DNA from: Alcanivoracaceae bacterium
GTDB lineage: Bacteria; Pseudomonadota; Gammaproteobacteria; Pseudomonadales; Alcanivoracaceae
Direction of reading: 5' to 3'
Assembly: GCA_027324795.1 (NCBI GenBank)
Contig: DAHVSB010000002.1
Location: forward strand, 1-64,000
Length of the DNA: 64,000 nt
The position numbers and the translations under genes are program-made. The notes below the pieces were generated by a model that searched no databases, had not been told where the DNA came from, and worked only from the letters and a program-made list of their open reading frames with translations. Positions within the stretch are counted from its first letter, which is position 1. The number at the start of each line of letters is the position of its first letter. Below, piece by piece: positions 1 through 64,000 of this stretch.

Positions 1-941
1 TGTTCACGAAAGCGCACCTCCGATTTAGTTGGGTGCACGTTCACATCCACGAGCGCAGGGTCTAGCTCTAAAAATAACACATAAGCTGGGTGTCGATTTT
101 GGTATAGCACGTCACGATATGCTTGGCGCACAGCGTGACTCACTACGCGGTCGCGCACCACCCGCCCGTTCACATAGAAATATTGCATATCAGCCTGTGA
201 GCGCGAAAAAGTGGGCAGCCCCATCCAGCCATGCAAACGTAAGCCTGAGGCCTCCACATCCACCGCCACGGATTGTTCCATAAATTGCTGACCACACAAA
301 CGTGCGATACGTTGGCTGCGCGCCACCGCCTCTTTAGCTGGAGCAAGCTGGTGAATAACTCGCTGATTGTGTGTCAAACGGAAGCCGGTGTTAAATTCGC
401 TCATGGCGATACGCCGGAAAGCTTCTTCCACGTGACCAAACTCGGTTTTTTCAGTGCGCAAAAACCGACGACGAGCGGGAGTGTTAAAGAACAAGTCGCG
501 CATTTCCACAGTGGTACCCCGCGGGTGGGCCGCCGGCGTAATAGCGGGAGTCATATCGCGCCCTTCAACCTGCACCTGCAGAGCTTGTGGCTGCCCTTCT
601 TCTGCGCTAGTTAAGGTAAGCCGAGACACAGAGCTAATGGCCGCCAATGCTTCGCCACGAAAGCCTAGGCTACCAATGGCCGCTAAATCATCTGCACTGG
701 AAATTTTGCTAGTGGCATGACGGGACAAGGCCAAGGGCAGCTCATCTGGGTGAATGCCTCGACCGTCGTCGCGCACGCGAATCAACCGTACACCGCCCTG
801 CTCCACGTCCACATGAATATTGTTAGCACCGGCATCCAACGCATTTTCTAAGAGCTCCTTAATTACAGAAGCCGGTCGCTCCACCACCTCACCCGCCGCA
901 ATTTGGTTAGCAAGGCGAGGGTCTAGTAATTTAATTCGCAT
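1..941 (-). CDS. mutL: DNA mismatch repair protein MutL (N-terminal part; runs off the left edge)
   Basis: Minus-strand translation from the ATG at 941: [39 protein letters not shown]...DDGRGI...TSKI...[13 protein letters not shown], the GHKL ATPase motifs of MutL. The start overlaps the amiB stop. Confidence 0.95.
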
Positions 942-2281
942 TATAAATCCGGTATTTGCAAGGTTTGCCCAACACGAATCATATCGCCTGACAGCTGGTT
1001 TACCTCACGCAAGCGAGCTTCGCTAATGCTATATTGCTGAGCGATATAAGAAAGGGTTTCACCTGATTGTATTTTGTGGGTTATGCGCGTGCCCCCATTT
1101 TCTCTACGCTGGGCGTCAAACCAGGTATCGGGGGTAGGATTATCTTTGAAATACTGATAAATACCATTGCGCAGTGCTCTTGCGAGCTTATCTTGATGCG
1201 CCGCACTCCGCAGTTTGCGTTCTTCTTCACGGTTAGAAATAAAGCCAGTTTCAACCAACACAGATACCATCTTGGGTTCACGTAACACCGCAAAATTAGC
1301 CTCCTCCACAGTGCGCCGCCCACCATGCAAAGGGGTAATATGCCCGAGCTCGCTTAGCAAGTGTTTTCCTAGCACCGCACTATGTGTGAGCACTCCGCGC
1401 ATGCGCAAGTCTGCCAACACGCCCAACAAGCCACTATTGTCTTTCTCTTCTTCATAAATACCGGCAATACGGTCAGAGTTATTTTCTATTTTGGCCAAAT
1501 GTTGCGCTGTGGCACTACTTGCACCATTTTGCGACAAACGAAAAACAGAGGCCCCATAAGCGCGAGCATCCGTAAAAGCATCAGCGTGAATGGATAAAAA
1601 CAAATCAGCATCATGGTCCTCAGCGGCAATACGACGACGTTCAGCCAAGGGCACGTAATAATCGCCATCACGCACTAACACAGGCGTAATGCCGGGCTCT
1701 TTTTTGAGCAAATCATGTAAGCGCTTGGCAATTTGCAACACTACATCTTTTTCTCGCAAGCCCGTGGGCCCCAAGGCGCCTGGGTCTTCACCCCCATGAC
1801 CGGCATCAATAGCCACCACCATTCTGCGCGGCCCCTTAGTGCTTAGCGTTGGAGTCGAGGGTTGTGGCTTAATCGCTTTAGGCTCTTGATCAAACAAGTC
1901 CAATACCAAGCGCCATCCATGCGGCTCTACGGGCTTCAATACATTGGTACGAGGCTTGATGCTTTCGCTCAAGTCAAACACAACTCGCACTCGATTTGCT
2001 TCATGATGACCCACTCGCAACCCTTTTATGGGCGTATCTTTCAGGGCTAGCTTTTGCAAATCATAGCTTAGCTCTACATCCGTTAGGTCTAACACCACGC
2101 GGTCTGGGTTCGTCAGTACAAACACTTTGTGTTCTACATTTTCATTCAAATCAAACACTATGCGCGTGTGGTCGGGCGCGCGGTGCAAGCGCACTGAATC
2201 CACCTGCTGTACAGCATTAGCCCACAGGGGCAAAAGCAGCAATACACTGCTGCACAGGATTGTAATTATTCGATTAATCAC
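941..2281 (-). CDS. amiB: N-acetylmuramoyl-L-alanine amidase, AMIN + Amidase_3 + LysM
   Basis: 446 aa; signal peptide, AMIN-like N-terminus, [15 protein letters not shown] motif, C-terminal LysM ([19 protein letters not shown]). Confidence 0.93.
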
Positions 2282-2750
2282 TCATGCATTCCCAGTTATG
2301 TGTAGCCGGCCCGCTGATTCGTGCCACTCGCCCTTCGGGCCCCACCTCAATCGTTATTTCAACATCGGCCGTTGGCAATATGCCTTCACCACGCTCCGGC
2401 CATTCAATAAAGCATAGTGCGTTTGCATGAAAATAATCACGCACTCCCATAAACTCTAATTCTTCAGGCTCACTTAAGCGATACAAGTCAAAATGATATA
2501 TTTCTTTATGACCTAATTTATAGGGCTCCACAAGTGTATAAGTGGGGCTCTTTACCGCCCCTTCAAATCCAAAGGCTCGCAAGCAACCACGCACCAATGT
2601 GGTCTTACCTGCTCCCAACTGGCCATGCAAAAACACCACAGCGCCCATGGGTAAACGCTCTGCCAACTTAGCACCCAGTGCCACTGTGGCAGCTTCATTG
2701 TCCGCCAATGTAATAAGAACTTCTTGGCTCACTTGGGTAATGCCTCCCAT
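2274..2750 (-). CDS. tsaE: tRNA threonylcarbamoyladenosine biosynthesis protein TsaE
   Basis: 158 aa; Walker A GQLGAGKTTLVRG, SPTYTLVEPY, HFDLYRL motifs; located beside amiB/mutL. Confidence 0.93.
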   Translation of the reverse strand: MGGITQVSQEVLITLADNEAATVALGAKLAERLPMGAVVFLHGQLGAGKTTLVRGCLRAFGFEGAVKSPTYTLVEPYKLGHKEIYHFDLYRLSEPEELEFMGVRDYFHANALCFIEWPERGEGILPTADVEITIEVGPEGRVARISGPATHNWECMSD

Positions 2751-4207
2751 AATGTTGCAATAACTTCTGTAGGCAAAAGCCCCACTTGGCCTTTACCACG
2801 TGCAAGCAAATCCGCTGTATGTCCGTGCCACCAAGCCCCCAAAAAAGCAGCCTCATCCGCAGCTATGCCCTGAGCTAACATAGCGCCAATGATACCACTA
2901 AGCACATCGCCCATACCGGCCACTGCCATACCTGGGTTACCGCAATCAAGCACCAAAGGCGGCGCTTCCTGCCGTGACACCAAGGTCCCATTGCCCTTTA
3001 AGACTACTGTTGCCTGCAGTTTGTTCATTAAGTCTTGTAAAGCCTGAAATCGGTGCTGCTGAACCTGGTCTGCCCGCTGACCAAGCAAACGTGCCGCCTC
3101 CCCTGGGTGGGGCGTAAATACAGTAGCAGCAGCACGTGGGTGCGGCGTTAGGCGCTGGCACCAATTAATGCCATCAGCATCGCACAGCAAGGGCTTTGAG
3201 GTAGCAAAGGCTTGCTCAAACAACGCTTGCCCCCAAGCCTGCTGTCCTAGGCCAGGCCCTAGCACCACAGCGTCCGCGCTCTCAAGCCATGATTGTATGC
3301 TTTCGCCATCCTCGACACCGTGCACCATTAACTCGGGTTGATGAGCTAAAAAGCCATTTAAGTGAGTGTTGCGGGTTAATACAGTCACCTTACCAGCACC
3401 AGCATGCAAAGCTGCGCTGGCAGCCAACAATGCCGCCCCGCCCATACCGTGATCACCACCAATCACAAGCAAATGTCCATGGCTACCTTTATGACTATGA
3501 ATGGGCCGCGGGGGAAGAAACGGGCTGTGCTGGGCCACGACGCGCACTGCCTTAGGCATAGCTTGCTCTGTGTTCACCGTTAAAGGCTCTAGGTTCATAC
3601 TCCCGCAATAATGGGCCGCCGTCCCCGTGGTATGCCCTAAACGGTAGCCGATGAACACCACAGTATGTTGAGCTACTATTGTGGGCTTGTGCAGCTGCCC
3701 TGTATCTGCATTCATACCCGTGGGCACATCCACTGCTAGCACGGGCACATCCGCGGTATTTATTGCTTTAATAGCGCGACAATAATCGGCGGGCAATGCG
3801 CCAGCCCTTATGCCATTACCTAGCATAGCGTCAACCACTAATTGAGCAGAGCACAGCGCTTGCTCAAGAGTACAGAACTCAAGGCCAAGCTCTAAACACG
3901 CTTCTTTCATGCGCTGCATGGAGGCCGTGCCTGTTCGTTCTTGGCCTAACGCCACTAGCAACACGCTAACGCCTGCCCCATGCAGCTCTTGCGCTAAGCT
4001 ATAGCCATCTGCGCCGTTATTTCCGCTGCCACAAAAAATGGCCACGCGCTGAGCTTGTGGCCATAATTTTTGAATTTGCTGTGCAAGTGCAACCCCTGCT
4101 TGTTTCACTAATGCATCTGCATCGGAGAGTCGTGCTAAGGTTTGTTCCTCAAGGGCCTTAACGGTAGCTGCTGAAAAAACAGGTTGAGTAACAAAAGAGG
4201 CAAGCAT
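2729..4207 (-). CDS. nnrDE: Bifunctional NAD(P)H-hydrate epimerase / ADP-dependent NAD(P)H-hydrate dehydratase
   Basis: 492 aa; N-terminal FCGSGNNGADGY epimerase motif, C-terminal VLGPGLG, TPHPGEAARLL, GNPGMAVAGMGDVLSGIIGAMLAQG dehydratase motifs. Confidence 0.92.
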   Translation of the reverse strand: MLASFVTQPVFSAATVKALEEQTLARLSDADALVKQAGVALAQQIQKLWPQAQRVAIFCGSGNNGADGYSLAQELHGAGVSVLLVALGQERTGTASMQRMKEACLELGLEFCTLEQALCSAQLVVDAMLGNGIRAGALPADYCRAIKAINTADVPVLAVDVPTGMNADTGQLHKPTIVAQHTVVFIGYRLGHTTGTAAHYCGSMNLEPLTVNTEQAMPKAVRVVAQHSPFLPPRPIHSHKGSHGHLLVIGGDHGMGGAALLAASAALHAGAGKVTVLTRNTHLNGFLAHQPELMVHGVEDGESIQSWLESADAVVLGPGLGQQAWGQALFEQAFATSKPLLCDADGINWCQRLTPHPRAAATVFTPHPGEAARLLGQRADQVQQHRFQALQDLMNKLQATVVLKGNGTLVSRQEAPPLVLDCGNPGMAVAGMGDVLSGIIGAMLAQGIAADEAAFLGAWWHGHTADLLARGKGQVGLLPTEVIATLWEALPK

Positions 4208-4608
4208 TACTCCTCCTCATCAATAAACTCCAAAATCAAAGAGCCTACCATTTCACGCACTTCATCAATTTCCACATTGCGGTCTTCTTCGGCACAGCTG
4301 TACGTAAACACCACAGCTAAACGGTCTGCAGCAAGATACCAAAACTGCCAGTACTCACCTTCTTCTCTTAGCGTATAAAGGGTGCCGCTAAAGTCACCGA
4401 TTTCGATGGGCGAGCTTTCTTCGTTGCTAGCAATATGCTCCTGTGCTAGCTCTGCCAAATCCTCAGCAGTGACCTCTTCATCTTGCTCGTAGCTCACCAC
4501 CTGCAGTACACCCACGCCTTCTGGGCGCACAAACACAGCGACATCACCGTGCTCTCTTGCTTCCCACCCTTCCAATACATCAATTGACCAAGCAATGGCT
4601 GTTGTCAT
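4207..4608 (-). CDS. Hypothetical acidic 133-aa protein (function unknown)
   Basis: Intact ORF adjacent to nnrDE on the same strand; very acidic C-terminus (LILEFIDEEE). Confidence 0.7.
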   Translation of the reverse strand: MTTAIAWSIDVLEGWEAREHGDVAVFVRPEGVGVLQVVSYEQDEEVTAEDLAELAQEHIASNEESSPIEIGDFSGTLYTLREEGEYWQFWYLAADRLAVVFTYSCAEEDRNVEIDEVREMVGSLILEFIDEEE

Positions 4609-4777
4609 GCTATTACCCTTATGTGTTTCATTTCTGGCAAGACGAGGCGCTCAGGTTTTGGCAACTCGCAATACGATTGTGGCTAAGAATACAGCGCTAC
4701 CAAAGTCATAGCCACCTTTAGCGGGTGATTTCGGTGTTTTTTATTAATTTATTCGTCGCTGCGGGTGAGTAAAAACA

Positions 4778-4808
4778 AAAGGGCTAGCTTTTCAGCCAGC
4801 CCTTTTTT
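4778..4808. terminator. Bidirectional intrinsic terminator downstream of the desaturase gene
   Basis: AAAAGGGCTAGC-TTTTCA-GCCAGCCCTTTTTT: hairpin flanked by A/T runs on both strands. Confidence 0.75.
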
Positions 4809-4822
4809 GCGGATTTGTGTAC

Positions 4823-5935
4823 TTATTTTTCAGTGACTAACTCTGCGCTTGTTTTGCTCACTTCGCTTGGGAAGGCATGGCGCAAAATTCGCCAAATCAC
4901 TTGCCCGAACTGCTTCCATAAGGGACCCGTATTGTAGTGTTGGTCATAACGCTTGCAAATTGCCCGCACCTCTTCTCCCATTTCCGCATAACGGCACGCA
5001 GGTATATCTGGAAATAAATGATGCTCAATTTGGTGACTCAAGTTGCCTGAAAGCAAATGAAACCAACGCCCGCCTGTGAGATTAGATGAACCTCTTAGTT
5101 GGCGCAGATACCAGTGGCCACGGCTCTCATCTTCTAGTACTGACTTTTCGAAGAGTTCCACATCAGCAGTAAAGTGGCCACAGAAAATAATCATATAGGT
5201 CCATAGATTACGCAGGCCATTAGCCACTAAGTTACCTAGCAGCACGGGCATTACTGGCACAAACAGGATTAACGCAATTGCGGGAAAAATCACATAATCC
5301 TTAAGCAACTGGTGCTTGATTTTATTACCTGTGGGTTTGAACTCTTCATACAATTGTTTGCCAGTAATGCGACCAATAAAATAACGGCCGATACGTAAAC
5401 GCTGAATAGCCACACCCCACTGAAACAACAATGCAAAAATCACGGCAAAAAACGGTTGAAATAAATTCACCGGATGCCATTTTTGCTCAGGGAACAAACG
5501 CAACACACCATAACCAATATCGTCATCCACCCCTTTTACGTTGGTATAGGTATGATGTTTATAGTTATGGGTGTAACGCCAGTTATCGCTGGTGCCCACC
5601 ACATCCCATTCGTAATCTTGACCGTTAAAGCGCGGGTCGTTCATCCAATCGTACTGACCATGCATTACGTTGTGGCCCAGCTCCATGTTCTCAACAATTT
5701 TTGCTAAAGCTAATAACAGGGTGCCGAGAACCCATGCAGGCCAAAACCAACCCAAAAACAACAAACCCCGCCCCGCTGCGCTGCTATAACGCACCAAACG
5801 CCAGATGCGCTTAATGTAAGCCGCTTCTTTGGCGCCTAAATCGGCCCTCACGCTAGCTTGCAACGCATCGAGCTCTTCGCCAAAGGCCTGCAATTCTTGG
5901 GGGGACAAAGTTCTACTTTTACTAGTACGACTCAT
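4823..5935 (-). CDS. Membrane fatty acid desaturase
   Basis: 370 aa with three histidine boxes (HNVMH, HNYKHH, HQIEHH) and hydrophobic segments. Confidence 0.9.
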   Translation of the reverse strand: MSRTSKSRTLSPQELQAFGEELDALQASVRADLGAKEAAYIKRIWRLVRYSSAAGRGLLFLGWFWPAWVLGTLLLALAKIVENMELGHNVMHGQYDWMNDPRFNGQDYEWDVVGTSDNWRYTHNYKHHTYTNVKGVDDDIGYGVLRLFPEQKWHPVNLFQPFFAVIFALLFQWGVAIQRLRIGRYFIGRITGKQLYEEFKPTGNKIKHQLLKDYVIFPAIALILFVPVMPVLLGNLVANGLRNLWTYMIIFCGHFTADVELFEKSVLEDESRGHWYLRQLRGSSNLTGGRWFHLLSGNLSHQIEHHLFPDIPACRYAEMGEEVRAICKRYDQHYNTGPLWKQFGQVIWRILRHAFPSEVSKTSAELVTEK

Positions 5936-5947
5936 GAGCCTTCCACT

Positions 5948-7009
5948 TTATAAATTCAAATGTATATCGGAAACCGCTTGGTTTACACAAAGCTGCACAA
6001 CACCATCACCACTAGCAGTATTATTTGACACTAAGTGTTCCGTTGTGCCTTCAAGACGCTGACAGCTACAGGTATTACAAATACCTCGGCGACAACCAAA
6101 AGGCACCTCAATACCCGCTTCTTCTAAACCTTCTAGCAAGGTTTTGTTCGCCGCCACCGCCACAGTTTTGCCACTTTTCACCAATGTGACCGAATGTGTG
6201 CCAAGGGCATCCTTTGCTTGCGCTTCTTGGTGAGTTTCGCTGTGCCAAGCTGCTACATGAGGTTGTAACTCTTGGGTGCTTTGCACAAAGCCAAAGGGAC
6301 CACAAACCAACACTTGCGCCTCAGCAAGGCCATCCTGTCCATGGATAAATTCTTGAGCTTGAAATCGCCCCTGCTGCTCGCCCTCTAGTAGTGTTGCTTC
6401 TTGGGTGAGATAAGGCACAAAATTGAAGTTTTTCGCTGTTTCTGCCCAAGCCCTGAATTCATCAACAAAACACAGCTGCTCACGCTTGGCTGCCCAGTAG
6501 TGCAAAGCAACTGGGGCTTGGTGCAATGAATCAGCCAACAAATGAGTTAGCAAACTGTACATGGGTGTAATGCCTGACCCTGCTGCAAGCAGCAACAACG
6601 GTTGAGTTTTATCGAGTTGATGGAAAGCACCCGTGGGTTCGCCAAGCTCTACGGTTTGCCCCGAAGTTAAAACGTCATGAATCCACTCACTCACCCTACC
6701 CCCTTCGACGCGCTTCACAGTAATGAGCAAATTACCGTTCGCTAATTGGGTTGGGCTGTAATAGCGTTTGTGGCGCACACCATCAATGGTAACCACCACA
6801 CTCATATGCTGACCTGGATGACACAGCGGCACATGGCGATTGGGTTGTAGCTCTATGGCCACCGCATCGGCAGCCACTTTTTTTCGTGCCTTTACTAAGG
6901 CATAAGCACGACTCAAGGACCAGTGCGGTCGTACGTGCTGCAGCCAAAAATCAGCGGCCTCTGTGTTCCACCACGAAAATCGGTTTTTTTGTTGTGGCAT
7001 TAACGCCAT
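5948..7009 (-). CDS. Ferredoxin reductase (FAD/NAD-binding + C-terminal 2Fe-2S), likely electron donor for the desaturase
   Basis: Likely start at 7009 (MALMPQQKNRFSWW). GSGITPMYSLL flavin reductase motif and C-terminal FGCRRGICNTCSC 2Fe-2S motif. The track start at 7231 overlaps the FabR gene and is unlikely. Confidence 0.88.
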   Translation of the reverse strand: MALMPQQKNRFSWWNTEAADFWLQHVRPHWSLSRAYALVKARKKVAADAVAIELQPNRHVPLCHPGQHMSVVVTIDGVRHKRYYSPTQLANGNLLITVKRVEGGRVSEWIHDVLTSGQTVELGEPTGAFHQLDKTQPLLLLAAGSGITPMYSLLTHLLADSLHQAPVALHYWAAKREQLCFVDEFRAWAETAKNFNFVPYLTQEATLLEGEQQGRFQAQEFIHGQDGLAEAQVLVCGPFGFVQSTQELQPHVAAWHSETHQEAQAKDALGTHSVTLVKSGKTVAVAANKTLLEGLEEAGIEVPFGCRRGICNTCSCQRLEGTTEHLVSNNTASGDGVVQLCVNQAVSDIHLNL

Positions 7010-7035
7010 AGTCTTTCTCACCTTGATATTTTCGC

Positions 7036-7066
7036 GCATTATACACATGTATAGACAAGTGTCTAG
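7036..7066. promoter_or_regulatory. Candidate sigma70-like promoter (minus strand) overlapped by a dyad operator
   Basis: Minus strand TAGACA (7065-7060) - 16 nt - TATAAT (7043-7038). Dyad ACACATGTATAGACAAGTGT at 7043-7062 has 16/20 positions self-complementary. Confidence 0.6.
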
Positions 7067-7126
7067 AGGGCAAATCAAACAAATATAAGGTATGATTTTG
7101 CTACCGTATTTTTTTGAGCCCTTGCT

Positions 7127-7771
7127 ATGCCGAAACCCACAGCCGTTACCCCGCGCCCGCACCAAGGCCGCCGCGCTACTATTAATAGTGAAGATTTGCT
7201 CACCGCCGCTCTTACCTTGGTCGGCCCACACCGCAGTATTTCTACGCTAAGTTTACGTGAAGTGGCCCGCGAAGCTGGCATAGCGCCCAATAGTTTTTAT
7301 CGGCACTTTCGAGATATTGATGAACTAGCGGTGGCCCTCATTGAAAAAGCCGGTACGGCTTTGCGAGTCATTATTCGAGAAGCACGCTTAAGGGCGGCGC
7401 AAGAGCGCAGCGTAGTAAGAAGCTCAGTGGAAGTGTTTATTCAGCAGTTGCAAACTGGTGAAAACTATTTACACCTGTTACTTCGCGAGGGCACAGTGGG
7501 CTCAGACGCATTCAAAGAAGCGGTGGAAAAGCAGCTGCACTATTTTGAAGAAGAGTTGTGTGTGGACTTGGTGCGTTTAGCAGAACTCAAAGGCACTGGC
7601 ATTCATCGCCCCGATTTAGTGGCCAGAGCCATCACCCGACTTGTGTTTGCCGTGGGTGGGTCCGCTATGGATTTACCCGTTAGCGAGCACGAGCGAATTA
7701 TTGATGAATTGGCCACCATGGTGCGCATGATTATTCGCGGCACACAGGCCATGGCGGCCGAACAAGATTAA
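7127..7771 (+). CDS. fabR: TetR-family transcriptional regulator, FabR/DesT-like
   Basis: 214 aa; HTH region [36 protein letters not shown] typical of FabR; divergent from desaturase/reductase genes. Confidence 0.85.
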
Positions 7772-8316
7772 GGCACAGCAATAAAATGCTGGCGATAATG
7801 ACGCAGCTCTTCAATGGAATCTTGAATATCTTCCAAGGCTTTGTGACTGCTGCTTTTCTTCACCCCCTCTAGCACGTCTGGCGCCCAGCGTCGCGCTAGC
7901 TCTTTAAGAGTCGAAACATCCAAGTTTCGATAATGAAAATACGCCTCGAGCTTGGGCATATAACGCCACAAAAAGCGGCGGTCTTGGCAAATACTGTTAC
8001 CACAGATAGGGGATGCGCCTGGCTCCACCCACTGAGCTAAAAACTCAAGGGTTTGCGCCTCCACCTGGGCTTCATTCAAAGTACTTTGCTTAACGCGCTC
8101 CACCAGCCCTGATTCGCCATGGGTGCGTGTATTCCACTCGTCCATGCCAGCTAACACCTCATCACTCTGATGCACTGCTAACACTGGGCCTTGAGCAAGC
8201 TCATTTAAGTTTTTATCGGTCACAATGGTGGCAATTTCAATGATTTTATCGGTATCAGGGTTTAGTCCTGTCATTTCCAAATCAATCCAAATTAAATTCT
8301 CAGCTTTATTCAACAC
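7768..8316 (-). CDS. orn: Oligoribonuclease
   Basis: 182 aa; [28 protein letters not shown], DEDDh exonuclease; next to rsgA. Confidence 0.96.
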
Positions 8317-8467
8317 AACACCCCTTTCATCAAACCAATAAACAACAAGAGGCTATTGTGCCATTGTTCTAAAATGCTTGCCGAATAAGTTAAAGCGCAG
8401 CCTTAATGCAACGTCTCGTGCTATGATTGCGCCGTAGCAATTATCACCTAAAGGAAACAAGGTTTTA

Positions 8468-9502
8468 ATGAGTAAACGTCAGCTCAACCGCCGCCAGCGT
8501 TGGCGCATTGAAAAAATACAACAAGAACGCCTTGCTCGCGCTGCTAAAAAACAACATCAAGCAGAAGCGGATATTGCCCATGATCTAGAACCACCACAAA
8601 CAGGTTTATTGGTGGCACACCATGGGCAAAAAGTGCTGATTGAAGCTGAAGATGGCAACCGCCATGTGTGTCACTTCCGCGCCAACCTACTCCATATGGT
8701 GGTAGGTGACGAAGTCATCTGGCAGGCCCCAAAAAGCCCCGGTGATGGTGTGGTCGTGGCCCTTGCAGAGCGCAAGACGGTGCTTAAACGCCCCGACTAT
8801 TATGGCCGCCTTAAGCCGGTAGCCGCCAATATAGACCAAATTTTTATTACCTTTGCTCCCGCGCCCATTCCTTCCACTCAGCTCATTGACCGCTATTTAG
8901 TGGCTGCGGAACTCGCCGGCATTACCCCTGTGTTGCTACTCAATAAAGCCGACCTGATTGATCCCGAGCTTGAAGAGTACTTTGCCGAAACAGAGCGCAT
9001 GTACCGTCACTTGGGTTACGATGTGTTGCGAGCATCAGCCACTAGCGCCACCGGATTAGAAACTTTGCATCAGCGTCTCAAAGGTAAAACCAGTGCCTTT
9101 GTGGGGCAATCAGGGGTGGGCAAATCCTCGTTAGTTAACGCCCTGCTGCCCGAGGCAAATCTCAATACTCAAGGGCTTTCTAGTACAAGTGGTTTAGGGC
9201 AGCACACCACCACCACGGCGCTACTGTTTCATTTACCCAAAGGCGGGCGGCTCATTGATTCTCCCGGTATTCGCGAGTTCGGCCTGTGGCATATTAATGA
9301 ACACGAGCTGTTAGCCGGTTATCCCGAGCTTGCCAACCTCGCTGGCGAATGCCGTTTTCGTAATTGTACTCATCGACACGAACCCGGCTGCGCATGGCAA
9401 AATGCCGTAGCAGAAGGCAAGGTGCACGCAGAGCGCTTGGATAACTTTTTTCGCATTGCAGACACATTAGATTCCCATCAGCGACAACGCTATCACGATT
9501 GA
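8468..9502 (+). CDS. rsgA: Small ribosomal subunit biogenesis GTPase RsgA
   Basis: 344 aa; circularly permuted GTPase motifs LNKADL, GQSGVGKSSLVNAL, DSPGIREFGL, Zn-binding CRFRNCTHRHEPGC. Confidence 0.96.
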   Translation: MSKRQLNRRQRWRIEKIQQERLARAAKKQHQAEADIAHDLEPPQTGLLVAHHGQKVLIEAEDGNRHVCHFRANLLHMVVGDEVIWQAPKSPGDGVVVALAERKTVLKRPDYYGRLKPVAANIDQIFITFAPAPIPSTQLIDRYLVAAELAGITPVLLLNKADLIDPELEEYFAETERMYRHLGYDVLRASATSATGLETLHQRLKGKTSAFVGQSGVGKSSLVNALLPEANLNTQGLSSTSGLGQHTTTTALLFHLPKGGRLIDSPGIREFGLWHINEHELLAGYPELANLAGECRFRNCTHRHEPGCAWQNAVAEGKVHAERLDNFFRIADTLDSHQRQRYHD

Positions 9503-9509
9503 GGTATGT

Positions 9510-10337
9510 ATGAGCCAATCCTATTCCCTATTACTTGAACCCGAGCAAGTGGTAGAGCTACTTGAGCAGCCCCACGTTAAAATCATCGATTTAAGCCGAC
9601 CCGAAACCCACGCTGAAGGTCACGTACCTGGTGCTCTGCATGTTTTACCACTGCAAACTCAAGCTGGTACTCCGCCAGCACCGGGCTTGCCACCAAGCCA
9701 CGAACAAATTACCGCGCTCTATCAGGAACTTGGCCTCACAGCGGGGCACCATGTGATTGCCTATGATGACGAGGGCGGGGGCTGGGCCGCACGGTTTTTG
9801 TGGTTACTTGATTGTATTGGTCACCACAATTACAGCTATATGAATGGCGGCATTCACAGCTGGCGTGCTGCAGAGCTTCCCCTCGAAACCGAAATTAACA
9901 CTTGCGAACCTTCTGAAACCGAGGTAAGTCAAAACCTAGGCCATGCCTTTATTAGTTTGGAAGAGGTATTAGAACGCTACCAAAACGAAGATGTGGTGCT
10001 ATGGGATGCTCGCTCACGGGATGAGTTTGAGGGAGTGCGCTCCTACACACCTAAAGCAGGGCATATTCCAGGTGCCATTCACTACGAATGGACACAACCC
10101 ATGGATATGAACCGGCAGCTGCGTTTACGGGATTTAGGTGTGCTCCGCGAAGAGCTTGCTAGCATGGGCATTACCTCCGACAAAGAAGTTATCACCTACT
10201 GCCACAGCCACCATCGCTCTGCTTTTGCTTGGTTGGTGGGCAAAGTGCTGGGCTTTCCTAACGTTCGTGGATTTGCAGGTTCATGGTCCCAGTGGGGCAC
10301 ACATCCAGATACCCCAGTTCACAAGGAGTTTTCTTAA
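9510..10337 (+). CDS. Sulfurtransferase (tandem rhodanese)
   Basis: 275 aa; two rhodanese domains, C-terminal active-site loop YCHSHHRSAFAW; the N-terminal domain lacks the Cys. Confidence 0.88.
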   Translation: MSQSYSLLLEPEQVVELLEQPHVKIIDLSRPETHAEGHVPGALHVLPLQTQAGTPPAPGLPPSHEQITALYQELGLTAGHHVIAYDDEGGGWAARFLWLLDCIGHHNYSYMNGGIHSWRAAELPLETEINTCEPSETEVSQNLGHAFISLEEVLERYQNEDVVLWDARSRDEFEGVRSYTPKAGHIPGAIHYEWTQPMDMNRQLRLRDLGVLREELASMGITSDKEVITYCHSHHRSAFAWLVGKVLGFPNVRGFAGSWSQWGTHPDTPVHKEFS

Positions 10338-11201
10338 ATGTCACTAAGCTTAGCCGACCGCTTATTTGTGTGGATGCAATATGTACTACCCCACCATACA
10401 CTGTCTCGCCTTGTGGGTGGCCTAGCCGCCAGCGAAAAACCCTGGATAAAGAACCCGCTGATTAAGTGGTTCAGTCAACGCTTTGGGATTTCACTTGAGG
10501 AAGCGAAAATCCAAGACCCCACTGCTTTTCCTAGTTTTAATGCCTTCTTCACCCGCGCTTTACAGGAAGGAGCCCGCCCCATTGATGCCACTGAACAAGG
10601 TATTGTCTCACCTGCTGATGGTGTGGTAAGCCAATGTGGACAAATTCGCGGCAGCGATGTGCTCCAAGCCAAGGGCGCTTATTTTTCCGTGTATGAGCTG
10701 CTCGGTGGCGATGCTGCTTTAGCAGAGGAATTTATTAACGGTCATTTTGCCACCATTTATCTTTCGCCTAAGGATTACCATCGCGTACACATGCCCATTA
10801 GCGGCACCTTGCGCAAAATCCTTTATGTGCCAGGTCGCTTGTTCTCTGTGAATAACGCCACCGCTGAGCAAGTGCCCAAACTCTTTGCACGCAACGAAAG
10901 GGCCGTGTGTGTGTTTGATACGGATGCGGGCCCCGTGGCGGTGATTTTAGTGGGCGCCATGATAGTGGCCGCCATTGAAACCGTGTTCACTGGCCAAATC
11001 ACCCCCTTAGCCAATAAGGTGCAAACCATTGATTTCAGTAAACAGCCCTTAAGCCGCGAAAAAGGGGAAGAGTTAGGCCGCTTTTTATTGGGCTCCACCG
11101 TTATCCTGCTGTTTCCTGAGAACGCGTGCCAATGGCAACCGGAGCTAGCCGCTGGCAGCACCTTAAAAATGGGCCAGTTGATTGGCAAAACCACTGCGTA
11201 A
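10338..11201 (+). CDS. psd: Phosphatidylserine decarboxylase
   Basis: 287 aa; SPADGVVSQCGQI, HFATIYLSPKDYHRVHMP, C-terminal LLGSTVILLFP containing the GST-type processing site. Confidence 0.95.
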   Translation: MSLSLADRLFVWMQYVLPHHTLSRLVGGLAASEKPWIKNPLIKWFSQRFGISLEEAKIQDPTAFPSFNAFFTRALQEGARPIDATEQGIVSPADGVVSQCGQIRGSDVLQAKGAYFSVYELLGGDAALAEEFINGHFATIYLSPKDYHRVHMPISGTLRKILYVPGRLFSVNNATAEQVPKLFARNERAVCVFDTDAGPVAVILVGAMIVAAIETVFTGQITPLANKVQTIDFSKQPLSREKGEELGRFLLGSTVILLFPENACQWQPELAAGSTLKMGQLIGKTTA

Positions 11202-11214
11202 AAAGGAAGATAGC

Positions 11215-11979
11215 GTGCGTTTCTTATGGCTATTACTGTTCTGGGTGTTAGCGACACCGGCGTTTTCTGCAAGCTTTGATTGCTCAGCGGATTCCCTTAA
11301 CACAGTAGAGCAATTAATTTGCCAATACCCAAAGCTTAGCCAACTGGACATACAGTTGGCTAAGCAATTTAAAAGCACCCGTGAGGTAATGGATAGCAGT
11401 GTTTTACGGGCGAGCCAAATTCATTGGATGACTCATCATCAGCGCTCCTGTGGCCAAGTGGCCAATACTGATGCTCAAGTGGCATGCCTTACCAAAACGC
11501 TTGAACAACGCCTGCTCACCTTAAGCACTTGGGAAGCCTTGATGAAGCAGCCCAGTGCTGCCACCGAGTACGAGCAACTCCTTTATAAGCATTCCTTGGC
11601 AAGCACCTGCCAAGAGGCTTACAGCACGGTTGATATAAAAAACTGCCAATATAAAACCCTGATTTTTTTAGAAGACACCATGGCACTTTACCTGGTGGCC
11701 GCAAAGCAAGTGGCACGTGACACCGAAGCCATGTACCAAGCGCTCGATTCCACCATTTATTCCGCCCAAGAGGTTATTGAAGAGCTCACGCAAATTCAGA
11801 AACAGTGGCACAGCTATGCCAAAAACAGCTGCGGTTTTTGGCTCACTGCCAACCCACAGGGCACCTTGTATCCCGTGGCGGCTAACAGCTGTTTAGCTAA
11901 TAGCTATGTAACGCGTTTAGCGCTAATCCATGCACAGCTTTTGGCGGACAGCCCTATAACCCTCCCCAAGGTGTTTTAG
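11215..11979 (+). CDS. Secreted LprI/DUF1311-like protein
   Basis: GTG start at 11215 preceded by AGGAAG; signal peptide; [33 protein letters not shown] resembles the DUF1311/LprI N-terminus. Confidence 0.6.
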
Positions 11980-12929
11980 TGCTGTTTTTGCCTGCGATTA
12001 TAAAGCCAATTCACTATTACGGTGAGGCTAAGCACAGATAAAATAGTGCCCAAGGAAAGCCATAATGGCATTTCATACCAGGGCTCTATCAACATCTTCA
12101 CACCCACAAAAGCAAGCACCAACGCCAAGCCATATTGCAGCATGGAAAATTTATCGTGCATATCTGCCATTAAAAAATACATGGCTCTTAGCCCTAAAAT
12201 GGCAAAGAGATTAGAAGTGAGCACAATAAAAGGGTCCGTGGTAATGGCGAACACAGCAGGAATACTATCCACCGCAAACACAATATCGGAGAGTTCCACC
12301 AGCACCAGTGCGAGCAATAAAGGGGTGGCCATTAATACGCCCTGCTTACGCACCAAGAAGTGCTCGCCTTCTAAGTGCTCTGTGAGTGGCATTTTCCGGC
12401 TTAACCAACGCACCCAAGGGTTTTCTGATAAGTCGGCCTCCTCCTCGGGAAACAACATTTTGATACCCGTGAACAGCAAAAATGCACCAAACACATATAA
12501 AATCCAGTGAAATTCACTGATTAACCAACTGCCTGCAAAAATCATAACGGTGCGCAATACAATGGCACCCACAATACCGTAGAGCAGCACGCGACGTTGC
12601 AACTCCAAGGGCACAGAGAAATAGCCAAAAATTAAAATCCACACGAACACATTATCCACCGCCAATGACTTTTCCATGACATAAGCGGTAAGAAAAAGCA
12701 TGGCCTGTTCATTGGCCACTCCGTGCCCCTGAGTGCCCGCCAAATACCACCACAAACCGACGCAAAACACCAAGGCCACCGTCACCCAAGCCAGGGACCA
12801 AGCAGCTGCCTCTTTCATGGTAACTCGATGAGCTCGCCCGCCTTTAAATAACAGCAAATCCACAGCAAGCAGAACCAACACCAAAGTCGCAAAACATCCC
12901 CAGAGCAATGGGGTACCCACAGAGTGCAT
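11976..12929 (-). CDS. TerC/Alx family integral membrane protein
   Basis: 317 aa polytopic; [12 protein letters not shown] and [19 protein letters not shown] motifs. Confidence 0.9.
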
Positions 12930-13122
12930 AATCTTTTCCTTAATGCGTTAAAGCTTCATCAACATGGCGAGTCTAAACCCCTGTTAAAAATAAGTCATAA
13001 TTAGTTCACTTTTTGCCACCTTATTTTTTTGGCAACAAAAATATTGTTAAGCTACCCCTAAGGCCCACCCCAAAACACCAGAAAACGCTATACTAGACTC
13101 ATACAAAAACAATAGGTTTCCC

Positions 13123-13842
13123 ATGCTGAGGTATTTTTTTGTTGTAATAAAAAAGCTGTTACTCGCTACCCTTGCCATTAGTTTGGCCATGGGGTTGGGG
13201 GTGCAACTTTGGCTTGCTGCATGGGTTTGGCATTATCGCGACCATCCCCCCACCTATACACCTTTTATGCACCTGGGTACTGGTTCGCCAGGGGCACCCA
13301 AACTGCGCTATCAGTGGGTCGACCGTCATCAAATAGCGCCTGCCTTGGAGCAAGCTGTTCTCGCAGCTGAAGATGCCCGCTTTATGGAGCACAAAGGACT
13401 GGATTGGGATGGCATACGCCGCGCCTATGAGAAGAACAAATCCGCAGGTAGCACAGTGGCTGGAGGATCCACCCTGACTCAGCAACTGGCCAAAAACCTA
13501 TTTCTATCGCGCAAAAAAACCTATTGGCGTAAAGCACAAGAAGCATTTATCGCGCTCATGATGGAGCAAATGCTCACTAAAGAGCGTATTCTTACCTTGT
13601 ACTTAAATGTGGCGCAATGGGGGCACGGGATTTATGGTGCCGAGGCTGCTGCCCAATATTTTTTTCACCGCAGTGCCCAAGAGCTCACCCCAGAACAGGC
13701 TGCTGAGCTTGCCATCCGGCTACCTAGCCCCACCTATTACCACGACCATGGTATTAGCCCGCGCATGATTGAATACCGCACATTTATCATGGCGCAAATG
13801 CCACTGGTAAAGACCCCCGCCATTAATAAGGAGCAGCTATGA
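13123..13842 (+). CDS. mtgA: Monofunctional biosynthetic peptidoglycan transglycosylase
   Basis: 239 aa; AAEDARFMEHKGLDWDGI, GGSTLTQQLAKNLFLS, GT51 motifs with a single N-terminal TM. Confidence 0.95.
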   Translation: MLRYFFVVIKKLLLATLAISLAMGLGVQLWLAAWVWHYRDHPPTYTPFMHLGTGSPGAPKLRYQWVDRHQIAPALEQAVLAAEDARFMEHKGLDWDGIRRAYEKNKSAGSTVAGGSTLTQQLAKNLFLSRKKTYWRKAQEAFIALMMEQMLTKERILTLYLNVAQWGHGIYGAEAAAQYFFHRSAQELTPEQAAELAIRLPSPTYYHDHGISPRMIEYRTFIMAQMPLVKTPAINKEQL

Positions 13843-14459
13843 GATTCCTATCTATCGTATTAAGCGCACTACTCCTCAGCGCTTGCCAAACCCCACGGAC
13901 TGTGGAAAAAGATAATTTTTACTTCGGACAAGTTATTGAAAAAGAACATAATTTATTGTGGCTAGACTGCATCAGCGGCAAGACACGCCCTGTGAAGGGT
14001 GTTAAAAATGTTTCTAAAGGGCCCATGAGTGTCATCGCTGATGGCGGTATAGACTCTCACACGGCGCTCCGTATTACCACCATTATTGGTGAAGAAAACC
14101 AAGGTAACTGCCAAGAACACGCTAACGCCAATCTCACCAACACCTTGTGGGAGCTTGCCCACTGGCCGAATGCAAAAACACTCAAAGCAGGTGAGCTAAA
14201 GCTACTTATTACTCAAGACAACACCGTTAGGGGCAATTGGTTATGCCACGAGTTTACCGGTGATGCCCAAGTTAGTGAGGGAAAAATAAGCTGGCCTCTT
14301 ATTACATGGTCTTCTCAAGGTTGTGACAACCGTACAAAAAACTTAGGTGAGCTACCCACTAGCTTTTTAGGTCCATGGCGCACCGCTATTTATGGCGACA
14401 CCCTAGTGTTAACAAGCCCCAAAGGCGAGAAAGTATTTTTTCGGGCCTTATATCTTTAA
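13839..14459 (+). CDS. Putative lipoprotein, function unknown
   Basis: 206 aa; N-terminal MRFLSIVLSALLLSACQT lipobox. Confidence 0.7.
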   Translation: MRFLSIVLSALLLSACQTPRTVEKDNFYFGQVIEKEHNLLWLDCISGKTRPVKGVKNVSKGPMSVIADGGIDSHTALRITTIIGEENQGNCQEHANANLTNTLWELAHWPNAKTLKAGELKLLITQDNTVRGNWLCHEFTGDAQVSEGKISWPLITWSSQGCDNRTKNLGELPTSFLGPWRTAIYGDTLVLTSPKGEKVFFRALYL

Positions 14460-14495
14460 CAATGACGCTCTAGTAACAGAGCGCCACGCATTTCA

Positions 14496-16157
14496 TTAGC
14501 CTACTTTTTTAGCCTCCTGCGCCTGCACACCTCGCCCCACCGCCGTGGCAAGAGCCTGAAAGGCAGCGGCGGTGGTGTCCCGCGCAATAGCGGCCGCACT
14601 ATAAGGCATTTGGTTAACTAAAACTCGCAGACAGGCCATGGCTTTAGCCTCAGTACCATCACCAATGGCAAACTCATCAAAAGTTTCCACCGCTATAGCC
14701 AACCCTGTGTGCTGACTCATGCCCTCCACCAAAGCCTCGATGCCGCCCTGACCTTGACCACCCACATAATTTCCATCTAGTTTGGCGTTGACGTGTACGC
14801 CCTTATCATCGCGCTGCACATGGTACTCTTGAACTTGCCAACCTTTCGGTGCTTGTAAATATGTCTTTTTAAACAAAGCGTGAATACGCTCGCCATCCAC
14901 TTCCACTGCTTCATTTTCCGCCACTTGTTGCACAAGACGCGAGAATTCAATTTGCAACCAACGGGGCAAAGTAATGCCATAATCGCGCTCTAAAACATAC
15001 AATACACCGCCCTTGCCTGACTGCGAGTTAATCCGCACCACCTCTTCATAACGGCGGCCCACATCGCTTGGGTCAATGGGCAAATAGGCAATTTCCCACT
15101 CGTCTCCCTCTTTATAGGTAGCTAAGCATTTACGAATAGCATCCTGATGGCTGCCCGAGAATGCTGTAAACACAAGCTCACCAGCATAGGGGTGGCGCGG
15201 GTGTGTGCTGATTTCTGTTACCGCCTCCACAGTGTCCACGATATCTTTCATACGTGAGAAGTCGATTTTTGGGTCAATACCCTGGCTATATAAATTCATA
15301 CCCATGGTCACCAAATCCATGTTACCCGTGCGCTCGCCATTACCGAGCAAAGTGCCTTCTACACGGTCAGCACCCGCTAGCACGCCCAACTCAGCCGCAG
15401 CCACACCGCATCCACGGTCATTATGGGTGTGCAAGGAGAGCACAATATGCTCGCGATGGTGAATATTATCATTCATCCACTCCACCATATCCGCATACAC
15501 ATTGGGTGTGCTTACTTCCACTGTGGCTGGTAGATTGATTATCACCTCTTGCACATGCTGCGGCTGCCATACATCAATCACTGCATTTACCACTTCTTGG
15601 GCAATGGGTAGCTCAGTGCCGGTAAAACTTTCAGGGGAGTATTGAAACACCCACTGGGTATCGGGATATTGCTTTGCATAGGCCTTTACCCAATTAGCCC
15701 CTTGCACTGCAATACTTGTAATACCTGCCACATCCATGCGAAACACTTTTTCTCGTTGCACTTTAGACGTGGAGTTATACAAATGCACCACCGCACGGCG
15801 AGCACCTTTGAGCGCCTCAAAACTGCGTGCAATTAAATCCTCGCGCGCTTGCGTAAGTACCTGAATGGTCACATCTTCAGGCACTAGGTTTTCCTCGACA
15901 ATTTTGCGCACAAAATCAAAATCGGGTTGTGAGGCAGCGGGAAAACCCACTTCGATCTCTTTAAAGCCAAGCTCCACCAGCAAGGTAAACAAACGCGTTT
16001 TTTGCGCCACCGTCATAGGCTTCACTAAAGCCTGGTTACCATCGCGCAAATCCACGGCACACCACACGGGTGCCTGTGTTAGCACTTTATCTGGCCAACG
16101 CCTTTCAGGACGCTTTATTACTGGGGTCGGGCGATATTTTTTATAATCAAAGGCCAT
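14496..16157 (-). CDS. leuA: 2-isopropylmalate synthase (LeuA type 2)
   Basis: 553 aa; WCAVDLRDGNQALVKPM, LHTHNDRGCGVAAAELG, C-terminal LeuA dimer/allosteric domain. Confidence 0.96.
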   Translation of the reverse strand: MAFDYKKYRPTPVIKRPERRWPDKVLTQAPVWCAVDLRDGNQALVKPMTVAQKTRLFTLLVELGFKEIEVGFPAASQPDFDFVRKIVEENLVPEDVTIQVLTQAREDLIARSFEALKGARRAVVHLYNSTSKVQREKVFRMDVAGITSIAVQGANWVKAYAKQYPDTQWVFQYSPESFTGTELPIAQEVVNAVIDVWQPQHVQEVIINLPATVEVSTPNVYADMVEWMNDNIHHREHIVLSLHTHNDRGCGVAAAELGVLAGADRVEGTLLGNGERTGNMDLVTMGMNLYSQGIDPKIDFSRMKDIVDTVEAVTEISTHPRHPYAGELVFTAFSGSHQDAIRKCLATYKEGDEWEIAYLPIDPSDVGRRYEEVVRINSQSGKGGVLYVLERDYGITLPRWLQIEFSRLVQQVAENEAVEVDGERIHALFKKTYLQAPKGWQVQEYHVQRDDKGVHVNAKLDGNYVGGQGQGGIEALVEGMSQHTGLAIAVETFDEFAIGDGTEAKAMACLRVLVNQMPYSAAAIARDTTAAAFQALATAVGRGVQAQEAKKVG

Positions 16158-16200
16158 GGTGTCTCCATTATTACCTTGTGTAGCAGGCTCTTAAACAAGT

Positions 16201-16218
16201 AGCGGGCCTAAGCCCGCC
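16201..16218 (-). terminator. Candidate attenuator hairpin upstream of leuA
   Basis: GCGGGC-TTAG-GCCCGC perfect stem on the minus strand between the leader ORF and leuA. The downstream U tract is weak. Confidence 0.4.
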
Positions 16219-16225
16219 CTCTGCA

Positions 16226-16324
16226 TCACCATCTTTTGTGCGGGGGTAAACATAAAAATGGTTGCTGTTGCCTTGGGTGGGTAACCCTTAGCTGCATAGC
16301 GGCTTGTGGCTGCTTGCTCAACAT
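16226..16324 (-). CDS. Candidate leuA leader peptide (32 aa)
   Basis: ATG at 16324 to TGA at 16226: MLSKQPQAAMQLRVTHPRQQQPFLCLPPHKRW. TTA-TGT-TTA (Leu-Cys-Leu) near the end, followed by a GC-rich hairpin and leuA. No strong Shine-Dalgarno seen. Confidence 0.35.
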   Translation of the reverse strand: MLSKQPQAAMQLRVTHPRQQQPFLCLPPHKRW

Positions 16325-16455
16325 TGGTGGCTTGTGGCCATCAACACTGCATAGTGTATGCAATGCCCTGCGCAATAGGGTTGCGTTATTCTATTGATTT
16401 AGCCTCAAAACAGATTATTATTGCCTTAATAACGAAAATATTGGTGAATAAAACC

Positions 16456-16944
16456 ATGAAGAGAAACTATAAAGCACTAGATAGCTACGACAAACGTATT
16501 TTAGAGTTATTACAGCAAGACGCCAGCCTTAGTAATCTTGAACTCGCTGACAAAGTAGGGCTCTCGCCCTCTCCATGCTCGCGCCGAGTTCAACGTTTGG
16601 AAGAAGAGGGATTTATTAGCAAGCGCATCGCAGTGCTTAACCAAAACGCCCTTGGGCTTGATTTAACCGCCGTCATCCAAATCAACATTGACCAACACAC
16701 CTCTGAACGTTTCAAAGGCTTTGAAGCTGCCATCCGCGAGCTTCCGGAAGTACAGCAATGCTACTTAGTAACGGGCCAAAGCGCTGACTATTTGCTACAA
16801 GTAGCAGTGAAAGACATGCATGCCTACCAGGACTTCTTGCTCAACAAAATCACACGTATCCAAGGGGTCAGCGGAGTGCATTCAAGTTTTGTGATGCGTA
16901 AAGTGGTGGATAGCATCGCTATCCCCTTAGACCACCTTGCATAA
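16456..16944 (+). CDS. Lrp/AsnC family transcriptional regulator
   Basis: MKRNYKALDSYDKRILELLQQDASLSNLELADKVGLSPSPCSRRVQRLEEEGFI: Lrp HTH plus RAM domain. ATG at 16456 preferred to the longer track ORF. Confidence 0.92.
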   Translation: MKRNYKALDSYDKRILELLQQDASLSNLELADKVGLSPSPCSRRVQRLEEEGFISKRIAVLNQNALGLDLTAVIQINIDQHTSERFKGFEAAIRELPEVQQCYLVTGQSADYLLQVAVKDMHAYQDFLLNKITRIQGVSGVHSSFVMRKVVDSIAIPLDHLA

Positions 16945-16953
16945 GGAGCCGCC

Positions 16954-17415
16954 ATGAAACAGTTACTCATTGTTGCCCACGCCCCTTCCCTCAACACTCG
17001 ACACTTAGTGGATGCTGCCCTTAAAGGCGCACAGCATCCCGACATTGAAAACATAAAAGCGAATTGGATCCCACCCCTAGACGCCACACCCGAGGATGTA
17101 CTTGCAGCGGACGGTATCTTATTGGGCACCACAGAAAACCTCGCCTATATGAGTGGCGCCATGAAGGATTTTTTCGACCGTTGCTATTATCCCGTCTTAG
17201 AAAAGAAACAGGGGTTACCCTGCGCCATTTATATTCGCGCCGGCCACGATGGCACCGGCACTCACAAAGCGCTTACCACGATTTTAACTGGTCTACGTTG
17301 GAATCTAATCCAAGATATCTTGGTGTGCCGCGGTGAGTGGCAAGATGCATTTTTAGAACAAGTAGAAACCTTAGCACTTACCCTAGCAGCAGGAATGGAT
17401 GCTGGGATTTACTAA
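16954..17415 (+). CDS. Flavodoxin/NAD(P)H-dependent FMN reductase-like protein
   Basis: 153 aa; MKQLLIVAHAPSLNTRHLVDAAL, GTTENLAYMSGAMKDFFDR flavodoxin-fold motifs. Confidence 0.8.
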   Translation: MKQLLIVAHAPSLNTRHLVDAALKGAQHPDIENIKANWIPPLDATPEDVLAADGILLGTTENLAYMSGAMKDFFDRCYYPVLEKKQGLPCAIYIRAGHDGTGTHKALTTILTGLRWNLIQDILVCRGEWQDAFLEQVETLALTLAAGMDAGIY

Positions 17416-17518
17416 TAACAAATGGCTGCTAAGCTAACAAAACTGCCTTAGTGGCCACTTTTCTTACCCAAAAGCCCACTACACTATAGGCCGATTTTGC
17501 CCTAGATGGAGATTTACT

Positions 17519-18640
17519 TTGGCACTTAGGTTACCCAACCCCCAAATCAAGCGACGCATAACCAATGCCCGCGCTTGGCTAAGCAATAGCTCTGAGGTAG
17601 TGCAGGCCGGCAAGACTCCTTATGAAGTCATTTATGAGGAGGACATCGTCAAGCTGCGCTACTACCCACCATTACAAGAAAAAAGCATTACTGTGGCGGG
17701 GGAAAAGATTACTTGCGCCACTGAATCACACCCAGTTCCTCTGGTGATTGTTTCGCCTTTAGCGGTGAACATGCTGATTTATGATTTGTTCACACAACGC
17801 AGCCTGGTTCGCTTTTTACGCGCCAAGGGATTCGAGCTGTACTTAATTGATTGGGGCAAACCAGGACGCCGTCATAACCACCACAGGTTTAGCACTTACT
17901 TCGCTGACTATATGCCACGCTTGCTGAACAAAGTGCGAGAGCATAGCGGCAGCCAAGACTTGTCTTTGCATGGTTGGAGCTTTGGCGCGCTTTTCAGCCT
18001 ATGTTACACCGCCTTGCACCAAGACAAACACATCCGCAACCTAGTACTACTCGGGGCGCCTGGAGACTATCACGCCAATGGCGTGCTAGGCGAGCAATAT
18101 CAACGTATTAGCAAGGCACTCAGCTGGGTGCATAAGAAAACTGGTTGGCGTGTTTATCAATCGCCTTCTGCTCTCTGGCGGTCGCCCGGTTGGGCCAACA
18201 GCCTGGCGTTCAAACTCACCTCCCCCGTGAACAGCGTCAAGGGATACTGGCAATTGGTACGTCATCTAGAAAACGACGATTTCGTTAGCGCCCATGCAAC
18301 AAACAGTGCTTTTCTTGATGATATGGTGGCCTACCCTGGCGGTATTATCCAAGATACTGTTCATTACCTATGGACTGAGAACTGCGTTGCCAACAATCGC
18401 CTCCCGATGCGAGAACAACACACCCTTACGCCTGTGGAAAGCAACATACTCTTTATCAATGGTCGCGGTGACACCATAGTGCTACCCAAATGCACCCAAC
18501 CTTTACAGGCCTTGGTAAGCAGTAAAGACCAACACTTCGAACTTGTTTCTGGCGGGCACGTAGGCATAGTCAGCGGCACTCAAGCGCCTAAAGAAAGCTG
18601 GCCGCTGATTGCCGAATGGCTAGCTAAACGCTCACACTGA
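17519..18640 (+). CDS. Alpha/beta hydrolase related to PhaC (class III-like), Ser nucleophile
   Basis: 373 aa, TTG start; PhaC-like LIYDLFTQRSLVRFLRAKGFELYLIDWGKP, nucleophile elbow GWSFGA, NGRGDTIV, GGHVGIVSG. Confidence 0.8.
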   Translation: MALRLPNPQIKRRITNARAWLSNSSEVVQAGKTPYEVIYEEDIVKLRYYPPLQEKSITVAGEKITCATESHPVPLVIVSPLAVNMLIYDLFTQRSLVRFLRAKGFELYLIDWGKPGRRHNHHRFSTYFADYMPRLLNKVREHSGSQDLSLHGWSFGALFSLCYTALHQDKHIRNLVLLGAPGDYHANGVLGEQYQRISKALSWVHKKTGWRVYQSPSALWRSPGWANSLAFKLTSPVNSVKGYWQLVRHLENDDFVSAHATNSAFLDDMVAYPGGIIQDTVHYLWTENCVANNRLPMREQHTLTPVESNILFINGRGDTIVLPKCTQPLQALVSSKDQHFELVSGGHVGIVSGTQAPKESWPLIAEWLAKRSH

Positions 18641-19141
18641 CACGGGCTGCTGGTGGAAAATTCCAGTTATTTCCACCAGCAAATCACCTACTGGCCGTTG
18701 CCACAGCACCTCTTCGCCGATATTGGCGCCTAGCAATGCTTGCGCTAAAGGCGAGCGCCAACTGACCTTATTAGCTGCTGGCTCGCTTTCATCTTCCCCC
18801 ACTATTTGCACCACAAAAGCGTTGTCATTTTCATCTATTAGGGCAACAAAATGCCCAAAAGCCACCGTTTCAGGAGACTCGCCCGCACCAACCGGCACTA
18901 GAATTGCTGCGCTAATCCGTGCCCTCAACCAGCGCACGCGGCGCTCTAATAAAGCCGTTTGCTGACGAAAGTCGAGTTGCTCAGAATCGAGCTGCGAGAG
19001 CTTGCGCAAGACGTCGGATAATTCTTGCTCTAGCAAAACCAACCCTGTCGGGGTTACGTAGTTAGGATGGGGACTAATGGGAAGTTCAGGTAAATCCTCA
19101 GGCAAATCGCCATCTTCTTCCCGCACAAAGGCACGGCTCAT
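18632..19141 (-). CDS. GreA/GreB-family transcription elongation factor-like protein
   Basis: MSRAFVREED...YVTPTGLVLLEQEL N-terminus and C-terminal FKBP-like domain (SWRSPLAQALLGANIGEEVLWQRP). Confidence 0.8.
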   Translation of the reverse strand: MSRAFVREEDGDLPEDLPELPISPHPNYVTPTGLVLLEQELSDVLRKLSQLDSEQLDFRQQTALLERRVRWLRARISAAILVPVGAGESPETVAFGHFVALIDENDNAFVVQIVGEDESEPAANKVSWRSPLAQALLGANIGEEVLWQRPVGDLLVEITGIFHQQPVSV

Positions 19142-19212
19142 CAACAAGAACCCCGCAATAAGAATAAAAGGAACATTACCTTGTTAGCATATTGCGAGGC
19201 ATAAAGCAGCTG

Positions 19213-19695
19213 TTATTGCTGTTTGGCAGGAATCAAGTTGTGGTTGGCTTCCCACACTCGGTAATTCACCTCCACGCCTTCGGGCGCATACACCACCACC
19301 GGCAACTTGCTGTTATAGCGCAGCAAGAACCCATCGCCCTGCACAGGCACAAAACGCTCTTCCTTACTATCTCCAGGACAAGCCATCATGGTAGCGGCAG
19401 GCCCTTTCACCTCTTTCAGTTCATAGTAAGAATAACCCCAGCCAGATAAAGTCTGTTCGGTAAGTGAACCGCCAAAACGATGATGATTACAATCAACTTC
19501 AATGGTCTTACCGGCAATGATTTCGACTTTCTTGGCGTCTTCATGGTCTGCTTTTTCAAGCCAAATCACGTGTCGCGCAAAACCCGCTTCCGCTTCGGGG
19601 AAAGGCGCCACTTTACTTAAAGCACTACCGCCCGCGCTTGCGCAAGCAGACACTGCAACAGACAAGGCTAAAGCACCAACTACAGTACGTTTCAT
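19213..19695 (-). CDS. eco: Ecotin (serine protease inhibitor), possible lipoprotein
   Basis: 160 aa; reactive loop ATMMACP with Met P1-like position, [30 protein letters not shown] ecotin motifs; N-terminal VSAC lipobox-like site. Confidence 0.9.
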
Positions 19696-19868
19696 TTACT
19701 ATTCCTCATTATTAATACTAACCAGTAGACACACCCGTGTAACGTGAGTTCCACCGTGGGCAATGTTTTACAAAACGCGCAAAGTGTCGCGATTTTGCTC
19801 TTTCGGTGCTAATCTTAGCCGCACTTAAAATTTTGTCGCCTTTACATTTGTTATCAGCCAGGAACCCC

Positions 19869-21419
19869 ATGCCGCGCACTTGCCCCTCTACGTCCTCCCC
19901 ATACCTAGCAGCTGTTGACCTGGGCTCGAATAGCTTTCACTTGCTAGTGGCTAAGAACCAAGACGGGCAGCTTCTCTTTGACGAAAAGCACCGTGCAAAA
20001 ACAGAGCTCGCGGCAGGGCTAGATGAACAAGGCTATCTACAAGACCACGCTCTTGAATCAGCATTTGCTTGCTTAACTCAGTTTTCCCAAGTGCTAAAAA
20101 CCAAGCCCGATGTAAAAGTACGGGCACTGGGCACAAAAACCCTGCGTGATGCTCAGAATCTAGCCGTTTTTTTGCAACGTGCTGAAACCATATTGGGCCA
20201 TCCAATAGAAGTCATTTCAGGACGTGAAGAGGCACGCCTCATTTACCTAGGCGCAGCCAAAGCGATTCCCCAAGATGCTTCCACCCAACTAGTGGTGGAT
20301 ATTGGCGGGGGCTCCACCGAAGTTATCGTTGGCGAAAATCACTACCCCAAGCACCTAAGTAGCCTTAGCATGGGTTGTGTTGTGTATCGCCAACGTTTTT
20401 TTGCCGATGGACATATTACCACCGCAGCTATGGCCAAAGCCCAAGCTGCGGCTTATGCCGAGTTGCTTAGCATCCGCGACAATTATCTCGCTTCAACATG
20501 GCAAGTAGCGGTGGCCAGCAGCGGCACTGCACAAACAATTGCCTCCGTGTTGTTTGCCATAGGGTTAGCGCCCGAGCACCTTATCACCAGAGAAGCCCTA
20601 TGGCGGTTAAAAGATATTGTTATTGCGGAAAACTGCCTAACCACTCTAACCCTCCCAGGACTTGAGCCGGAAAGAGCAGCCATCTTGCCTGCAGGCGTTG
20701 CTATTCTATGCGCTGTTTTCGCGGCTTTTGAGTTGGAGGCAGTGCACTACGTGGAAGGCGCTTTGCGTGAAGGCATTTTATACGACATGCAACTTCGCCT
20801 TGGTGAACTAGACCCGCGTGAACACAGCATTGATGCTCTCTGCAAACGTTTTGCCTTAACACAACAGACCAATACACCCATCATCGGGCTGCTAAACACC
20901 CACCTAGGCGCACTCACTAATCAATGGCGTATTAGCAAGGAGCAACAACACTTTTTGCGTTGGGCAACTCAAACCAGAGAGCTGGGGCTCACCGTTGCCA
21001 AACATCAATACCAAAAGCACGGTGCTTATTTTCTCCAAACCGCAGATATCGCTGGTTTTTCGCGCCAAGAGCAACAGTATTTAGCGTTTTTAGTGGAAGC
21101 GCAGCGTAGCGAGTTTCCTATGGCAACTTGGCTCAAACTACCACCATCACAACAACTAGTGTGGGGGCAGGCGGCTATTATATTTCGCTTAGCATTGCTG
21201 CAGCATTTGGCGCGCGAGCATTGTGAAAAAATTGAAATCAAGGCCCTATCGAGCCATGAGCTTCAACTTAGCATTTGGGTTCCGACAAGTTCCACCTGCG
21301 ACAACCACACCTTGTGGGAGCAACTCATGGAACGAGAGCGGCATGCTTTGCGCAACTCGCCGTTTAAGCTTAATTATATTATTAACAAAGGGGCTACCCC
21401 CAGCGCCGCGGTTAAATAA
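19869..21419 (+). CDS. ppx: Exopolyphosphatase Ppx/GppA family
   Basis: AAVDLGSNSFHLLVAK, LVVDIGGGSTEVIVGE, ASSGTAQTIAS motifs; ATG at 19869. Confidence 0.94.
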   Translation: MPRTCPSTSSPYLAAVDLGSNSFHLLVAKNQDGQLLFDEKHRAKTELAAGLDEQGYLQDHALESAFACLTQFSQVLKTKPDVKVRALGTKTLRDAQNLAVFLQRAETILGHPIEVISGREEARLIYLGAAKAIPQDASTQLVVDIGGGSTEVIVGENHYPKHLSSLSMGCVVYRQRFFADGHITTAAMAKAQAAAYAELLSIRDNYLASTWQVAVASSGTAQTIASVLFAIGLAPEHLITREALWRLKDIVIAENCLTTLTLPGLEPERAAILPAGVAILCAVFAAFELEAVHYVEGALREGILYDMQLRLGELDPREHSIDALCKRFALTQQTNTPIIGLLNTHLGALTNQWRISKEQQHFLRWATQTRELGLTVAKHQYQKHGAYFLQTADIAGFSRQEQQYLAFLVEAQRSEFPMATWLKLPPSQQLVWGQAAIIFRLALLQHLAREHCEKIEIKALSSHELQLSIWVPTSSTCDNHTLWEQLMERERHALRNSPFKLNYIINKGATPSAAVK

Positions 21420-22003
21420 GCAATATTCGCCTCTTGTTCTTCACGGGGCTGCTCCGCGCTGGGCGTTGCGTTGGGCACCCAAGCCGCTAAAGATAGGCCT
21501 GACTGCTTAATTGCCTCAGCAGTGAGCAAGGCATGATTGATACAACCTAAAGTTAACCCCACCACCATAATCACGGGATACCCTAACGCTTGGGCATAAT
21601 CTGCTAACGTCTCCTTAGCGTTTAATGGCACCAACCACCCACCAGCGCCTTCCACAAGCACCAACTCTGCCTGATGAGACAAAGCTGCTTCCATACCATC
21701 AACAAGCTGAGCAACAGATAAAGTGCAGCCCACTTGCTGCGCCGCCCAGTGCGGTGCCACTGCGGGCTCAAACGCAAAAGGGTTTGTCATGGAGTAGGAA
21801 AGTTTTATGGAGGAAGCTTTCATTAGCGCCATAGCATCCTCGTTACGCAGCTCGCCTTGCACCTGTGTGCAACCAGAAGCCACAGGTTTAACCCCATAAC
21901 AACGCTTATTCGCACGGCTTGCCTGTTTTAATAACTCACATGCCACCCAGGTTTTTCCCACCCCAGTGTTCGTACCTGTTACAAAGAAACGCCCCGTTAG
22001 CAT
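21374..22003 (-). CDS. bioD: Dethiobiotin synthetase
   Basis: MLTGRFFVTGTNTGVGKTWVACELL, GVKPVASGC, VEGAGGWLVPL; last gene of the bio operon. Confidence 0.95.
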   Translation of the reverse strand: MLTGRFFVTGTNTGVGKTWVACELLKQASRANKRCYGVKPVASGCTQVQGELRNEDAMALMKASSIKLSYSMTNPFAFEPAVAPHWAAQQVGCTLSVAQLVDGMEAALSHQAELVLVEGAGGWLVPLNAKETLADYAQALGYPVIMVVGLTLGCINHALLTAEAIKQSGLSLAAWVPNATPSAEQPREEQEANIAYLTAALGVAPLLII

Positions 22004-22788
22004 AAGCTTCCTCGCCTGAGGCGCAGCAACAGCACCTGCCAAGTCATGGGTATACCGGTGGCTTGCCTCAAATCCTCATAAGCTTGCGTAAAAGCCTGCC
22101 ATTGCTGCTTACCCATCAGCCCAGAACGACGTTCTGACACGTGGTTGGCTCCTGTATGCTTCAGCTGCTCTAACACAGCCCGCACCGTGGGGTAATACTC
22201 TGTAATTTGTTGCTCGGCCATATCATCGAGTAGCCACCCCGCTCCATTGAGCGCCGCTAACCATTGCTCACTATCTGCCAATTGGTTCACATGTTGGTCA
22301 TGACTCACTTGCGCCCAACAAGCAGCCAGCTCACGCAACGTACCTGCCACGGGTACGGCTATTAACAGCTCTGCTCCAGGTGCTGCCACACGAAACAACT
22401 CCGCGCCTAGCGCCGGTAAATCTTGGCACCATTGCAATGCAAATGAGGAATACATCAACTGTAACGATTGATTAGCCAAAGGCAACTGCATCACATTTGC
22501 GCATAGACCTTGATAATTAGGCGCCATACGCCCTCTATCTTTAGCCTCTGCCAGCATGGCTGGGGAAAAATCCACAGCCCACCAATGATAATTGGGCCGC
22601 AATCGGCGCTGCTGCCAAGCCATAGGGGCGGTACCAGCCCCCAAATCAGCGGCCATACCGATAGCTTCGCTAGGTTCCAACCAGGCTAATAGGCTCCGTG
22701 CTACGCCTAATTGTACTTGGGCATACCTATCGTAAGAGAATGCAGCACGGGAAAACTGTGAGGCGACGGCCTCTTGGTGGCTAATCAC
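21997..22788 (-). CDS. bioC: Malonyl-ACP O-methyltransferase BioC
   Basis: 263 aa SAM methyltransferase (ADLGAGTAPM), VASQFSRAAFSYDRYAQVQ N-terminus. Confidence 0.93.
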   Translation of the reverse strand: MISHQEAVASQFSRAAFSYDRYAQVQLGVARSLLAWLEPSEAIGMAADLGAGTAPMAWQQRRLRPNYHWWAVDFSPAMLAEAKDRGRMAPNYQGLCANVMQLPLANQSLQLMYSSFALQWCQDLPALGAELFRVAAPGAELLIAVPVAGTLRELAACWAQVSHDQHVNQLADSEQWLAALNGAGWLLDDMAEQQITEYYPTVRAVLEQLKHTGANHVSERRSGLMGKQQWQAFTQAYEDLRQATGIPMTWQVLLLRLRRGSLC

Positions 22789-23605
22789 TATCGAGGGTTA
22801 CTCCAATATGCTTGCTATAAAAGTCATATAAAGCTTGGGCACTTAGCTCAGGGTCTGAAATAAAGGGCACATGAGCCATTTGAGCTAACAACGCCACCTC
22901 CACACCGGCATTTAACTCGTCAACAGCGTTCATCGCAGCAGCTGGCACTATATGGTCTGTCTCGCCAAACAGCATCAACACAGGTACTTTTATTTGTGGT
23001 AATACAGCGCGCAAATCCGTTGTGCGCAATATTTCTAAGCCACCGGCTAGCGCTTTAGGGTTGGGTAAACCACAAAAATATAAGATATCGCGTAGCTCAC
23101 GCACATCCTGCTGCACAGTGGCACTGCCCTTGCAGTTCAAAGCCAAAAACCGAATTAAAGTACCTTCTTGGTCCTCAGCTAAAATTTCAGCAAATTTAGC
23201 TAGCACCTCTGGCGCCATGGCAGCAGGCCAAGTGTGGTCTGCTGTAAATTTAGGGCTAGTATTAAACGTTGCCACCGACAACACCCGCTCCGGCGCCTGA
23301 TAAGCAATATTCAACGCCACCAAACCGCCCAAGGACCAACCTAGCACATGTGCTTGTTCGGGCATCACCGCAAGCACCTGCTCAGTGACAAAACCTAAAT
23401 CATAATTCCTGTTCGGTAGAGGGCTTTGCCCCATACCTGGCAAATCAATCACTGTAACTTGGAAATTAGCCAACAAGCTGGGCATCAAATGGTCCCATAC
23501 AATGGAGTGCAGCCCCCAGCCATGAAGCAATACCAAATTTGCGACAGGCTGCTCGCAAGTACTGCGGTAAGTATTGTAGAAGGGCAATAAAGGTTGTTTC
23601 ATCAT
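22781..23605 (-). CDS. bioH: Pimeloyl-ACP methyl ester carboxylesterase BioH
   Basis: Alpha/beta hydrolase NLVLLHGWGLHSIVW, GWSLGGLVALN, within the bio operon. Confidence 0.93.
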   Translation of the reverse strand: MMKQPLLPFYNTYRSTCEQPVANLVLLHGWGLHSIVWDHLMPSLLANFQVTVIDLPGMGQSPLPNRNYDLGFVTEQVLAVMPEQAHVLGWSLGGLVALNIAYQAPERVLSVATFNTSPKFTADHTWPAAMAPEVLAKFAEILAEDQEGTLIRFLALNCKGSATVQQDVRELRDILYFCGLPNPKALAGGLEILRTTDLRAVLPQIKVPVLMLFGETDHIVPAAAMNAVDELNAGVEVALLAQMAHVPFISDPELSAQALYDFYSKHIGVTLDSD

Positions 23606-24790
23606 TTATCTCGCTTTCGCAACCCCCTGTGTTGCTGCTGCTTGCGCCAATAAAGACAGTAGAGTATCTACTTCTGCTCGGCTATGTGCCGCGGTTATCG
23701 TAAAGCGCAAGCGGGCTGTGCCTAGTGGCACCGTGGGCGGACGAATAGCAGTTGCTAATACACCTCGCTCAAAGAGCCAGTGGCTCAAATGCAAGGCGGC
23801 GCCGTTAGTACCTACAATCAGGGGCTGAATGGGTGTATTGGATGGCGCCATAGTGTACCCCATGCGCACAGCTTCTTGGTGAAAATACCGCGCTAAGGTA
23901 GTGGCTTTTTCACGCCGCCAGGGCTCCTCTTGAATTAACTCTAACGCCCTTAACGCAGCAGCCGCCATGACCGGTGACATGGCTGTGGTAAAAATATAAG
24001 GTTTGGCAAACTGTTGTAGATAATCGATTAAGTGCTCATCGCCCACCACAGCCGCTCCCGATACACCCAAGGCTTTGCCTAGCGTCACCATAGTGAGCGG
24101 CAGAGAAGCAAAGGGCACTCCAAAATGCTCAGCAATACCACGCCCTTGGGCGCCTAGCACGCCAAAGCCATGAGCATCATCCACGTATAGCAAGGCATTG
24201 TACTGTTGACAAAGCTGCAACAGGGCCGGCAAAGGCGCTATATCGCCATCCATGCTGAACACCCCGTCCGTTGCCACTAAGGTGGGTTTTTCTTGGCGCT
24301 TTAGCAGTTGCTCTAAGTGCGCCATATCCCCATGGCGATAACGGCGAAAGTAAGCACCACTATGCAGCCCCCCTTCAAGCAGGGAGGCGTGATTTAAACG
24401 GTCTTGAAACAGAGCATGTTTGGCGTTGAGTAAGGTACTCAACACCGCTAGGTTGGCAGTATAACCGCTACTAAATAACAGGGCCTTAGGCTTCCCCATA
24501 AAAGTAGCCAGGCGCTCTTCTAAAGCTGCATGATAATGGCTTTGGCCGCACACCAAAGCAGCGCTCGTGCTGCCTACACCTGCAACCCGCAATGCTTTGA
24601 TTGCGGCTTGTTTAATGTCTGGGTGATGCGCCAACCCTAAATAATCATTGCTAGCAAAGTTAAGTAAACGTTTGCCTTGATAGCTTATTGTTGTGGCTTG
24701 GGCCTCACACCAAGGCTGTGGGGTTCGCCATGTATTTTGCCGCTGCCGCTCGCTAAGGGTTGGGGCAAAATGCGCTGCTGAAAACCACAT
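23606..24790 (-). CDS. bioF: 8-amino-7-oxononanoate synthase
   Basis: 394 aa; NFASNDYLGLAHHP, VDDAHGFGVLG, TLGKALGVSGAAVVG PLP motif. Confidence 0.95.
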   Translation of the reverse strand: MWFSAAHFAPTLSERQRQNTWRTPQPWCEAQATTISYQGKRLLNFASNDYLGLAHHPDIKQAAIKALRVAGVGSTSAALVCGQSHYHAALEERLATFMGKPKALLFSSGYTANLAVLSTLLNAKHALFQDRLNHASLLEGGLHSGAYFRRYRHGDMAHLEQLLKRQEKPTLVATDGVFSMDGDIAPLPALLQLCQQYNALLYVDDAHGFGVLGAQGRGIAEHFGVPFASLPLTMVTLGKALGVSGAAVVGDEHLIDYLQQFAKPYIFTTAMSPVMAAAALRALELIQEEPWRREKATTLARYFHQEAVRMGYTMAPSNTPIQPLIVGTNGAALHLSHWLFERGVLATAIRPPTVPLGTARLRFTITAAHSRAEVDTLLSLLAQAAATQGVAKAR

Positions 24791-24792
24791 AA

Positions 24793-25872
24793 CTATTTCG
24801 CCATGGCGTTATAATACAAGCCCTTCTGCTCCGCTACTTGTCCTGTAAGTTCAGCATGCAGGTGCTCATCGCTTTGTGCATCTTGCTGTACTAAAGGCTG
24901 AATACCTAAACGGGAGAAAAGCTGCTCATCCTTATTGAGAGTTGGGTTCTCTGTAGTGAGTAAGCGCTCACCGCAAAACAAAGAATTAGCACCGGCAAAA
25001 AAGCATAAAGCCTGAGTGCTATCATCCATTTGCTGACGCCCAGCCGATAAGCGCACATAAGATGTTGGCATCAAAATACGTGCCACTGCTATGGTGCGCA
25101 CAAACTCTAGTGGGTCTAAATCATCACTATCCCCCAGCGGGGTTCCTTCTACTTTCACCAACATATTGATGGGCACAGACTCAGGATGTTGGGGAAGGTT
25201 AGCTAGTTGTTGCAGTAAGCCAATGCGGTCTTCACGACGCTCTCCCATTCCCACTATGCCGCCGGCGCATATTTTCATGCCTGCATCGCGCACGTGCGCT
25301 AACGTAGTGAGGCGGTCATCATAAGTGCGCGTAGTCACTATGGTAGTGTAATATTCACGAGAGGTATCAAGGTTATGATTGTAATAATCAAGCCCTGCGT
25401 CAGCTAACGCTTGGGCCTGTTTCTCATCTAGCATGCCCAGCGTCATACACGTTTCTAAGCCTAATGCCTTTACCTCGCGCACCATTTCCAATACGACCGG
25501 CATATCTTTTGCACGCGGACTACGCCAAGCGGCTCCCATACAAAAACGGCTAGCGCCTTGTGCCTTGGCTGCTTTAGCTTCTTTTATAACTTCAGCCACC
25601 GCCATTAATTTTTCTTTTTCTAGCCCCGTATTGTGATGCCCTGACTGCGAGCAATACTTGCAATCTTCTGGGCAAGCTCCCGTTTTAATGGACAACAACG
25701 TGGAAACCTGCACCTCGTTTGGAGAGAAATACTGTCGATGAATTGAGGCCGCGCGAAATAATAAATCATTAAAGGGTAAATCAAACAGGGCTTTTATCTC
25801 ACCCCTATGCCAGTTATGGCGGACAACACTTTGCGCTTTGGCCTCTTGTGGCCCATTAAGAGAAACTTGCAT
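24793..25872 (-). CDS. bioB: Biotin synthase
   Basis: Radical [20 protein letters not shown]; start [14 protein letters not shown] at 25872. Confidence 0.96.
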
Positions 25873-25924
25873 GCTTTTATCTCCAAACCAAGGATAGCGC
25901 AAGCCTACCGAGCTCTAAGCAATC

Positions 25925-25957
25925 GTGTCAACAAATTTTATCTTTTGAGGTTTACAA
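25925..25957. promoter_or_regulatory. Candidate BirA operator between bioB and comF
   Basis: GTGTCAACA-N15-GGTTTACAA closely matches the established BirA consensus TTGTNAACC-N14/16-GGTTNACAA. The right half overlaps the comF ATG (25957). Confidence 0.75.
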
Positions 25958-26628
25958 TGATTGGATTCTCTGCACACACAATCTGTACCTTATGTTCTTC
26001 TTCCTCCGCTTCGGCCATCTGTCCAAGCTGTAAGCACTTATTTATTCCCCTTTATCAGCAACGATTAGAAACATGCATTTGTGGTGCAATTTTGTATGGC
26101 AAGGCCAGCCATTGCCTAGCGTGTCTGCAAGAGCCGCCCTACTTTCACAAGGTTTTTGCAGGGTATCGCTATGCCTTTCCACTCAATCAATTATTGATTC
26201 ACTACAAACATTTGCGCCAGCACACAACTGAAGCTTGCCTCAAGCAGCTATGGCTGCAACATGTTCACCACATTGCGCCATTGCCAGAGGTGTTAGTGCC
26301 GATTCCATTACACTTTCGTCGCCGTTGGCGCCGTGGGTTTAATCAAGCAGAGCGTTTAGCAAAATTTGCAGCCCAAGAGCTGCAGCTGCCCTGTGTACCG
26401 CTCTTAAAGAAACACATCCACACACAATCACAACAAGGCAAAACCCGCCGTGAGCGAAAACAGAATATTCAAGGAAGTTTCAGCGTTAGGAAACCATTTA
26501 ATTTTCACCACATTGCTTTAGTGGACGATGTTATTACCACAGGTAGCACAGCCAACGAAGCAGCTCAGGCGCTTATCACACTTGGCGCGAGGCGTGTCGA
26601 CATATGGGCTCTAGCGCGGGCATTTTAA
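25957..26628 (+). CDS. comF: ComF family phosphoribosyltransferase-like protein
   Basis: CTLCSSSSASAICPSC Zn ribbon, VPIPLHFRRRWRRGFNQAERLAK, VALVDDVITTGSTANEAA PRPP motif. Confidence 0.93.
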   Translation: MIGFSAHTICTLCSSSSASAICPSCKHLFIPLYQQRLETCICGAILYGKASHCLACLQEPPYFHKVFAGYRYAFPLNQLLIHYKHLRQHTTEACLKQLWLQHVHHIAPLPEVLVPIPLHFRRRWRRGFNQAERLAKFAAQELQLPCVPLLKKHIHTQSQQGKTRRERKQNIQGSFSVRKPFNFHHIALVDDVITTGSTANEAAQALITLGARRVDIWALARAF

Positions 26629-26738
26629 GCATTCAAAGCACTCGTTGAATACAATCTTATCAGGCATAATATGAACTCATGAATTTTGCGTATACAAAAA
26701 TAATAACGATACCGTTAACAACCACAACGAGACATGCC

Positions 26739-27284
26739 ATGCGAATAACAACTCTTACAGCCTGCGGCGCCCTACTCGCTACTTCCCTTTTTGCCACTAC
26801 TGTTAATGCTAATCCTTCAGAACCCTATAAAGGCACTTATGTGCAACGTGGCACAGTGGTTTCAGCAGGCCGTGTGGACCCAAGCAAAAACGTAGGGAAC
26901 AGCTACTTTATGGACATTAACTACAGTAGCGTGGCATTAAATGGTGGCATCAGTAGCAAGAAATTTGGTAAGGCCTCCAACAAATACGGTCAGGACACAC
27001 CTGAACAGCGTGTCTCAGATGAGTGGGTGCATAATGCTTACGTCGGGGTGGGGTTTAGCCGCCTCATTCAGTTTCAGCTAGGATATGGGACAGAGGGGCA
27101 GGTGTTCCGAGTCCGCTCAGATTTTAACTACCGAGCCATTGTGGACTTCCTCACCCAAACCAACACCCCCAAACACCGTCTAACCGTGGCCGACCGTTTA
27201 ACCTTTACGCTAGCCGCTGAACGCTATCAGGGTAAACACGACGCATTTAATAACGTCAATTGGGGCATAGGTTTACTGTTTTGA
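26739..27284 (+). CDS. Putative outer-membrane (beta-barrel-like) protein
   Basis: Signal peptide MRITTLTACGALLATSLFATTVNA; alternating aromatic/polar strands; terminal Phe (NWGIGLLF). Confidence 0.6.
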   Translation: MRITTLTACGALLATSLFATTVNANPSEPYKGTYVQRGTVVSAGRVDPSKNVGNSYFMDINYSSVALNGGISSKKFGKASNKYGQDTPEQRVSDEWVHNAYVGVGFSRLIQFQLGYGTEGQVFRVRSDFNYRAIVDFLTQTNTPKHRLTVADRLTFTLAAERYQGKHDAFNNVNWGIGLLF

Positions 27285-27958
27285 ATATTATAATTTCACA
27301 AGGGCATCAGCCCCCTGCGAATGCTTTGGGCGTTACTGTTGTTATTGATGTTATTCGTGCTTTTACCACTGCGCACCACGCCTTTCAACAGGGCGCTAGC
27401 CGTATTTGGCCTGTGGCCACAGCTGAAGAAGCCTTCTCGCTCAAACAGCAACTACCCAATGCTTTGCTAGCAGGCGAAATAGATGCTCTGCCCATCGATG
27501 GCTTTGACTTTGGCAACTCCCCCTGGGAAGTTAGCCAAACAGAGTTTAATCATAGGCCGCTTATTATGCGCACCACCAATGGAGTAATAGCCACTTTAAA
27601 CGCGCAGCCTTGTGCTCACCTGTTTGTAACGGGCTTGGCCTCAGCCAGCGCCACTGCCAAGGCGGTCATGGCCTTATCGCCGCCACAGGTGGTACTCGTT
27701 GCCTCTCATCCTACTGGCGACGAAGATGTGGCTTGTGCTCAATACATCAAGGGATTATTGGGCGGTGAAGGTATTAGCGCGGAAGAAGCACAACAGCGAA
27801 CTCTTAACGCCAAAGCTGCTGTTAAGTTTTTTAATCAAAGCAATCCGCGGCTTCGCGCTGCAGACATCGAGATGGCTGCACAATGCGACATTGCCAACTT
27901 CGCCATGCGTGTTCACAACACTAATAAAGATCTTTTTATTTTACCTGAACCTATTTAG
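27281..27958 (+). CDS. 2-phosphosulfolactate phosphatase (ComB) family protein
   Basis: TTG start at 27281. VTVVIDVIRAFTTAHHAFQQGASRIWPV, AGEIDALPIDGFDFGNSPWEV, MRTTNGVIA: ComB family motifs. Confidence 0.85.
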   Translation: MNIIISQGHQPPANALGVTVVIDVIRAFTTAHHAFQQGASRIWPVATAEEAFSLKQQLPNALLAGEIDALPIDGFDFGNSPWEVSQTEFNHRPLIMRTTNGVIATLNAQPCAHLFVTGLASASATAKAVMALSPPQVVLVASHPTGDEDVACAQYIKGLLGGEGISAEEAQQRTLNAKAAVKFFNQSNPRLRAADIEMAAQCDIANFAMRVHNTNKDLFILPEPI

Positions 27959-27978
27959 TAATTTTTCTGGGGAAAAAA

Positions 27979-28629
27979 ATGATACGCCCACTGTTTTTCT
28001 GGTTACTTATCGGTGGTTTTTTACTGAGCGGTTGCCAAACGCTTGGCTCTAGCAGCAAAACCCTCTACGGAGCACCACAAAAAATCTACGCCTTAGACTT
28101 GAGTAACAACATCTTTCGCGGCAAAGCAACCATTATGGAAGAATGTGATGCGCATAATGTTTCCACCACTCTATGGGATGATGAAAATCGCTTTTTCCGC
28201 ATCGACCTATTAGCAGCAGAAGGCAACCCCACTTTAAACACACCTCCATTTATTGCAGACGCAGCGCTGTTGCAATTAGCGTTAGACAGCTACACCAAAA
28301 CCCGTACCAGCTCCTCTGCTGTGGTAAAGGCGGTGGCACCCGTTTATAAGAAAACGTATACGGGCTCGGTTCCGTTAACTATGATGGCCATTCATCATAT
28401 TCAAGTAGACAGCCAAGCGGCTAAAAACTTTCCGCCCGTATCGGGAGATTATTACTATGGATTTATGTTATTCCGCCATGGCAAATACATCTATGTTTTA
28501 CAACATCGCCAGCCCTTCTACTCTGAAGAAAAAATGGAGCGAGTTCTAAAAGCCATGCTTGATGCTATTACTGTTCCCGCTGACAAGCGTAACACTAGCC
28601 TTGTTAGCGGTCGTTCCTGCAAGCTTTGA
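27979..28629 (+). CDS. Putative lipoprotein, function unknown
   Basis: Lipobox LLSGCQT; 216 aa. Confidence 0.7.
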   Translation: MIRPLFFWLLIGGFLLSGCQTLGSSSKTLYGAPQKIYALDLSNNIFRGKATIMEECDAHNVSTTLWDDENRFFRIDLLAAEGNPTLNTPPFIADAALLQLALDSYTKTRTSSSAVVKAVAPVYKKTYTGSVPLTMMAIHHIQVDSQAAKNFPPVSGDYYYGFMLFRHGKYIYVLQHRQPFYSEEKMERVLKAMLDAITVPADKRNTSLVSGRSCKL

Positions 28630-28638
28630 GCCCAAAAA

Positions 28639-28663
28639 AAAGCCCGAAATATTTTCGGGCTTT
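28639..28663. terminator. Bidirectional intrinsic terminator between convergent lipoprotein gene and hemE
   Basis: AAAGCCCGAAA-TAT-TTTCGGGCTTT perfect stem with A and T runs. Confidence 0.9.
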
Positions 28664-28689
28664 AAAACAAGGGCATTCACCGAGCATAT

Positions 28690-29751
28690 TTAGCGTGCAC
28701 TAAACTCATGCACAGCCTCAATAAACACTCGCGCATGTTCTGGATCTACAAAAGGAGTAATTCCGTGCCCTAAATTAAACACGTGGCCATTATGAGGTCC
28801 AAAATCATCTAGGATGCGTTTTACTTCCTTACGAATGGATTCAGGCGAACCATACAACACAGCGGGATCCATGTTTCCTTGTAAAGCGACTTTATCGCCA
28901 ACTCGCTGTCGAGCATTTTCCATACTAATGGTCCAATCAAGACCTAAGGCATCACAGCCTGTAGCTGCCATATCCTCGAGCCATAAGCCACCGCCCTTGG
29001 TAAACAAAATAACCGGCACCTTGCGGCCTTCGTTTTCGCGAATCAAGCCATCAATGATTTTCTGCATGTATTGCAAAGAGAATTCACGATAAGCAGGCCA
29101 AGACAAGGCCCCTCCCCAACTATCGAAAATTTGAATCGCCTGCGCGCCATGCTTGATTTGGGCGTTTAGGTAGCTCGTCACGGATTCCGCTAGCTTATCA
29201 AGCAATAAATGCACCACCTCAGGCTGCTTATACATCAATTCTTTTAACAAACGGAAATCACGGGATGAACCACCTTCCACCATGTAAGTGGCCAAGGTCC
29301 ATGGACTACCAGCAAAGCCAATCAAAGGAACACGACCGTTTAATGCTTTGCGGATGGTGCTCACCGCGTTCATTACATAACCTAGCTCGTCCTCGGCCCC
29401 AGGAATAGGGAGTGCTTCAATGTCTTTGGCGGTACGAACTGGGCGTTCAAAGCGCGGGCCTTCGCCGGCTTCGAAGTATAACCCCATACCCATGGCGTCG
29501 GGGATAGTTAGAATATCTGAAAACAAAATGGCGGCGTCTAATGGATAACGCTCAAGAGGCTGTAGCGTTACTTCACAGGCAAATTCTGCATTACGGCATA
29601 AGTCCATAAAGGAACCTGCGTTTTTTCGTGAAGCGCGGTATTCCGGTAAATAACGACCCGCCTGTCTCATCATCCACACAGGCGTCATATCCACAGACTC
29701 ACGATTTAAGGCGCGTAAAAATCGATCATTCTTCAAAACAGGCAAGGTCAT
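28690..29751 (-). CDS. hemE: Uroporphyrinogen decarboxylase
   Basis: 353 aa; [37 protein letters not shown]. Confidence 0.97.
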
Positions 29752-29838
29752 AAAACACTCTCACAAAAGTTTATGGATAGTGAAAGGCCAAGAGCATAGC
29801 ACATGCTACGCCTAAGCACCCTGCAATCTGCAGTTTCA

Positions 29839-31152
29839 CTACAGTTCGGCTTGAATGTGCGCTAATTGGCGCAAGAAAGGGCCTTGTTCAGCAAACTCTG
29901 ATGGCAGCTTAGCCAGCGCATCTTTGGCCTCATCCCTTGAGGCAAAAGCCCCGAGCAACACAATATAGACGCTGCGATTATTGCGAATTGCGCGATAATA
30001 AGCGGTCTTATTAAGACCTAGCTGCCCGCAAAGCTCTTGAGCTTGCTGCTCAGTGGTTGCTAAGGTGATTTGTGCCATCCAAAGCTCAGCATCCTGAGCA
30101 GCCAACCAAGAATTAGAACGAGCACTGCTTTCCGCAACATCCTCCTGCTGCTTATCCTTTGACGTTGGCGGCGGCACGTCGTTTATTACGGGAGCGGGGA
30201 CCTTCTCTAGCTCCTTTTGCTCAAGCTCCTCTATTTCTTGCTGACGTTCTTGCTCTTGTTTGGCTTTTTCTTCTTGCGCCCTTTTCGCTTCAGGATCGAA
30301 AACGATATCCCTCGCCGCCCTTTCCTCAATGGCGGAAGGCTTACGAGTATCCTTTTTTGGCGCAGGCGCTAGAACAAGCTCCTCTGGCTCAAGCTCTTGC
30401 ACCGAGTCCATATCCTTTTCAGTTTCAGCTATGGGAGTGATGGCTAGCTTAATTTTATCTTCTCTTGGTTCTCTGTTAAGCGCCCAAACCAATACTAGCA
30501 ACAATATTAACACCACAGCTAGCGCCACATGCTTCCACGGCAGCGCTGAAAACTGCATCGGCAAAGGGCGCTCCATTAGTGCTTGGGGCCAGAACTCTTG
30601 TGCATCTTGTGCGAGCTGCTCTTCACTTACCTTGGCCGAGCGCACCTTTAATAAAAATTCACTTGCTTGGGCCGCCGTCAAAGGCGGCAGAGTTATAAAG
30701 CTCGCCTCGGCCCATGCCTCAGAAGCCACCACATTATCTTTTAGTGGGGTTTGTCCGCCCACTACAACAGCAAAAGCGCCCGCAAAATGTTGTTGAAGCT
30801 TTGCTAATAGCTCTAACAGCTCAGAACTCAGTTGTTGACCATTGTCCACTAGGACAACAAGTGGACCTTGGGCTAAGGCATGGTTAAGTGCACTCAAAAA
30901 ATCATCTTTTGGTACATCGAAATAAGAAAGCAAGGAGCTCATTAGCTCATTTTTGCTGTGCACTTGCTCAGCATCAATGCGCACAACAGTGGCGTAGTCC
31001 ACTAAACGCATGGCAGCGTAACCTAATACAGTGCTTACCCCACCTCCCTCGGGCGCCGTAATAATCACTGTGCCACCGCGAGTTGTGGAGTCGAGGATTG
31101 CTTCTACTACGTAATGTCTTTCTGCCCCTGCGTAAAACATCATGCCTCGCAA
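29839..31152 (-). CDS. damX: DamX-like AAA ATPase-derived protein with TM and C-terminal SPOR domain
   Basis: N-terminal P-loop-like TAPEGGGVSTVLGY, TM LAVVLILLLVLVWALN, coiled acidic linker, C-terminal SPOR-like YIVLLGAFASRDEAKDALAKL; downstream of aroB. Confidence 0.82.
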   Translation of the reverse strand: MRGMMFYAGAERHYVVEAILDSTTRGGTVIITAPEGGGVSTVLGYAAMRLVDYATVVRIDAEQVHSKNELMSSLLSYFDVPKDDFLSALNHALAQGPLVVLVDNGQQLSSELLELLAKLQQHFAGAFAVVVGGQTPLKDNVVASEAWAEASFITLPPLTAAQASEFLLKVRSAKVSEEQLAQDAQEFWPQALMERPLPMQFSALPWKHVALAVVLILLLVLVWALNREPREDKIKLAITPIAETEKDMDSVQELEPEELVLAPAPKKDTRKPSAIEERAARDIVFDPEAKRAQEEKAKQEQERQQEIEELEQKELEKVPAPVINDVPPPTSKDKQQEDVAESSARSNSWLAAQDAELWMAQITLATTEQQAQELCGQLGLNKTAYYRAIRNNRSVYIVLLGAFASRDEAKDALAKLPSEFAEQGPFLRQLAHIQAEL

Positions 31153-32219
31153 ATGCTATTTAAATAAGCCATTAAAGCCTCGTTGGAGAAATTCTCTGTA
31201 ACCACCGCCTCGCCAATGGCTTTTAGCAGTACTAAACGAATTTGACCTGTGAGTACCTTTTTATCTCTCGACATTAAAGTCACAAAGTCCTCAGCACTCA
31301 TTTCAGCCGGTGGTGTTAAAGGCAAACCCGCTGCTTCGAGAAGAGCAGCCAGTGCTGGCAACTGCTCCTTGTCGAGCCAACCCAGGGCAGCCGAGAATTC
31401 TGCCGCCATCATCATGCCTGCACCCACCGCTTCGCCATGAAGCCACAAACTGTAATTCGTTGCTGTTTCAATGGCATGCCCAAAGGTGTGGCCTAGGTTT
31501 AATAGCGCACGATTGCCTTGCTCGGTTTCGTCCTCTGCCACCACTTGCGCTTTATTGATGCAACTTTGCTCTATGGCATGAATCAATGCCTGAGCATCAC
31601 GCTGCATCAATAATGCAATATTTTGCTCTAACCATTGGTAAAATTCTTGGTCTCGGATCAAACCATACTTAATAACTTCCGCCAAACCTGCACTTAATTC
31701 GCGTTGGGGCAAAGTGGTGAGTACTTGGGTATCAATAACAACGGCATTGGGTTGATAAAAAGCCCCTATCATATTCTTGCCCAAAGAATGATTAACTGCA
31801 GTTTTACCTCCCACAGAAGAATCCACTTGGGCCAGTAACGTAGTAGGCACTTGTATAAAGTCAACCCCTCGCTGGTAGCAAGCTGCAGCAAAACCCACCA
31901 TATCCCCCACCACGCCGCCACCTAAGGCTACTAAGGTGGTACTGCGGTTGTGTCCGTGTTCTAACAGCGCGGAGAAAATAGTATTTAACGTATCAAGGGT
32001 TTTGTATTGCTCACCATCTGGCAAAATCAGGGTATGACATTCAAGCCCTTCTAGTTCTTCCAGTACCTGTGGAAGGTAGTGATCCGCAATTACCTGATTG
32101 GATACCACTAGCGCTTGTTTGCCTTTGATGTGCCGGCGAATGAGTCCTTCACCAAGCAGGCTTTCACCAATGTAAATAGGGTAGCTTCTCTGCCCCAACT
32201 CCACCTGCAAAGTACGCAT
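31140..32219 (-). CDS. aroB: 3-dehydroquinate synthase
   Basis: 359 aa; LGGGVVGDMVGFAAACYQRGVDFIQVPTTLLAQVDSSVGGKTAVN. Confidence 0.97.
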   Translation of the reverse strand: MRTLQVELGQRSYPIYIGESLLGEGLIRRHIKGKQALVVSNQVIADHYLPQVLEELEGLECHTLILPDGEQYKTLDTLNTIFSALLEHGHNRSTTLVALGGGVVGDMVGFAAACYQRGVDFIQVPTTLLAQVDSSVGGKTAVNHSLGKNMIGAFYQPNAVVIDTQVLTTLPQRELSAGLAEVIKYGLIRDQEFYQWLEQNIALLMQRDAQALIHAIEQSCINKAQVVAEDETEQGNRALLNLGHTFGHAIETATNYSLWLHGEAVGAGMMMAAEFSAALGWLDKEQLPALAALLEAAGLPLTPPAEMSAEDFVTLMSRDKKVLTGQIRLVLLKAIGEAVVTENFSNEALMAYLNSICEA

Positions 32220-32262
32220 TCATGCTCTCCAGTTTTTAATTCGCCGTTTTCTAGAGGCTAAA

Positions 32263-32802
32263 TTATGATGAGGACCCATCCTTAAGACAAGCTAAAAGCT
32301 TTTCGGTCACTTGATTAAGATTTCCAGCTGCTGTGGATATAGTGTGGTGTGCAGTGCTCTCATACAGCGGGTGGCGCTCTTGCATGAGTTTCTCTAGCAC
32401 CAGCTCAGGATTTTCAGTTTGCAACAAAGGCCTATTCTTATCGTGGCGTGTACGCGCTAGCTGCACATGCACTGGTGTCCACAAATAAAACACTCGCCCT
32501 CGTTGAGACAGCCGCTCACGATTAACAGCGCGAGTAATGGCGCCGCCGCCTGTGGCTAAAATAATAGTATGTTTCTGTGTTAACTCATCAATCACTTCTT
32601 CTTCACGACGCCGAAATCCCTCTTCGCCCTCCATATCAAAGATCCAAGGAATATCAGCACCTGTGCGCTCTACGATGACTTTATCAGAATCGTAGAAAGG
32701 AATATCTAGCACTTGTGAAAGATGACGGCCCAGGGTGCTTTTGCCAGCACCCATGGGCCCAATGAGATAAATCGAGGTTGTTACTTGAGGTATGGCAATC
32801 AC
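32263..32802 (-). CDS. aroK: Shikimate kinase
   Basis: 179 aa; [52 protein letters not shown]. Confidence 0.96.
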
Positions 32803-34848
32803 TTACCTGCTCACAAAATTCTCTGCCACCAAGCGGGGTGTGATAAATACCAACAACTCTGCTTTGGTGCTATTGCTGAAATCACGACGGAACAAGCGAC
32901 CCACCCATGGCAAATCACCAAAGAAAGGGGTTTTGTATGTTCCCTCGTTACGAGTTTGTTGGAAGATACCACCTAACACTACTGTTTCGCCATCATCAAC
33001 AAGCACTGTTGTTTGAACACGGTTGGTATCAATACTCGGCACGCCGCCAAATATTTCGCCAACAGAGTCATTCGTGATTTCTAATTCCATGTTAATGCGG
33101 CCTTCTGGAGTAATACGTGGCGTTACTCGCAGCAACAACTCAGCTTCTTTAAATTCTGTGTTGGTACCAGCATTACCCGAAGAAGATTGGTAAGGGATTT
33201 CTTTACCCGATGCAATTTCAGCAGACTGTTGGTCGGCGGTTAGCACTTTAGGCGTGGCAACCACTTCGCCATAGCCTTCAGAGGCCAATGCAAAGATTTC
33301 AAGGTCTAAAATATTACCGCGCTTATTAACAAACCCAAGGGTGAAGTTAGAGGCATTACTGTTTTCCTGCCCAAAGTCCACCACCATATTGTTTCCTAAA
33401 CCACCGCTCATGGTCACAGTGTTACCACCGGCTGTATGCGTGCGGCTGCCGCCCCAACGAATACCTAGCTCATCGGTTAAGTCAGAGGTTGCAATAACAA
33501 CGCGCGCTTCAATCAATACCTGCTGTACAGCCACATCCAAGTGGGCAAGCACCTCACGGATTTCTTCCACTTTTTGCGCCACATCATTCACAATAAGCGT
33601 GTTAGTTCTCTCATCCACTGCCACAGAACCGCGGCTAGAAAGCAAGGTGGAGGATTCTGCTTTAATCAATGCCTCCATGTCACGAGCTACTGCGTAGTTA
33701 ATACGGATATACTCGGTGCGTAATGGCGCTAGGGATTCCAGCTGTTGCTGGCTTTCTAGCTCTTGCTTTTCTCTGGCAGAAATTTCGGCAGCGGGTGCCA
33801 CCAAAAGAACGTTGCCCACTTGGCGCTTGTCTAAGCCTTTGGTTTTTAGAATAAGATCCAACGCTTGGTCCCAAGGCACATTCTGCAAACGCAAAGTAAT
33901 GCTACCGCTCACCGTATCAGAAGCCACAAGGTTGAGACCGGTGAAATCAGCAATCAGCTGTAGTACTGAGCGCATTTCAATGTTCTGGAAGTTTAAAGAC
34001 AGCTTATCGCCCGTGTATTCAAACTTATCCTTGCGGCTATCCTTGGCATCTGCTTTAAGTGGCTTAACATCGATGCTAAAGGCAGTATCTGCCTGATAAG
34101 CCAAGTATTCCCATTCACCTGCGGCTTCAATGGTCATTACTGTGGAACCATCTTCTTGGCGTGTTTCTACGTGATTAACAGGTGTGCCGAAATCCGTCAC
34201 ATCCAAACGCTTTCGCAATTGTCTAGGCGTGGTTGCACCTAAGAACTTCACCACCAAGCGGCCTCGTTCTTCGCGAACATCCACAGGAGTGCTAGTTTTA
34301 GCTAAGTTTACGATAACGCGCCCTTCGCCATCTGAGCCGCGGCGAAAATCGATATTCTTCACATCACCCGATTGTGCCGAAGCAGCCTCTTCTTCTGCCA
34401 CCTCAAACACCGCTGGCGAATCATCTTTGCCGCCGATTTTCAACACCAAAGTGTTACCGTCTACTTGCGTATCGTAACCTGTAAGGCTAGATAAATTTAC
34501 GATAACTCGGGTGCGATCTTTAGCTTCTACTACAGTTAGACTGCGTACTGGATCGGAATCAATTCTGTGATTGCGCTGCTTAAGGTTGCTACTGGTATCA
34601 AGCAAATCTAACGCAATGCGCGCGGGCTGTTCAATGCTATAGCTATCCACATTTGGCACGCTGCCATCAAACTGCAGCCGCACCTCTACTTGGCTCCCTT
34701 TAAGGGCGCTGTATTCCACATTGGTTAATGATGTCGCCGTAGCCATAGAGCTTACACCAAGGCTAATTAGCCCTAATAAAAACCCTGCAAGCCATTGGCG
34801 AGTTACGTTATTTGCACGCTTATTATTCATCACGGCTATCCCCAGCAA
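32803..34848 (-). CDS. pilQ: Type IV pilus secretin PilQ
   Basis: 681 aa; AMIN domains, secretin domain, GGSRTHTAG, VVLGGIFQQT. Confidence 0.96.
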   Translation of the reverse strand: MLGIAVMNNKRANNVTRQWLAGFLLGLISLGVSSMATATSLTNVEYSALKGSQVEVRLQFDGSVPNVDSYSIEQPARIALDLLDTSSNLKQRNHRIDSDPVRSLTVVEAKDRTRVIVNLSSLTGYDTQVDGNTLVLKIGGKDDSPAVFEVAEEEAASAQSGDVKNIDFRRGSDGEGRVIVNLAKTSTPVDVREERGRLVVKFLGATTPRQLRKRLDVTDFGTPVNHVETRQEDGSTVMTIEAAGEWEYLAYQADTAFSIDVKPLKADAKDSRKDKFEYTGDKLSLNFQNIEMRSVLQLIADFTGLNLVASDTVSGSITLRLQNVPWDQALDLILKTKGLDKRQVGNVLLVAPAAEISAREKQELESQQQLESLAPLRTEYIRINYAVARDMEALIKAESSTLLSSRGSVAVDERTNTLIVNDVAQKVEEIREVLAHLDVAVQQVLIEARVVIATSDLTDELGIRWGGSRTHTAGGNTVTMSGGLGNNMVVDFGQENSNASNFTLGFVNKRGNILDLEIFALASEGYGEVVATPKVLTADQQSAEIASGKEIPYQSSSGNAGTNTEFKEAELLLRVTPRITPEGRINMELEITNDSVGEIFGGVPSIDTNRVQTTVLVDDGETVVLGGIFQQTRNEGTYKTPFFGDLPWVGRLFRRDFSNSTKAELLVFITPRLVAENFVSR

Positions 34849-34849
34849 C

Positions 34850-35374
34850 TTATTCTGTCAGTAAAAGTGAAGTTGGGCGTTCTACCCAGTTATCTTGCCC
34901 ATCAGGCACTATTTCAATTATTTCAATGCGCGCTTCCTCGATACCTATTACGCGCCCGAAGTTACGTCCGATGTAGGAACCAACACGCACTCGGCTGAGC
35001 TCGCCGTCGGTATCTTGTATCAAGGCTTCTAGCTGCTTATCAGCACCATTAATAGTTCCCTTCATGCGCAAGCTACTCAAGCTAAAGCTCTCCAAGTACT
35101 CCTTCGCGCGATCTAAATCAGGTTCTACGCTTTTTACATTGGAGGCTTGTTTCGCTCGTTCATCCACCGGCTTAGAAAAGGGCGCACGAAGATGGTGAGC
35201 GTCATATTTATAAGTAGCAATAGACTTAAACTCAGGTGGCGCCTTAATTGCACCCCGTGGCTTGCTAATTATTTCCTGGATGGCTTGGTTTAGATCTCTA
35301 TCATCGCCGCCACCACAAGCAGTCATTGTTGCAGCCACACCCACAAAAAACATTGCTCGCAATTTCTTTCTCAT
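34850..35374 (-). CDS. pilP: Type IV pilus inner membrane lipoprotein PilP
   Basis: 174 aa; MTACGGG lipobox, VRVGSYIGRNFGRVIGIEEARIEIIEIVPD. Confidence 0.95.
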   Translation of the reverse strand: MRKKLRAMFFVGVAATMTACGGGDDRDLNQAIQEIISKPRGAIKAPPEFKSIATYKYDAHHLRAPFSKPVDERAKQASNVKSVEPDLDRAKEYLESFSLSSLRMKGTINGADKQLEALIQDTDGELSRVRVGSYIGRNFGRVIGIEEARIEIIEIVPDGQDNWVERPTSLLLTE

Positions 35375-35385
35375 TGCCCCACCCC

Positions 35386-36042
35386 CTAGCGTCGCTGGCT
35401 CGAGCTACTAGCGCTACGCGCAGAGTAACGATAGGTTTTTGCTGTTACATCCATTTGCAACATATCTGCATTACTATCGCCTTTATTTGACATAGGCTTG
35501 ATGTGAAAATCATGCAGCGTCACAATTCTTGGCAGAGCTGCAACACCACTAACAAAAGAACCCATACCGTGGTACTCGCCTCTAATGCTCATTTTAATCG
35601 GCAGTTCAGCATAAAACTCTTTCTCGATCTCTTTATCGAGTTCAATTTTATCGAACTCCAACCCACTACCAATACCGGTATGGGAAATATCCTCTAAGAG
35701 CCCAGGCACTTCCGTTTCTTGGGGTAACTGCTGTAGCAAAGAGCCAAACGTTTCTTCCATATCTTCAAGCTGCTTGCGATAGTCTTCCAAGTGGTAGGCT
35801 CTAAACGCTTTGCGCTCAAGCTCCTGCATTAATGTGACTTCTTTGTTTTTTGCTTGTTCTAGCTGATCGTTAAGCTCAGTAATGCTTAAAAAGTAACTAG
35901 CGCCTACAGCCACAACAAACACCACAATTGCTGCTAGTACCTTGGCAAAAGTTGGCCAGGAGCCAACGTTCTCCATGTCCAAGCCTTGCAGCTTCTCCAT
36001 CATTTCTTGGACATCAATATCTTTTAACTCTGAAAGCTTCAC
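35386..36042 (-). CDS. pilO: Type IV pilus protein PilO
   Basis: 218 aa; single TM, coiled coil, operon position between PilP and PilN. Confidence 0.95.
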   Translation of the reverse strand: MKLSELKDIDVQEMMEKLQGLDMENVGSWPTFAKVLAAIVVFVVAVGASYFLSITELNDQLEQAKNKEVTLMQELERKAFRAYHLEDYRKQLEDMEETFGSLLQQLPQETEVPGLLEDISHTGIGSGLEFDKIELDKEIEKEFYAELPIKMSIRGEYHGMGSFVSGVAALPRIVTLHDFHIKPMSNKGDSNADMLQMDVTAKTYRYSARSASSSSQRR

Positions 36043-36632
36043 TCTTCGTCCTCCTCAGTTCCGGGAGACTCTTGCTTAACCGACAGCACAAAAGCACGCC
36101 GACCATCTGCAAGGGTGGATACTCTTGAAAGTGTTGGCCGCCCGAACCAGGCAGAAGAGGTCATATTTCTCATTAAGGCTGAAATATAGTTATTAGTCTC
36201 TGCCACCCCTTCGATGGTGAAAGTTTCGCCAGAGCGCTTCACATCTGTGAAATAAACCCCTTTGGGCAAAATACGCACCAACTCATCAAACACATACACC
36301 ACAGAAGGGCGATTGCCTTGCAAGTCTTGGATAACCTTCATGCGCTCAACGAGCTCATTACGGCGCTCCTCAATATCTTTAATTTCGGCTATCTTTTTAT
36401 CAAGGCCTGAAATAGAAGTCTGAATTGTGTTATTGCGCGCATTTTGATTATCAATGCTTGATTGCACCATTCCTTGCCATAGCCACCACACTAAACCACC
36501 TAACAACAAGGCGGCAAACAGCAGCATATAAAACTCTTGTTGGCGTTTAGCACGGCGTTCTTCACGCCATGGCAACAAGTTAATTCGCGTTATTGTACTC
36601 ATTCGTCGAAACTCCTTAGCGCCAACCCGCAA
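36039..36632 (-). CDS. pilN: Type IV pilus protein PilN
   Basis: INLLPWREERRAKRQQEFY conserved PilN N-terminus. Confidence 0.95.
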   Translation of the reverse strand: MRVGAKEFRRMSTITRINLLPWREERRAKRQQEFYMLLFAALLLGGLVWWLWQGMVQSSIDNQNARNNTIQTSISGLDKKIAEIKDIEERRNELVERMKVIQDLQGNRPSVVYVFDELVRILPKGVYFTDVKRSGETFTIEGVAETNNYISALMRNMTSSAWFGRPTLSRVSTLADGRRAFVLSVKQESPGTEEDEE

Positions 36633-37666
36633 GCTACCATTAGCGCTGGTGCATCATTAGCGATGCTAGCAGCACTAACTTTGTTAGCGAGCGTCATATC
36701 TAGGAAAGGGTTCGCTAAGCTTGTACTAATCCCCATGTGCTCTTCCACCAACTCTGGCAGACCGCTAATGGAAGACGTTCCCCCTGCTAATACTATATGG
36801 CCAACTTCATTAAACTGAGAGGAGCTATAAAAGAACTGCAAGGAGCGGCTAATTTGCTGTAATACAGCATCCTTAAATGGGCCTAACACCTCACTCTCAT
36901 AGTCGTCGGGCAACTCTCCAGTTTTCTTTGCCATCCCAGCCTCTTGCTGAGAAATACCATAACGACGCTGAATTTCTTCGGTGAGCTGCTTGCCACCAAA
37001 GTTCGAATCGCGACTATAGATCACTCGTCCCTCATGAATTACATGCAAAGTGGCGAGGGAAGAACCAAAGTCAAACAACGCCACCACGTCGTGTTCATGC
37101 ACATTTGGAATCTGAGACTCAATCAATTTAAAGGAGCGCTCGATAGCATAGGCTTCCACATCCACCGCTGCTGCTTTCAGCCCTGCTACTTCCAAGCAAT
37201 CCACTCGTAGTTGCACGTTCTCTGTTCGGCTTGCCACTAACAAGAGTTGTACGCGACTTGGATTTCCTTCCACGGGACCTAGCACACAAAAATCCATCCG
37301 AACTTCATCGATGGGGTAAGTAATATGCTGACCCGCTTCTAGTTCGAGCTGATCCTCCATCTGGTCCTCAGTGAGATCTGCATCCATCTCGATAACTTTG
37401 GTGATAGCTTCAGCACCGGTTACCGCCACGGCTCCTGTTTTAATATTGGGCTTCACACGCGCCACTAAGCGGCCCAATGCATCCCCAATAGCTTCTACAT
37501 CAGAGATAACATTATCGACCACCGCATTGGGCGGAAGTGGCTCTACCCCATAGGTATTAACCCGATATTTATCCCCAGTTTTTGAAAGTTCTAGCAACTT
37601 TACTGCTGTGGTACTGATATCTATACCCAGCATCCGTTGGCCTTTTTTTCTTAAGAATGGCAGCAC
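36599..37666 (-). CDS. pilM: Type IV pilus actin-like ATPase PilM
   Basis: 355 aa; LGIDISTTAVKLLELS, VALFDFGSSLATLHV; GTG start. Confidence 0.95.
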   Translation of the reverse strand: MLPFLRKKGQRMLGIDISTTAVKLLELSKTGDKYRVNTYGVEPLPPNAVVDNVISDVEAIGDALGRLVARVKPNIKTGAVAVTGAEAITKVIEMDADLTEDQMEDQLELEAGQHITYPIDEVRMDFCVLGPVEGNPSRVQLLLVASRTENVQLRVDCLEVAGLKAAAVDVEAYAIERSFKLIESQIPNVHEHDVVALFDFGSSLATLHVIHEGRVIYSRDSNFGGKQLTEEIQRRYGISQQEAGMAKKTGELPDDYESEVLGPFKDAVLQQISRSLQFFYSSSQFNEVGHIVLAGGTSSISGLPELVEEHMGISTSLANPFLDMTLANKVSAASIANDAPALMVACGLALRSFDE

Positions 37667-37863
37667 TTGTTTCGCCCCATAAAATTAACGATCGTTAAGT
37701 TCTTATAAAGAGCATAACAGGTTACACTCTACTCATGCTGAATTACTTTAGCGGTCAGTAATAACAGAACGCTTATTGGAGCACAACAAGCAATACTGCG
37801 TATAATGACGCACTTCACAAGAGAAGCCCCTAGGAGGTCTTCTTTTTTACTTAACACTTTAGT

Positions 37864-40428
37864 TTGAGAATTATGTTGCAAAAAAAACATTGGTTCCAGA
37901 TACCACTTTTTTTAACCCTCTTAGGTTCTGCTTTTTTAGTCATGACCCTATCTGCAAGTTACTTATATTTGGGACCAAGTTTACCTGTTGCCACCGAGTT
38001 AAAATCGGTTAGTTTACAGACCCCCTTGCGCATTTACAGCGAAGACGGCTTGCTCATTGGCGAGTTCGGTGAACAGCGCCGAATTCCTGTGGATTTTGAA
38101 GAGATTCCACCCACTTATATACAAGCCCTGCTTTCTGCCGAAGACGACGGCTTTTTTGAGCACGGCGGCGTGGAGTTCAAAAGCTTGGCTCGTGCCATGG
38201 TGGAACTGCTCCGCTATCGCCAAATTCGTTCAGGTGGTTCTACTATCACCATGCAAGTGGCGCGTAATTTTTTCCTGAGTCGCGACCAGACTTTCTTGCG
38301 CAAATTCAATGAAATCATCTTGGCCATGCAGATTGAAAGCCTGCTGACCAAAGAAGAAATCCTTACTCTCTATGTGAACAAAATTTATCTAGGGCACAGA
38401 GCTTACGGTATTGCCGCTGCGGCCCAAGTTTACTATGGCAAAGAATTAAGCGAACTGACTCTGCCAGAAGCAGCTATGCTGGCTGGCCTTCCGAAAGCCC
38501 CTTCCGCTTACAATCCAATTAGCAACCCTGAACGCGCCACCCAACGACGTAACTGGATCCTTGGTCGCATGGCTCATCTAGGCTATATCTCTAACGAGCA
38601 ACTAGCTGCCGCCGTGGAAGAAGAGGACACCGCCAAACATCAATTAAGCCAAGTGCTTAACGGCGGTGAATATGTGGCTGAAATGGCTCGTCAATTTGCG
38701 ATAAATCAGTTCGGCGAAGACGCTTACACTCTCGGCTTGCACGTCTACACCTCCCTCGATAGCAAAGCCCAAAAAGCAGCCATGGAAAGTCTGCGCCTGC
38801 AATTACATGATTACGACGAACGCCACGGCTGGCGCGGCGCAATTACGCAATACGATATTAGCCAGCTACCCGACCCTGGTGCACTGCCCCCTCGCCAACA
38901 GCGCCTCGAGGCAGCTGCAGAGGAGGAGCTTGCAACATCCCCGTCTGACCAAGCCCTGGCCCAACAAGCGCGTAAGCAATGGCAACAGGCGTTAAAAAAA
39001 CTCACCACAGTTGCCAACCTTGAACCCGTGGTAGTCACTCAAGTCGCCGAACGCCAAGCCGAGGTGGTCTTTCGCAACGGCACTCGCTCCAAGCTGCACT
39101 GGGAACACTTACGTTGGGCACGGCCATACAAGGGCCTAAATTCCTTAGGAGCTGCCCCCACCACTGCCAAGGATATTATTTCGGTGGGCGATCTAGTGTA
39201 TGTTCGCCCTATTTTTACTGAAGAAAAAAGCACCCAATGGCGTCTAGCACAAATACCCCAAGCCCAAAGCGCTGTGGTGGCAGTGGAGCCTAAAACCGGC
39301 AGTATTAAAGCGCTACAGGGGGGCTATAGTTTTTCCCATTCAAAATATAACCGCGCTTTACAAGCGGAGCGGCAGCCCGGCTCCGCCTTTAAGCCCTTCA
39401 TCTACAGCAGTGCCATGAAGCATGGCGCCACCCCTGGCACCATCATTAATGACGCGCCTCTGGTGTTCCAAGAAGAAGGCTCCGACCTCGCTTGGCGTCC
39501 CACAGGTGATTCCAAGCAGTTTTATGGACCCACACGGGTGCGCGAAGCGCTTTACCGCTCTCTCAACCTAGTTTCCATTCGTCTCCTGCTGCAAAGTGGT
39601 ATCGACAACACCCTTCAGGATTTAGCTGCATTCGGTTTTCGCATTGAACGCTTTCCCCGTGAATTAGCATTAGCGCTTGGCAGTGGCTCGGTGACCCCCT
39701 TAGAAATGGCAGCCGCATACAGTGTGTTCGCGAATGGTGGCTTTTACATCCCACCGAATTTTATCAACACCATTCACGATAATAGCGGTAAGGTTTTGTG
39801 GCAAAAACCCCTTCTTGTTTTTTGCGACGACGAGACGGATTGCGCTGAAAAAGAGCAAGACGCCTATGGCAACTTGCTCGCTGAGAACGTACTTAACGAC
39901 CTAGAAGATGCCGACCTCCTACCAACGGTGCAAACTGTGCGTCGCAGCATCGATGAGCGCAACGCTTGGTTAATGGATTCCATGCTAAAAGATGTGATCA
40001 CTCGCGGCACAGGTCGCAGCGCATTAAGCCTAGAGCGCAATGACATTGCGGGAAAAACAGGCTCCACCAACAAACACGTCGATGCTTGGTTTGTGGGCTA
40101 TGCCCCAGCCTTATCGGCAGCCGTTTGGGTGGGCTTTGATACCCCCACTAGCCTAGGTTTTGGCGAATATGGCGGCCGTGTTGCTCTGCCCGCCTGGATT
40201 CACTTTATGGGCAAGGCGCTTGCAGATGTCCCAGAAACCACACTGCCACGCCCGTCAGGTATTAGCACTGTACGCATTAACCCTAAAACAGGCCTGAGGG
40301 CTAGAGCGGGAAGTTCTGGCAGCGTTTACGAGCACTTTCCAAGCGAACGCGTGCCTGAGCTTGAAGACGAAGAATACCGCGACCCCTATTCCAGTGAAGA
40401 ACAACAATCCTTAGAAGATTTGTTCTAA
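37864..40428 (+). CDS. mrcA: Penicillin-binding protein 1A
   Basis: 854 aa; GT51 (GGSTITMQVARNFFLS) and transpeptidase (QPGSAFKPF, GKTGSTN) domains; divergent from pilMNOPQ. Confidence 0.95.
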   Translation: MRIMLQKKHWFQIPLFLTLLGSAFLVMTLSASYLYLGPSLPVATELKSVSLQTPLRIYSEDGLLIGEFGEQRRIPVDFEEIPPTYIQALLSAEDDGFFEHGGVEFKSLARAMVELLRYRQIRSGGSTITMQVARNFFLSRDQTFLRKFNEIILAMQIESLLTKEEILTLYVNKIYLGHRAYGIAAAAQVYYGKELSELTLPEAAMLAGLPKAPSAYNPISNPERATQRRNWILGRMAHLGYISNEQLAAAVEEEDTAKHQLSQVLNGGEYVAEMARQFAINQFGEDAYTLGLHVYTSLDSKAQKAAMESLRLQLHDYDERHGWRGAITQYDISQLPDPGALPPRQQRLEAAAEEELATSPSDQALAQQARKQWQQALKKLTTVANLEPVVVTQVAERQAEVVFRNGTRSKLHWEHLRWARPYKGLNSLGAAPTTAKDIISVGDLVYVRPIFTEEKSTQWRLAQIPQAQSAVVAVEPKTGSIKALQGGYSFSHSKYNRALQAERQPGSAFKPFIYSSAMKHGATPGTIINDAPLVFQEEGSDLAWRPTGDSKQFYGPTRVREALYRSLNLVSIRLLLQSGIDNTLQDLAAFGFRIERFPRELALALGSGSVTPLEMAAAYSVFANGGFYIPPNFINTIHDNSGKVLWQKPLLVFCDDETDCAEKEQDAYGNLLAENVLNDLEDADLLPTVQTVRRSIDERNAWLMDSMLKDVITRGTGRSALSLERNDIAGKTGSTNKHVDAWFVGYAPALSAAVWVGFDTPTSLGFGEYGGRVALPAWIHFMGKALADVPETTLPRPSGISTVRINPKTGLRARAGSSGSVYEHFPSERVPELEDEEYRDPYSSEEQQSLEDLF

Positions 40429-40445
40429 GCCAGACTTATACGCAC

Positions 40446-40485
40446 AAAAAAACCCAAAAAGCATATTTACTTTTTGGGTTTTTTT
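40446..40485. terminator. Bidirectional intrinsic terminator between mrcA and malic enzyme gene
   Basis: AAAAAAACCCAAAAAG-CATATTTA-CTTTTTGGGTTTTTTT perfect 16-bp stem. Confidence 0.9.
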
Positions 40486-40499
40486 GATCTTCCTTCGTA

Positions 40500-41792
40500 C
40501 TACGATCTTTTCAAACGCGCTTCGCCAGGAAAGATATCATCTAAGGTATTTAACGGATAATGAGCAGGATATCCCTTTCTTGCCACACCCGTATCAATGG
40601 CTGCCTTAGCCACGGCAGAAGACACAGCACCGAGTAGGCGCGGATCATTCGGCTTAGGGATAATGTAATTAGGACCAAACTCTAAGTTTTCGCCCTCATA
40701 GGCCTGAGAAACAATGGCTGGCACTTCCTGACGCGCGATTTCTGCAATAGCGTGCACCGCTGCAATTTTCATCTCTTCATTAATTGCAGATGCACGAACA
40801 TCCAAGGCGCCGCGGAAAATGAAGGGGAAGCACAGGACGTTATTCACTTGGTTAGGATAATCCGAACGACCCGTGGCCATCACCAAATCATCACGCACCG
40901 TGTGTGCTAGCTCAGGTCGAATCTCAGGATCTGGGTTAGCCAACGCAAAAATAATCGGATTAGGCGCCATGCTTGCCACCATCTCAGGTGTCAATATATC
41001 GGGACCTGATACGCCAATAAACACATCCGCCCCTTCCATAGCGTCCTCAAGAGTGCGCTTATCCGTATCCACAGCAAAGGCCGCTTTATACTGATTTAGA
41101 TCATCGCGACGACTATGAATCACACCGCGGCGGTCAAGCATATAAATGTTTTGCTTGTTCACGCCCATCTCAATCATTAGTTTGGTGGTGGCCACGCCAG
41201 CAGCACCAGCCCCAAGACAAACAACTTTAATGTCTTCGATTTTCTTATCGCCAAGCTTCAATGCATTAAGCAGGCCTGCACAAGCTACGATAGCTGTACC
41301 GTGTTGGTCGTCATGAAACACAGGAATATCGCATTGCTCTTTGAGAATGCGCTCAATCTCAAAGCACTCTGGCGCTTTAATATCTTCAAGATTGATACCA
41401 CCAAAGGTTTTATGAATACGGGTTACCGTATCAATAAATGCTTGTGAATCCTCAGACTCCACTTCGATATCGAAAACATCAATTCCTGCAAAGCGCTTAA
41501 ATAAAACGCCCTTACCTTCCATTACAGGTTTAGAAGCAAGAGCGCCTAAATCACCCAGGCCAAGAATAGAAGTACCATCACTAATCACAGCAACGAGGTT
41601 ACCCTTAGAGGTATAGCGATAGGCCAGCTCTGGTTCGCGAGCGATTTCACGCACAGGCTCCGCCACACCGGGGCTATAAGCTAAGGTTAAATCGGCACCG
41701 GTCTCGGTGGCCTTAGTTATCTCGACACTGATCTTCCCTGGGCGCGGGTGAGCATGATAGTCGAGAGCCGCCTGTTTGAAATCTTCGGACAT
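40500..41792 (-). CDS. Malic enzyme (NAD(P)-dependent), without PTA domain
   Basis: [71 protein letters not shown]; ~430 aa so no phosphotransacetylase extension. Confidence 0.92.
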
Positions 41793-41934
41793 GACGCACT
41801 CCACTGGAATCGTTAATCATTACTACGAGCCACCAAATGGCTCATTAGGTTCTAGGAATTTTTTGGCTTAATTGCCACTAGCGCGAAACAGATAAGCTTA
41901 GCGCCAAAAAGAATTTCTATGATACTAAAACACA

Positions 41935-41958
41935 AAAAGCACCCGCCAGGGTGCTTTT
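41935..41958. terminator. Intrinsic terminator of rpmE
   Basis: AAAAGCACCC-GCCA-GGGTGCTTTT perfect stem with T/A runs. Confidence 0.88.
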
Positions 41959-41982
41959 CGCGTGACAACACATCGGCGAAAA

Positions 41983-42204
41983 TCAGCCCTTTTTGCGGGA
42001 ACTAATTACACCAAAACGTTGTTTAAACTTGTCGATCTGACCGCCAGAATCGGCTACTTTCTGCGTACCTGTATAAAACGGGTGACACTTAGAGCAAACA
42101 TCAACAAGGAAGTCTTCGCAACGTGTGGATGCGGACTTCATGACATTACCGCAGCTGCAGGTAATGGTTACTTTCTGGTATTCTGGATGAATTTCTGCTT
42201 TCAT
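41983..42204 (-). CDS. rpmE: Ribosomal protein bL31 (zinc-binding C+ form)
   Basis: 73 aa; [20 protein letters not shown]...[13 protein letters not shown] with CxC/CxxC metal ligands. Confidence 0.97.
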
Positions 42205-42368
42205 GGCTCGCTCCTTACGGCATCGCTAACCCGAACCAACCAACTGACTAGCAGCGGAGCTAGAGCACAGTCGGGCACCATACCTATGGCATAACCGGGC
42301 AAAACGGGAACGCGAATAATATCAGTTTAGTATTTTTAAGCAAGCACTATTCATTCAAAGGATACGTC

Positions 42369-44558
42369 ATGGTGCAGGTTTTAAAAGTTGCAGTACCGGT
42401 CCCTTTACGTCAGCTATTTGACTACCTGCCTAAAAAAGGAGAATTACCGCCCATCGGTGGCCGCTGCGAGATAACATTTGGCCGCCGCAAACTTATCGGT
42501 GTGGTATGGGAGTTTGGCGAAGCGCAAGTCGCAGAGCACACGCTCAAACCCATCACCAGAAGCCTGGATAACGCCCCTATCCTATCCAAGGATTTATTAG
42601 AGCTTTGCCGCAAAGCAGCCGCTTATTATCACCACCCTATTGGCGAAGTAATTGCCACTGCTTTGCCCGCTAGCTTGCGCAAAGGCGAAACCGCTACCAT
42701 TCAAGGTGAACTAATTTGGCGCATCACAGCTAAAGGCACGCATGCACAAGCAGACAACCTCACCCGTGCGCCACGCCAGAAAGAAGCCCTGCTTTGCCTA
42801 CAGCAACACCCCAATGGCCTAAGCCGCCCGGCACTTACCAGCTTCGACATTCGCACCCAAGCGTTAAATGCCTTAGCCAAAAAAGGATGGGCCGAACTGG
42901 TGGAACAGGCGCCTAGTGTTTCTTCATGGCAACAACAATCGCCTTTGAGCGAGGCGCCCTTGGTTGCCAACCAAGAACAAAACGTTGCCATTACTGCCAT
43001 CAACAATACAACAAGCTTTACCCCTTTTTTGCTCGATGGCATCACCGGCAGCGGAAAAACAGAGGTATATCTACAAACCATTGCCGAGCGCCTAATGGCT
43101 AAACAGCAAGTATTGGTGCTAGTGCCAGAAATTGGTTTAACGCCACAAACCATTCAGCGCTTTAAACAGCGCTTCAGTGTCCCCATCCACGTACTGCATT
43201 CGGGTCTTACCGATAAAGAGCGTCTGCATTCATGGCAAATGGCAGCTGAGGGGCAAGCCGCCATTATTATTGGCACGCGCTCAGCCATTTTTACACCAAT
43301 GCAGAATTTAGGGCTAATCGTGGTGGATGAGGCCCATGACAACTCCTTTAAGCAACAGGATGGATTTCGCTATTCTGCTAGGGACTTGGCCATATGGCGT
43401 GCCCAAATTTTAAACATCCCGGTGGTGTTAGGCACCGCCACCCCCACCTTGGAACATCTTTATAATGCACAACAAGGGCGTTTTACCCACTTGCAACTGC
43501 GCCAGCGCACGGGAAGAGCTCAGGCACCTAGTATTCACATTGAAGATTGCAGCAACCTCACGCCGCTCACCCCACTCAGTGAACACAGCTTAAGTGCCAT
43601 TCACCGCACACTACAGCAAGGCCGCCAAGCCTTAGTGTTTATTAACCGCCGCGGTTATGCGCCTTTGTTGCTGTGCGGTGATTGCGGTTGGCAATCTGAA
43701 TGTCCTCATTGCGACGCCCATATGACCTGGCATCGAGTGGCCCAACAATTACGCTGCCACCACTGCGATACGCAGCGCCCTATCCCTCAGCGCTGCCCCA
43801 ACTGCGGCTCCCATCACTTACTAGACAGGGGAGCTGGCACTGAAAAACTGGAAGAATTGCTAGCTGCACAGTTTCCCCAATACCCATTAATTCGTATCGA
43901 CAGAGATACCACGCGTCGCAAGGGCAGCCTTGCCAAGCAACTAACAAGCGTGCACCAAGGCGAACCCTGTGTGTTAGTGGGCACTCAGATGTTGGCCAAA
44001 GGACACCACTTTAATCATCTTGATTTAGCTGTGATGCTTGAAGCAGATGCCGGCTTTATGAGCGCAGATTTTCGTGGCCCCGAGCAAGCAGCTCAGCTTA
44101 TCTTGCAAGTGGCGGGCCGCACAGGGCGCGAAAACACATCTGGCAGGCTACTGGTGCAAACCCGGCAACCCGACAACCCTTTGTTGCGCCTATTATGCCA
44201 AGGGGACTACCACCGTTTTGCTGCTGAACTTATGAAAGAACGCGAGATGGCAGGCTTTCCTCCTTTTGGACATCTTGCTCTGTTTCGAGCTGAATCCATT
44301 CAACCCTCAGACGCCCAACAATTACTTGAAGCTGCAGCCTCGCCTCTTTGGGCGCAACAAGAGGTGATGGTGCTTGGGCCAGCCCCTGCTCCCATGGAGC
44401 GCAGGCAAGGCCGTTACCGCGCGCAGCTACTTTTGCTAGCCCCGGAGCGCCGTACTCTGCATCATTACATTCCTCAGCTTATCCAGACGCTCAGCCAACA
44501 CCCTCTCACCAAACGTACCCGCTGGCATCTTGATATTGATCCAGTGGATCTAACCTAA
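42369..44558 (+). CDS. priA: Primosomal protein N' (PriA helicase)
   Basis: 729 aa; LDGITGSGKTEVYLQ, DEAHDNSFKQQDGFRYSARDLA, zinc-binding Cys clusters, QVAGRTGR. Confidence 0.96.
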   Translation: MVQVLKVAVPVPLRQLFDYLPKKGELPPIGGRCEITFGRRKLIGVVWEFGEAQVAEHTLKPITRSLDNAPILSKDLLELCRKAAAYYHHPIGEVIATALPASLRKGETATIQGELIWRITAKGTHAQADNLTRAPRQKEALLCLQQHPNGLSRPALTSFDIRTQALNALAKKGWAELVEQAPSVSSWQQQSPLSEAPLVANQEQNVAITAINNTTSFTPFLLDGITGSGKTEVYLQTIAERLMAKQQVLVLVPEIGLTPQTIQRFKQRFSVPIHVLHSGLTDKERLHSWQMAAEGQAAIIIGTRSAIFTPMQNLGLIVVDEAHDNSFKQQDGFRYSARDLAIWRAQILNIPVVLGTATPTLEHLYNAQQGRFTHLQLRQRTGRAQAPSIHIEDCSNLTPLTPLSEHSLSAIHRTLQQGRQALVFINRRGYAPLLLCGDCGWQSECPHCDAHMTWHRVAQQLRCHHCDTQRPIPQRCPNCGSHHLLDRGAGTEKLEELLAAQFPQYPLIRIDRDTTRRKGSLAKQLTSVHQGEPCVLVGTQMLAKGHHFNHLDLAVMLEADAGFMSADFRGPEQAAQLILQVAGRTGRENTSGRLLVQTRQPDNPLLRLLCQGDYHRFAAELMKEREMAGFPPFGHLALFRAESIQPSDAQQLLEAAASPLWAQQEVMVLGPAPAPMERRQGRYRAQLLLLAPERRTLHHYIPQLIQTLSQHPLTKRTRWHLDIDPVDLT

Positions 44559-44640
44559 ATACAGAAAGCTCCACAAAACCCGTGGGTTTGCTCTATAATG
44601 CACGTCCCTAAACCTTACTCACTTCAGCCTCGCGAGCAAC

Positions 44641-46386
44641 ATGAACAACCACTTCATTGAACTAATCCAACACGCTTTACACCAATTACGCCAAGAAGGT
44701 GCGCTACCCGCATCCCCTCAGCCACCAGTCAAGCTAGAACGCACGCGCGATGCCAGCCATGGGGACTTCGCCACCAACATTGCGCTTATGCTGGCTAAGC
44801 CTGCTGGTATGCCTCCACGTGCCTTAGCCGAAAAAATCGTTGCCGCTTTGCCTGCAAGCCAACAAGTAGCCAAGGTTGAAATCGCCGGACCTGGATTTAT
44901 TAACTTCTTCCAGAGCGACGATGTACTAACTCAAGCGCTAGAAGCCATGCGCGATAATCCGAATCTTGGTATTAGCGCGCCCGCACAAGCACAAACTGTA
45001 GTGGTGGATTATTCTTCGCCCAACCTTGCTAAAGAAATGCATGTGGGCCACCTTCGCTCCACTATTATTGGCGATGCAGTGGCTCGCACCTTAGAGTTTT
45101 TAGGCCACAAGGTGATTCGCCAAAACCATGTGGGCGACTGGGGTACACAGTTTGGGATGCTGCTCGCTTTTCTAGAAAGCCAACCTAAAGGCACCAGCGT
45201 TAGTGAACAGCTATCTGATTTAGAAGAGTTTTATCGCCAGGCAAAACAGCGTTTCGATGAAGATGCAGCCTTTGCGAAACGTTCTCGTGATTTAGTTGTG
45301 GCTTTACAATCTGGTGACGAGCAATGCCTCGCCCTGTGGGAACAGTTTAACCAAGTGTCTTTGCAGCATTGCTTTGATATCTATGAGCGCTTAAATGTGA
45401 GCCTAACCCCAGATGACGTACGCGGTGAAAGCGCCTACAACGATGAGCTTGCAGCCATAGTAGAGGCGCTTGAGCAACAAAACTTAATCACTGAAAGCGA
45501 TGGCGCCAAATGCGTGTTCCTTGACGGGTTTGCAAACAAAGACGGTTCGCCTTTACCCGTTATTGTGCAAAAAGCGGACGGTGGCTACCTGTACGCCACG
45601 AGCGATTTGGCTGCCATGCGTTATCGTCAGCAAACCCTCAAAGCTCACCGCATGCTGTACTTTGTGGACCAGCGCCAAGGTTTACACTTCCAGCAGGTGT
45701 TTACTGTGGCGCGCAAAGCTGGCTTTGTGGATGCAGATACCGAGCTGGCGCACATGGGCTTTGGCACCATGAACGGCAAAGATGGTCGCCCTTTCAAAAC
45801 TCGTTCAGGCGGCACTGTTAAACTAATTGACCTGCTCAACGAAGCTGAGCAACGGGCTTTAGCCCTAGTCACTGAGAAAAATACCGAACTTGGTGAGGAC
45901 GAGCTTGCACTCATTGCTCGCACCGTGGGTATTAGCGCAGTTAAGTATGCCGACCTCAGCAAAAACCGCACCAGTGATTACATTTTTAACTTTGATCAAA
46001 TGCTTAGTTTTGATGGCAACACAGCCCCTTATTTGCTTTATGCTTACACACGCGTGGCAAGCATTTTTCGTCGCGCTGCTATTGAGCCAAGCCAAATTTC
46101 TGGCGATTTTCTGCTCAACACGGAACAGGAAATGCAACTTGCCCAGCACCTAGTTACCTTCCAAGAGACCCTAGAGCAGGTGGCTGAAAAAGGACTGCCC
46201 AATTTATTGTGCTTATATCTCTATGAATTGGCGGGCCTTTTCTCAAGCTTCTATGAGCATTGCCCTATTTTAAAGCTCGACGATGAGGCTTTAAAAACAA
46301 GCCGTTTGCAATTAGCAGCCCTTACCGCCAACACCCTTAAACAAGGGCTTGGTTTATTAGGAATCAACACATTAGAACGGATGTAA
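44641..46386 (+). CDS. argS: Arginyl-tRNA synthetase
   Basis: 581 aa; [26 protein letters not shown] motif, C-terminal anticodon-binding domain. Confidence 0.97.
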
Positions 46387-46387
46387 C

Positions 46388-47026
46388 ATGGCACGTAATA
46401 CAGCTCCTAAACGCGGCGCCTCCCCTAAAGCACCGAAGCGACCCCAGCAAAACACTCTCAAGTGGCCTTCATTTATACTCGGCACTGTGGTGGGTGTTGT
46501 GGGAACTTGCTTAGTTTTTCTTGCAATTAAGCAATCGGAAGCCCCTGTGGCCACCCCAGATGTGGCCAAAACAAAACAAGAGCAACCACAAGAAGGCCAA
46601 AGCCCCTACTTTGATTTCTATGCGGTGCTGCCCGATATGGAAGTCGTGGTACCCACGGAAGAAATGCCAGCATCCACTCGACAAAGCCAATCTGTGACGC
46701 CACCCAAGCCGTCCAAAATAGAAAATGCTAAGCCCGTGCAAAAGCAACCTGACACCAATACATCCACCAAGAAACCCGAAGCACAGGCAGGTGAATATTT
46801 GCTTCAAGCGGGCAGCTTTAGCCGCAACTCAGATGCCGAACGTCGTCGCGCTGAGCTTGGTTTGCAAGGTTTTAATGCACGCATTCAGCCCGTGGAATTG
46901 GACTCTGGTTCCACCACCCACAGGGTCATGGTTGGGCCATATAACAATATGGACAACATGCACCAAGCAAAAGAAAAGCTCGCTCAAGCAGGTATCGACA
47001 CCCTCGCTATTCGCGTACGCAAATAA
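46388..47026 (+). CDS. SPOR domain protein (FtsN-like)
   Basis: Short cytoplasmic basic N-terminus, single TM, linker, C-terminal SPOR (YLLQAGSFSRNSDAERRRAELGLQG). Confidence 0.88.
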   Translation: MARNTAPKRGASPKAPKRPQQNTLKWPSFILGTVVGVVGTCLVFLAIKQSEAPVATPDVAKTKQEQPQEGQSPYFDFYAVLPDMEVVVPTEEMPASTRQSQSVTPPKPSKIENAKPVQKQPDTNTSTKKPEAQAGEYLLQAGSFSRNSDAERRRAELGLQGFNARIQPVELDSGSTTHRVMVGPYNNMDNMHQAKEKLAQAGIDTLAIRVRK

Positions 47027-47131
47027 GCAGCAAGCGCTTACAGTTTATGAATTTTTCTTCTGTTACCCTTGAACTCTAAGGGTAACACCCCCAACTCATG
47101 TGGCTACACTCACAACATTAAGGAAACGCTC

Positions 47132-47671
47132 GTGGAACAGTATCGTGGCACCACTATTGTCTCCGTGCGCCGCGGCAACAGCGTCGTTATCGGCGGAGAC
47201 GGCCAAGTGAGCCTTGGCAACACAGTAATGAAAGGCAATGCACGTAAAGTTCGCCGTCTTTACAAGGAGCAAGTCATCGCTGGTTTCGCTGGCGGCACAG
47301 CGGATGCCTTCACTCTCTTTGAGCGCTTTGAGGCGCAACTCGAAAAACATCAGGGCAACTTAGTACGCTCTGCGGTGGAGCTAGCCAAAGACTGGCGTAC
47401 CGATAGAGCGCTACGTCGGCTTGAAGCATTGCTTGCTGTGGCGGACAAAAGTCATTCACTCATCATCACAGGTAATGGTGATGTAATAGAGCCTGAGAAC
47501 AACTTAATTGCTATTGGTTCTGGCGGACCTTTTGCTCAATCTGCCGCCACTGCCCTATTAGAAAACACAGAGCTTAGCGCCAAAGACATTGTGGCAAAAA
47601 GCTTAACCATTGCTGCTGATATTTGTGTTTACACTAACCATCACCACTCTTTCGAAGAATTATCTTGGTAA
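47132..47671 (+). CDS. hslV: ATP-dependent protease subunit HslV
   Basis: GTG start at 47132; [43 protein letters not shown]. Confidence 0.96.
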
Positions 47672-47676
47672 CCACT

Positions 47677-49005
47677 ATGTCTGTTCTTACTCCCCGTGAA
47701 ATTGTCAGCGAACTTAATCGCCATATCATCGGCCAAGATAGCGCCAAACGTGCTGTGGCCTTGGCGTTACGCAATCGTTGGCGCCGCATGCAACTCAATG
47801 ATGAGCTGCGCGCAGAAGTATCGCCAAAAAACATTTTAATGATAGGTCCCACAGGTGTGGGTAAAACCGAAATCGCGCGCCGTTTGGCCCGTCTTGCTAA
47901 CGCGCCTTTTATCAAAATTGAAGCCACCAAATTTACCGAAGTGGGCTATGTGGGCCGCGATGTGGAATCCATTATTCGTGACCTCATGGAAACCGCTATC
48001 AAATTGCTGCGCGAGCAGGCCATGGAAAAACAGCGCCACCTAGCTGAGGACGCTGCCGAAGAGCGCATCCTTGATGCCCTACTTCCCCCTGCACGAGATA
48101 CTGAAAACGACACCAACAGCACCACGCGCCAAATCTTCCGCAAAAAGTTGCGTGAGGGCGAGCTCGATGACAAGGACATTGAGATTGATGTGCAGCAGGT
48201 TTCTCCCAGTGTGGAAATAATGGCGCCTCCAGGCATGGAAGAAATGACCAGCCAATTACAAAGCATGTTTTCCCGCATGGGGGGCAAAAAAACACACAAG
48301 CAGAAACTCAAAGTGAAAGATGCTTTAAAGCTAGTGCGCGATGAAGAAGCCGCACGCCTAGTTAACGAAGATGACCTGAAAGCCCAAGCCGTAGAATTGG
48401 TTGAAAACAAGGGCATCGTCTTTTTGGATGAAATCGATAAAATCGCTCGCAGTGGCCAAACCAGTGGCGCTGATGTAAGTCGCGAAGGTGTACAGCGCGA
48501 CCTACTTCCGCTCATTGAAGGTAGCACGGTGAACACCAAATATGGCATGGTGAAAACCGATCATATTTTGTTTATTGCTTCCGGTGCTTTCCACCTCAGC
48601 AAACCATCGGATTTAATCCCTGAATTGCAAGGTCGCCTCCCCATTCGCGTTGAGCTGCAAGCGTTATCTGCTGACGATTTCGAGCGCATTCTCACCGAGC
48701 CCAATGCCTCTCTAATAGAGCAATACACGGCACTACTGGCCACCGAGGGGTTGCAAGTGGAATTCACCAAAGAGTGTATTCGCCGTTTAGCAGAAGTCGC
48801 TTGGCAAGTGAACGAAACCACAGAAAACATCGGTGCGCGCCGTTTGCACACAGTGATGGAAAAGCTCACTGAAGAAATCAGCTTTGATGCGGACAACCTC
48901 GCCACTCAATATCACGATAAGCCTCTGGTCATTGATGCGGAGGCTGTGGATAGGCACCTAGGTCATTTAGCTGAAAACGAAGATCTTAGTCGCTATATTT
49001 TATAG
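47677..49005 (+). CDS. hslU: ATP-dependent protease ATPase subunit HslU
   Basis: [52 protein letters not shown]. Confidence 0.97.
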
Positions 49006-49013
49006 GCACATGT

Positions 49014-49041
49014 GCATCAAGGGCCTTCGGGCCTTTGATGC
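49014..49041 (+). terminator. Terminator-like hairpin after hslVU (TTCG tetraloop)
   Basis: GCATCAAGGGCC-TTCG-GGCCTTTGATGC with one G-T wobble. The downstream T-run starts several nt later. Confidence 0.65.
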
Positions 49042-49133
49042 AAAACAACATTTTTTGCTTTTCCCCCTCCTTTTATTACCAGCGCTAATCCCTTCTGCTA
49101 TCATCAAGCCTCTTTTACACTATGCTTATGGCT

Positions 49134-49829
49134 ATGAATAACGGCGAACGACTCCACCAAGCGCTCAACAACTATTTCTCATTGCAGCAACACCAAGCCA
49201 ACGCAGACTTTCGCGAAACGCTACGTGCGCTACAGCAATGGCAAATTGAGCGCCTATTTATGAGCCACCATAGCCTTCTACAGCAAACTGCTGCACAGCA
49301 CGCCGCTGAATTTTTATTTTACCAAGTCTATGGTGGTGCCAACTTAACCCCTGTGGCAAATGATATTCAGCGCGCCACCAACAAAGCCATGGCGCTATTA
49401 CCACAGGCGGTAATGCACGCGGCAGCCGTCACTCTAGAAGCCGCTGTGCTCACACAGCAGCTCGACGAAGCCCTTGCTCAGGCGCTACAAGGGCATGCTG
49501 TAACGGCTGATACCTACACCAACGCTTATCGCCAGCACAGCACTCCAGAGCAACGCCAGCAGCAGCTCACTCTTATCGAAGAAGCAGCCACACTTATCGA
49601 CCGCTATGTGAGGCGACGGCTGCTCATAGGCAGCTTTAAGATAATGCGCCGCCCGGCCTACGCCGCTAAACTTAATCACTTGTATGACTTTCTCGACGAA
49701 GGCTTTATAGCCCTCGGGGGGCTAGCTAGTGTTACCCCCCTAATCAAACAATTAACTTATGTTGAAAGCCAAATCAGTGAGCGTGTTTTTAATGCTCATC
49801 CAAACCCATTTGATGGAGTCACACCATGA
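49134..49829 (+). CDS. Conserved helical protein of unknown function, possibly 'FFLEELY motif' family
   Basis: [41 protein letters not shown]...[11 protein letters not shown]; overlaps ubiE start. Family assignment from memory of the motif, not searched. Confidence 0.55.
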
Positions 49830-50575
49830 CAGATAAACGCACCACGCACTTTGGTTACCAAGAAGTGCCTGTAGAGGAAAAGTCCCAGCATGTGGCCGGC
49901 GTATTCCGCTCAGTGGCCCCCAAATATGACCTTATGAACGATTTAATGTCCATGGGCATCCATCGTGTATGGAAACGCTTAACTATCGAACTTGCAGGCG
50001 TAAGGCCCGGCCAACACGTGCTTGACCTGGCTGGGGGTACAGGGGATTTGGCCATTAAGTTTTCGCGCCAGGTGGGCGATAATGGCAAAGTGGTGCTTGC
50101 CGATATTAATGAAGCCATGCTGGCGGTGGGTCGTGACCGTTTAGTGGATGCCGGCTGTGCCCATAATACCGAAGTGGTGCAAGTAAACGCCGAGCACCTG
50201 CCCTTTGCCGACAACTCCTTTGATTGCATTACCATTGCTTTTGGCTTGCGCAATGTCACCGACCAAATGGCAGCGCTTAAATCCATGCTGCGCGTGCTCA
50301 AGCCCGGAGGGCGCCTATTAATTTTAGAGTTTTCTAAGCCTGTGCACCGCCCACTGGCCAAGCTATATGATATTTATTCATTTTCTGTGCTCCCACGCCT
50401 TGGCCGCGCTGTGGCAGGTGATGCAGAAAGCTATCAGTATTTAGCAGAATCTATTCGCATGCACCCCGACCAAGACACCCTAAAAAACATGATGACGGAA
50501 GCTGGTTTTGGTCGCAGTGAGTATTACAACATGACAGGCGGCATAGTAGCACTGCATAGAGGGTTTAAATTATGA
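49826..50575 (+). CDS. ubiE: Ubiquinone/menaquinone biosynthesis C-methyltransferase UbiE
   Basis: [33 protein letters not shown]. Confidence 0.97.
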
Positions 50576-51195
50576 CCCCCAATATTATTGAAGCGAGCCT
50601 ACTGGCGACTTTAGAGCGCGCCATCAATACAGCATTGCGCCACGACGCCGCCACTCAACACCAACTAGCGCAATACAGTGGCCGATTGTTGCAATTTGAA
50701 CTTAGCTTCCCAGCGCGAGCCTTGTTCGTACTGATTGTGGAAGACGGCGTCGAGCTTTACCACAGCAGCGAGGCCACCGCCGATGTAACTGTAAGCGGCT
50801 CTCCGGTGGATATAGCTGCCCAGCTTCTGGGCTGGCAGAGAGCAGAACAGCTCATTGGTGGACCTCTGCGTATTCGTGGCGACCAAACCCTACTTCAAGA
50901 CATTAGCACTATTGCCAAGCAGCTCGACCTAGATTGGGGTGGCCTGTTAGCCCCATTACTTGGCAATGAAATAGCCCAGCAAGTGCATCACACGGGCAAG
51001 CAACTCTTCAGCTGGCTACGCGATGCGGGCGAACGCTTGCTACACCAAGGTAGTGATTATTTGCGCCACGAAAGCGAACTTTTGCCATCAAAACGCGCAC
51101 TCAAAGGTTTCGCCTGTGATGTGGAAGAACTTGAAATGGCCACCGAGCGTTTAGCTTCACGCATCGCCCAGCTACAGGAGCAAGACACACCATGA
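50572..51195 (+). CDS. ubiJ: Ubiquinone biosynthesis accessory factor UbiJ (SCP2 domain)
   Basis: Between ubiE and ubiB; SCP2-like domain with C-terminal coiled coil. Confidence 0.93.
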
Positions 51196-52796
51196 AGTTT
51201 CCTCTTTTCCGTGCTCTCTATGTGCTCCATATTGTCTGCTATTTTCGCCTACTTTCAGCACTGCCCAAACACACAGCACGCACCCCACTGGTTATCCTCC
51301 AATGGTGCATCCCGTCTTCTTGGTTCGGACCCAAGGGCCTTAACGAAGGCGAACGCTTACGTCTCGCCCTTACGGCCCTTGGCCCAATCTTTATAAAATT
51401 CGGTCAGCTGCTAGCCACGCGCCGCGATATGCTCCCCGAAGAATGGACCCAAGCCCTCGCTTTGTTGCAGGACCAAGTGGCACCCTTTTCTAGCGAGGAG
51501 GCCATGGCGCGCATTGAACGCGAACTTGGCCAACCCATTGGCATGGTATTTAAACGCTTTGACGCCACTCCCCTTGCCAGCGCCTCCATTGCCCAAGTGC
51601 ACAGTGGCGAGCTTAATGATGGCACCCAAGTGGTGGCCAAGATTCGTCGCCCTGGCCTTGCCCCTATTGTGAAGAGAGATTTGGCCTTAATGGCCACAGG
51701 TGCCCGTTGGCTGGAACGTTTGTGGCAGGATGCACGCTATTTTCGGCCTTCAAAAGCCGTGGCAGACTACCAAGATATTATTGAAGGCGAGCTCGATTTC
51801 CTCCAAGAAGCCGACAACAGCGAACAAATGCGCCGCCATTTCTTATTCAGCCCCTTGCTCTATATTCCCAAGGTTCACCATGAATTCAGCACTGAGCGCT
51901 TGCTGATTATCGACCGCATTAACGGTATTCCCGTGAACGATATTGAGGCTATTAAAGCAGCTGGCATTGACCCAAAAACCCTCGCCGAACGCGGCGTGCA
52001 AATCTTTTTCAAGCAGGTTTTTACGCACAATTTATTTCATGCTGATATGCACCCAGGCAATATTTTCGTAAACCCTGAAAGTGCTGCAGCGCCACAATAT
52101 ATGGCTATTGATTGTGCTATTGCGGGTCGCTTGAGCCAAGCAGACTTAATGCTCTTGGGCAAGCTCGTTCTCGCTGTGATGCGTGAAGATTTTGAAGAGC
52201 TTACCAATACAGTCATTCGTGCAGGTTGGAGCACAGCGCCCATTGATGCGGTAAAATTTGAGCGCGCCATTCGACGCATGATTCAACCCATGCTCTCGCA
52301 ACCCTTGGATGAGCTTGAGTTCGCCCCTCTTGTGCTGCAGATTTTTGATACCGCGCGGCGCTTCCATATCGAGGCACCCCTGCAATATATTCTGCTGCTT
52401 AAGACGTTAGTGCACATCGAAGGCTTAGGCCGCAGCATTTACCCCAAGCTTGATATTTGGAGCATTGGTCGCCCTCTCTTGGAGCAGCGCATGCTCGAGA
52501 TTTTCGGCCCCGCGGCCACCTTAAAAAAACTACAGCAACGCGCACCAGAGTGGCTTGCACAACTACCCGAAATGCCCGACAAACTACGCGAAGCCTTAGA
52601 AACACTGCAACAGCAACCCTACCAACAACAGCAGTTTGAACAACGCCTACAGCTAATGCAGCAACAACAAAGGCGCAAGCTGCTCTTGGGTTTTGGGGCC
52701 TTGGGGCTGTTCTTCACAGCGATTACGCAATGGCAGAGCCCAGCGAATGTTATTGCTAGCGCTGCTGCAGCGATATTGTTTTGGCGCTCGCTTTAA
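51192..52796 (+). CDS. ubiB: ABC1/UbiB family kinase-like protein
   Basis: 534 aa; LGPIFIKFGQLLATRRDMLPEEW, ASIAQVHSGEL, HADMHPGNIFV. Confidence 0.96.
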   Translation: MKFPLFRALYVLHIVCYFRLLSALPKHTARTPLVILQWCIPSSWFGPKGLNEGERLRLALTALGPIFIKFGQLLATRRDMLPEEWTQALALLQDQVAPFSSEEAMARIERELGQPIGMVFKRFDATPLASASIAQVHSGELNDGTQVVAKIRRPGLAPIVKRDLALMATGARWLERLWQDARYFRPSKAVADYQDIIEGELDFLQEADNSEQMRRHFLFSPLLYIPKVHHEFSTERLLIIDRINGIPVNDIEAIKAAGIDPKTLAERGVQIFFKQVFTHNLFHADMHPGNIFVNPESAAAPQYMAIDCAIAGRLSQADLMLLGKLVLAVMREDFEELTNTVIRAGWSTAPIDAVKFERAIRRMIQPMLSQPLDELEFAPLVLQIFDTARRFHIEAPLQYILLLKTLVHIEGLGRSIYPKLDIWSIGRPLLEQRMLEIFGPAATLKKLQQRAPEWLAQLPEMPDKLREALETLQQQPYQQQQFEQRLQLMQQQQRRKLLLGFGALGLFFTAITQWQSPANVIASAAAAILFWRSL

Positions 52797-52848
52797 TTCT
52801 TCGCTACTAGCAAAAACTGCTACACTATACGCAATTTAAGGAGCCAAC

Positions 52849-53178
52849 ATGAGCAAGGTACTCGAAGAACTGCAACAGGTGCTCATCAAGCGCCAACAGG
52901 CTGATGCAGGCGAATCCTACGTTAGTAGCCTATATGCCAAAGGATTAAACAAAATCCTAGAAAAGGTAGGCGAAGAAGCAACAGAAACCATACTGGCGGC
53001 GAAGGATGCTGAAATTAGCCAACAGCTAGAGGATGTGGTATATGAAACCGCAGATCTATGGTTCCATAGTTTAGTCATGCTCACCCACCTTGGTGGCAAT
53101 GCTCAGCAAGTGCTTGCTGAGCTAGAACGTCGATTTGGTTTATCCGGCTTAGAAGAAAAAGCCTCACGCAACCCTTAA
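52849..53178 (+). CDS. hisE: Phosphoribosyl-ATP pyrophosphatase
   Basis: 109 aa; [31 protein letters not shown]. Confidence 0.95.
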
Positions 53179-53191
53179 TTAGGAGCAGCTC

Positions 53192-53413
53192 ATGTTAGCA
53201 GGAATCAGTATTTGGCAACTGCTTATTATTTTAATCATTGTGGTCGCCATCTTCGGCACAAAAAAACTGCGCAGCACAGGCAAAGACCTCGGCGGTGCCG
53301 TAAAAGACTTTCGCGAAGCCATGCGTGAAGGCGAGGCAGAAGACACCCCTCAACTCAATGCAGGCACAGCTCAAAAAGCCGCGGAAAAACAAGCTGAAGA
53401 GGACAAGGCATAA
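53192..53413 (+). CDS. tatA: Sec-independent translocase TatA
   Basis: [40 protein letters not shown]. Confidence 0.96.
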
Positions 53414-53416
53414 GCC

Positions 53417-53713
53417 ATGTTTGATATCGGCTTTGCTGAGCTCGCGGTGATTTTTGTAGTGGCCCTAGTGGTATTTGGCCCAGAAAGGTTACCTAAAATG
53501 GTACGCACCGTGGGCTACTGGACTGGTCGCGCCAAGGCTACGGTTTCGCAACTCAAACAAGAGCTTGAGCGTGAAGCTCACAATATGGAAATCATGGAGC
53601 GCTACAAAGAAGAAATGGAGAAAATGGGCATTGAACAAAACGTTTCCCAAACACCTTTGCCGCCTAAAGATACTACCGTAGAGTCCAGCCAAGACCATGA
53701 ATCAACAAGCTAA
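53417..53713 (+). CDS. tatB: Sec-independent translocase TatB
   Basis: [40 protein letters not shown]. Confidence 0.96.
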
Positions 53714-54437
53714 CACAGCCCAGCCTCTTATTGCTCACCTGATGGAGCTGCGCAGCCGCCTACTGCGCATGCTCACTGCCATCGGTGTGATTTTTTTAGC
53801 ACTACTGTATTTCTCAAGAAATATTTATGCCTTTGTGGCCAAGCCCTTAGTGGATGCCCTGCCTGAAGGCACCTCCATGATTGCCACTGATGTGGCCGCC
53901 CCTTTTTTAGTGCCCTTTAAGCTCACCCTATATGTGAGCATTTTTATAGCGGTACCCTTTATTTTACATCAAATATGGGCCTTTATTGCGCCTGGCTTGT
54001 ATCGCAATGAGAAACGTATCGCCCTTCCTTTACTCAGTAGCAGCGTGCTGTTGTTTTACTTAGGTTGCGCTTTTGCCTACTTTGTTGTGTTCCCGCTGAT
54101 ATTTGTATTCTTTACTTCCATCGCTCCCGAAGGCGTGGCAGTGGCCACTGATATCAGTAGCTACCTTAACTTTGTGATGAAGCTGTTCTTGGCTTTTGGC
54201 GTGGCATTCGAACTGCCCATCGCCATTATTTTATTGGTCTGGAGCGGCGCCACGACGGTGGCATCACTAAAAGAAAAACGCCCCTATGTGATTGTGGGGT
54301 GCTTTGTGGTGGGTATGTTACTCACTCCACCCGATGTGTTCTCACAAACCCTTCTCGCCATCCCCATGTGGGCACTGTTTGAGATTGGGCTTGTGGTTGC
54401 CAGTATGCTCAAGCCTGCTAATGACAATACTGACTAA
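53697..54437 (+). CDS. tatC: Sec-independent translocase TatC
   Basis: [16 protein letters not shown], polytopic, [15 protein letters not shown]. Confidence 0.96.
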
Positions 54438-55305
54438 AGAACTGCAATAAGCCTTGCTGCTTAATTGCAGAAAAATTGCCGCCTATATGAGGCGCATCTA
54501 GGGTTAGCATGGCTTTTGGTTGCGCAGCAGCGGCATATAAGCTCTCACCCTGCTCATAGGGAATAATCTCATCCTTTTCGCTATGGATAATAAGCAGCGG
54601 CGGTTGAATATTTTCTACCTGCTCAATAGGTGCCCAATCGTTGGCTAAGGCGGGCAACACCACAGGCTTAAACACCTTAATCCAACTTTGGCTCATAATA
54701 TGGGAAGCTGCGTCTCGATAACTCGTAAAGCCCGCCTCTAATACGGCGCATTGGTATTTGTGTTGATTATCCGCCTGCGAGAGCACATAAGAGCTAGTGG
54801 CAGCACCTATGCTTTGACCATATACGATTAATGGTTTTTGTGTGCGCTCTGCGCGGGCGAGCCAGTCGAGACCTAGCTGAATATCCTCAAACACACCGGG
54901 CAGTTTCGCTTTACCCTCTGATAATCCAAAACCACGGTAATCCAACATAAATAAGTTGTAGCCTTGCGGTGGAAGCCAAGTCACTGCCATCAAATGGGTA
55001 CTAATATTCTGCGCATTGCCATGTAAAAAATAAATAGTGCCCTTTGCCTCATGGCCTGGCTCAAGCACAGCGGGAATCCACCAACCATGAATACGCAGCC
55101 CATCGGGGTGAATCAGCACAACATCCTCATAAGCGAGTTCTTGGCGCTCAGGGTTTTGCACCCATGGGGTTAAGGGCAAGAAATAAATACTGCTGCAACC
55201 TGCTAGCCATAAGGCCAACCCCGCAACAAGCCAGCTCTTAAAGACCCTCAGTCGAAATAATAGCGCCATGACAGCTCTACCTCTGTATCTCCTTTTTTGC
55301 GCCAC
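54418..55305 (-). CDS. Alpha/beta hydrolase lipoprotein
   Basis: LAGCSS lipobox, [25 protein letters not shown] nucleophile elbow; overlaps the end of the DUF4105-like gene. Confidence 0.82.
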
Positions 55306-57152
55306 GCTTGGTGCTTGGTGCTTAACCGCAAGGCATGATGGGTTGCCACAGGCAAGCTTGCGGTTAGACGCCCCTGATGGCGTACTTCATCGCGCAAGAA
55401 GTAAAAGCTTTCAGCGCTTGCACCTAGCACCAACCCTTTAGGACCATGCCATAGGGCACCAACCGTTGCCCCTACTCCGGGCTCAATGTATTGCTGATGC
55501 TGCTTATGATGTTCCGCTCTGACTGCCACAAACGCATAAGGACGAAATGCACTCCATTGCCATGACAGCCCAGGACCAGCTTCTATGTAGGTGGTTACTT
55601 CGTAACGTCCACTCACTGCAATGCGCTCAATCCCACCGCGCACATACCAAGAGATGGGCTTAACGAAAGCGTCACGCGTAGCTAAAGAACGTATATCTAC
55701 AATACCTAAATCTTGCAGTTGCAAGCGGTTATTTTTGTCATAACGTAATTTAGTACGAAAGGCTTCAATTTGTGCACCGGCTAAAAAGCCCTGCGGTGGG
55801 TCAAACCAGTCATGGTAGGCCCAACGATATTCTAGCTGTCCATAGCCGTCACCTTCTAAAGCACCACCTGTAACAGCCACCATTTTAGTGCCATGGCCTA
55901 CTTCGGGGGGCGCCGGCGGAATTGGCTTTGTATCACTGCTTTTGGGATAAGCACTTAAGCGACGTAATAGCTGCATACTATGCCGCGCAGCAGTGGCATC
56001 ACGCTCTTTATTGCGTTGCTGAAAGCGCAACAACTCATAAGCTGCTTTCAATACCTGACGCTGCTTTACAACTGATAGTTCACTAAAAGAAGCCTGATTA
56101 TAATCGGGCTCTTTGCTTAAGCGTTGTGCCAAGCGCCGTTCACTGCGGCTCATCTCAGCACCAATGGCTTTCAGCTCCACCGCCTTTGATGGGCGGTAGT
56201 TTTCTCCAGCCACCAAATCAGCATGAATCATGGCACGAACCGTGTCCACGGGGATTTCCGTAAAGCGAAAATGAGTGAGCAAACCAGAGCCAGGCCGTGC
56301 CACCTCCATAAGCTCTAGCAATCGAAAGGAGCAATTTTCATCTAAAAAGTAATAATCGAACCGCACATCTTGTAGCTCCCACAGGTGTTCAATGAGCCAT
56401 TGCCGCTCCTCCAGGTTGAGCGTCAGCGGGTATTCCCACATATCACGGTTTTCTAAATGTGCGTATTCTTGAATTTTGGTGTGATAGGGCACAGTAGAAA
56501 AATAGCCAGGGTAACTACCTGCCAAGCCACGATAGATATAAAGCATAGACGCTTCGTCATCCACCACGGCGCCAAAATTAACCGCCCAAGATAGCCAACT
56601 CCCCTTATCATCAGCATCACTCGCATCGAGACGCAATAACGTATGACCAAACATGCTTGAGGGGCTATTTAAATATGCGGCAGGAAACACCAGTACCACA
56701 CGCGCATCAGGCACCATGGCCCGCCATTCTTGGTATTCATCACAATGATCGAAAGCTCCTGCAAGCGACCACCCCAAGTGCTCAGACAAAAAACGATATC
56801 GTGCGGGAAAACGGCAACGCTCAGGACTATTTTCAGGCTTCAGCGCACGAACAGTGGCATTGAGCTCACTTAGCGCATCGCTACGGCCATGGGGTGACAA
56901 AAAGAAACTCTCTTGTGTTACGTAGCTCTTATTACGGCTACGAAATGTGGTGCCTTGGTTCCAGTGCAACAAGGCCAGCCAACGCTCGTGTTTGGCAAGA
57001 AAGACTAAAGGAGTGGATTCAGAACTTGTGGTGGCCACAGCCGCTTGGGTAACAAAGCCCGAAATCAAAACAAACAGGCAAACTAGCCATTTGCGCCAAG
57101 GGGCCATCAATATCTCACTTACTGCATAAAAAGTGCCCCAAGAAAGGGGCAC
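55248..57152 (-). CDS. DUF4105 / Lnb-N-terminal-domain-like outer membrane-associated protein
   Basis: 634 aa; signal peptide; RCRFPARYRFLSEHL, YLNSPSSMFGHTLLRLD, YYFLDENCSFRLLELMEVARPG; C-terminal beta-barrel-like region ending in F/D. Confidence 0.78.
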   Translation of the reverse strand: MPLSWGTFYAVSEILMAPWRKWLVCLFVLISGFVTQAAVATTSSESTPLVFLAKHERWLALLHWNQGTTFRSRNKSYVTQESFFLSPHGRSDALSELNATVRALKPENSPERCRFPARYRFLSEHLGWSLAGAFDHCDEYQEWRAMVPDARVVLVFPAAYLNSPSSMFGHTLLRLDASDADDKGSWLSWAVNFGAVVDDEASMLYIYRGLAGSYPGYFSTVPYHTKIQEYAHLENRDMWEYPLTLNLEERQWLIEHLWELQDVRFDYYFLDENCSFRLLELMEVARPGSGLLTHFRFTEIPVDTVRAMIHADLVAGENYRPSKAVELKAIGAEMSRSERRLAQRLSKEPDYNQASFSELSVVKQRQVLKAAYELLRFQQRNKERDATAARHSMQLLRRLSAYPKSSDTKPIPPAPPEVGHGTKMVAVTGGALEGDGYGQLEYRWAYHDWFDPPQGFLAGAQIEAFRTKLRYDKNNRLQLQDLGIVDIRSLATRDAFVKPISWYVRGGIERIAVSGRYEVTTYIEAGPGLSWQWSAFRPYAFVAVRAEHHKQHQQYIEPGVGATVGALWHGPKGLVLGASAESFYFLRDEVRHQGRLTASLPVATHHALRLSTKHQAWRKKGDTEVELSWRYYFD

Positions 57153-57168
57153 TCTGTACTATCGATAA

Positions 57169-57651
57169 TTATACGGAGTACTTAGATAAGGCTTCGTCTG
57201 CTTTAAGCACAGCGTTAATATTGGCCTGTACCTCTGCAGCAGTAACGTCTTCACTGGTGAAAATGCTGTCAAAGTTATTGTGCAAAACCGCGTTGAAGTG
57301 CTCACGGTCTTGAGCTTCAACACCCATGGATACTGACAATGCGGTTAACGCTTCACCTTCACCCATAGCAACGTCATGAGCCACTTCCTCTAGCACACCG
57401 TTCATGCTAAGCAAGCTGCTACCGTTGTAGGTTAATGCGCCATCAGTGGAGCAACCATTGGTACCGGAGGTCATACCGAAAGTGGCGTTACCAGAAGTAC
57501 CGTTCACAATCGTAGCAAGTAAGTGAACAGGAAGGCCGCTCTTGCCTTCAAAAACCATGTTACCCCAACCGCAACCTGGGCCACCAGGAGCCACAGCAGA
57601 TGCAGACATGGAAGCGCCAAGCAAAGCACCAGCTAGTAAGATTTTTTTCAT
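57169..57651 (-). CDS. DUF3015-like secreted protein
   Basis: MKKILLAGALLGASMSASAVAPGGPGCGWGNMVFEGKSGLPVHLLATIVNGTSGNATFGMTSGTNGC. Confidence 0.75.
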   Translation of the reverse strand: MKKILLAGALLGASMSASAVAPGGPGCGWGNMVFEGKSGLPVHLLATIVNGTSGNATFGMTSGTNGCSTDGALTYNGSSLLSMNGVLEEVAHDVAMGEGEALTALSVSMGVEAQDREHFNAVLHNNFDSIFTSEDVTAAEVQANINAVLKADEALSKYSV

Positions 57652-57785
57652 TTGATTTTCCTTTTTCTCATCATTGCGCTCCTGTGGGAGCCCTACGAAC
57701 ACGCCGAAAAACGACGCCAAGTAATTAACTTAGTGTGCATTTTTTACCTTGTAAACCCTTATTTGCAAAAAATTGCTTGAATTCG

Positions 57786-58223
57786 TTAACTCTCTAGCAA
57801 AAAAGTCACAGGTCCATCATTCACTAAATGCACTTGCATATCAGCACCAAAGCGCCCTGTGGCCACGGTTGGATATTGCTGCCGACAATAGGCAACAAAA
57901 CTCTCATAAAGCTGCTCCGCGTCGCTTGGTGTTGCACTGGTGGAAAAGCTAGGCCTTAATCCTTTTTTTGTATCTGCTGACAAGGTGAATTGCGATACAA
58001 CCAACACCCCCCCTTGGGCCTGTTGCACATTCAAATTCATTTTGTCTTCAGCATCAGAAAAAATGCGGTAGCCTAATACCTTCTTGGCTAGCTTTTGCAC
58101 ATCGGCCTGAGTATCTCCTTGGCAAAACCCCACCAGCAACAACAGGCCATGCTCAATGGCACCTACCGTCTCACCTGCAATATCGACGCGCGCCTCGCGC
58201 ACGCGCTGCAATAATACCTTCAT
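57786..58223 (-). CDS. dtd: D-aminoacyl-tRNA deacylase
   Basis: 145 aa; [34 protein letters not shown]. Confidence 0.96.
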
Positions 58224-58226
58224 CGT

Positions 58227-59633
58227 TTAGGAGGAAAAATACATATCAAATTCTACGGGATGCGGTGCCACCTGCAGGCGCTCCACATCACGACGCAGCA
58301 AACTAATATAGGCGTCCAGGCCTTCTTTGGTGAACACGTTGCCCTTAAGTAAAAACTCATTATCTTCACAAAGCGCTTCAATGGCAGCTTCTAAAGATTG
58401 GGCTACTGTGGGCACCTGCTGCGCTTCTTCGGGCGGCAATCCATATAAATCTTTGTCCATGGCTTCGCCTGGGTCGATTTTATTTTGAATACCATCTAAC
58501 CCTGCCATCAGCAAAGCGGCAAAACATAAGTATGGGTTCGCTGTGGCATCGGGAAAGCGAGCTTCAATACGACGCCCTTTGGGGCTTGTTACATAAGGAA
58601 TACGAATTGCCGCTGAACGATTTCTTGCGGAATAAGCCAGCTTAACGGGTGCTTCAAAACCCGGCACCAAACGCTTATACGAGTTAGTGCTTGGATTAGT
58701 AATAGCGTTCAAGGCTCGCGCGTGACGAATAATGCCGCCTATGTAATACAAAGCTGTGTCGCTGAGGCCACCATACATATCGCCCGCAAAAATATTGCGC
58801 CCGTCTTTTTGTAAGGATTGATGCACATGCATACCAGAGCCACTATCACCAAGTAAAGGTTTAGGCATAAACGTGGCGGTCTTGCCGTAGGCATGGGCCA
58901 CATTATGTACGCAATATTTCAAAATCTGCACTTCGTCTGCTTTGCGTGTTAGCGTTGCTGCCCCAACACCAATTTCGCACTGGCCTGCACTTGCCACTTC
59001 GTGGTGATGCACCTCCACTTCTAACCCCATGCTTTCGAGAGCACTGCACATGGCTGCACGCAGATCATGCAAGCTATCCACAGGCGGTACAGGGAAATAA
59101 CCTCCCTTCACTCGCGGCCTGTGACCATGGTTAGTGCCTTCATATTTGGCACCACTCATCCAAGCGCCCTCATCTGAGTACACGTGATACATGCTTGCAT
59201 GCATATCTGTGCGCCAACGCACACCATCAAACACAAAAAACTCAGGTTCGGGGCCAAATAGGGCCGTATCAGCAATTCCTGTGGCACGTAAATATTCTTC
59301 TGCACGCTGCGCAATGGTGCGTGGGTCACGCTCATAACCTTGCAAGGTAATCGGATCTAGCACATTGCAGCGCACATTTACGGTGGGAACATCGGTGAAA
59401 GGGTCCAGCACAGCTGATTCATCATCAGGCATAAGCAACATGTCGGACTCATTAATGCCCTTCCAAGCCGCGAAAGAAGAGCCATCAAACATACGTCCTT
59501 CGGTAAAAAACGCTTCGTCCACTTGGCTAGTGGGATAACTCACATGTTGTTCTTTGCCGCGGCTATCTGTAAAACGTAAATCCACCCATTTAGCATCTGC
59601 TTCTTTAATGAGTTTAAGCGTTTTTCCCGACAT
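58227..59633 (-). CDS. glnA: Glutamine synthetase, type I (GlnA family)
   Basis: 468 aa; [58 protein letters not shown], adenylylation-loop-like [10 protein letters not shown]. Confidence 0.92.
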
Positions 59634-59669
59634 AAGTGCCTGCCCTCCCGAGCATTCGATTGAATAAAT

Positions 59670-59900
59670 TTATTCGCTGTGTTGCACGCGAATACGTACG
59701 TGATATTCGCCTGCTTGGCTTTGAGTGTCTAGTACTTGGTGCCCATTAATGCGACACCAAGTGGGGATATCATTCAGCATCCCTGGATCCGTGCCCACCA
59801 CTAGTAACTCCTCGTTCGTCGCCATGGTATTGATTTTGTTTTGCGTGCGAATCACCGGTAAAGGACATAATAAGCGTCTTACATTAAGCTCTTCAGCCAT
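59670..59900 (-). CDS. TusA-like sulfur carrier protein
   Basis: MAEELNVRRLLCPLPVIRTQNKIN: TusA CPxP motif; 76 aa. Confidence 0.85.
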   Translation of the reverse strand: MAEELNVRRLLCPLPVIRTQNKINTMATNEELLVVGTDPGMLNDIPTWCRINGHQVLDTQSQAGEYHVRIRVQHSE

Positions 59901-61041
59901 GCTGTTCTGCCTCGACGGGTGCGGGAGGAATCTCTGGACGACTGTCGCCCACATGCCACTCTGGTTTAATTTGATCAGGTCTTAAGGCTTTTACAGTTAG
60001 CTCGCGAGTTACGCCATTAGGCTCGCGGTAGGCAATAATCACTTCATCTGCAGTGCGCCCTTGGGAGAATCGCGCCACAATCTGTGCAGCCAACTGCAAA
60101 TCCTCATCGGACTCAAACTCGCCATCCACTAGCGTTAAAGGCCCACCATGACTGACTACCTCAAAGCTTGGGAACTGGTAACGGTATCCCTGCAAGAAGT
60201 TATTTTCGCCTTCTTCGCGACTCACAATAAGTTTAAAGTTCGGCTTGGGTCGTAAATGCCTGCCGACTTTAAGCAACATGATGTCATCAAGTTCATAATC
60301 ACGTTTACGGCGAGCTTGCCATAAATCTGCCAGCTTATTGGAATAAGCCTCATGGGTTAAAAAGCAACAACCACCTGCTGGCTGAGCAAACTCTGTTAGC
60401 CCAAACTTTTCTGCTAGCTCCATTTGTGGCGTGCGATTACGGCCACTAAAGCCATACAGCTCATCACGATTCACCCAGCCTTCACGCTCAGGCAAGGTGG
60501 GGTCTAAATTCAACGCGCTCAGAGGTCTGAGTAAACGGTCATCAGCACCGGACTCGCGAGCAATCACAGGCATGGTCCATTTAAGTTGGGATTTAGGTCT
60601 CTGACCAATCACCTCGCCTGTAATAATAAAGTCAAACCCTTCATCACCAGCCAACTCACGCGCTTTATTTAGCATTAGGGTGGCTTGGTTGACCATAAAA
60701 ATTTTGCAATCTAAACAAGGGTTTAAGTGAGCACCGTAGCCATGCTTTGGGTTTAGCACCACATCTTTGTACTCTTCAGAAATATCCACGATATGCAGCT
60801 TAATCCCCAACTGCTCTGCTACCCAAAGCGCATTGTTGCGCTTGTTTTTATTCTTATCTCGCTCGCGAATGGCTTGGGTGTGGCCTTCTACACAAAAACC
60901 GGTGTAAAAATTCACCCCTTCAACTTCAATACCTTGCTCCTGAATAACACGCACGGCAAGCATGGAATCAAGCCCGCCCGATACCAGCGCTAGGGCTTTA
61001 CGTTTAACAGGCTGCTTGGTGGAACTTGATGGCTGACTCAT
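59893..61041 (-). CDS. PP-loop tRNA thiouridine synthase-like protein (MnmA/ThiI-related, putative Fe-S)
   Basis: ALALVSGGLDSMLAVRVIQEQ PP-loop, NPCLDCKIFM and GGCCFLT Cys motifs; overlaps tusA-like gene by 8 nt. Confidence 0.8.
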   Translation of the reverse strand: MSQPSSSTKQPVKRKALALVSGGLDSMLAVRVIQEQGIEVEGVNFYTGFCVEGHTQAIRERDKNKNKRNNALWVAEQLGIKLHIVDISEEYKDVVLNPKHGYGAHLNPCLDCKIFMVNQATLMLNKARELAGDEGFDFIITGEVIGQRPKSQLKWTMPVIARESGADDRLLRPLSALNLDPTLPEREGWVNRDELYGFSGRNRTPQMELAEKFGLTEFAQPAGGCCFLTHEAYSNKLADLWQARRKRDYELDDIMLLKVGRHLRPKPNFKLIVSREEGENNFLQGYRYQFPSFEVVSHGGPLTLVDGEFESDEDLQLAAQIVARFSQGRTADEVIIAYREPNGVTRELTVKALRPDQIKPEWHVGDSRPEIPPAPVEAEQHG

Positions 61042-61144
61042 AAATTACTCGACTTGGGAAACCCGCTTATCTCTGGCTAATGGAAATGATAAAAAACAGG
61101 GGGAAGTATAGCAGAAGGCGCCAGGCGACCCTAGCCTATCTGTG

Positions 61145-62110
61145 TTATTGAATGGCAAAGTGTTGCTGGCTAAATGCCACCCGTTCTTCCACAGGCGGGC
61201 GTTTTAGCCCTTGGCGTTGACGCTCAGCAATATGGGCCTCCACTAGTTCGCAGCGGCGCATTAAGCCATCATCATTTGCAATCTGAATATTTAGCCCAGG
61301 GCGCGCGTTGATTTCTAGCATCATGGCACCTTGGTCTTTATCTAGCACAAGGTCCACACCGATATACCCAAGACCTGTGAGCTCATAGCAGCCACTGGCC
61401 AAGGTCATAAACTCCTGCCAATCAGGCAGCTGTACGCCAGCCACAGGATTAGTGGTATCGGGGTGGCGACTGATAATGCGGTTGTGCCAAGTGCCGCCTA
61501 ACGTCACACCAGTGGCTAAATCCACACCCACACCTATAGCTCCTTGGTGTAAATTCGCTTTACCCTGAGATTGTCGTGTAGGTAAACGCAACATGCCCAT
61601 TACGGGGTAACCTCGCAAAACAATGAGGCGAATATCCGGCACCCCTTCAAAGCTAATAGCACCAAACACATCATCTGGAATCACGCGATATTCCACCAAT
61701 GCTTTGTCGCGGTACCCTCCTAAGGAATAAATCCCCGACAAAATCCCTGAAAGATGGTGCTCAATATCATCGAGCGTGAGCAGGCGCCCACTTGCGGTGC
61801 GGTACAAGCCTTCAAATTTATCGGTAATCACAAGGATGCCGTCACCACCCGCCCCTTGTGCAGGCTTAATCACAAAGTCTTTGCGCTCACCAAGGATGCG
61901 CGCAAAACCTTTGATTTGTTGCTCGGTTTCAATTACAGCGAACTGTTCCGGTACCCGGATACCCACCTCCATAGCGCGCTTTTTAGTGAGCACTTTATCG
62001 TCCACCAATGGGTAAAGGTGACGACGATTATAGCGCAGCACATAATCCCCATTACGTGCATTGATACCCATGATGCCTCGCGCCTGCAGGCGCCTACGAA
62101 TACCTAGCAT
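61145..62110 (-). CDS. ATP-grasp amidoligase, alpha-L-glutamate ligase-related (RimK-related)
   Basis: 321 aa; YNRRHLYPLVDDKVLTKKRAMEVGI, KDFVIKPAQGAGGDGILVI, MMLEINARPGLNIQIAN. Confidence 0.85.
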   Translation of the reverse strand: MLGIRRRLQARGIMGINARNGDYVLRYNRRHLYPLVDDKVLTKKRAMEVGIRVPEQFAVIETEQQIKGFARILGERKDFVIKPAQGAGGDGILVITDKFEGLYRTASGRLLTLDDIEHHLSGILSGIYSLGGYRDKALVEYRVIPDDVFGAISFEGVPDIRLIVLRGYPVMGMLRLPTRQSQGKANLHQGAIGVGVDLATGVTLGGTWHNRIISRHPDTTNPVAGVQLPDWQEFMTLASGCYELTGLGYIGVDLVLDKDQGAMMLEINARPGLNIQIANDDGLMRRCELVEAHIAERQRQGLKRPPVEERVAFSQQHFAIQ

Positions 62111-63643
62111 CTACAGCTCCTTTCTCGCCAAGGCGCGAAAGCGGATAAGCTCGCTCAAGCGATAACCGCGGTAATGCCCCATCAGCAACATAATGCCCAC
62201 CATCACGAGTAAAATTCCGGGAAAGGTAAAGCAAAAATACGACAGCTGTGGATGACTCATTAACAGATGCGCAAAGGTGGCGGCGATTAAGGTGGCGATG
62301 GCGGTTTTCAGCGCATGCATGCTACCCCGTTCCTCCCACACAATCGATAAGCGTTCGATTACCATGGTCAGAATAACCATGGGGAATAAAGCAATCGAAA
62401 GCCCTTTTTCAATACCAAGTTTGTAGCCCACCAAACTGATCAGGGCCATAAGAATAATGACAAAAGTGAGCACCACCGACAGACGCGGCAGCAGCTGCAA
62501 CCGTAAATGCTCAAGATAGGAGCGCAGGGATAACCCGATGGCGGTGATAACGGCAAACATAACTATGCCCGTCACCACTTCGGTTTCGCGGAACGCTAAT
62601 GCCACCAACACGGGGGTAAAAGTACCTAGCGTTTCAAGTCCCACCAAATTGCGCAGCAACAAAATTAGCAGCACACCAGCAGGAATCATCAGCATTACGC
62701 GATAAGTACTTTGGGTGGCCACGGGCAGCTCATACAAAGAAGCCGTGAGCAATGCTTTGTTACGTGCGGCGTCATTGGTTTGAGCAAGCTGTATGGTATT
62801 TACTTCAGTTTTTGCCACACTAAAACTGACGCTGGGTTTACTACCACCTTCAATCTTTACGATGGGTTCATGCCCAACCCACCAAATTAAGCGGTCTTCA
62901 GGCAATCCTTGTTTGCCTGTAACTGGGCTAAAGTACACCCAATGCTTACCATTGTGGCTGCGCAGCCAAAGCTCTGGGCTTTGCTTTTGTGAATCTGCTA
63001 AGCGAACAGTATGAACCTGCTGTGAAGGAATATGCGCCGCTGCCAACAAGGTTTCAATCACCCGAGCACGGTTTTCCACGCTGGTATCCCCGCCAAGCAG
63101 CAATTTAACGTTGTCATCATTGGGGATGTTTAATCGACGGATCATTTCTGTGATAAAAGTTTCCACATCTGCCGAGTGTTGCCGGATGGGCTCAAGCAAA
63201 GCCTCAGCAGCCAGCTTTTCTGCGCCCTGCAAAGGCGGGCGTGGGCGAAACTGTTGCCCCTGCCCCTCAGAGGTAGCACGCCCAAATCGCTGAGAAATGG
63301 CTTGACGGTAATACAAAGTTTGTTCACCCTCAGCGCGGCGCACCGACCAGGTGGCTATTCTATTTTCATCCTGTTGGTTTACGTTTACACCATAATTAGG
63401 CGAAATAAAGCTTTCGTTTAACGTTAAAAAATGATCGCTTTTTGGCGGCACATGCATTTGCACCTTAATCGGCGCATCGGCCTTAGCCGTAAAATTTAAG
63501 CGCGCATCCAGCACCCAAACTGTGTCTGTCTCATCCTCTTTAATAGGAATATCTAGCACTAGAATTTGATAAAGTGTAGCACCCGCTCCCACTAAGATAA
63601 GGGTGAATGCCAGTACCATTGCATGTATTTTTATGCCACGCAT
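62111..63643 (-). CDS. Inactive transglutaminase-fused 7TM membrane protein
   Basis: 510 aa; N-terminal TM, periplasmic transglutaminase-like region, then about 7 C-terminal TM segments (LMIPAGVLLILLLRNLVGLETLGTFTPVLVALAFRETEV...); stop directly abuts the ATP-grasp start. Confidence 0.8.
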   Translation of the reverse strand: MRGIKIHAMVLAFTLILVGAGATLYQILVLDIPIKEDETDTVWVLDARLNFTAKADAPIKVQMHVPPKSDHFLTLNESFISPNYGVNVNQQDENRIATWSVRRAEGEQTLYYRQAISQRFGRATSEGQGQQFRPRPPLQGAEKLAAEALLEPIRQHSADVETFITEMIRRLNIPNDDNVKLLLGGDTSVENRARVIETLLAAAHIPSQQVHTVRLADSQKQSPELWLRSHNGKHWVYFSPVTGKQGLPEDRLIWWVGHEPIVKIEGGSKPSVSFSVAKTEVNTIQLAQTNDAARNKALLTASLYELPVATQSTYRVMLMIPAGVLLILLLRNLVGLETLGTFTPVLVALAFRETEVVTGIVMFAVITAIGLSLRSYLEHLRLQLLPRLSVVLTFVIILMALISLVGYKLGIEKGLSIALFPMVILTMVIERLSIVWEERGSMHALKTAIATLIAATFAHLLMSHPQLSYFCFTFPGILLVMVGIMLLMGHYRGYRLSELIRFRALARKEL

Positions 63644-63681
63644 TTAGAAGTCCTTCATTTTTTCAGCGGATGCTATGTGCT

Positions 63682-64000
63682 TTAGTCACAGTGGGGATTG
63701 CCTGCGGCAAATTCCAAAGAAGAGTCCACTAAGGCGCCAATTTCACGCAACCCTTCTGAGCCCACTAGCAATGGAAAATTAAAATTACGACGATCAGCAA
63801 GGTTAACTCGCATAGGGACTTCGCGGCCGCCTATACACACCTTAAGCCTAACAACGATACGCTCACTGTACGTTTTCTCGTTATCTGCTACATCTTCTTT
63901 GCGGCGACGAATGCGCACGGTTTTATCCACAGGCAATTCTACTTTTTGCCCTTGATGGCTTTCTGCCCCCAGTCGAAATCGCACCCACTCTTCATCATCT
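63682..64000 (-). CDS. Retropepsin-like 'ATP-dependent zinc protease' (RimB/PF05618-like), partial, runs off right edge
   Basis: Open frame to the window edge: DDEEWVRFRLGAESHQGQKVELPVDKTVRIRRR...MRVNLADRRNFNFPLLVGSEGL: C-terminal half of this family. Confidence 0.78.
   Translation of the reverse strand, partial: DDEEWVRFRLGAESHQGQKVELPVDKTVRIRRRKEDVADNEKTYSERIVVRLKVCIGGREVPMRVNLADRRNFNFPLLVGSEGLREIGALVDSSLEFAAGNPHCD

Follow-up and report, generated by a model that had tools for sequence, protein, structure and literature searches.

Related systems

The rloABC operon of Pseudomonas aeruginosa (PA1768-PA1767-PA1766) was characterized in 2025 (mBio, PMC12239564). RloA proteases and RloBC are involved in osmotic survival, biofilm, beta-lactam tolerance and wall-related phenotypes of this species, which carries three rloA genes plus rimB (PMC12239564). 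P. aeruginosa RloA cleaves a Glu8 tail on RpsF and, in vitro, cuts chains of 8-10 glutamates but not of 6; R114A/R137A substitutions abolish its function in vivo, such that the basic cleft is required (PMC12239564). As hypo-osmotic growth of an rloA1-3 null mutant is fully rescued by deleting rloB, rloC or both (PMC12239564), the phenotype depends on RloBC activity. The P. aeruginosa genome was not found to encode a polyE target (PMC12239564), so a target made by a ligase is expected.

Two other systems are relevant for comparison. RimB-RimK similarly pairs a retropepsin-like protease with an ATP-grasp glutamate ligase, but RimB is cytosolic and has no 7TM partner. PgsBCA (CapBCA) is comparable only in its manner of working: a ligase in the cytosol, a partner with multiple TM helices and a hydrolase outside the cytoplasm. 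Its ligase PgsB is of the Mur-ligase type and not an ATP-grasp protein.

Locus organization

The DNA analysed here (the window) covers positions 1-64,000 of a contig of 77,507 bases (G000:C77:1-64000) in a 2.05-Mb, 87% complete assembly. Its last three minus-strand open reading frames are a canonical rloABC operon (Table 1), an ordinary and well-conserved member of the operon already described. The original prediction, which had assigned all three genes to their families and noted that they share a strand with one stop abutting the next start, was borne out by the ORF listing (0 bases between the rloB stop and the rloC start; 38 bases between rloA and rloB) and by HMM searches, in which TIGR02291, PF14400/PF14402 and PF05618 all matched. 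The system is not an undescribed one: the operon has been characterized as rloABC (PMC12239564) and has its own NCBIfam models. What is new here is comparative: RloB and RloC are a constant pair, and they have a sister clade with a live transglutaminase.

Table 1. Positions of the rlo features in the window and loci of the sister clade
Feature	Position	Strand	Description
rloC	61145..62110	-	ATP-grasp amide ligase, 321 aa, TIGR02291 + PF14397
rloB	62111..63643	-	510-aa inner-membrane protein: N-terminal TM helix, inactive transglutaminase-fold periplasmic part, 7TM
RloB periplasmic region, residues 39-282	62798..63529	-	Transglutaminase/cysteine-protease fold (Foldseek 3isr, triad columns)
RloB 7TM domain, residues 308-509	62117..62722	-	Near-invariant charged residues
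rloA	63682..64000 in window, on to contig 64206	-	Retropepsin-like secreted protease, C-terminal 105 aa (open at window edge) inside
Active-transglutaminase/7TM/ATP-grasp/TPR/barrel-like loci	L045, L068-L071, L088-L167		

The locus resembles P. aeruginosa rloABC in its A-B-C order, its protein families, the signal peptide and DTG motif of RloA, the fusion of an inactive transglutaminase to a 7TM domain and the ATP-grasp RloC. It differs in that the sequences are divergent and in that a single PF05618 gene was identified in the 87% complete genome, as compared to three rloA genes plus rimB.

The RloA protease

The truncated RloA inside the window matches PF05618 with 73.8 bits. Because the contig extends beyond the window, rloA could be completed: the full ORF (63682-64206) presumably begins with a GTG at 64206, preceded by an AGGAG-like site (by eye), and a divergent typA-like gene starts at 64487. 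Extension to the protease N-terminus, as the original prediction had suggested, recovered the catalytic Asp, which lies just past the window edge (contig 64054-64056) in the active site KLDTGA. The N-terminus appears by eye to be a typical hydrophobic signal peptide ending in ...AVMA/KEF. The protease had been predicted to be of the RimB type, but it carries this signal peptide and is closest to the solved RloA structures 9g58 (E-value: 2e-34) and 9g59 (E-value: 3e-34) rather than to cytosolic RimB. A RimB-RimK locus would have a cytosolic protease without a signal peptide beside RimK and no 7TM gene; here, a PF05618 protease with both a signal peptide and a DTG motif lies upstream of rloB, as in rloABC.

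RloA retains K46, D48, R99, K109, R114 and R137, which are polyglutamate-binding or catalytic residues according to the P. aeruginosa study, and its cleft exchanges substitute one basic residue for another (R92 to K, K95 to R and K97 to R). Polyglutamate cleavage by RloA, and suppression of an rloA null by loss of rloB or rloC, are known only from P. aeruginosa; in the protein studied here, the cleft residues are conserved.

Elsewhere, two single open frames of 406 and 397 aa (G009:C60 and G088:C151) each contain two PF05618 matches, a tandem, single-chain arrangement unlike that of the solved members of this family, which are homodimers.

The RloB membrane protein

RloB matches PF14402 (324 bits) and PF14400 (157 bits). 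It aligns over its full length with NF052267 (1-507 of 508), with a score of 783.6 bits that falls below the cut-off of 900; as this is an "exception" model that names a narrow subgroup, the shortfall limits naming by NF052267, while both the architecture and the operon are those of rloABC. At the alignment columns of the transglutaminase Cys, His and Asp, RloB has V, E and S, making it, as in rloABC, a PF14400+PF14402 protein without a transglutaminase triad.

An AlphaFold2 model from the single sequence (pLDDT 40.6) was discarded, and prediction was repeated with 94 homologues. In the model from this 94-row alignment (pLDDT 93.3, pTM 0.83), an N-terminal helix is followed by a periplasmic region that is rich in beta structure and also contains helices, and then by a membrane domain made of helices. 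The predicted periplasmic part resembles the transglutaminase-like cysteine protease 3isr (Foldseek E-value: 5e-8), and a profile search agrees (E-value: 2e-4). Foldseek and profile searches of the PDB matched only this periplasmic part, with no solved-structure relative for the 7TM domain. The near-invariant residues R331, E430, R431, E438, E498 and R501 are all in the 7TM part and not in the periplasmic domain.

Homology of the RloB 7TM domain to PgsC/CapC, considered because of G..P..A motifs and their spacing (by eye), was not significant and is not established. PF14102 (PgsC/CapC) has no match in RloB. HHalign comparisons with PgsC gave E-values of 0.04, 0.56 (canonical PgsC set) and 0.012 (with double-CapC proteins) in inconsistent registers, the last alignment falling on the other half of PgsC. 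The sequence used for Bacillus subtilis PgsC is one that we take to be correct from its PF14102 score (139 bits), the one check applied to it. The double-CapC proteins (L033-L037, L039-L043) are approximately 1,080 aa in length with two PF14102 repeats, and come from a family of organisms (f79; its other members bear the titles Ghiorsea/Mariprofundaceae) in which RloB relatives with an active transglutaminase also occur.

The RloC ligase and conservation of the operon

RloC, encoded immediately downstream of rloB as in rloABC, matches TIGR02291 with 476.6 bits (cut-off 314) and PF14397 with 297 bits. K82, E140, D253, E266 and N268 are invariant in 107 relatives from both clades and, judging from the motif, likely contact ATP and metal, as would be expected in an ATP-grasp enzyme.

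The original prediction was to be refuted if the three genes were not conserved together, but they are. In a sample of the order, 60 of 65 RloB loci (complete or partial RloB) have a PF05618 gene no more than 3 kb away; the remaining five genomes have a PF05618 gene elsewhere, some of their RloB genes being close to contig ends, such that every genome with an RloA-type locus in this sample has a PF05618 gene. RloC follows RloB nearly without exception among the loci examined in detail. In nine loci (L045, L157, L160-L163, L165-L167) the two are fused into one ORF, a Rosetta-stone link between the cytosolic ligase and the membrane domain; the fused transglutaminase-7TM-ATP-grasp protein has a length of about 810-845 aa. 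No conserved partner beyond A-B-C was identified in the rlo clade, the best neighbour occurring in 5 of 32 rlo-type loci. RloB-RloC is the constant pair, and one large clade has RloA in addition.

A sister clade with an intact transglutaminase

Distant PF14402 matches led to proteins that have the transglutaminase Cys, His and Asp, and scanning a genome collection with these sister proteins identified 119 loci, 80 of which were fetched. They are distributed among Pseudomonadota, Nitrospirota, Bacteroidota, Myxococcota, Thermodesulfobacteriota, Calditrichota, Chlorobiota, Spirochaetota, Campylobacterota and Bdellovibrionota. As in Rlo, the 7TM protein, whose 7TM domain is homologous to that of RloB, is adjoined by or fused to a homologous RloC in nearly all 80 loci, and the RloC proteins of the two clades are far closer to each other (profile matches of 1e-90 and better) than to RimK (2e-13). 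These loci differ from rloABC in three respects. First, 40 of 43 aligned sister-clade rows have the whole triad (Cys and His in 43/43), as opposed to none of the 51 RloA-type RloB proteins, all of which have lost it. His and Asp were partly selected for, as stretches around them were in the scan patterns; no such selection applied to the Cys or to the absence of RloA. Second, RloA was found beside none of the 80 loci (flanks of up to 9 kb per side, shorter on some contigs); no PF05618 gene at all was found in 35 of 50 genomes (several of them incomplete), and those located elsewhere in the other 15 probably encode RimB. Third, where there was room, a TPR protein is encoded downstream in 49 of 57 loci and a secreted protein resembling an outer-membrane barrel in 38 of 52. 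The barrel-like proteins have no Pfam match, are mostly 376-485 aa in length and end in F, Y or W in 24 of 44 cases. A search of a limited set of papers returned no description of this module, although Iyer/Aravind 2009 may already mention such loci.

Other arrangements were also observed. At L072 (5397-7458) and L073 (5580-7422), a 7TM domain without the transglutaminase part is preceded by a barrel-like secreted protein and followed by RloC, possibly a minimal version of the system. L044 (6505-8451, plus strand) encodes a degenerate PF14402 domain in fusion with an ATP-grasp domain resembling D-Ala-D-Ala ligase, with a protein of HlyD-like appearance upstream. A PF14402 match in G055:C75 (E-value: 5e-4) was false and belongs to an RND-type transporter.

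In a quick 7TM-domain tree built without bootstraps, the active and inactive types form two groups separated by one change (support 95 and 91), and RloA-type rows also stay together in the RloC tree (support 99). One genome, G094, has both types. With one switch on the tree, loss of the triad and presence of RloA represent one event that was long kept and not repeated independent evidence; the exchange of active transglutaminase for RloA may be coincidence. A sister clade with an intact triad and no RloA suggests that the transglutaminase domain was once an enzyme acting on the product. The periplasmic step seems to fall to a live transglutaminase in the sister clade and to RloA in the RloA-type clade.

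The 2025 study proposed that Rlo derived from rim by addition of rloB. The co-occurrence of RloC and RloB in a sister clade without a PF05618 gene makes this origin less likely, which is suggestive given the single RimK row in the tree.

Proposed function

The original proposal of an envelope system based on amino-acid chains stands, as does its statement that substrate and product are not firmly defined. The explanation that we prefer, to which we assign about even chances of being correct as a whole, is that RloC makes an acidic chain, RloB hands it over at the membrane and RloA trims it. RloC, a RimK-like ATP-grasp ligase, would build the chain in the cytosol, free or on a carrier, and this chain would most likely be alpha-linked polyglutamate. 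The 7TM domain of RloB would then pass the chain or carrier to the periplasm (this transport is a guess), where the dead transglutaminase fold would bind or orient it and secreted RloA would cut it and so limit its length. Without RloA, the RloBC product would harm the wall at low osmolarity, which would explain why the rloA-null phenotype is cured by deletion of rloB or rloC. Several points count against this explanation. Detection of a product has not been achieved for any organism. The exchange of active transglutaminase for RloA is one historical event, and 15 of 50 sister-clade genomes do have a PF05618 gene elsewhere. The 7TM domain has no solved-structure match and its similarity to PgsC is not significant.

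A broader proposal, which we hold tentatively and with more doubt than belief, is that a widespread and undescribed system (transglutaminase-7TM, ATP-grasp, TPR and outer-membrane barrel) spans the envelope, where it makes a polyamino-acid chain and exports it, and that RloB-RloC represents a reduced branch of this system. In that branch, the periplasmic transglutaminase would have died, with its cutting or transfer step passing to RloA, a retropepsin that was recruited. The downstream TPR and barrel-like genes, which also speak for the preferred explanation, are the arrangement expected of an envelope-spanning export path, by which the sister clade would export its chain to or through the outer membrane.

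These same neighbours fit product export better than an alternative that we consider unlikely, in which no free chain is exported. RloC would instead attach polyglutamate to a specific protein that is secreted or resides in the envelope, much as RimK modifies RpsF, or to a wall precursor, with RloB as receptor or chaperone of that target and RloA reversing the tag. The RimK/RimB precedent, the cleavage of the RpsF tail by RloA (PMC12239564) and the wall-related phenotypes are all consistent with such tagging, but as RloC is cytosolic and RloA periplasmic, the tagged target would have to cross the membrane after tagging. Less probable still is that RloB is mainly a sensor, its dead transglutaminase domain binding peptides or wall fragments and controlling RloC. 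Dead enzyme folds often turn into binding domains, and the wall and osmotic phenotypes would suit this role, which is close to the "peptide-binding sensor" first proposed for the domain. A sensor role is not supported over active handling of the product: the sister family with its full triad and no RloA suggests that the older role was to catalyse a reaction on the product, and the near-invariant charged residues of RloB are in the 7TM and not the periplasmic domain. Production of a small osmolyte by RloBC, or addition by RloBC of amino acids to a lipid or glycan, with the polyglutamate activity of RloA being incidental in either case, agrees with the osmotic phenotype and the PF14397 label ("sugar-transfer associated ATP-grasp") but is very improbable, as the polyE-binding residues of RloA are needed in vivo (PMC12239564) and are conserved here.

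With RloA as trimmer of a chain that RloB-RloC should make, the question is narrowed. It also becomes easier to test, as the sister family with its live transglutaminase and outer-membrane partners offers independent systems in which to seek the product.

Other genes in the window

Two other minus-strand clusters were noted in the window. At 59670-61041, a TusA-like gene overlaps by 62 bases the gene for a HUP-domain (MnmA/ThiI-like) protein bearing an NFACT-R_2 domain; these are probably a sulfur-transfer pair for RNA. At 54418-57720, an Lnb_N/DUF7843/DUF7840 envelope protein, a DUF3015 protein and an alpha/beta hydrolase are encoded together.
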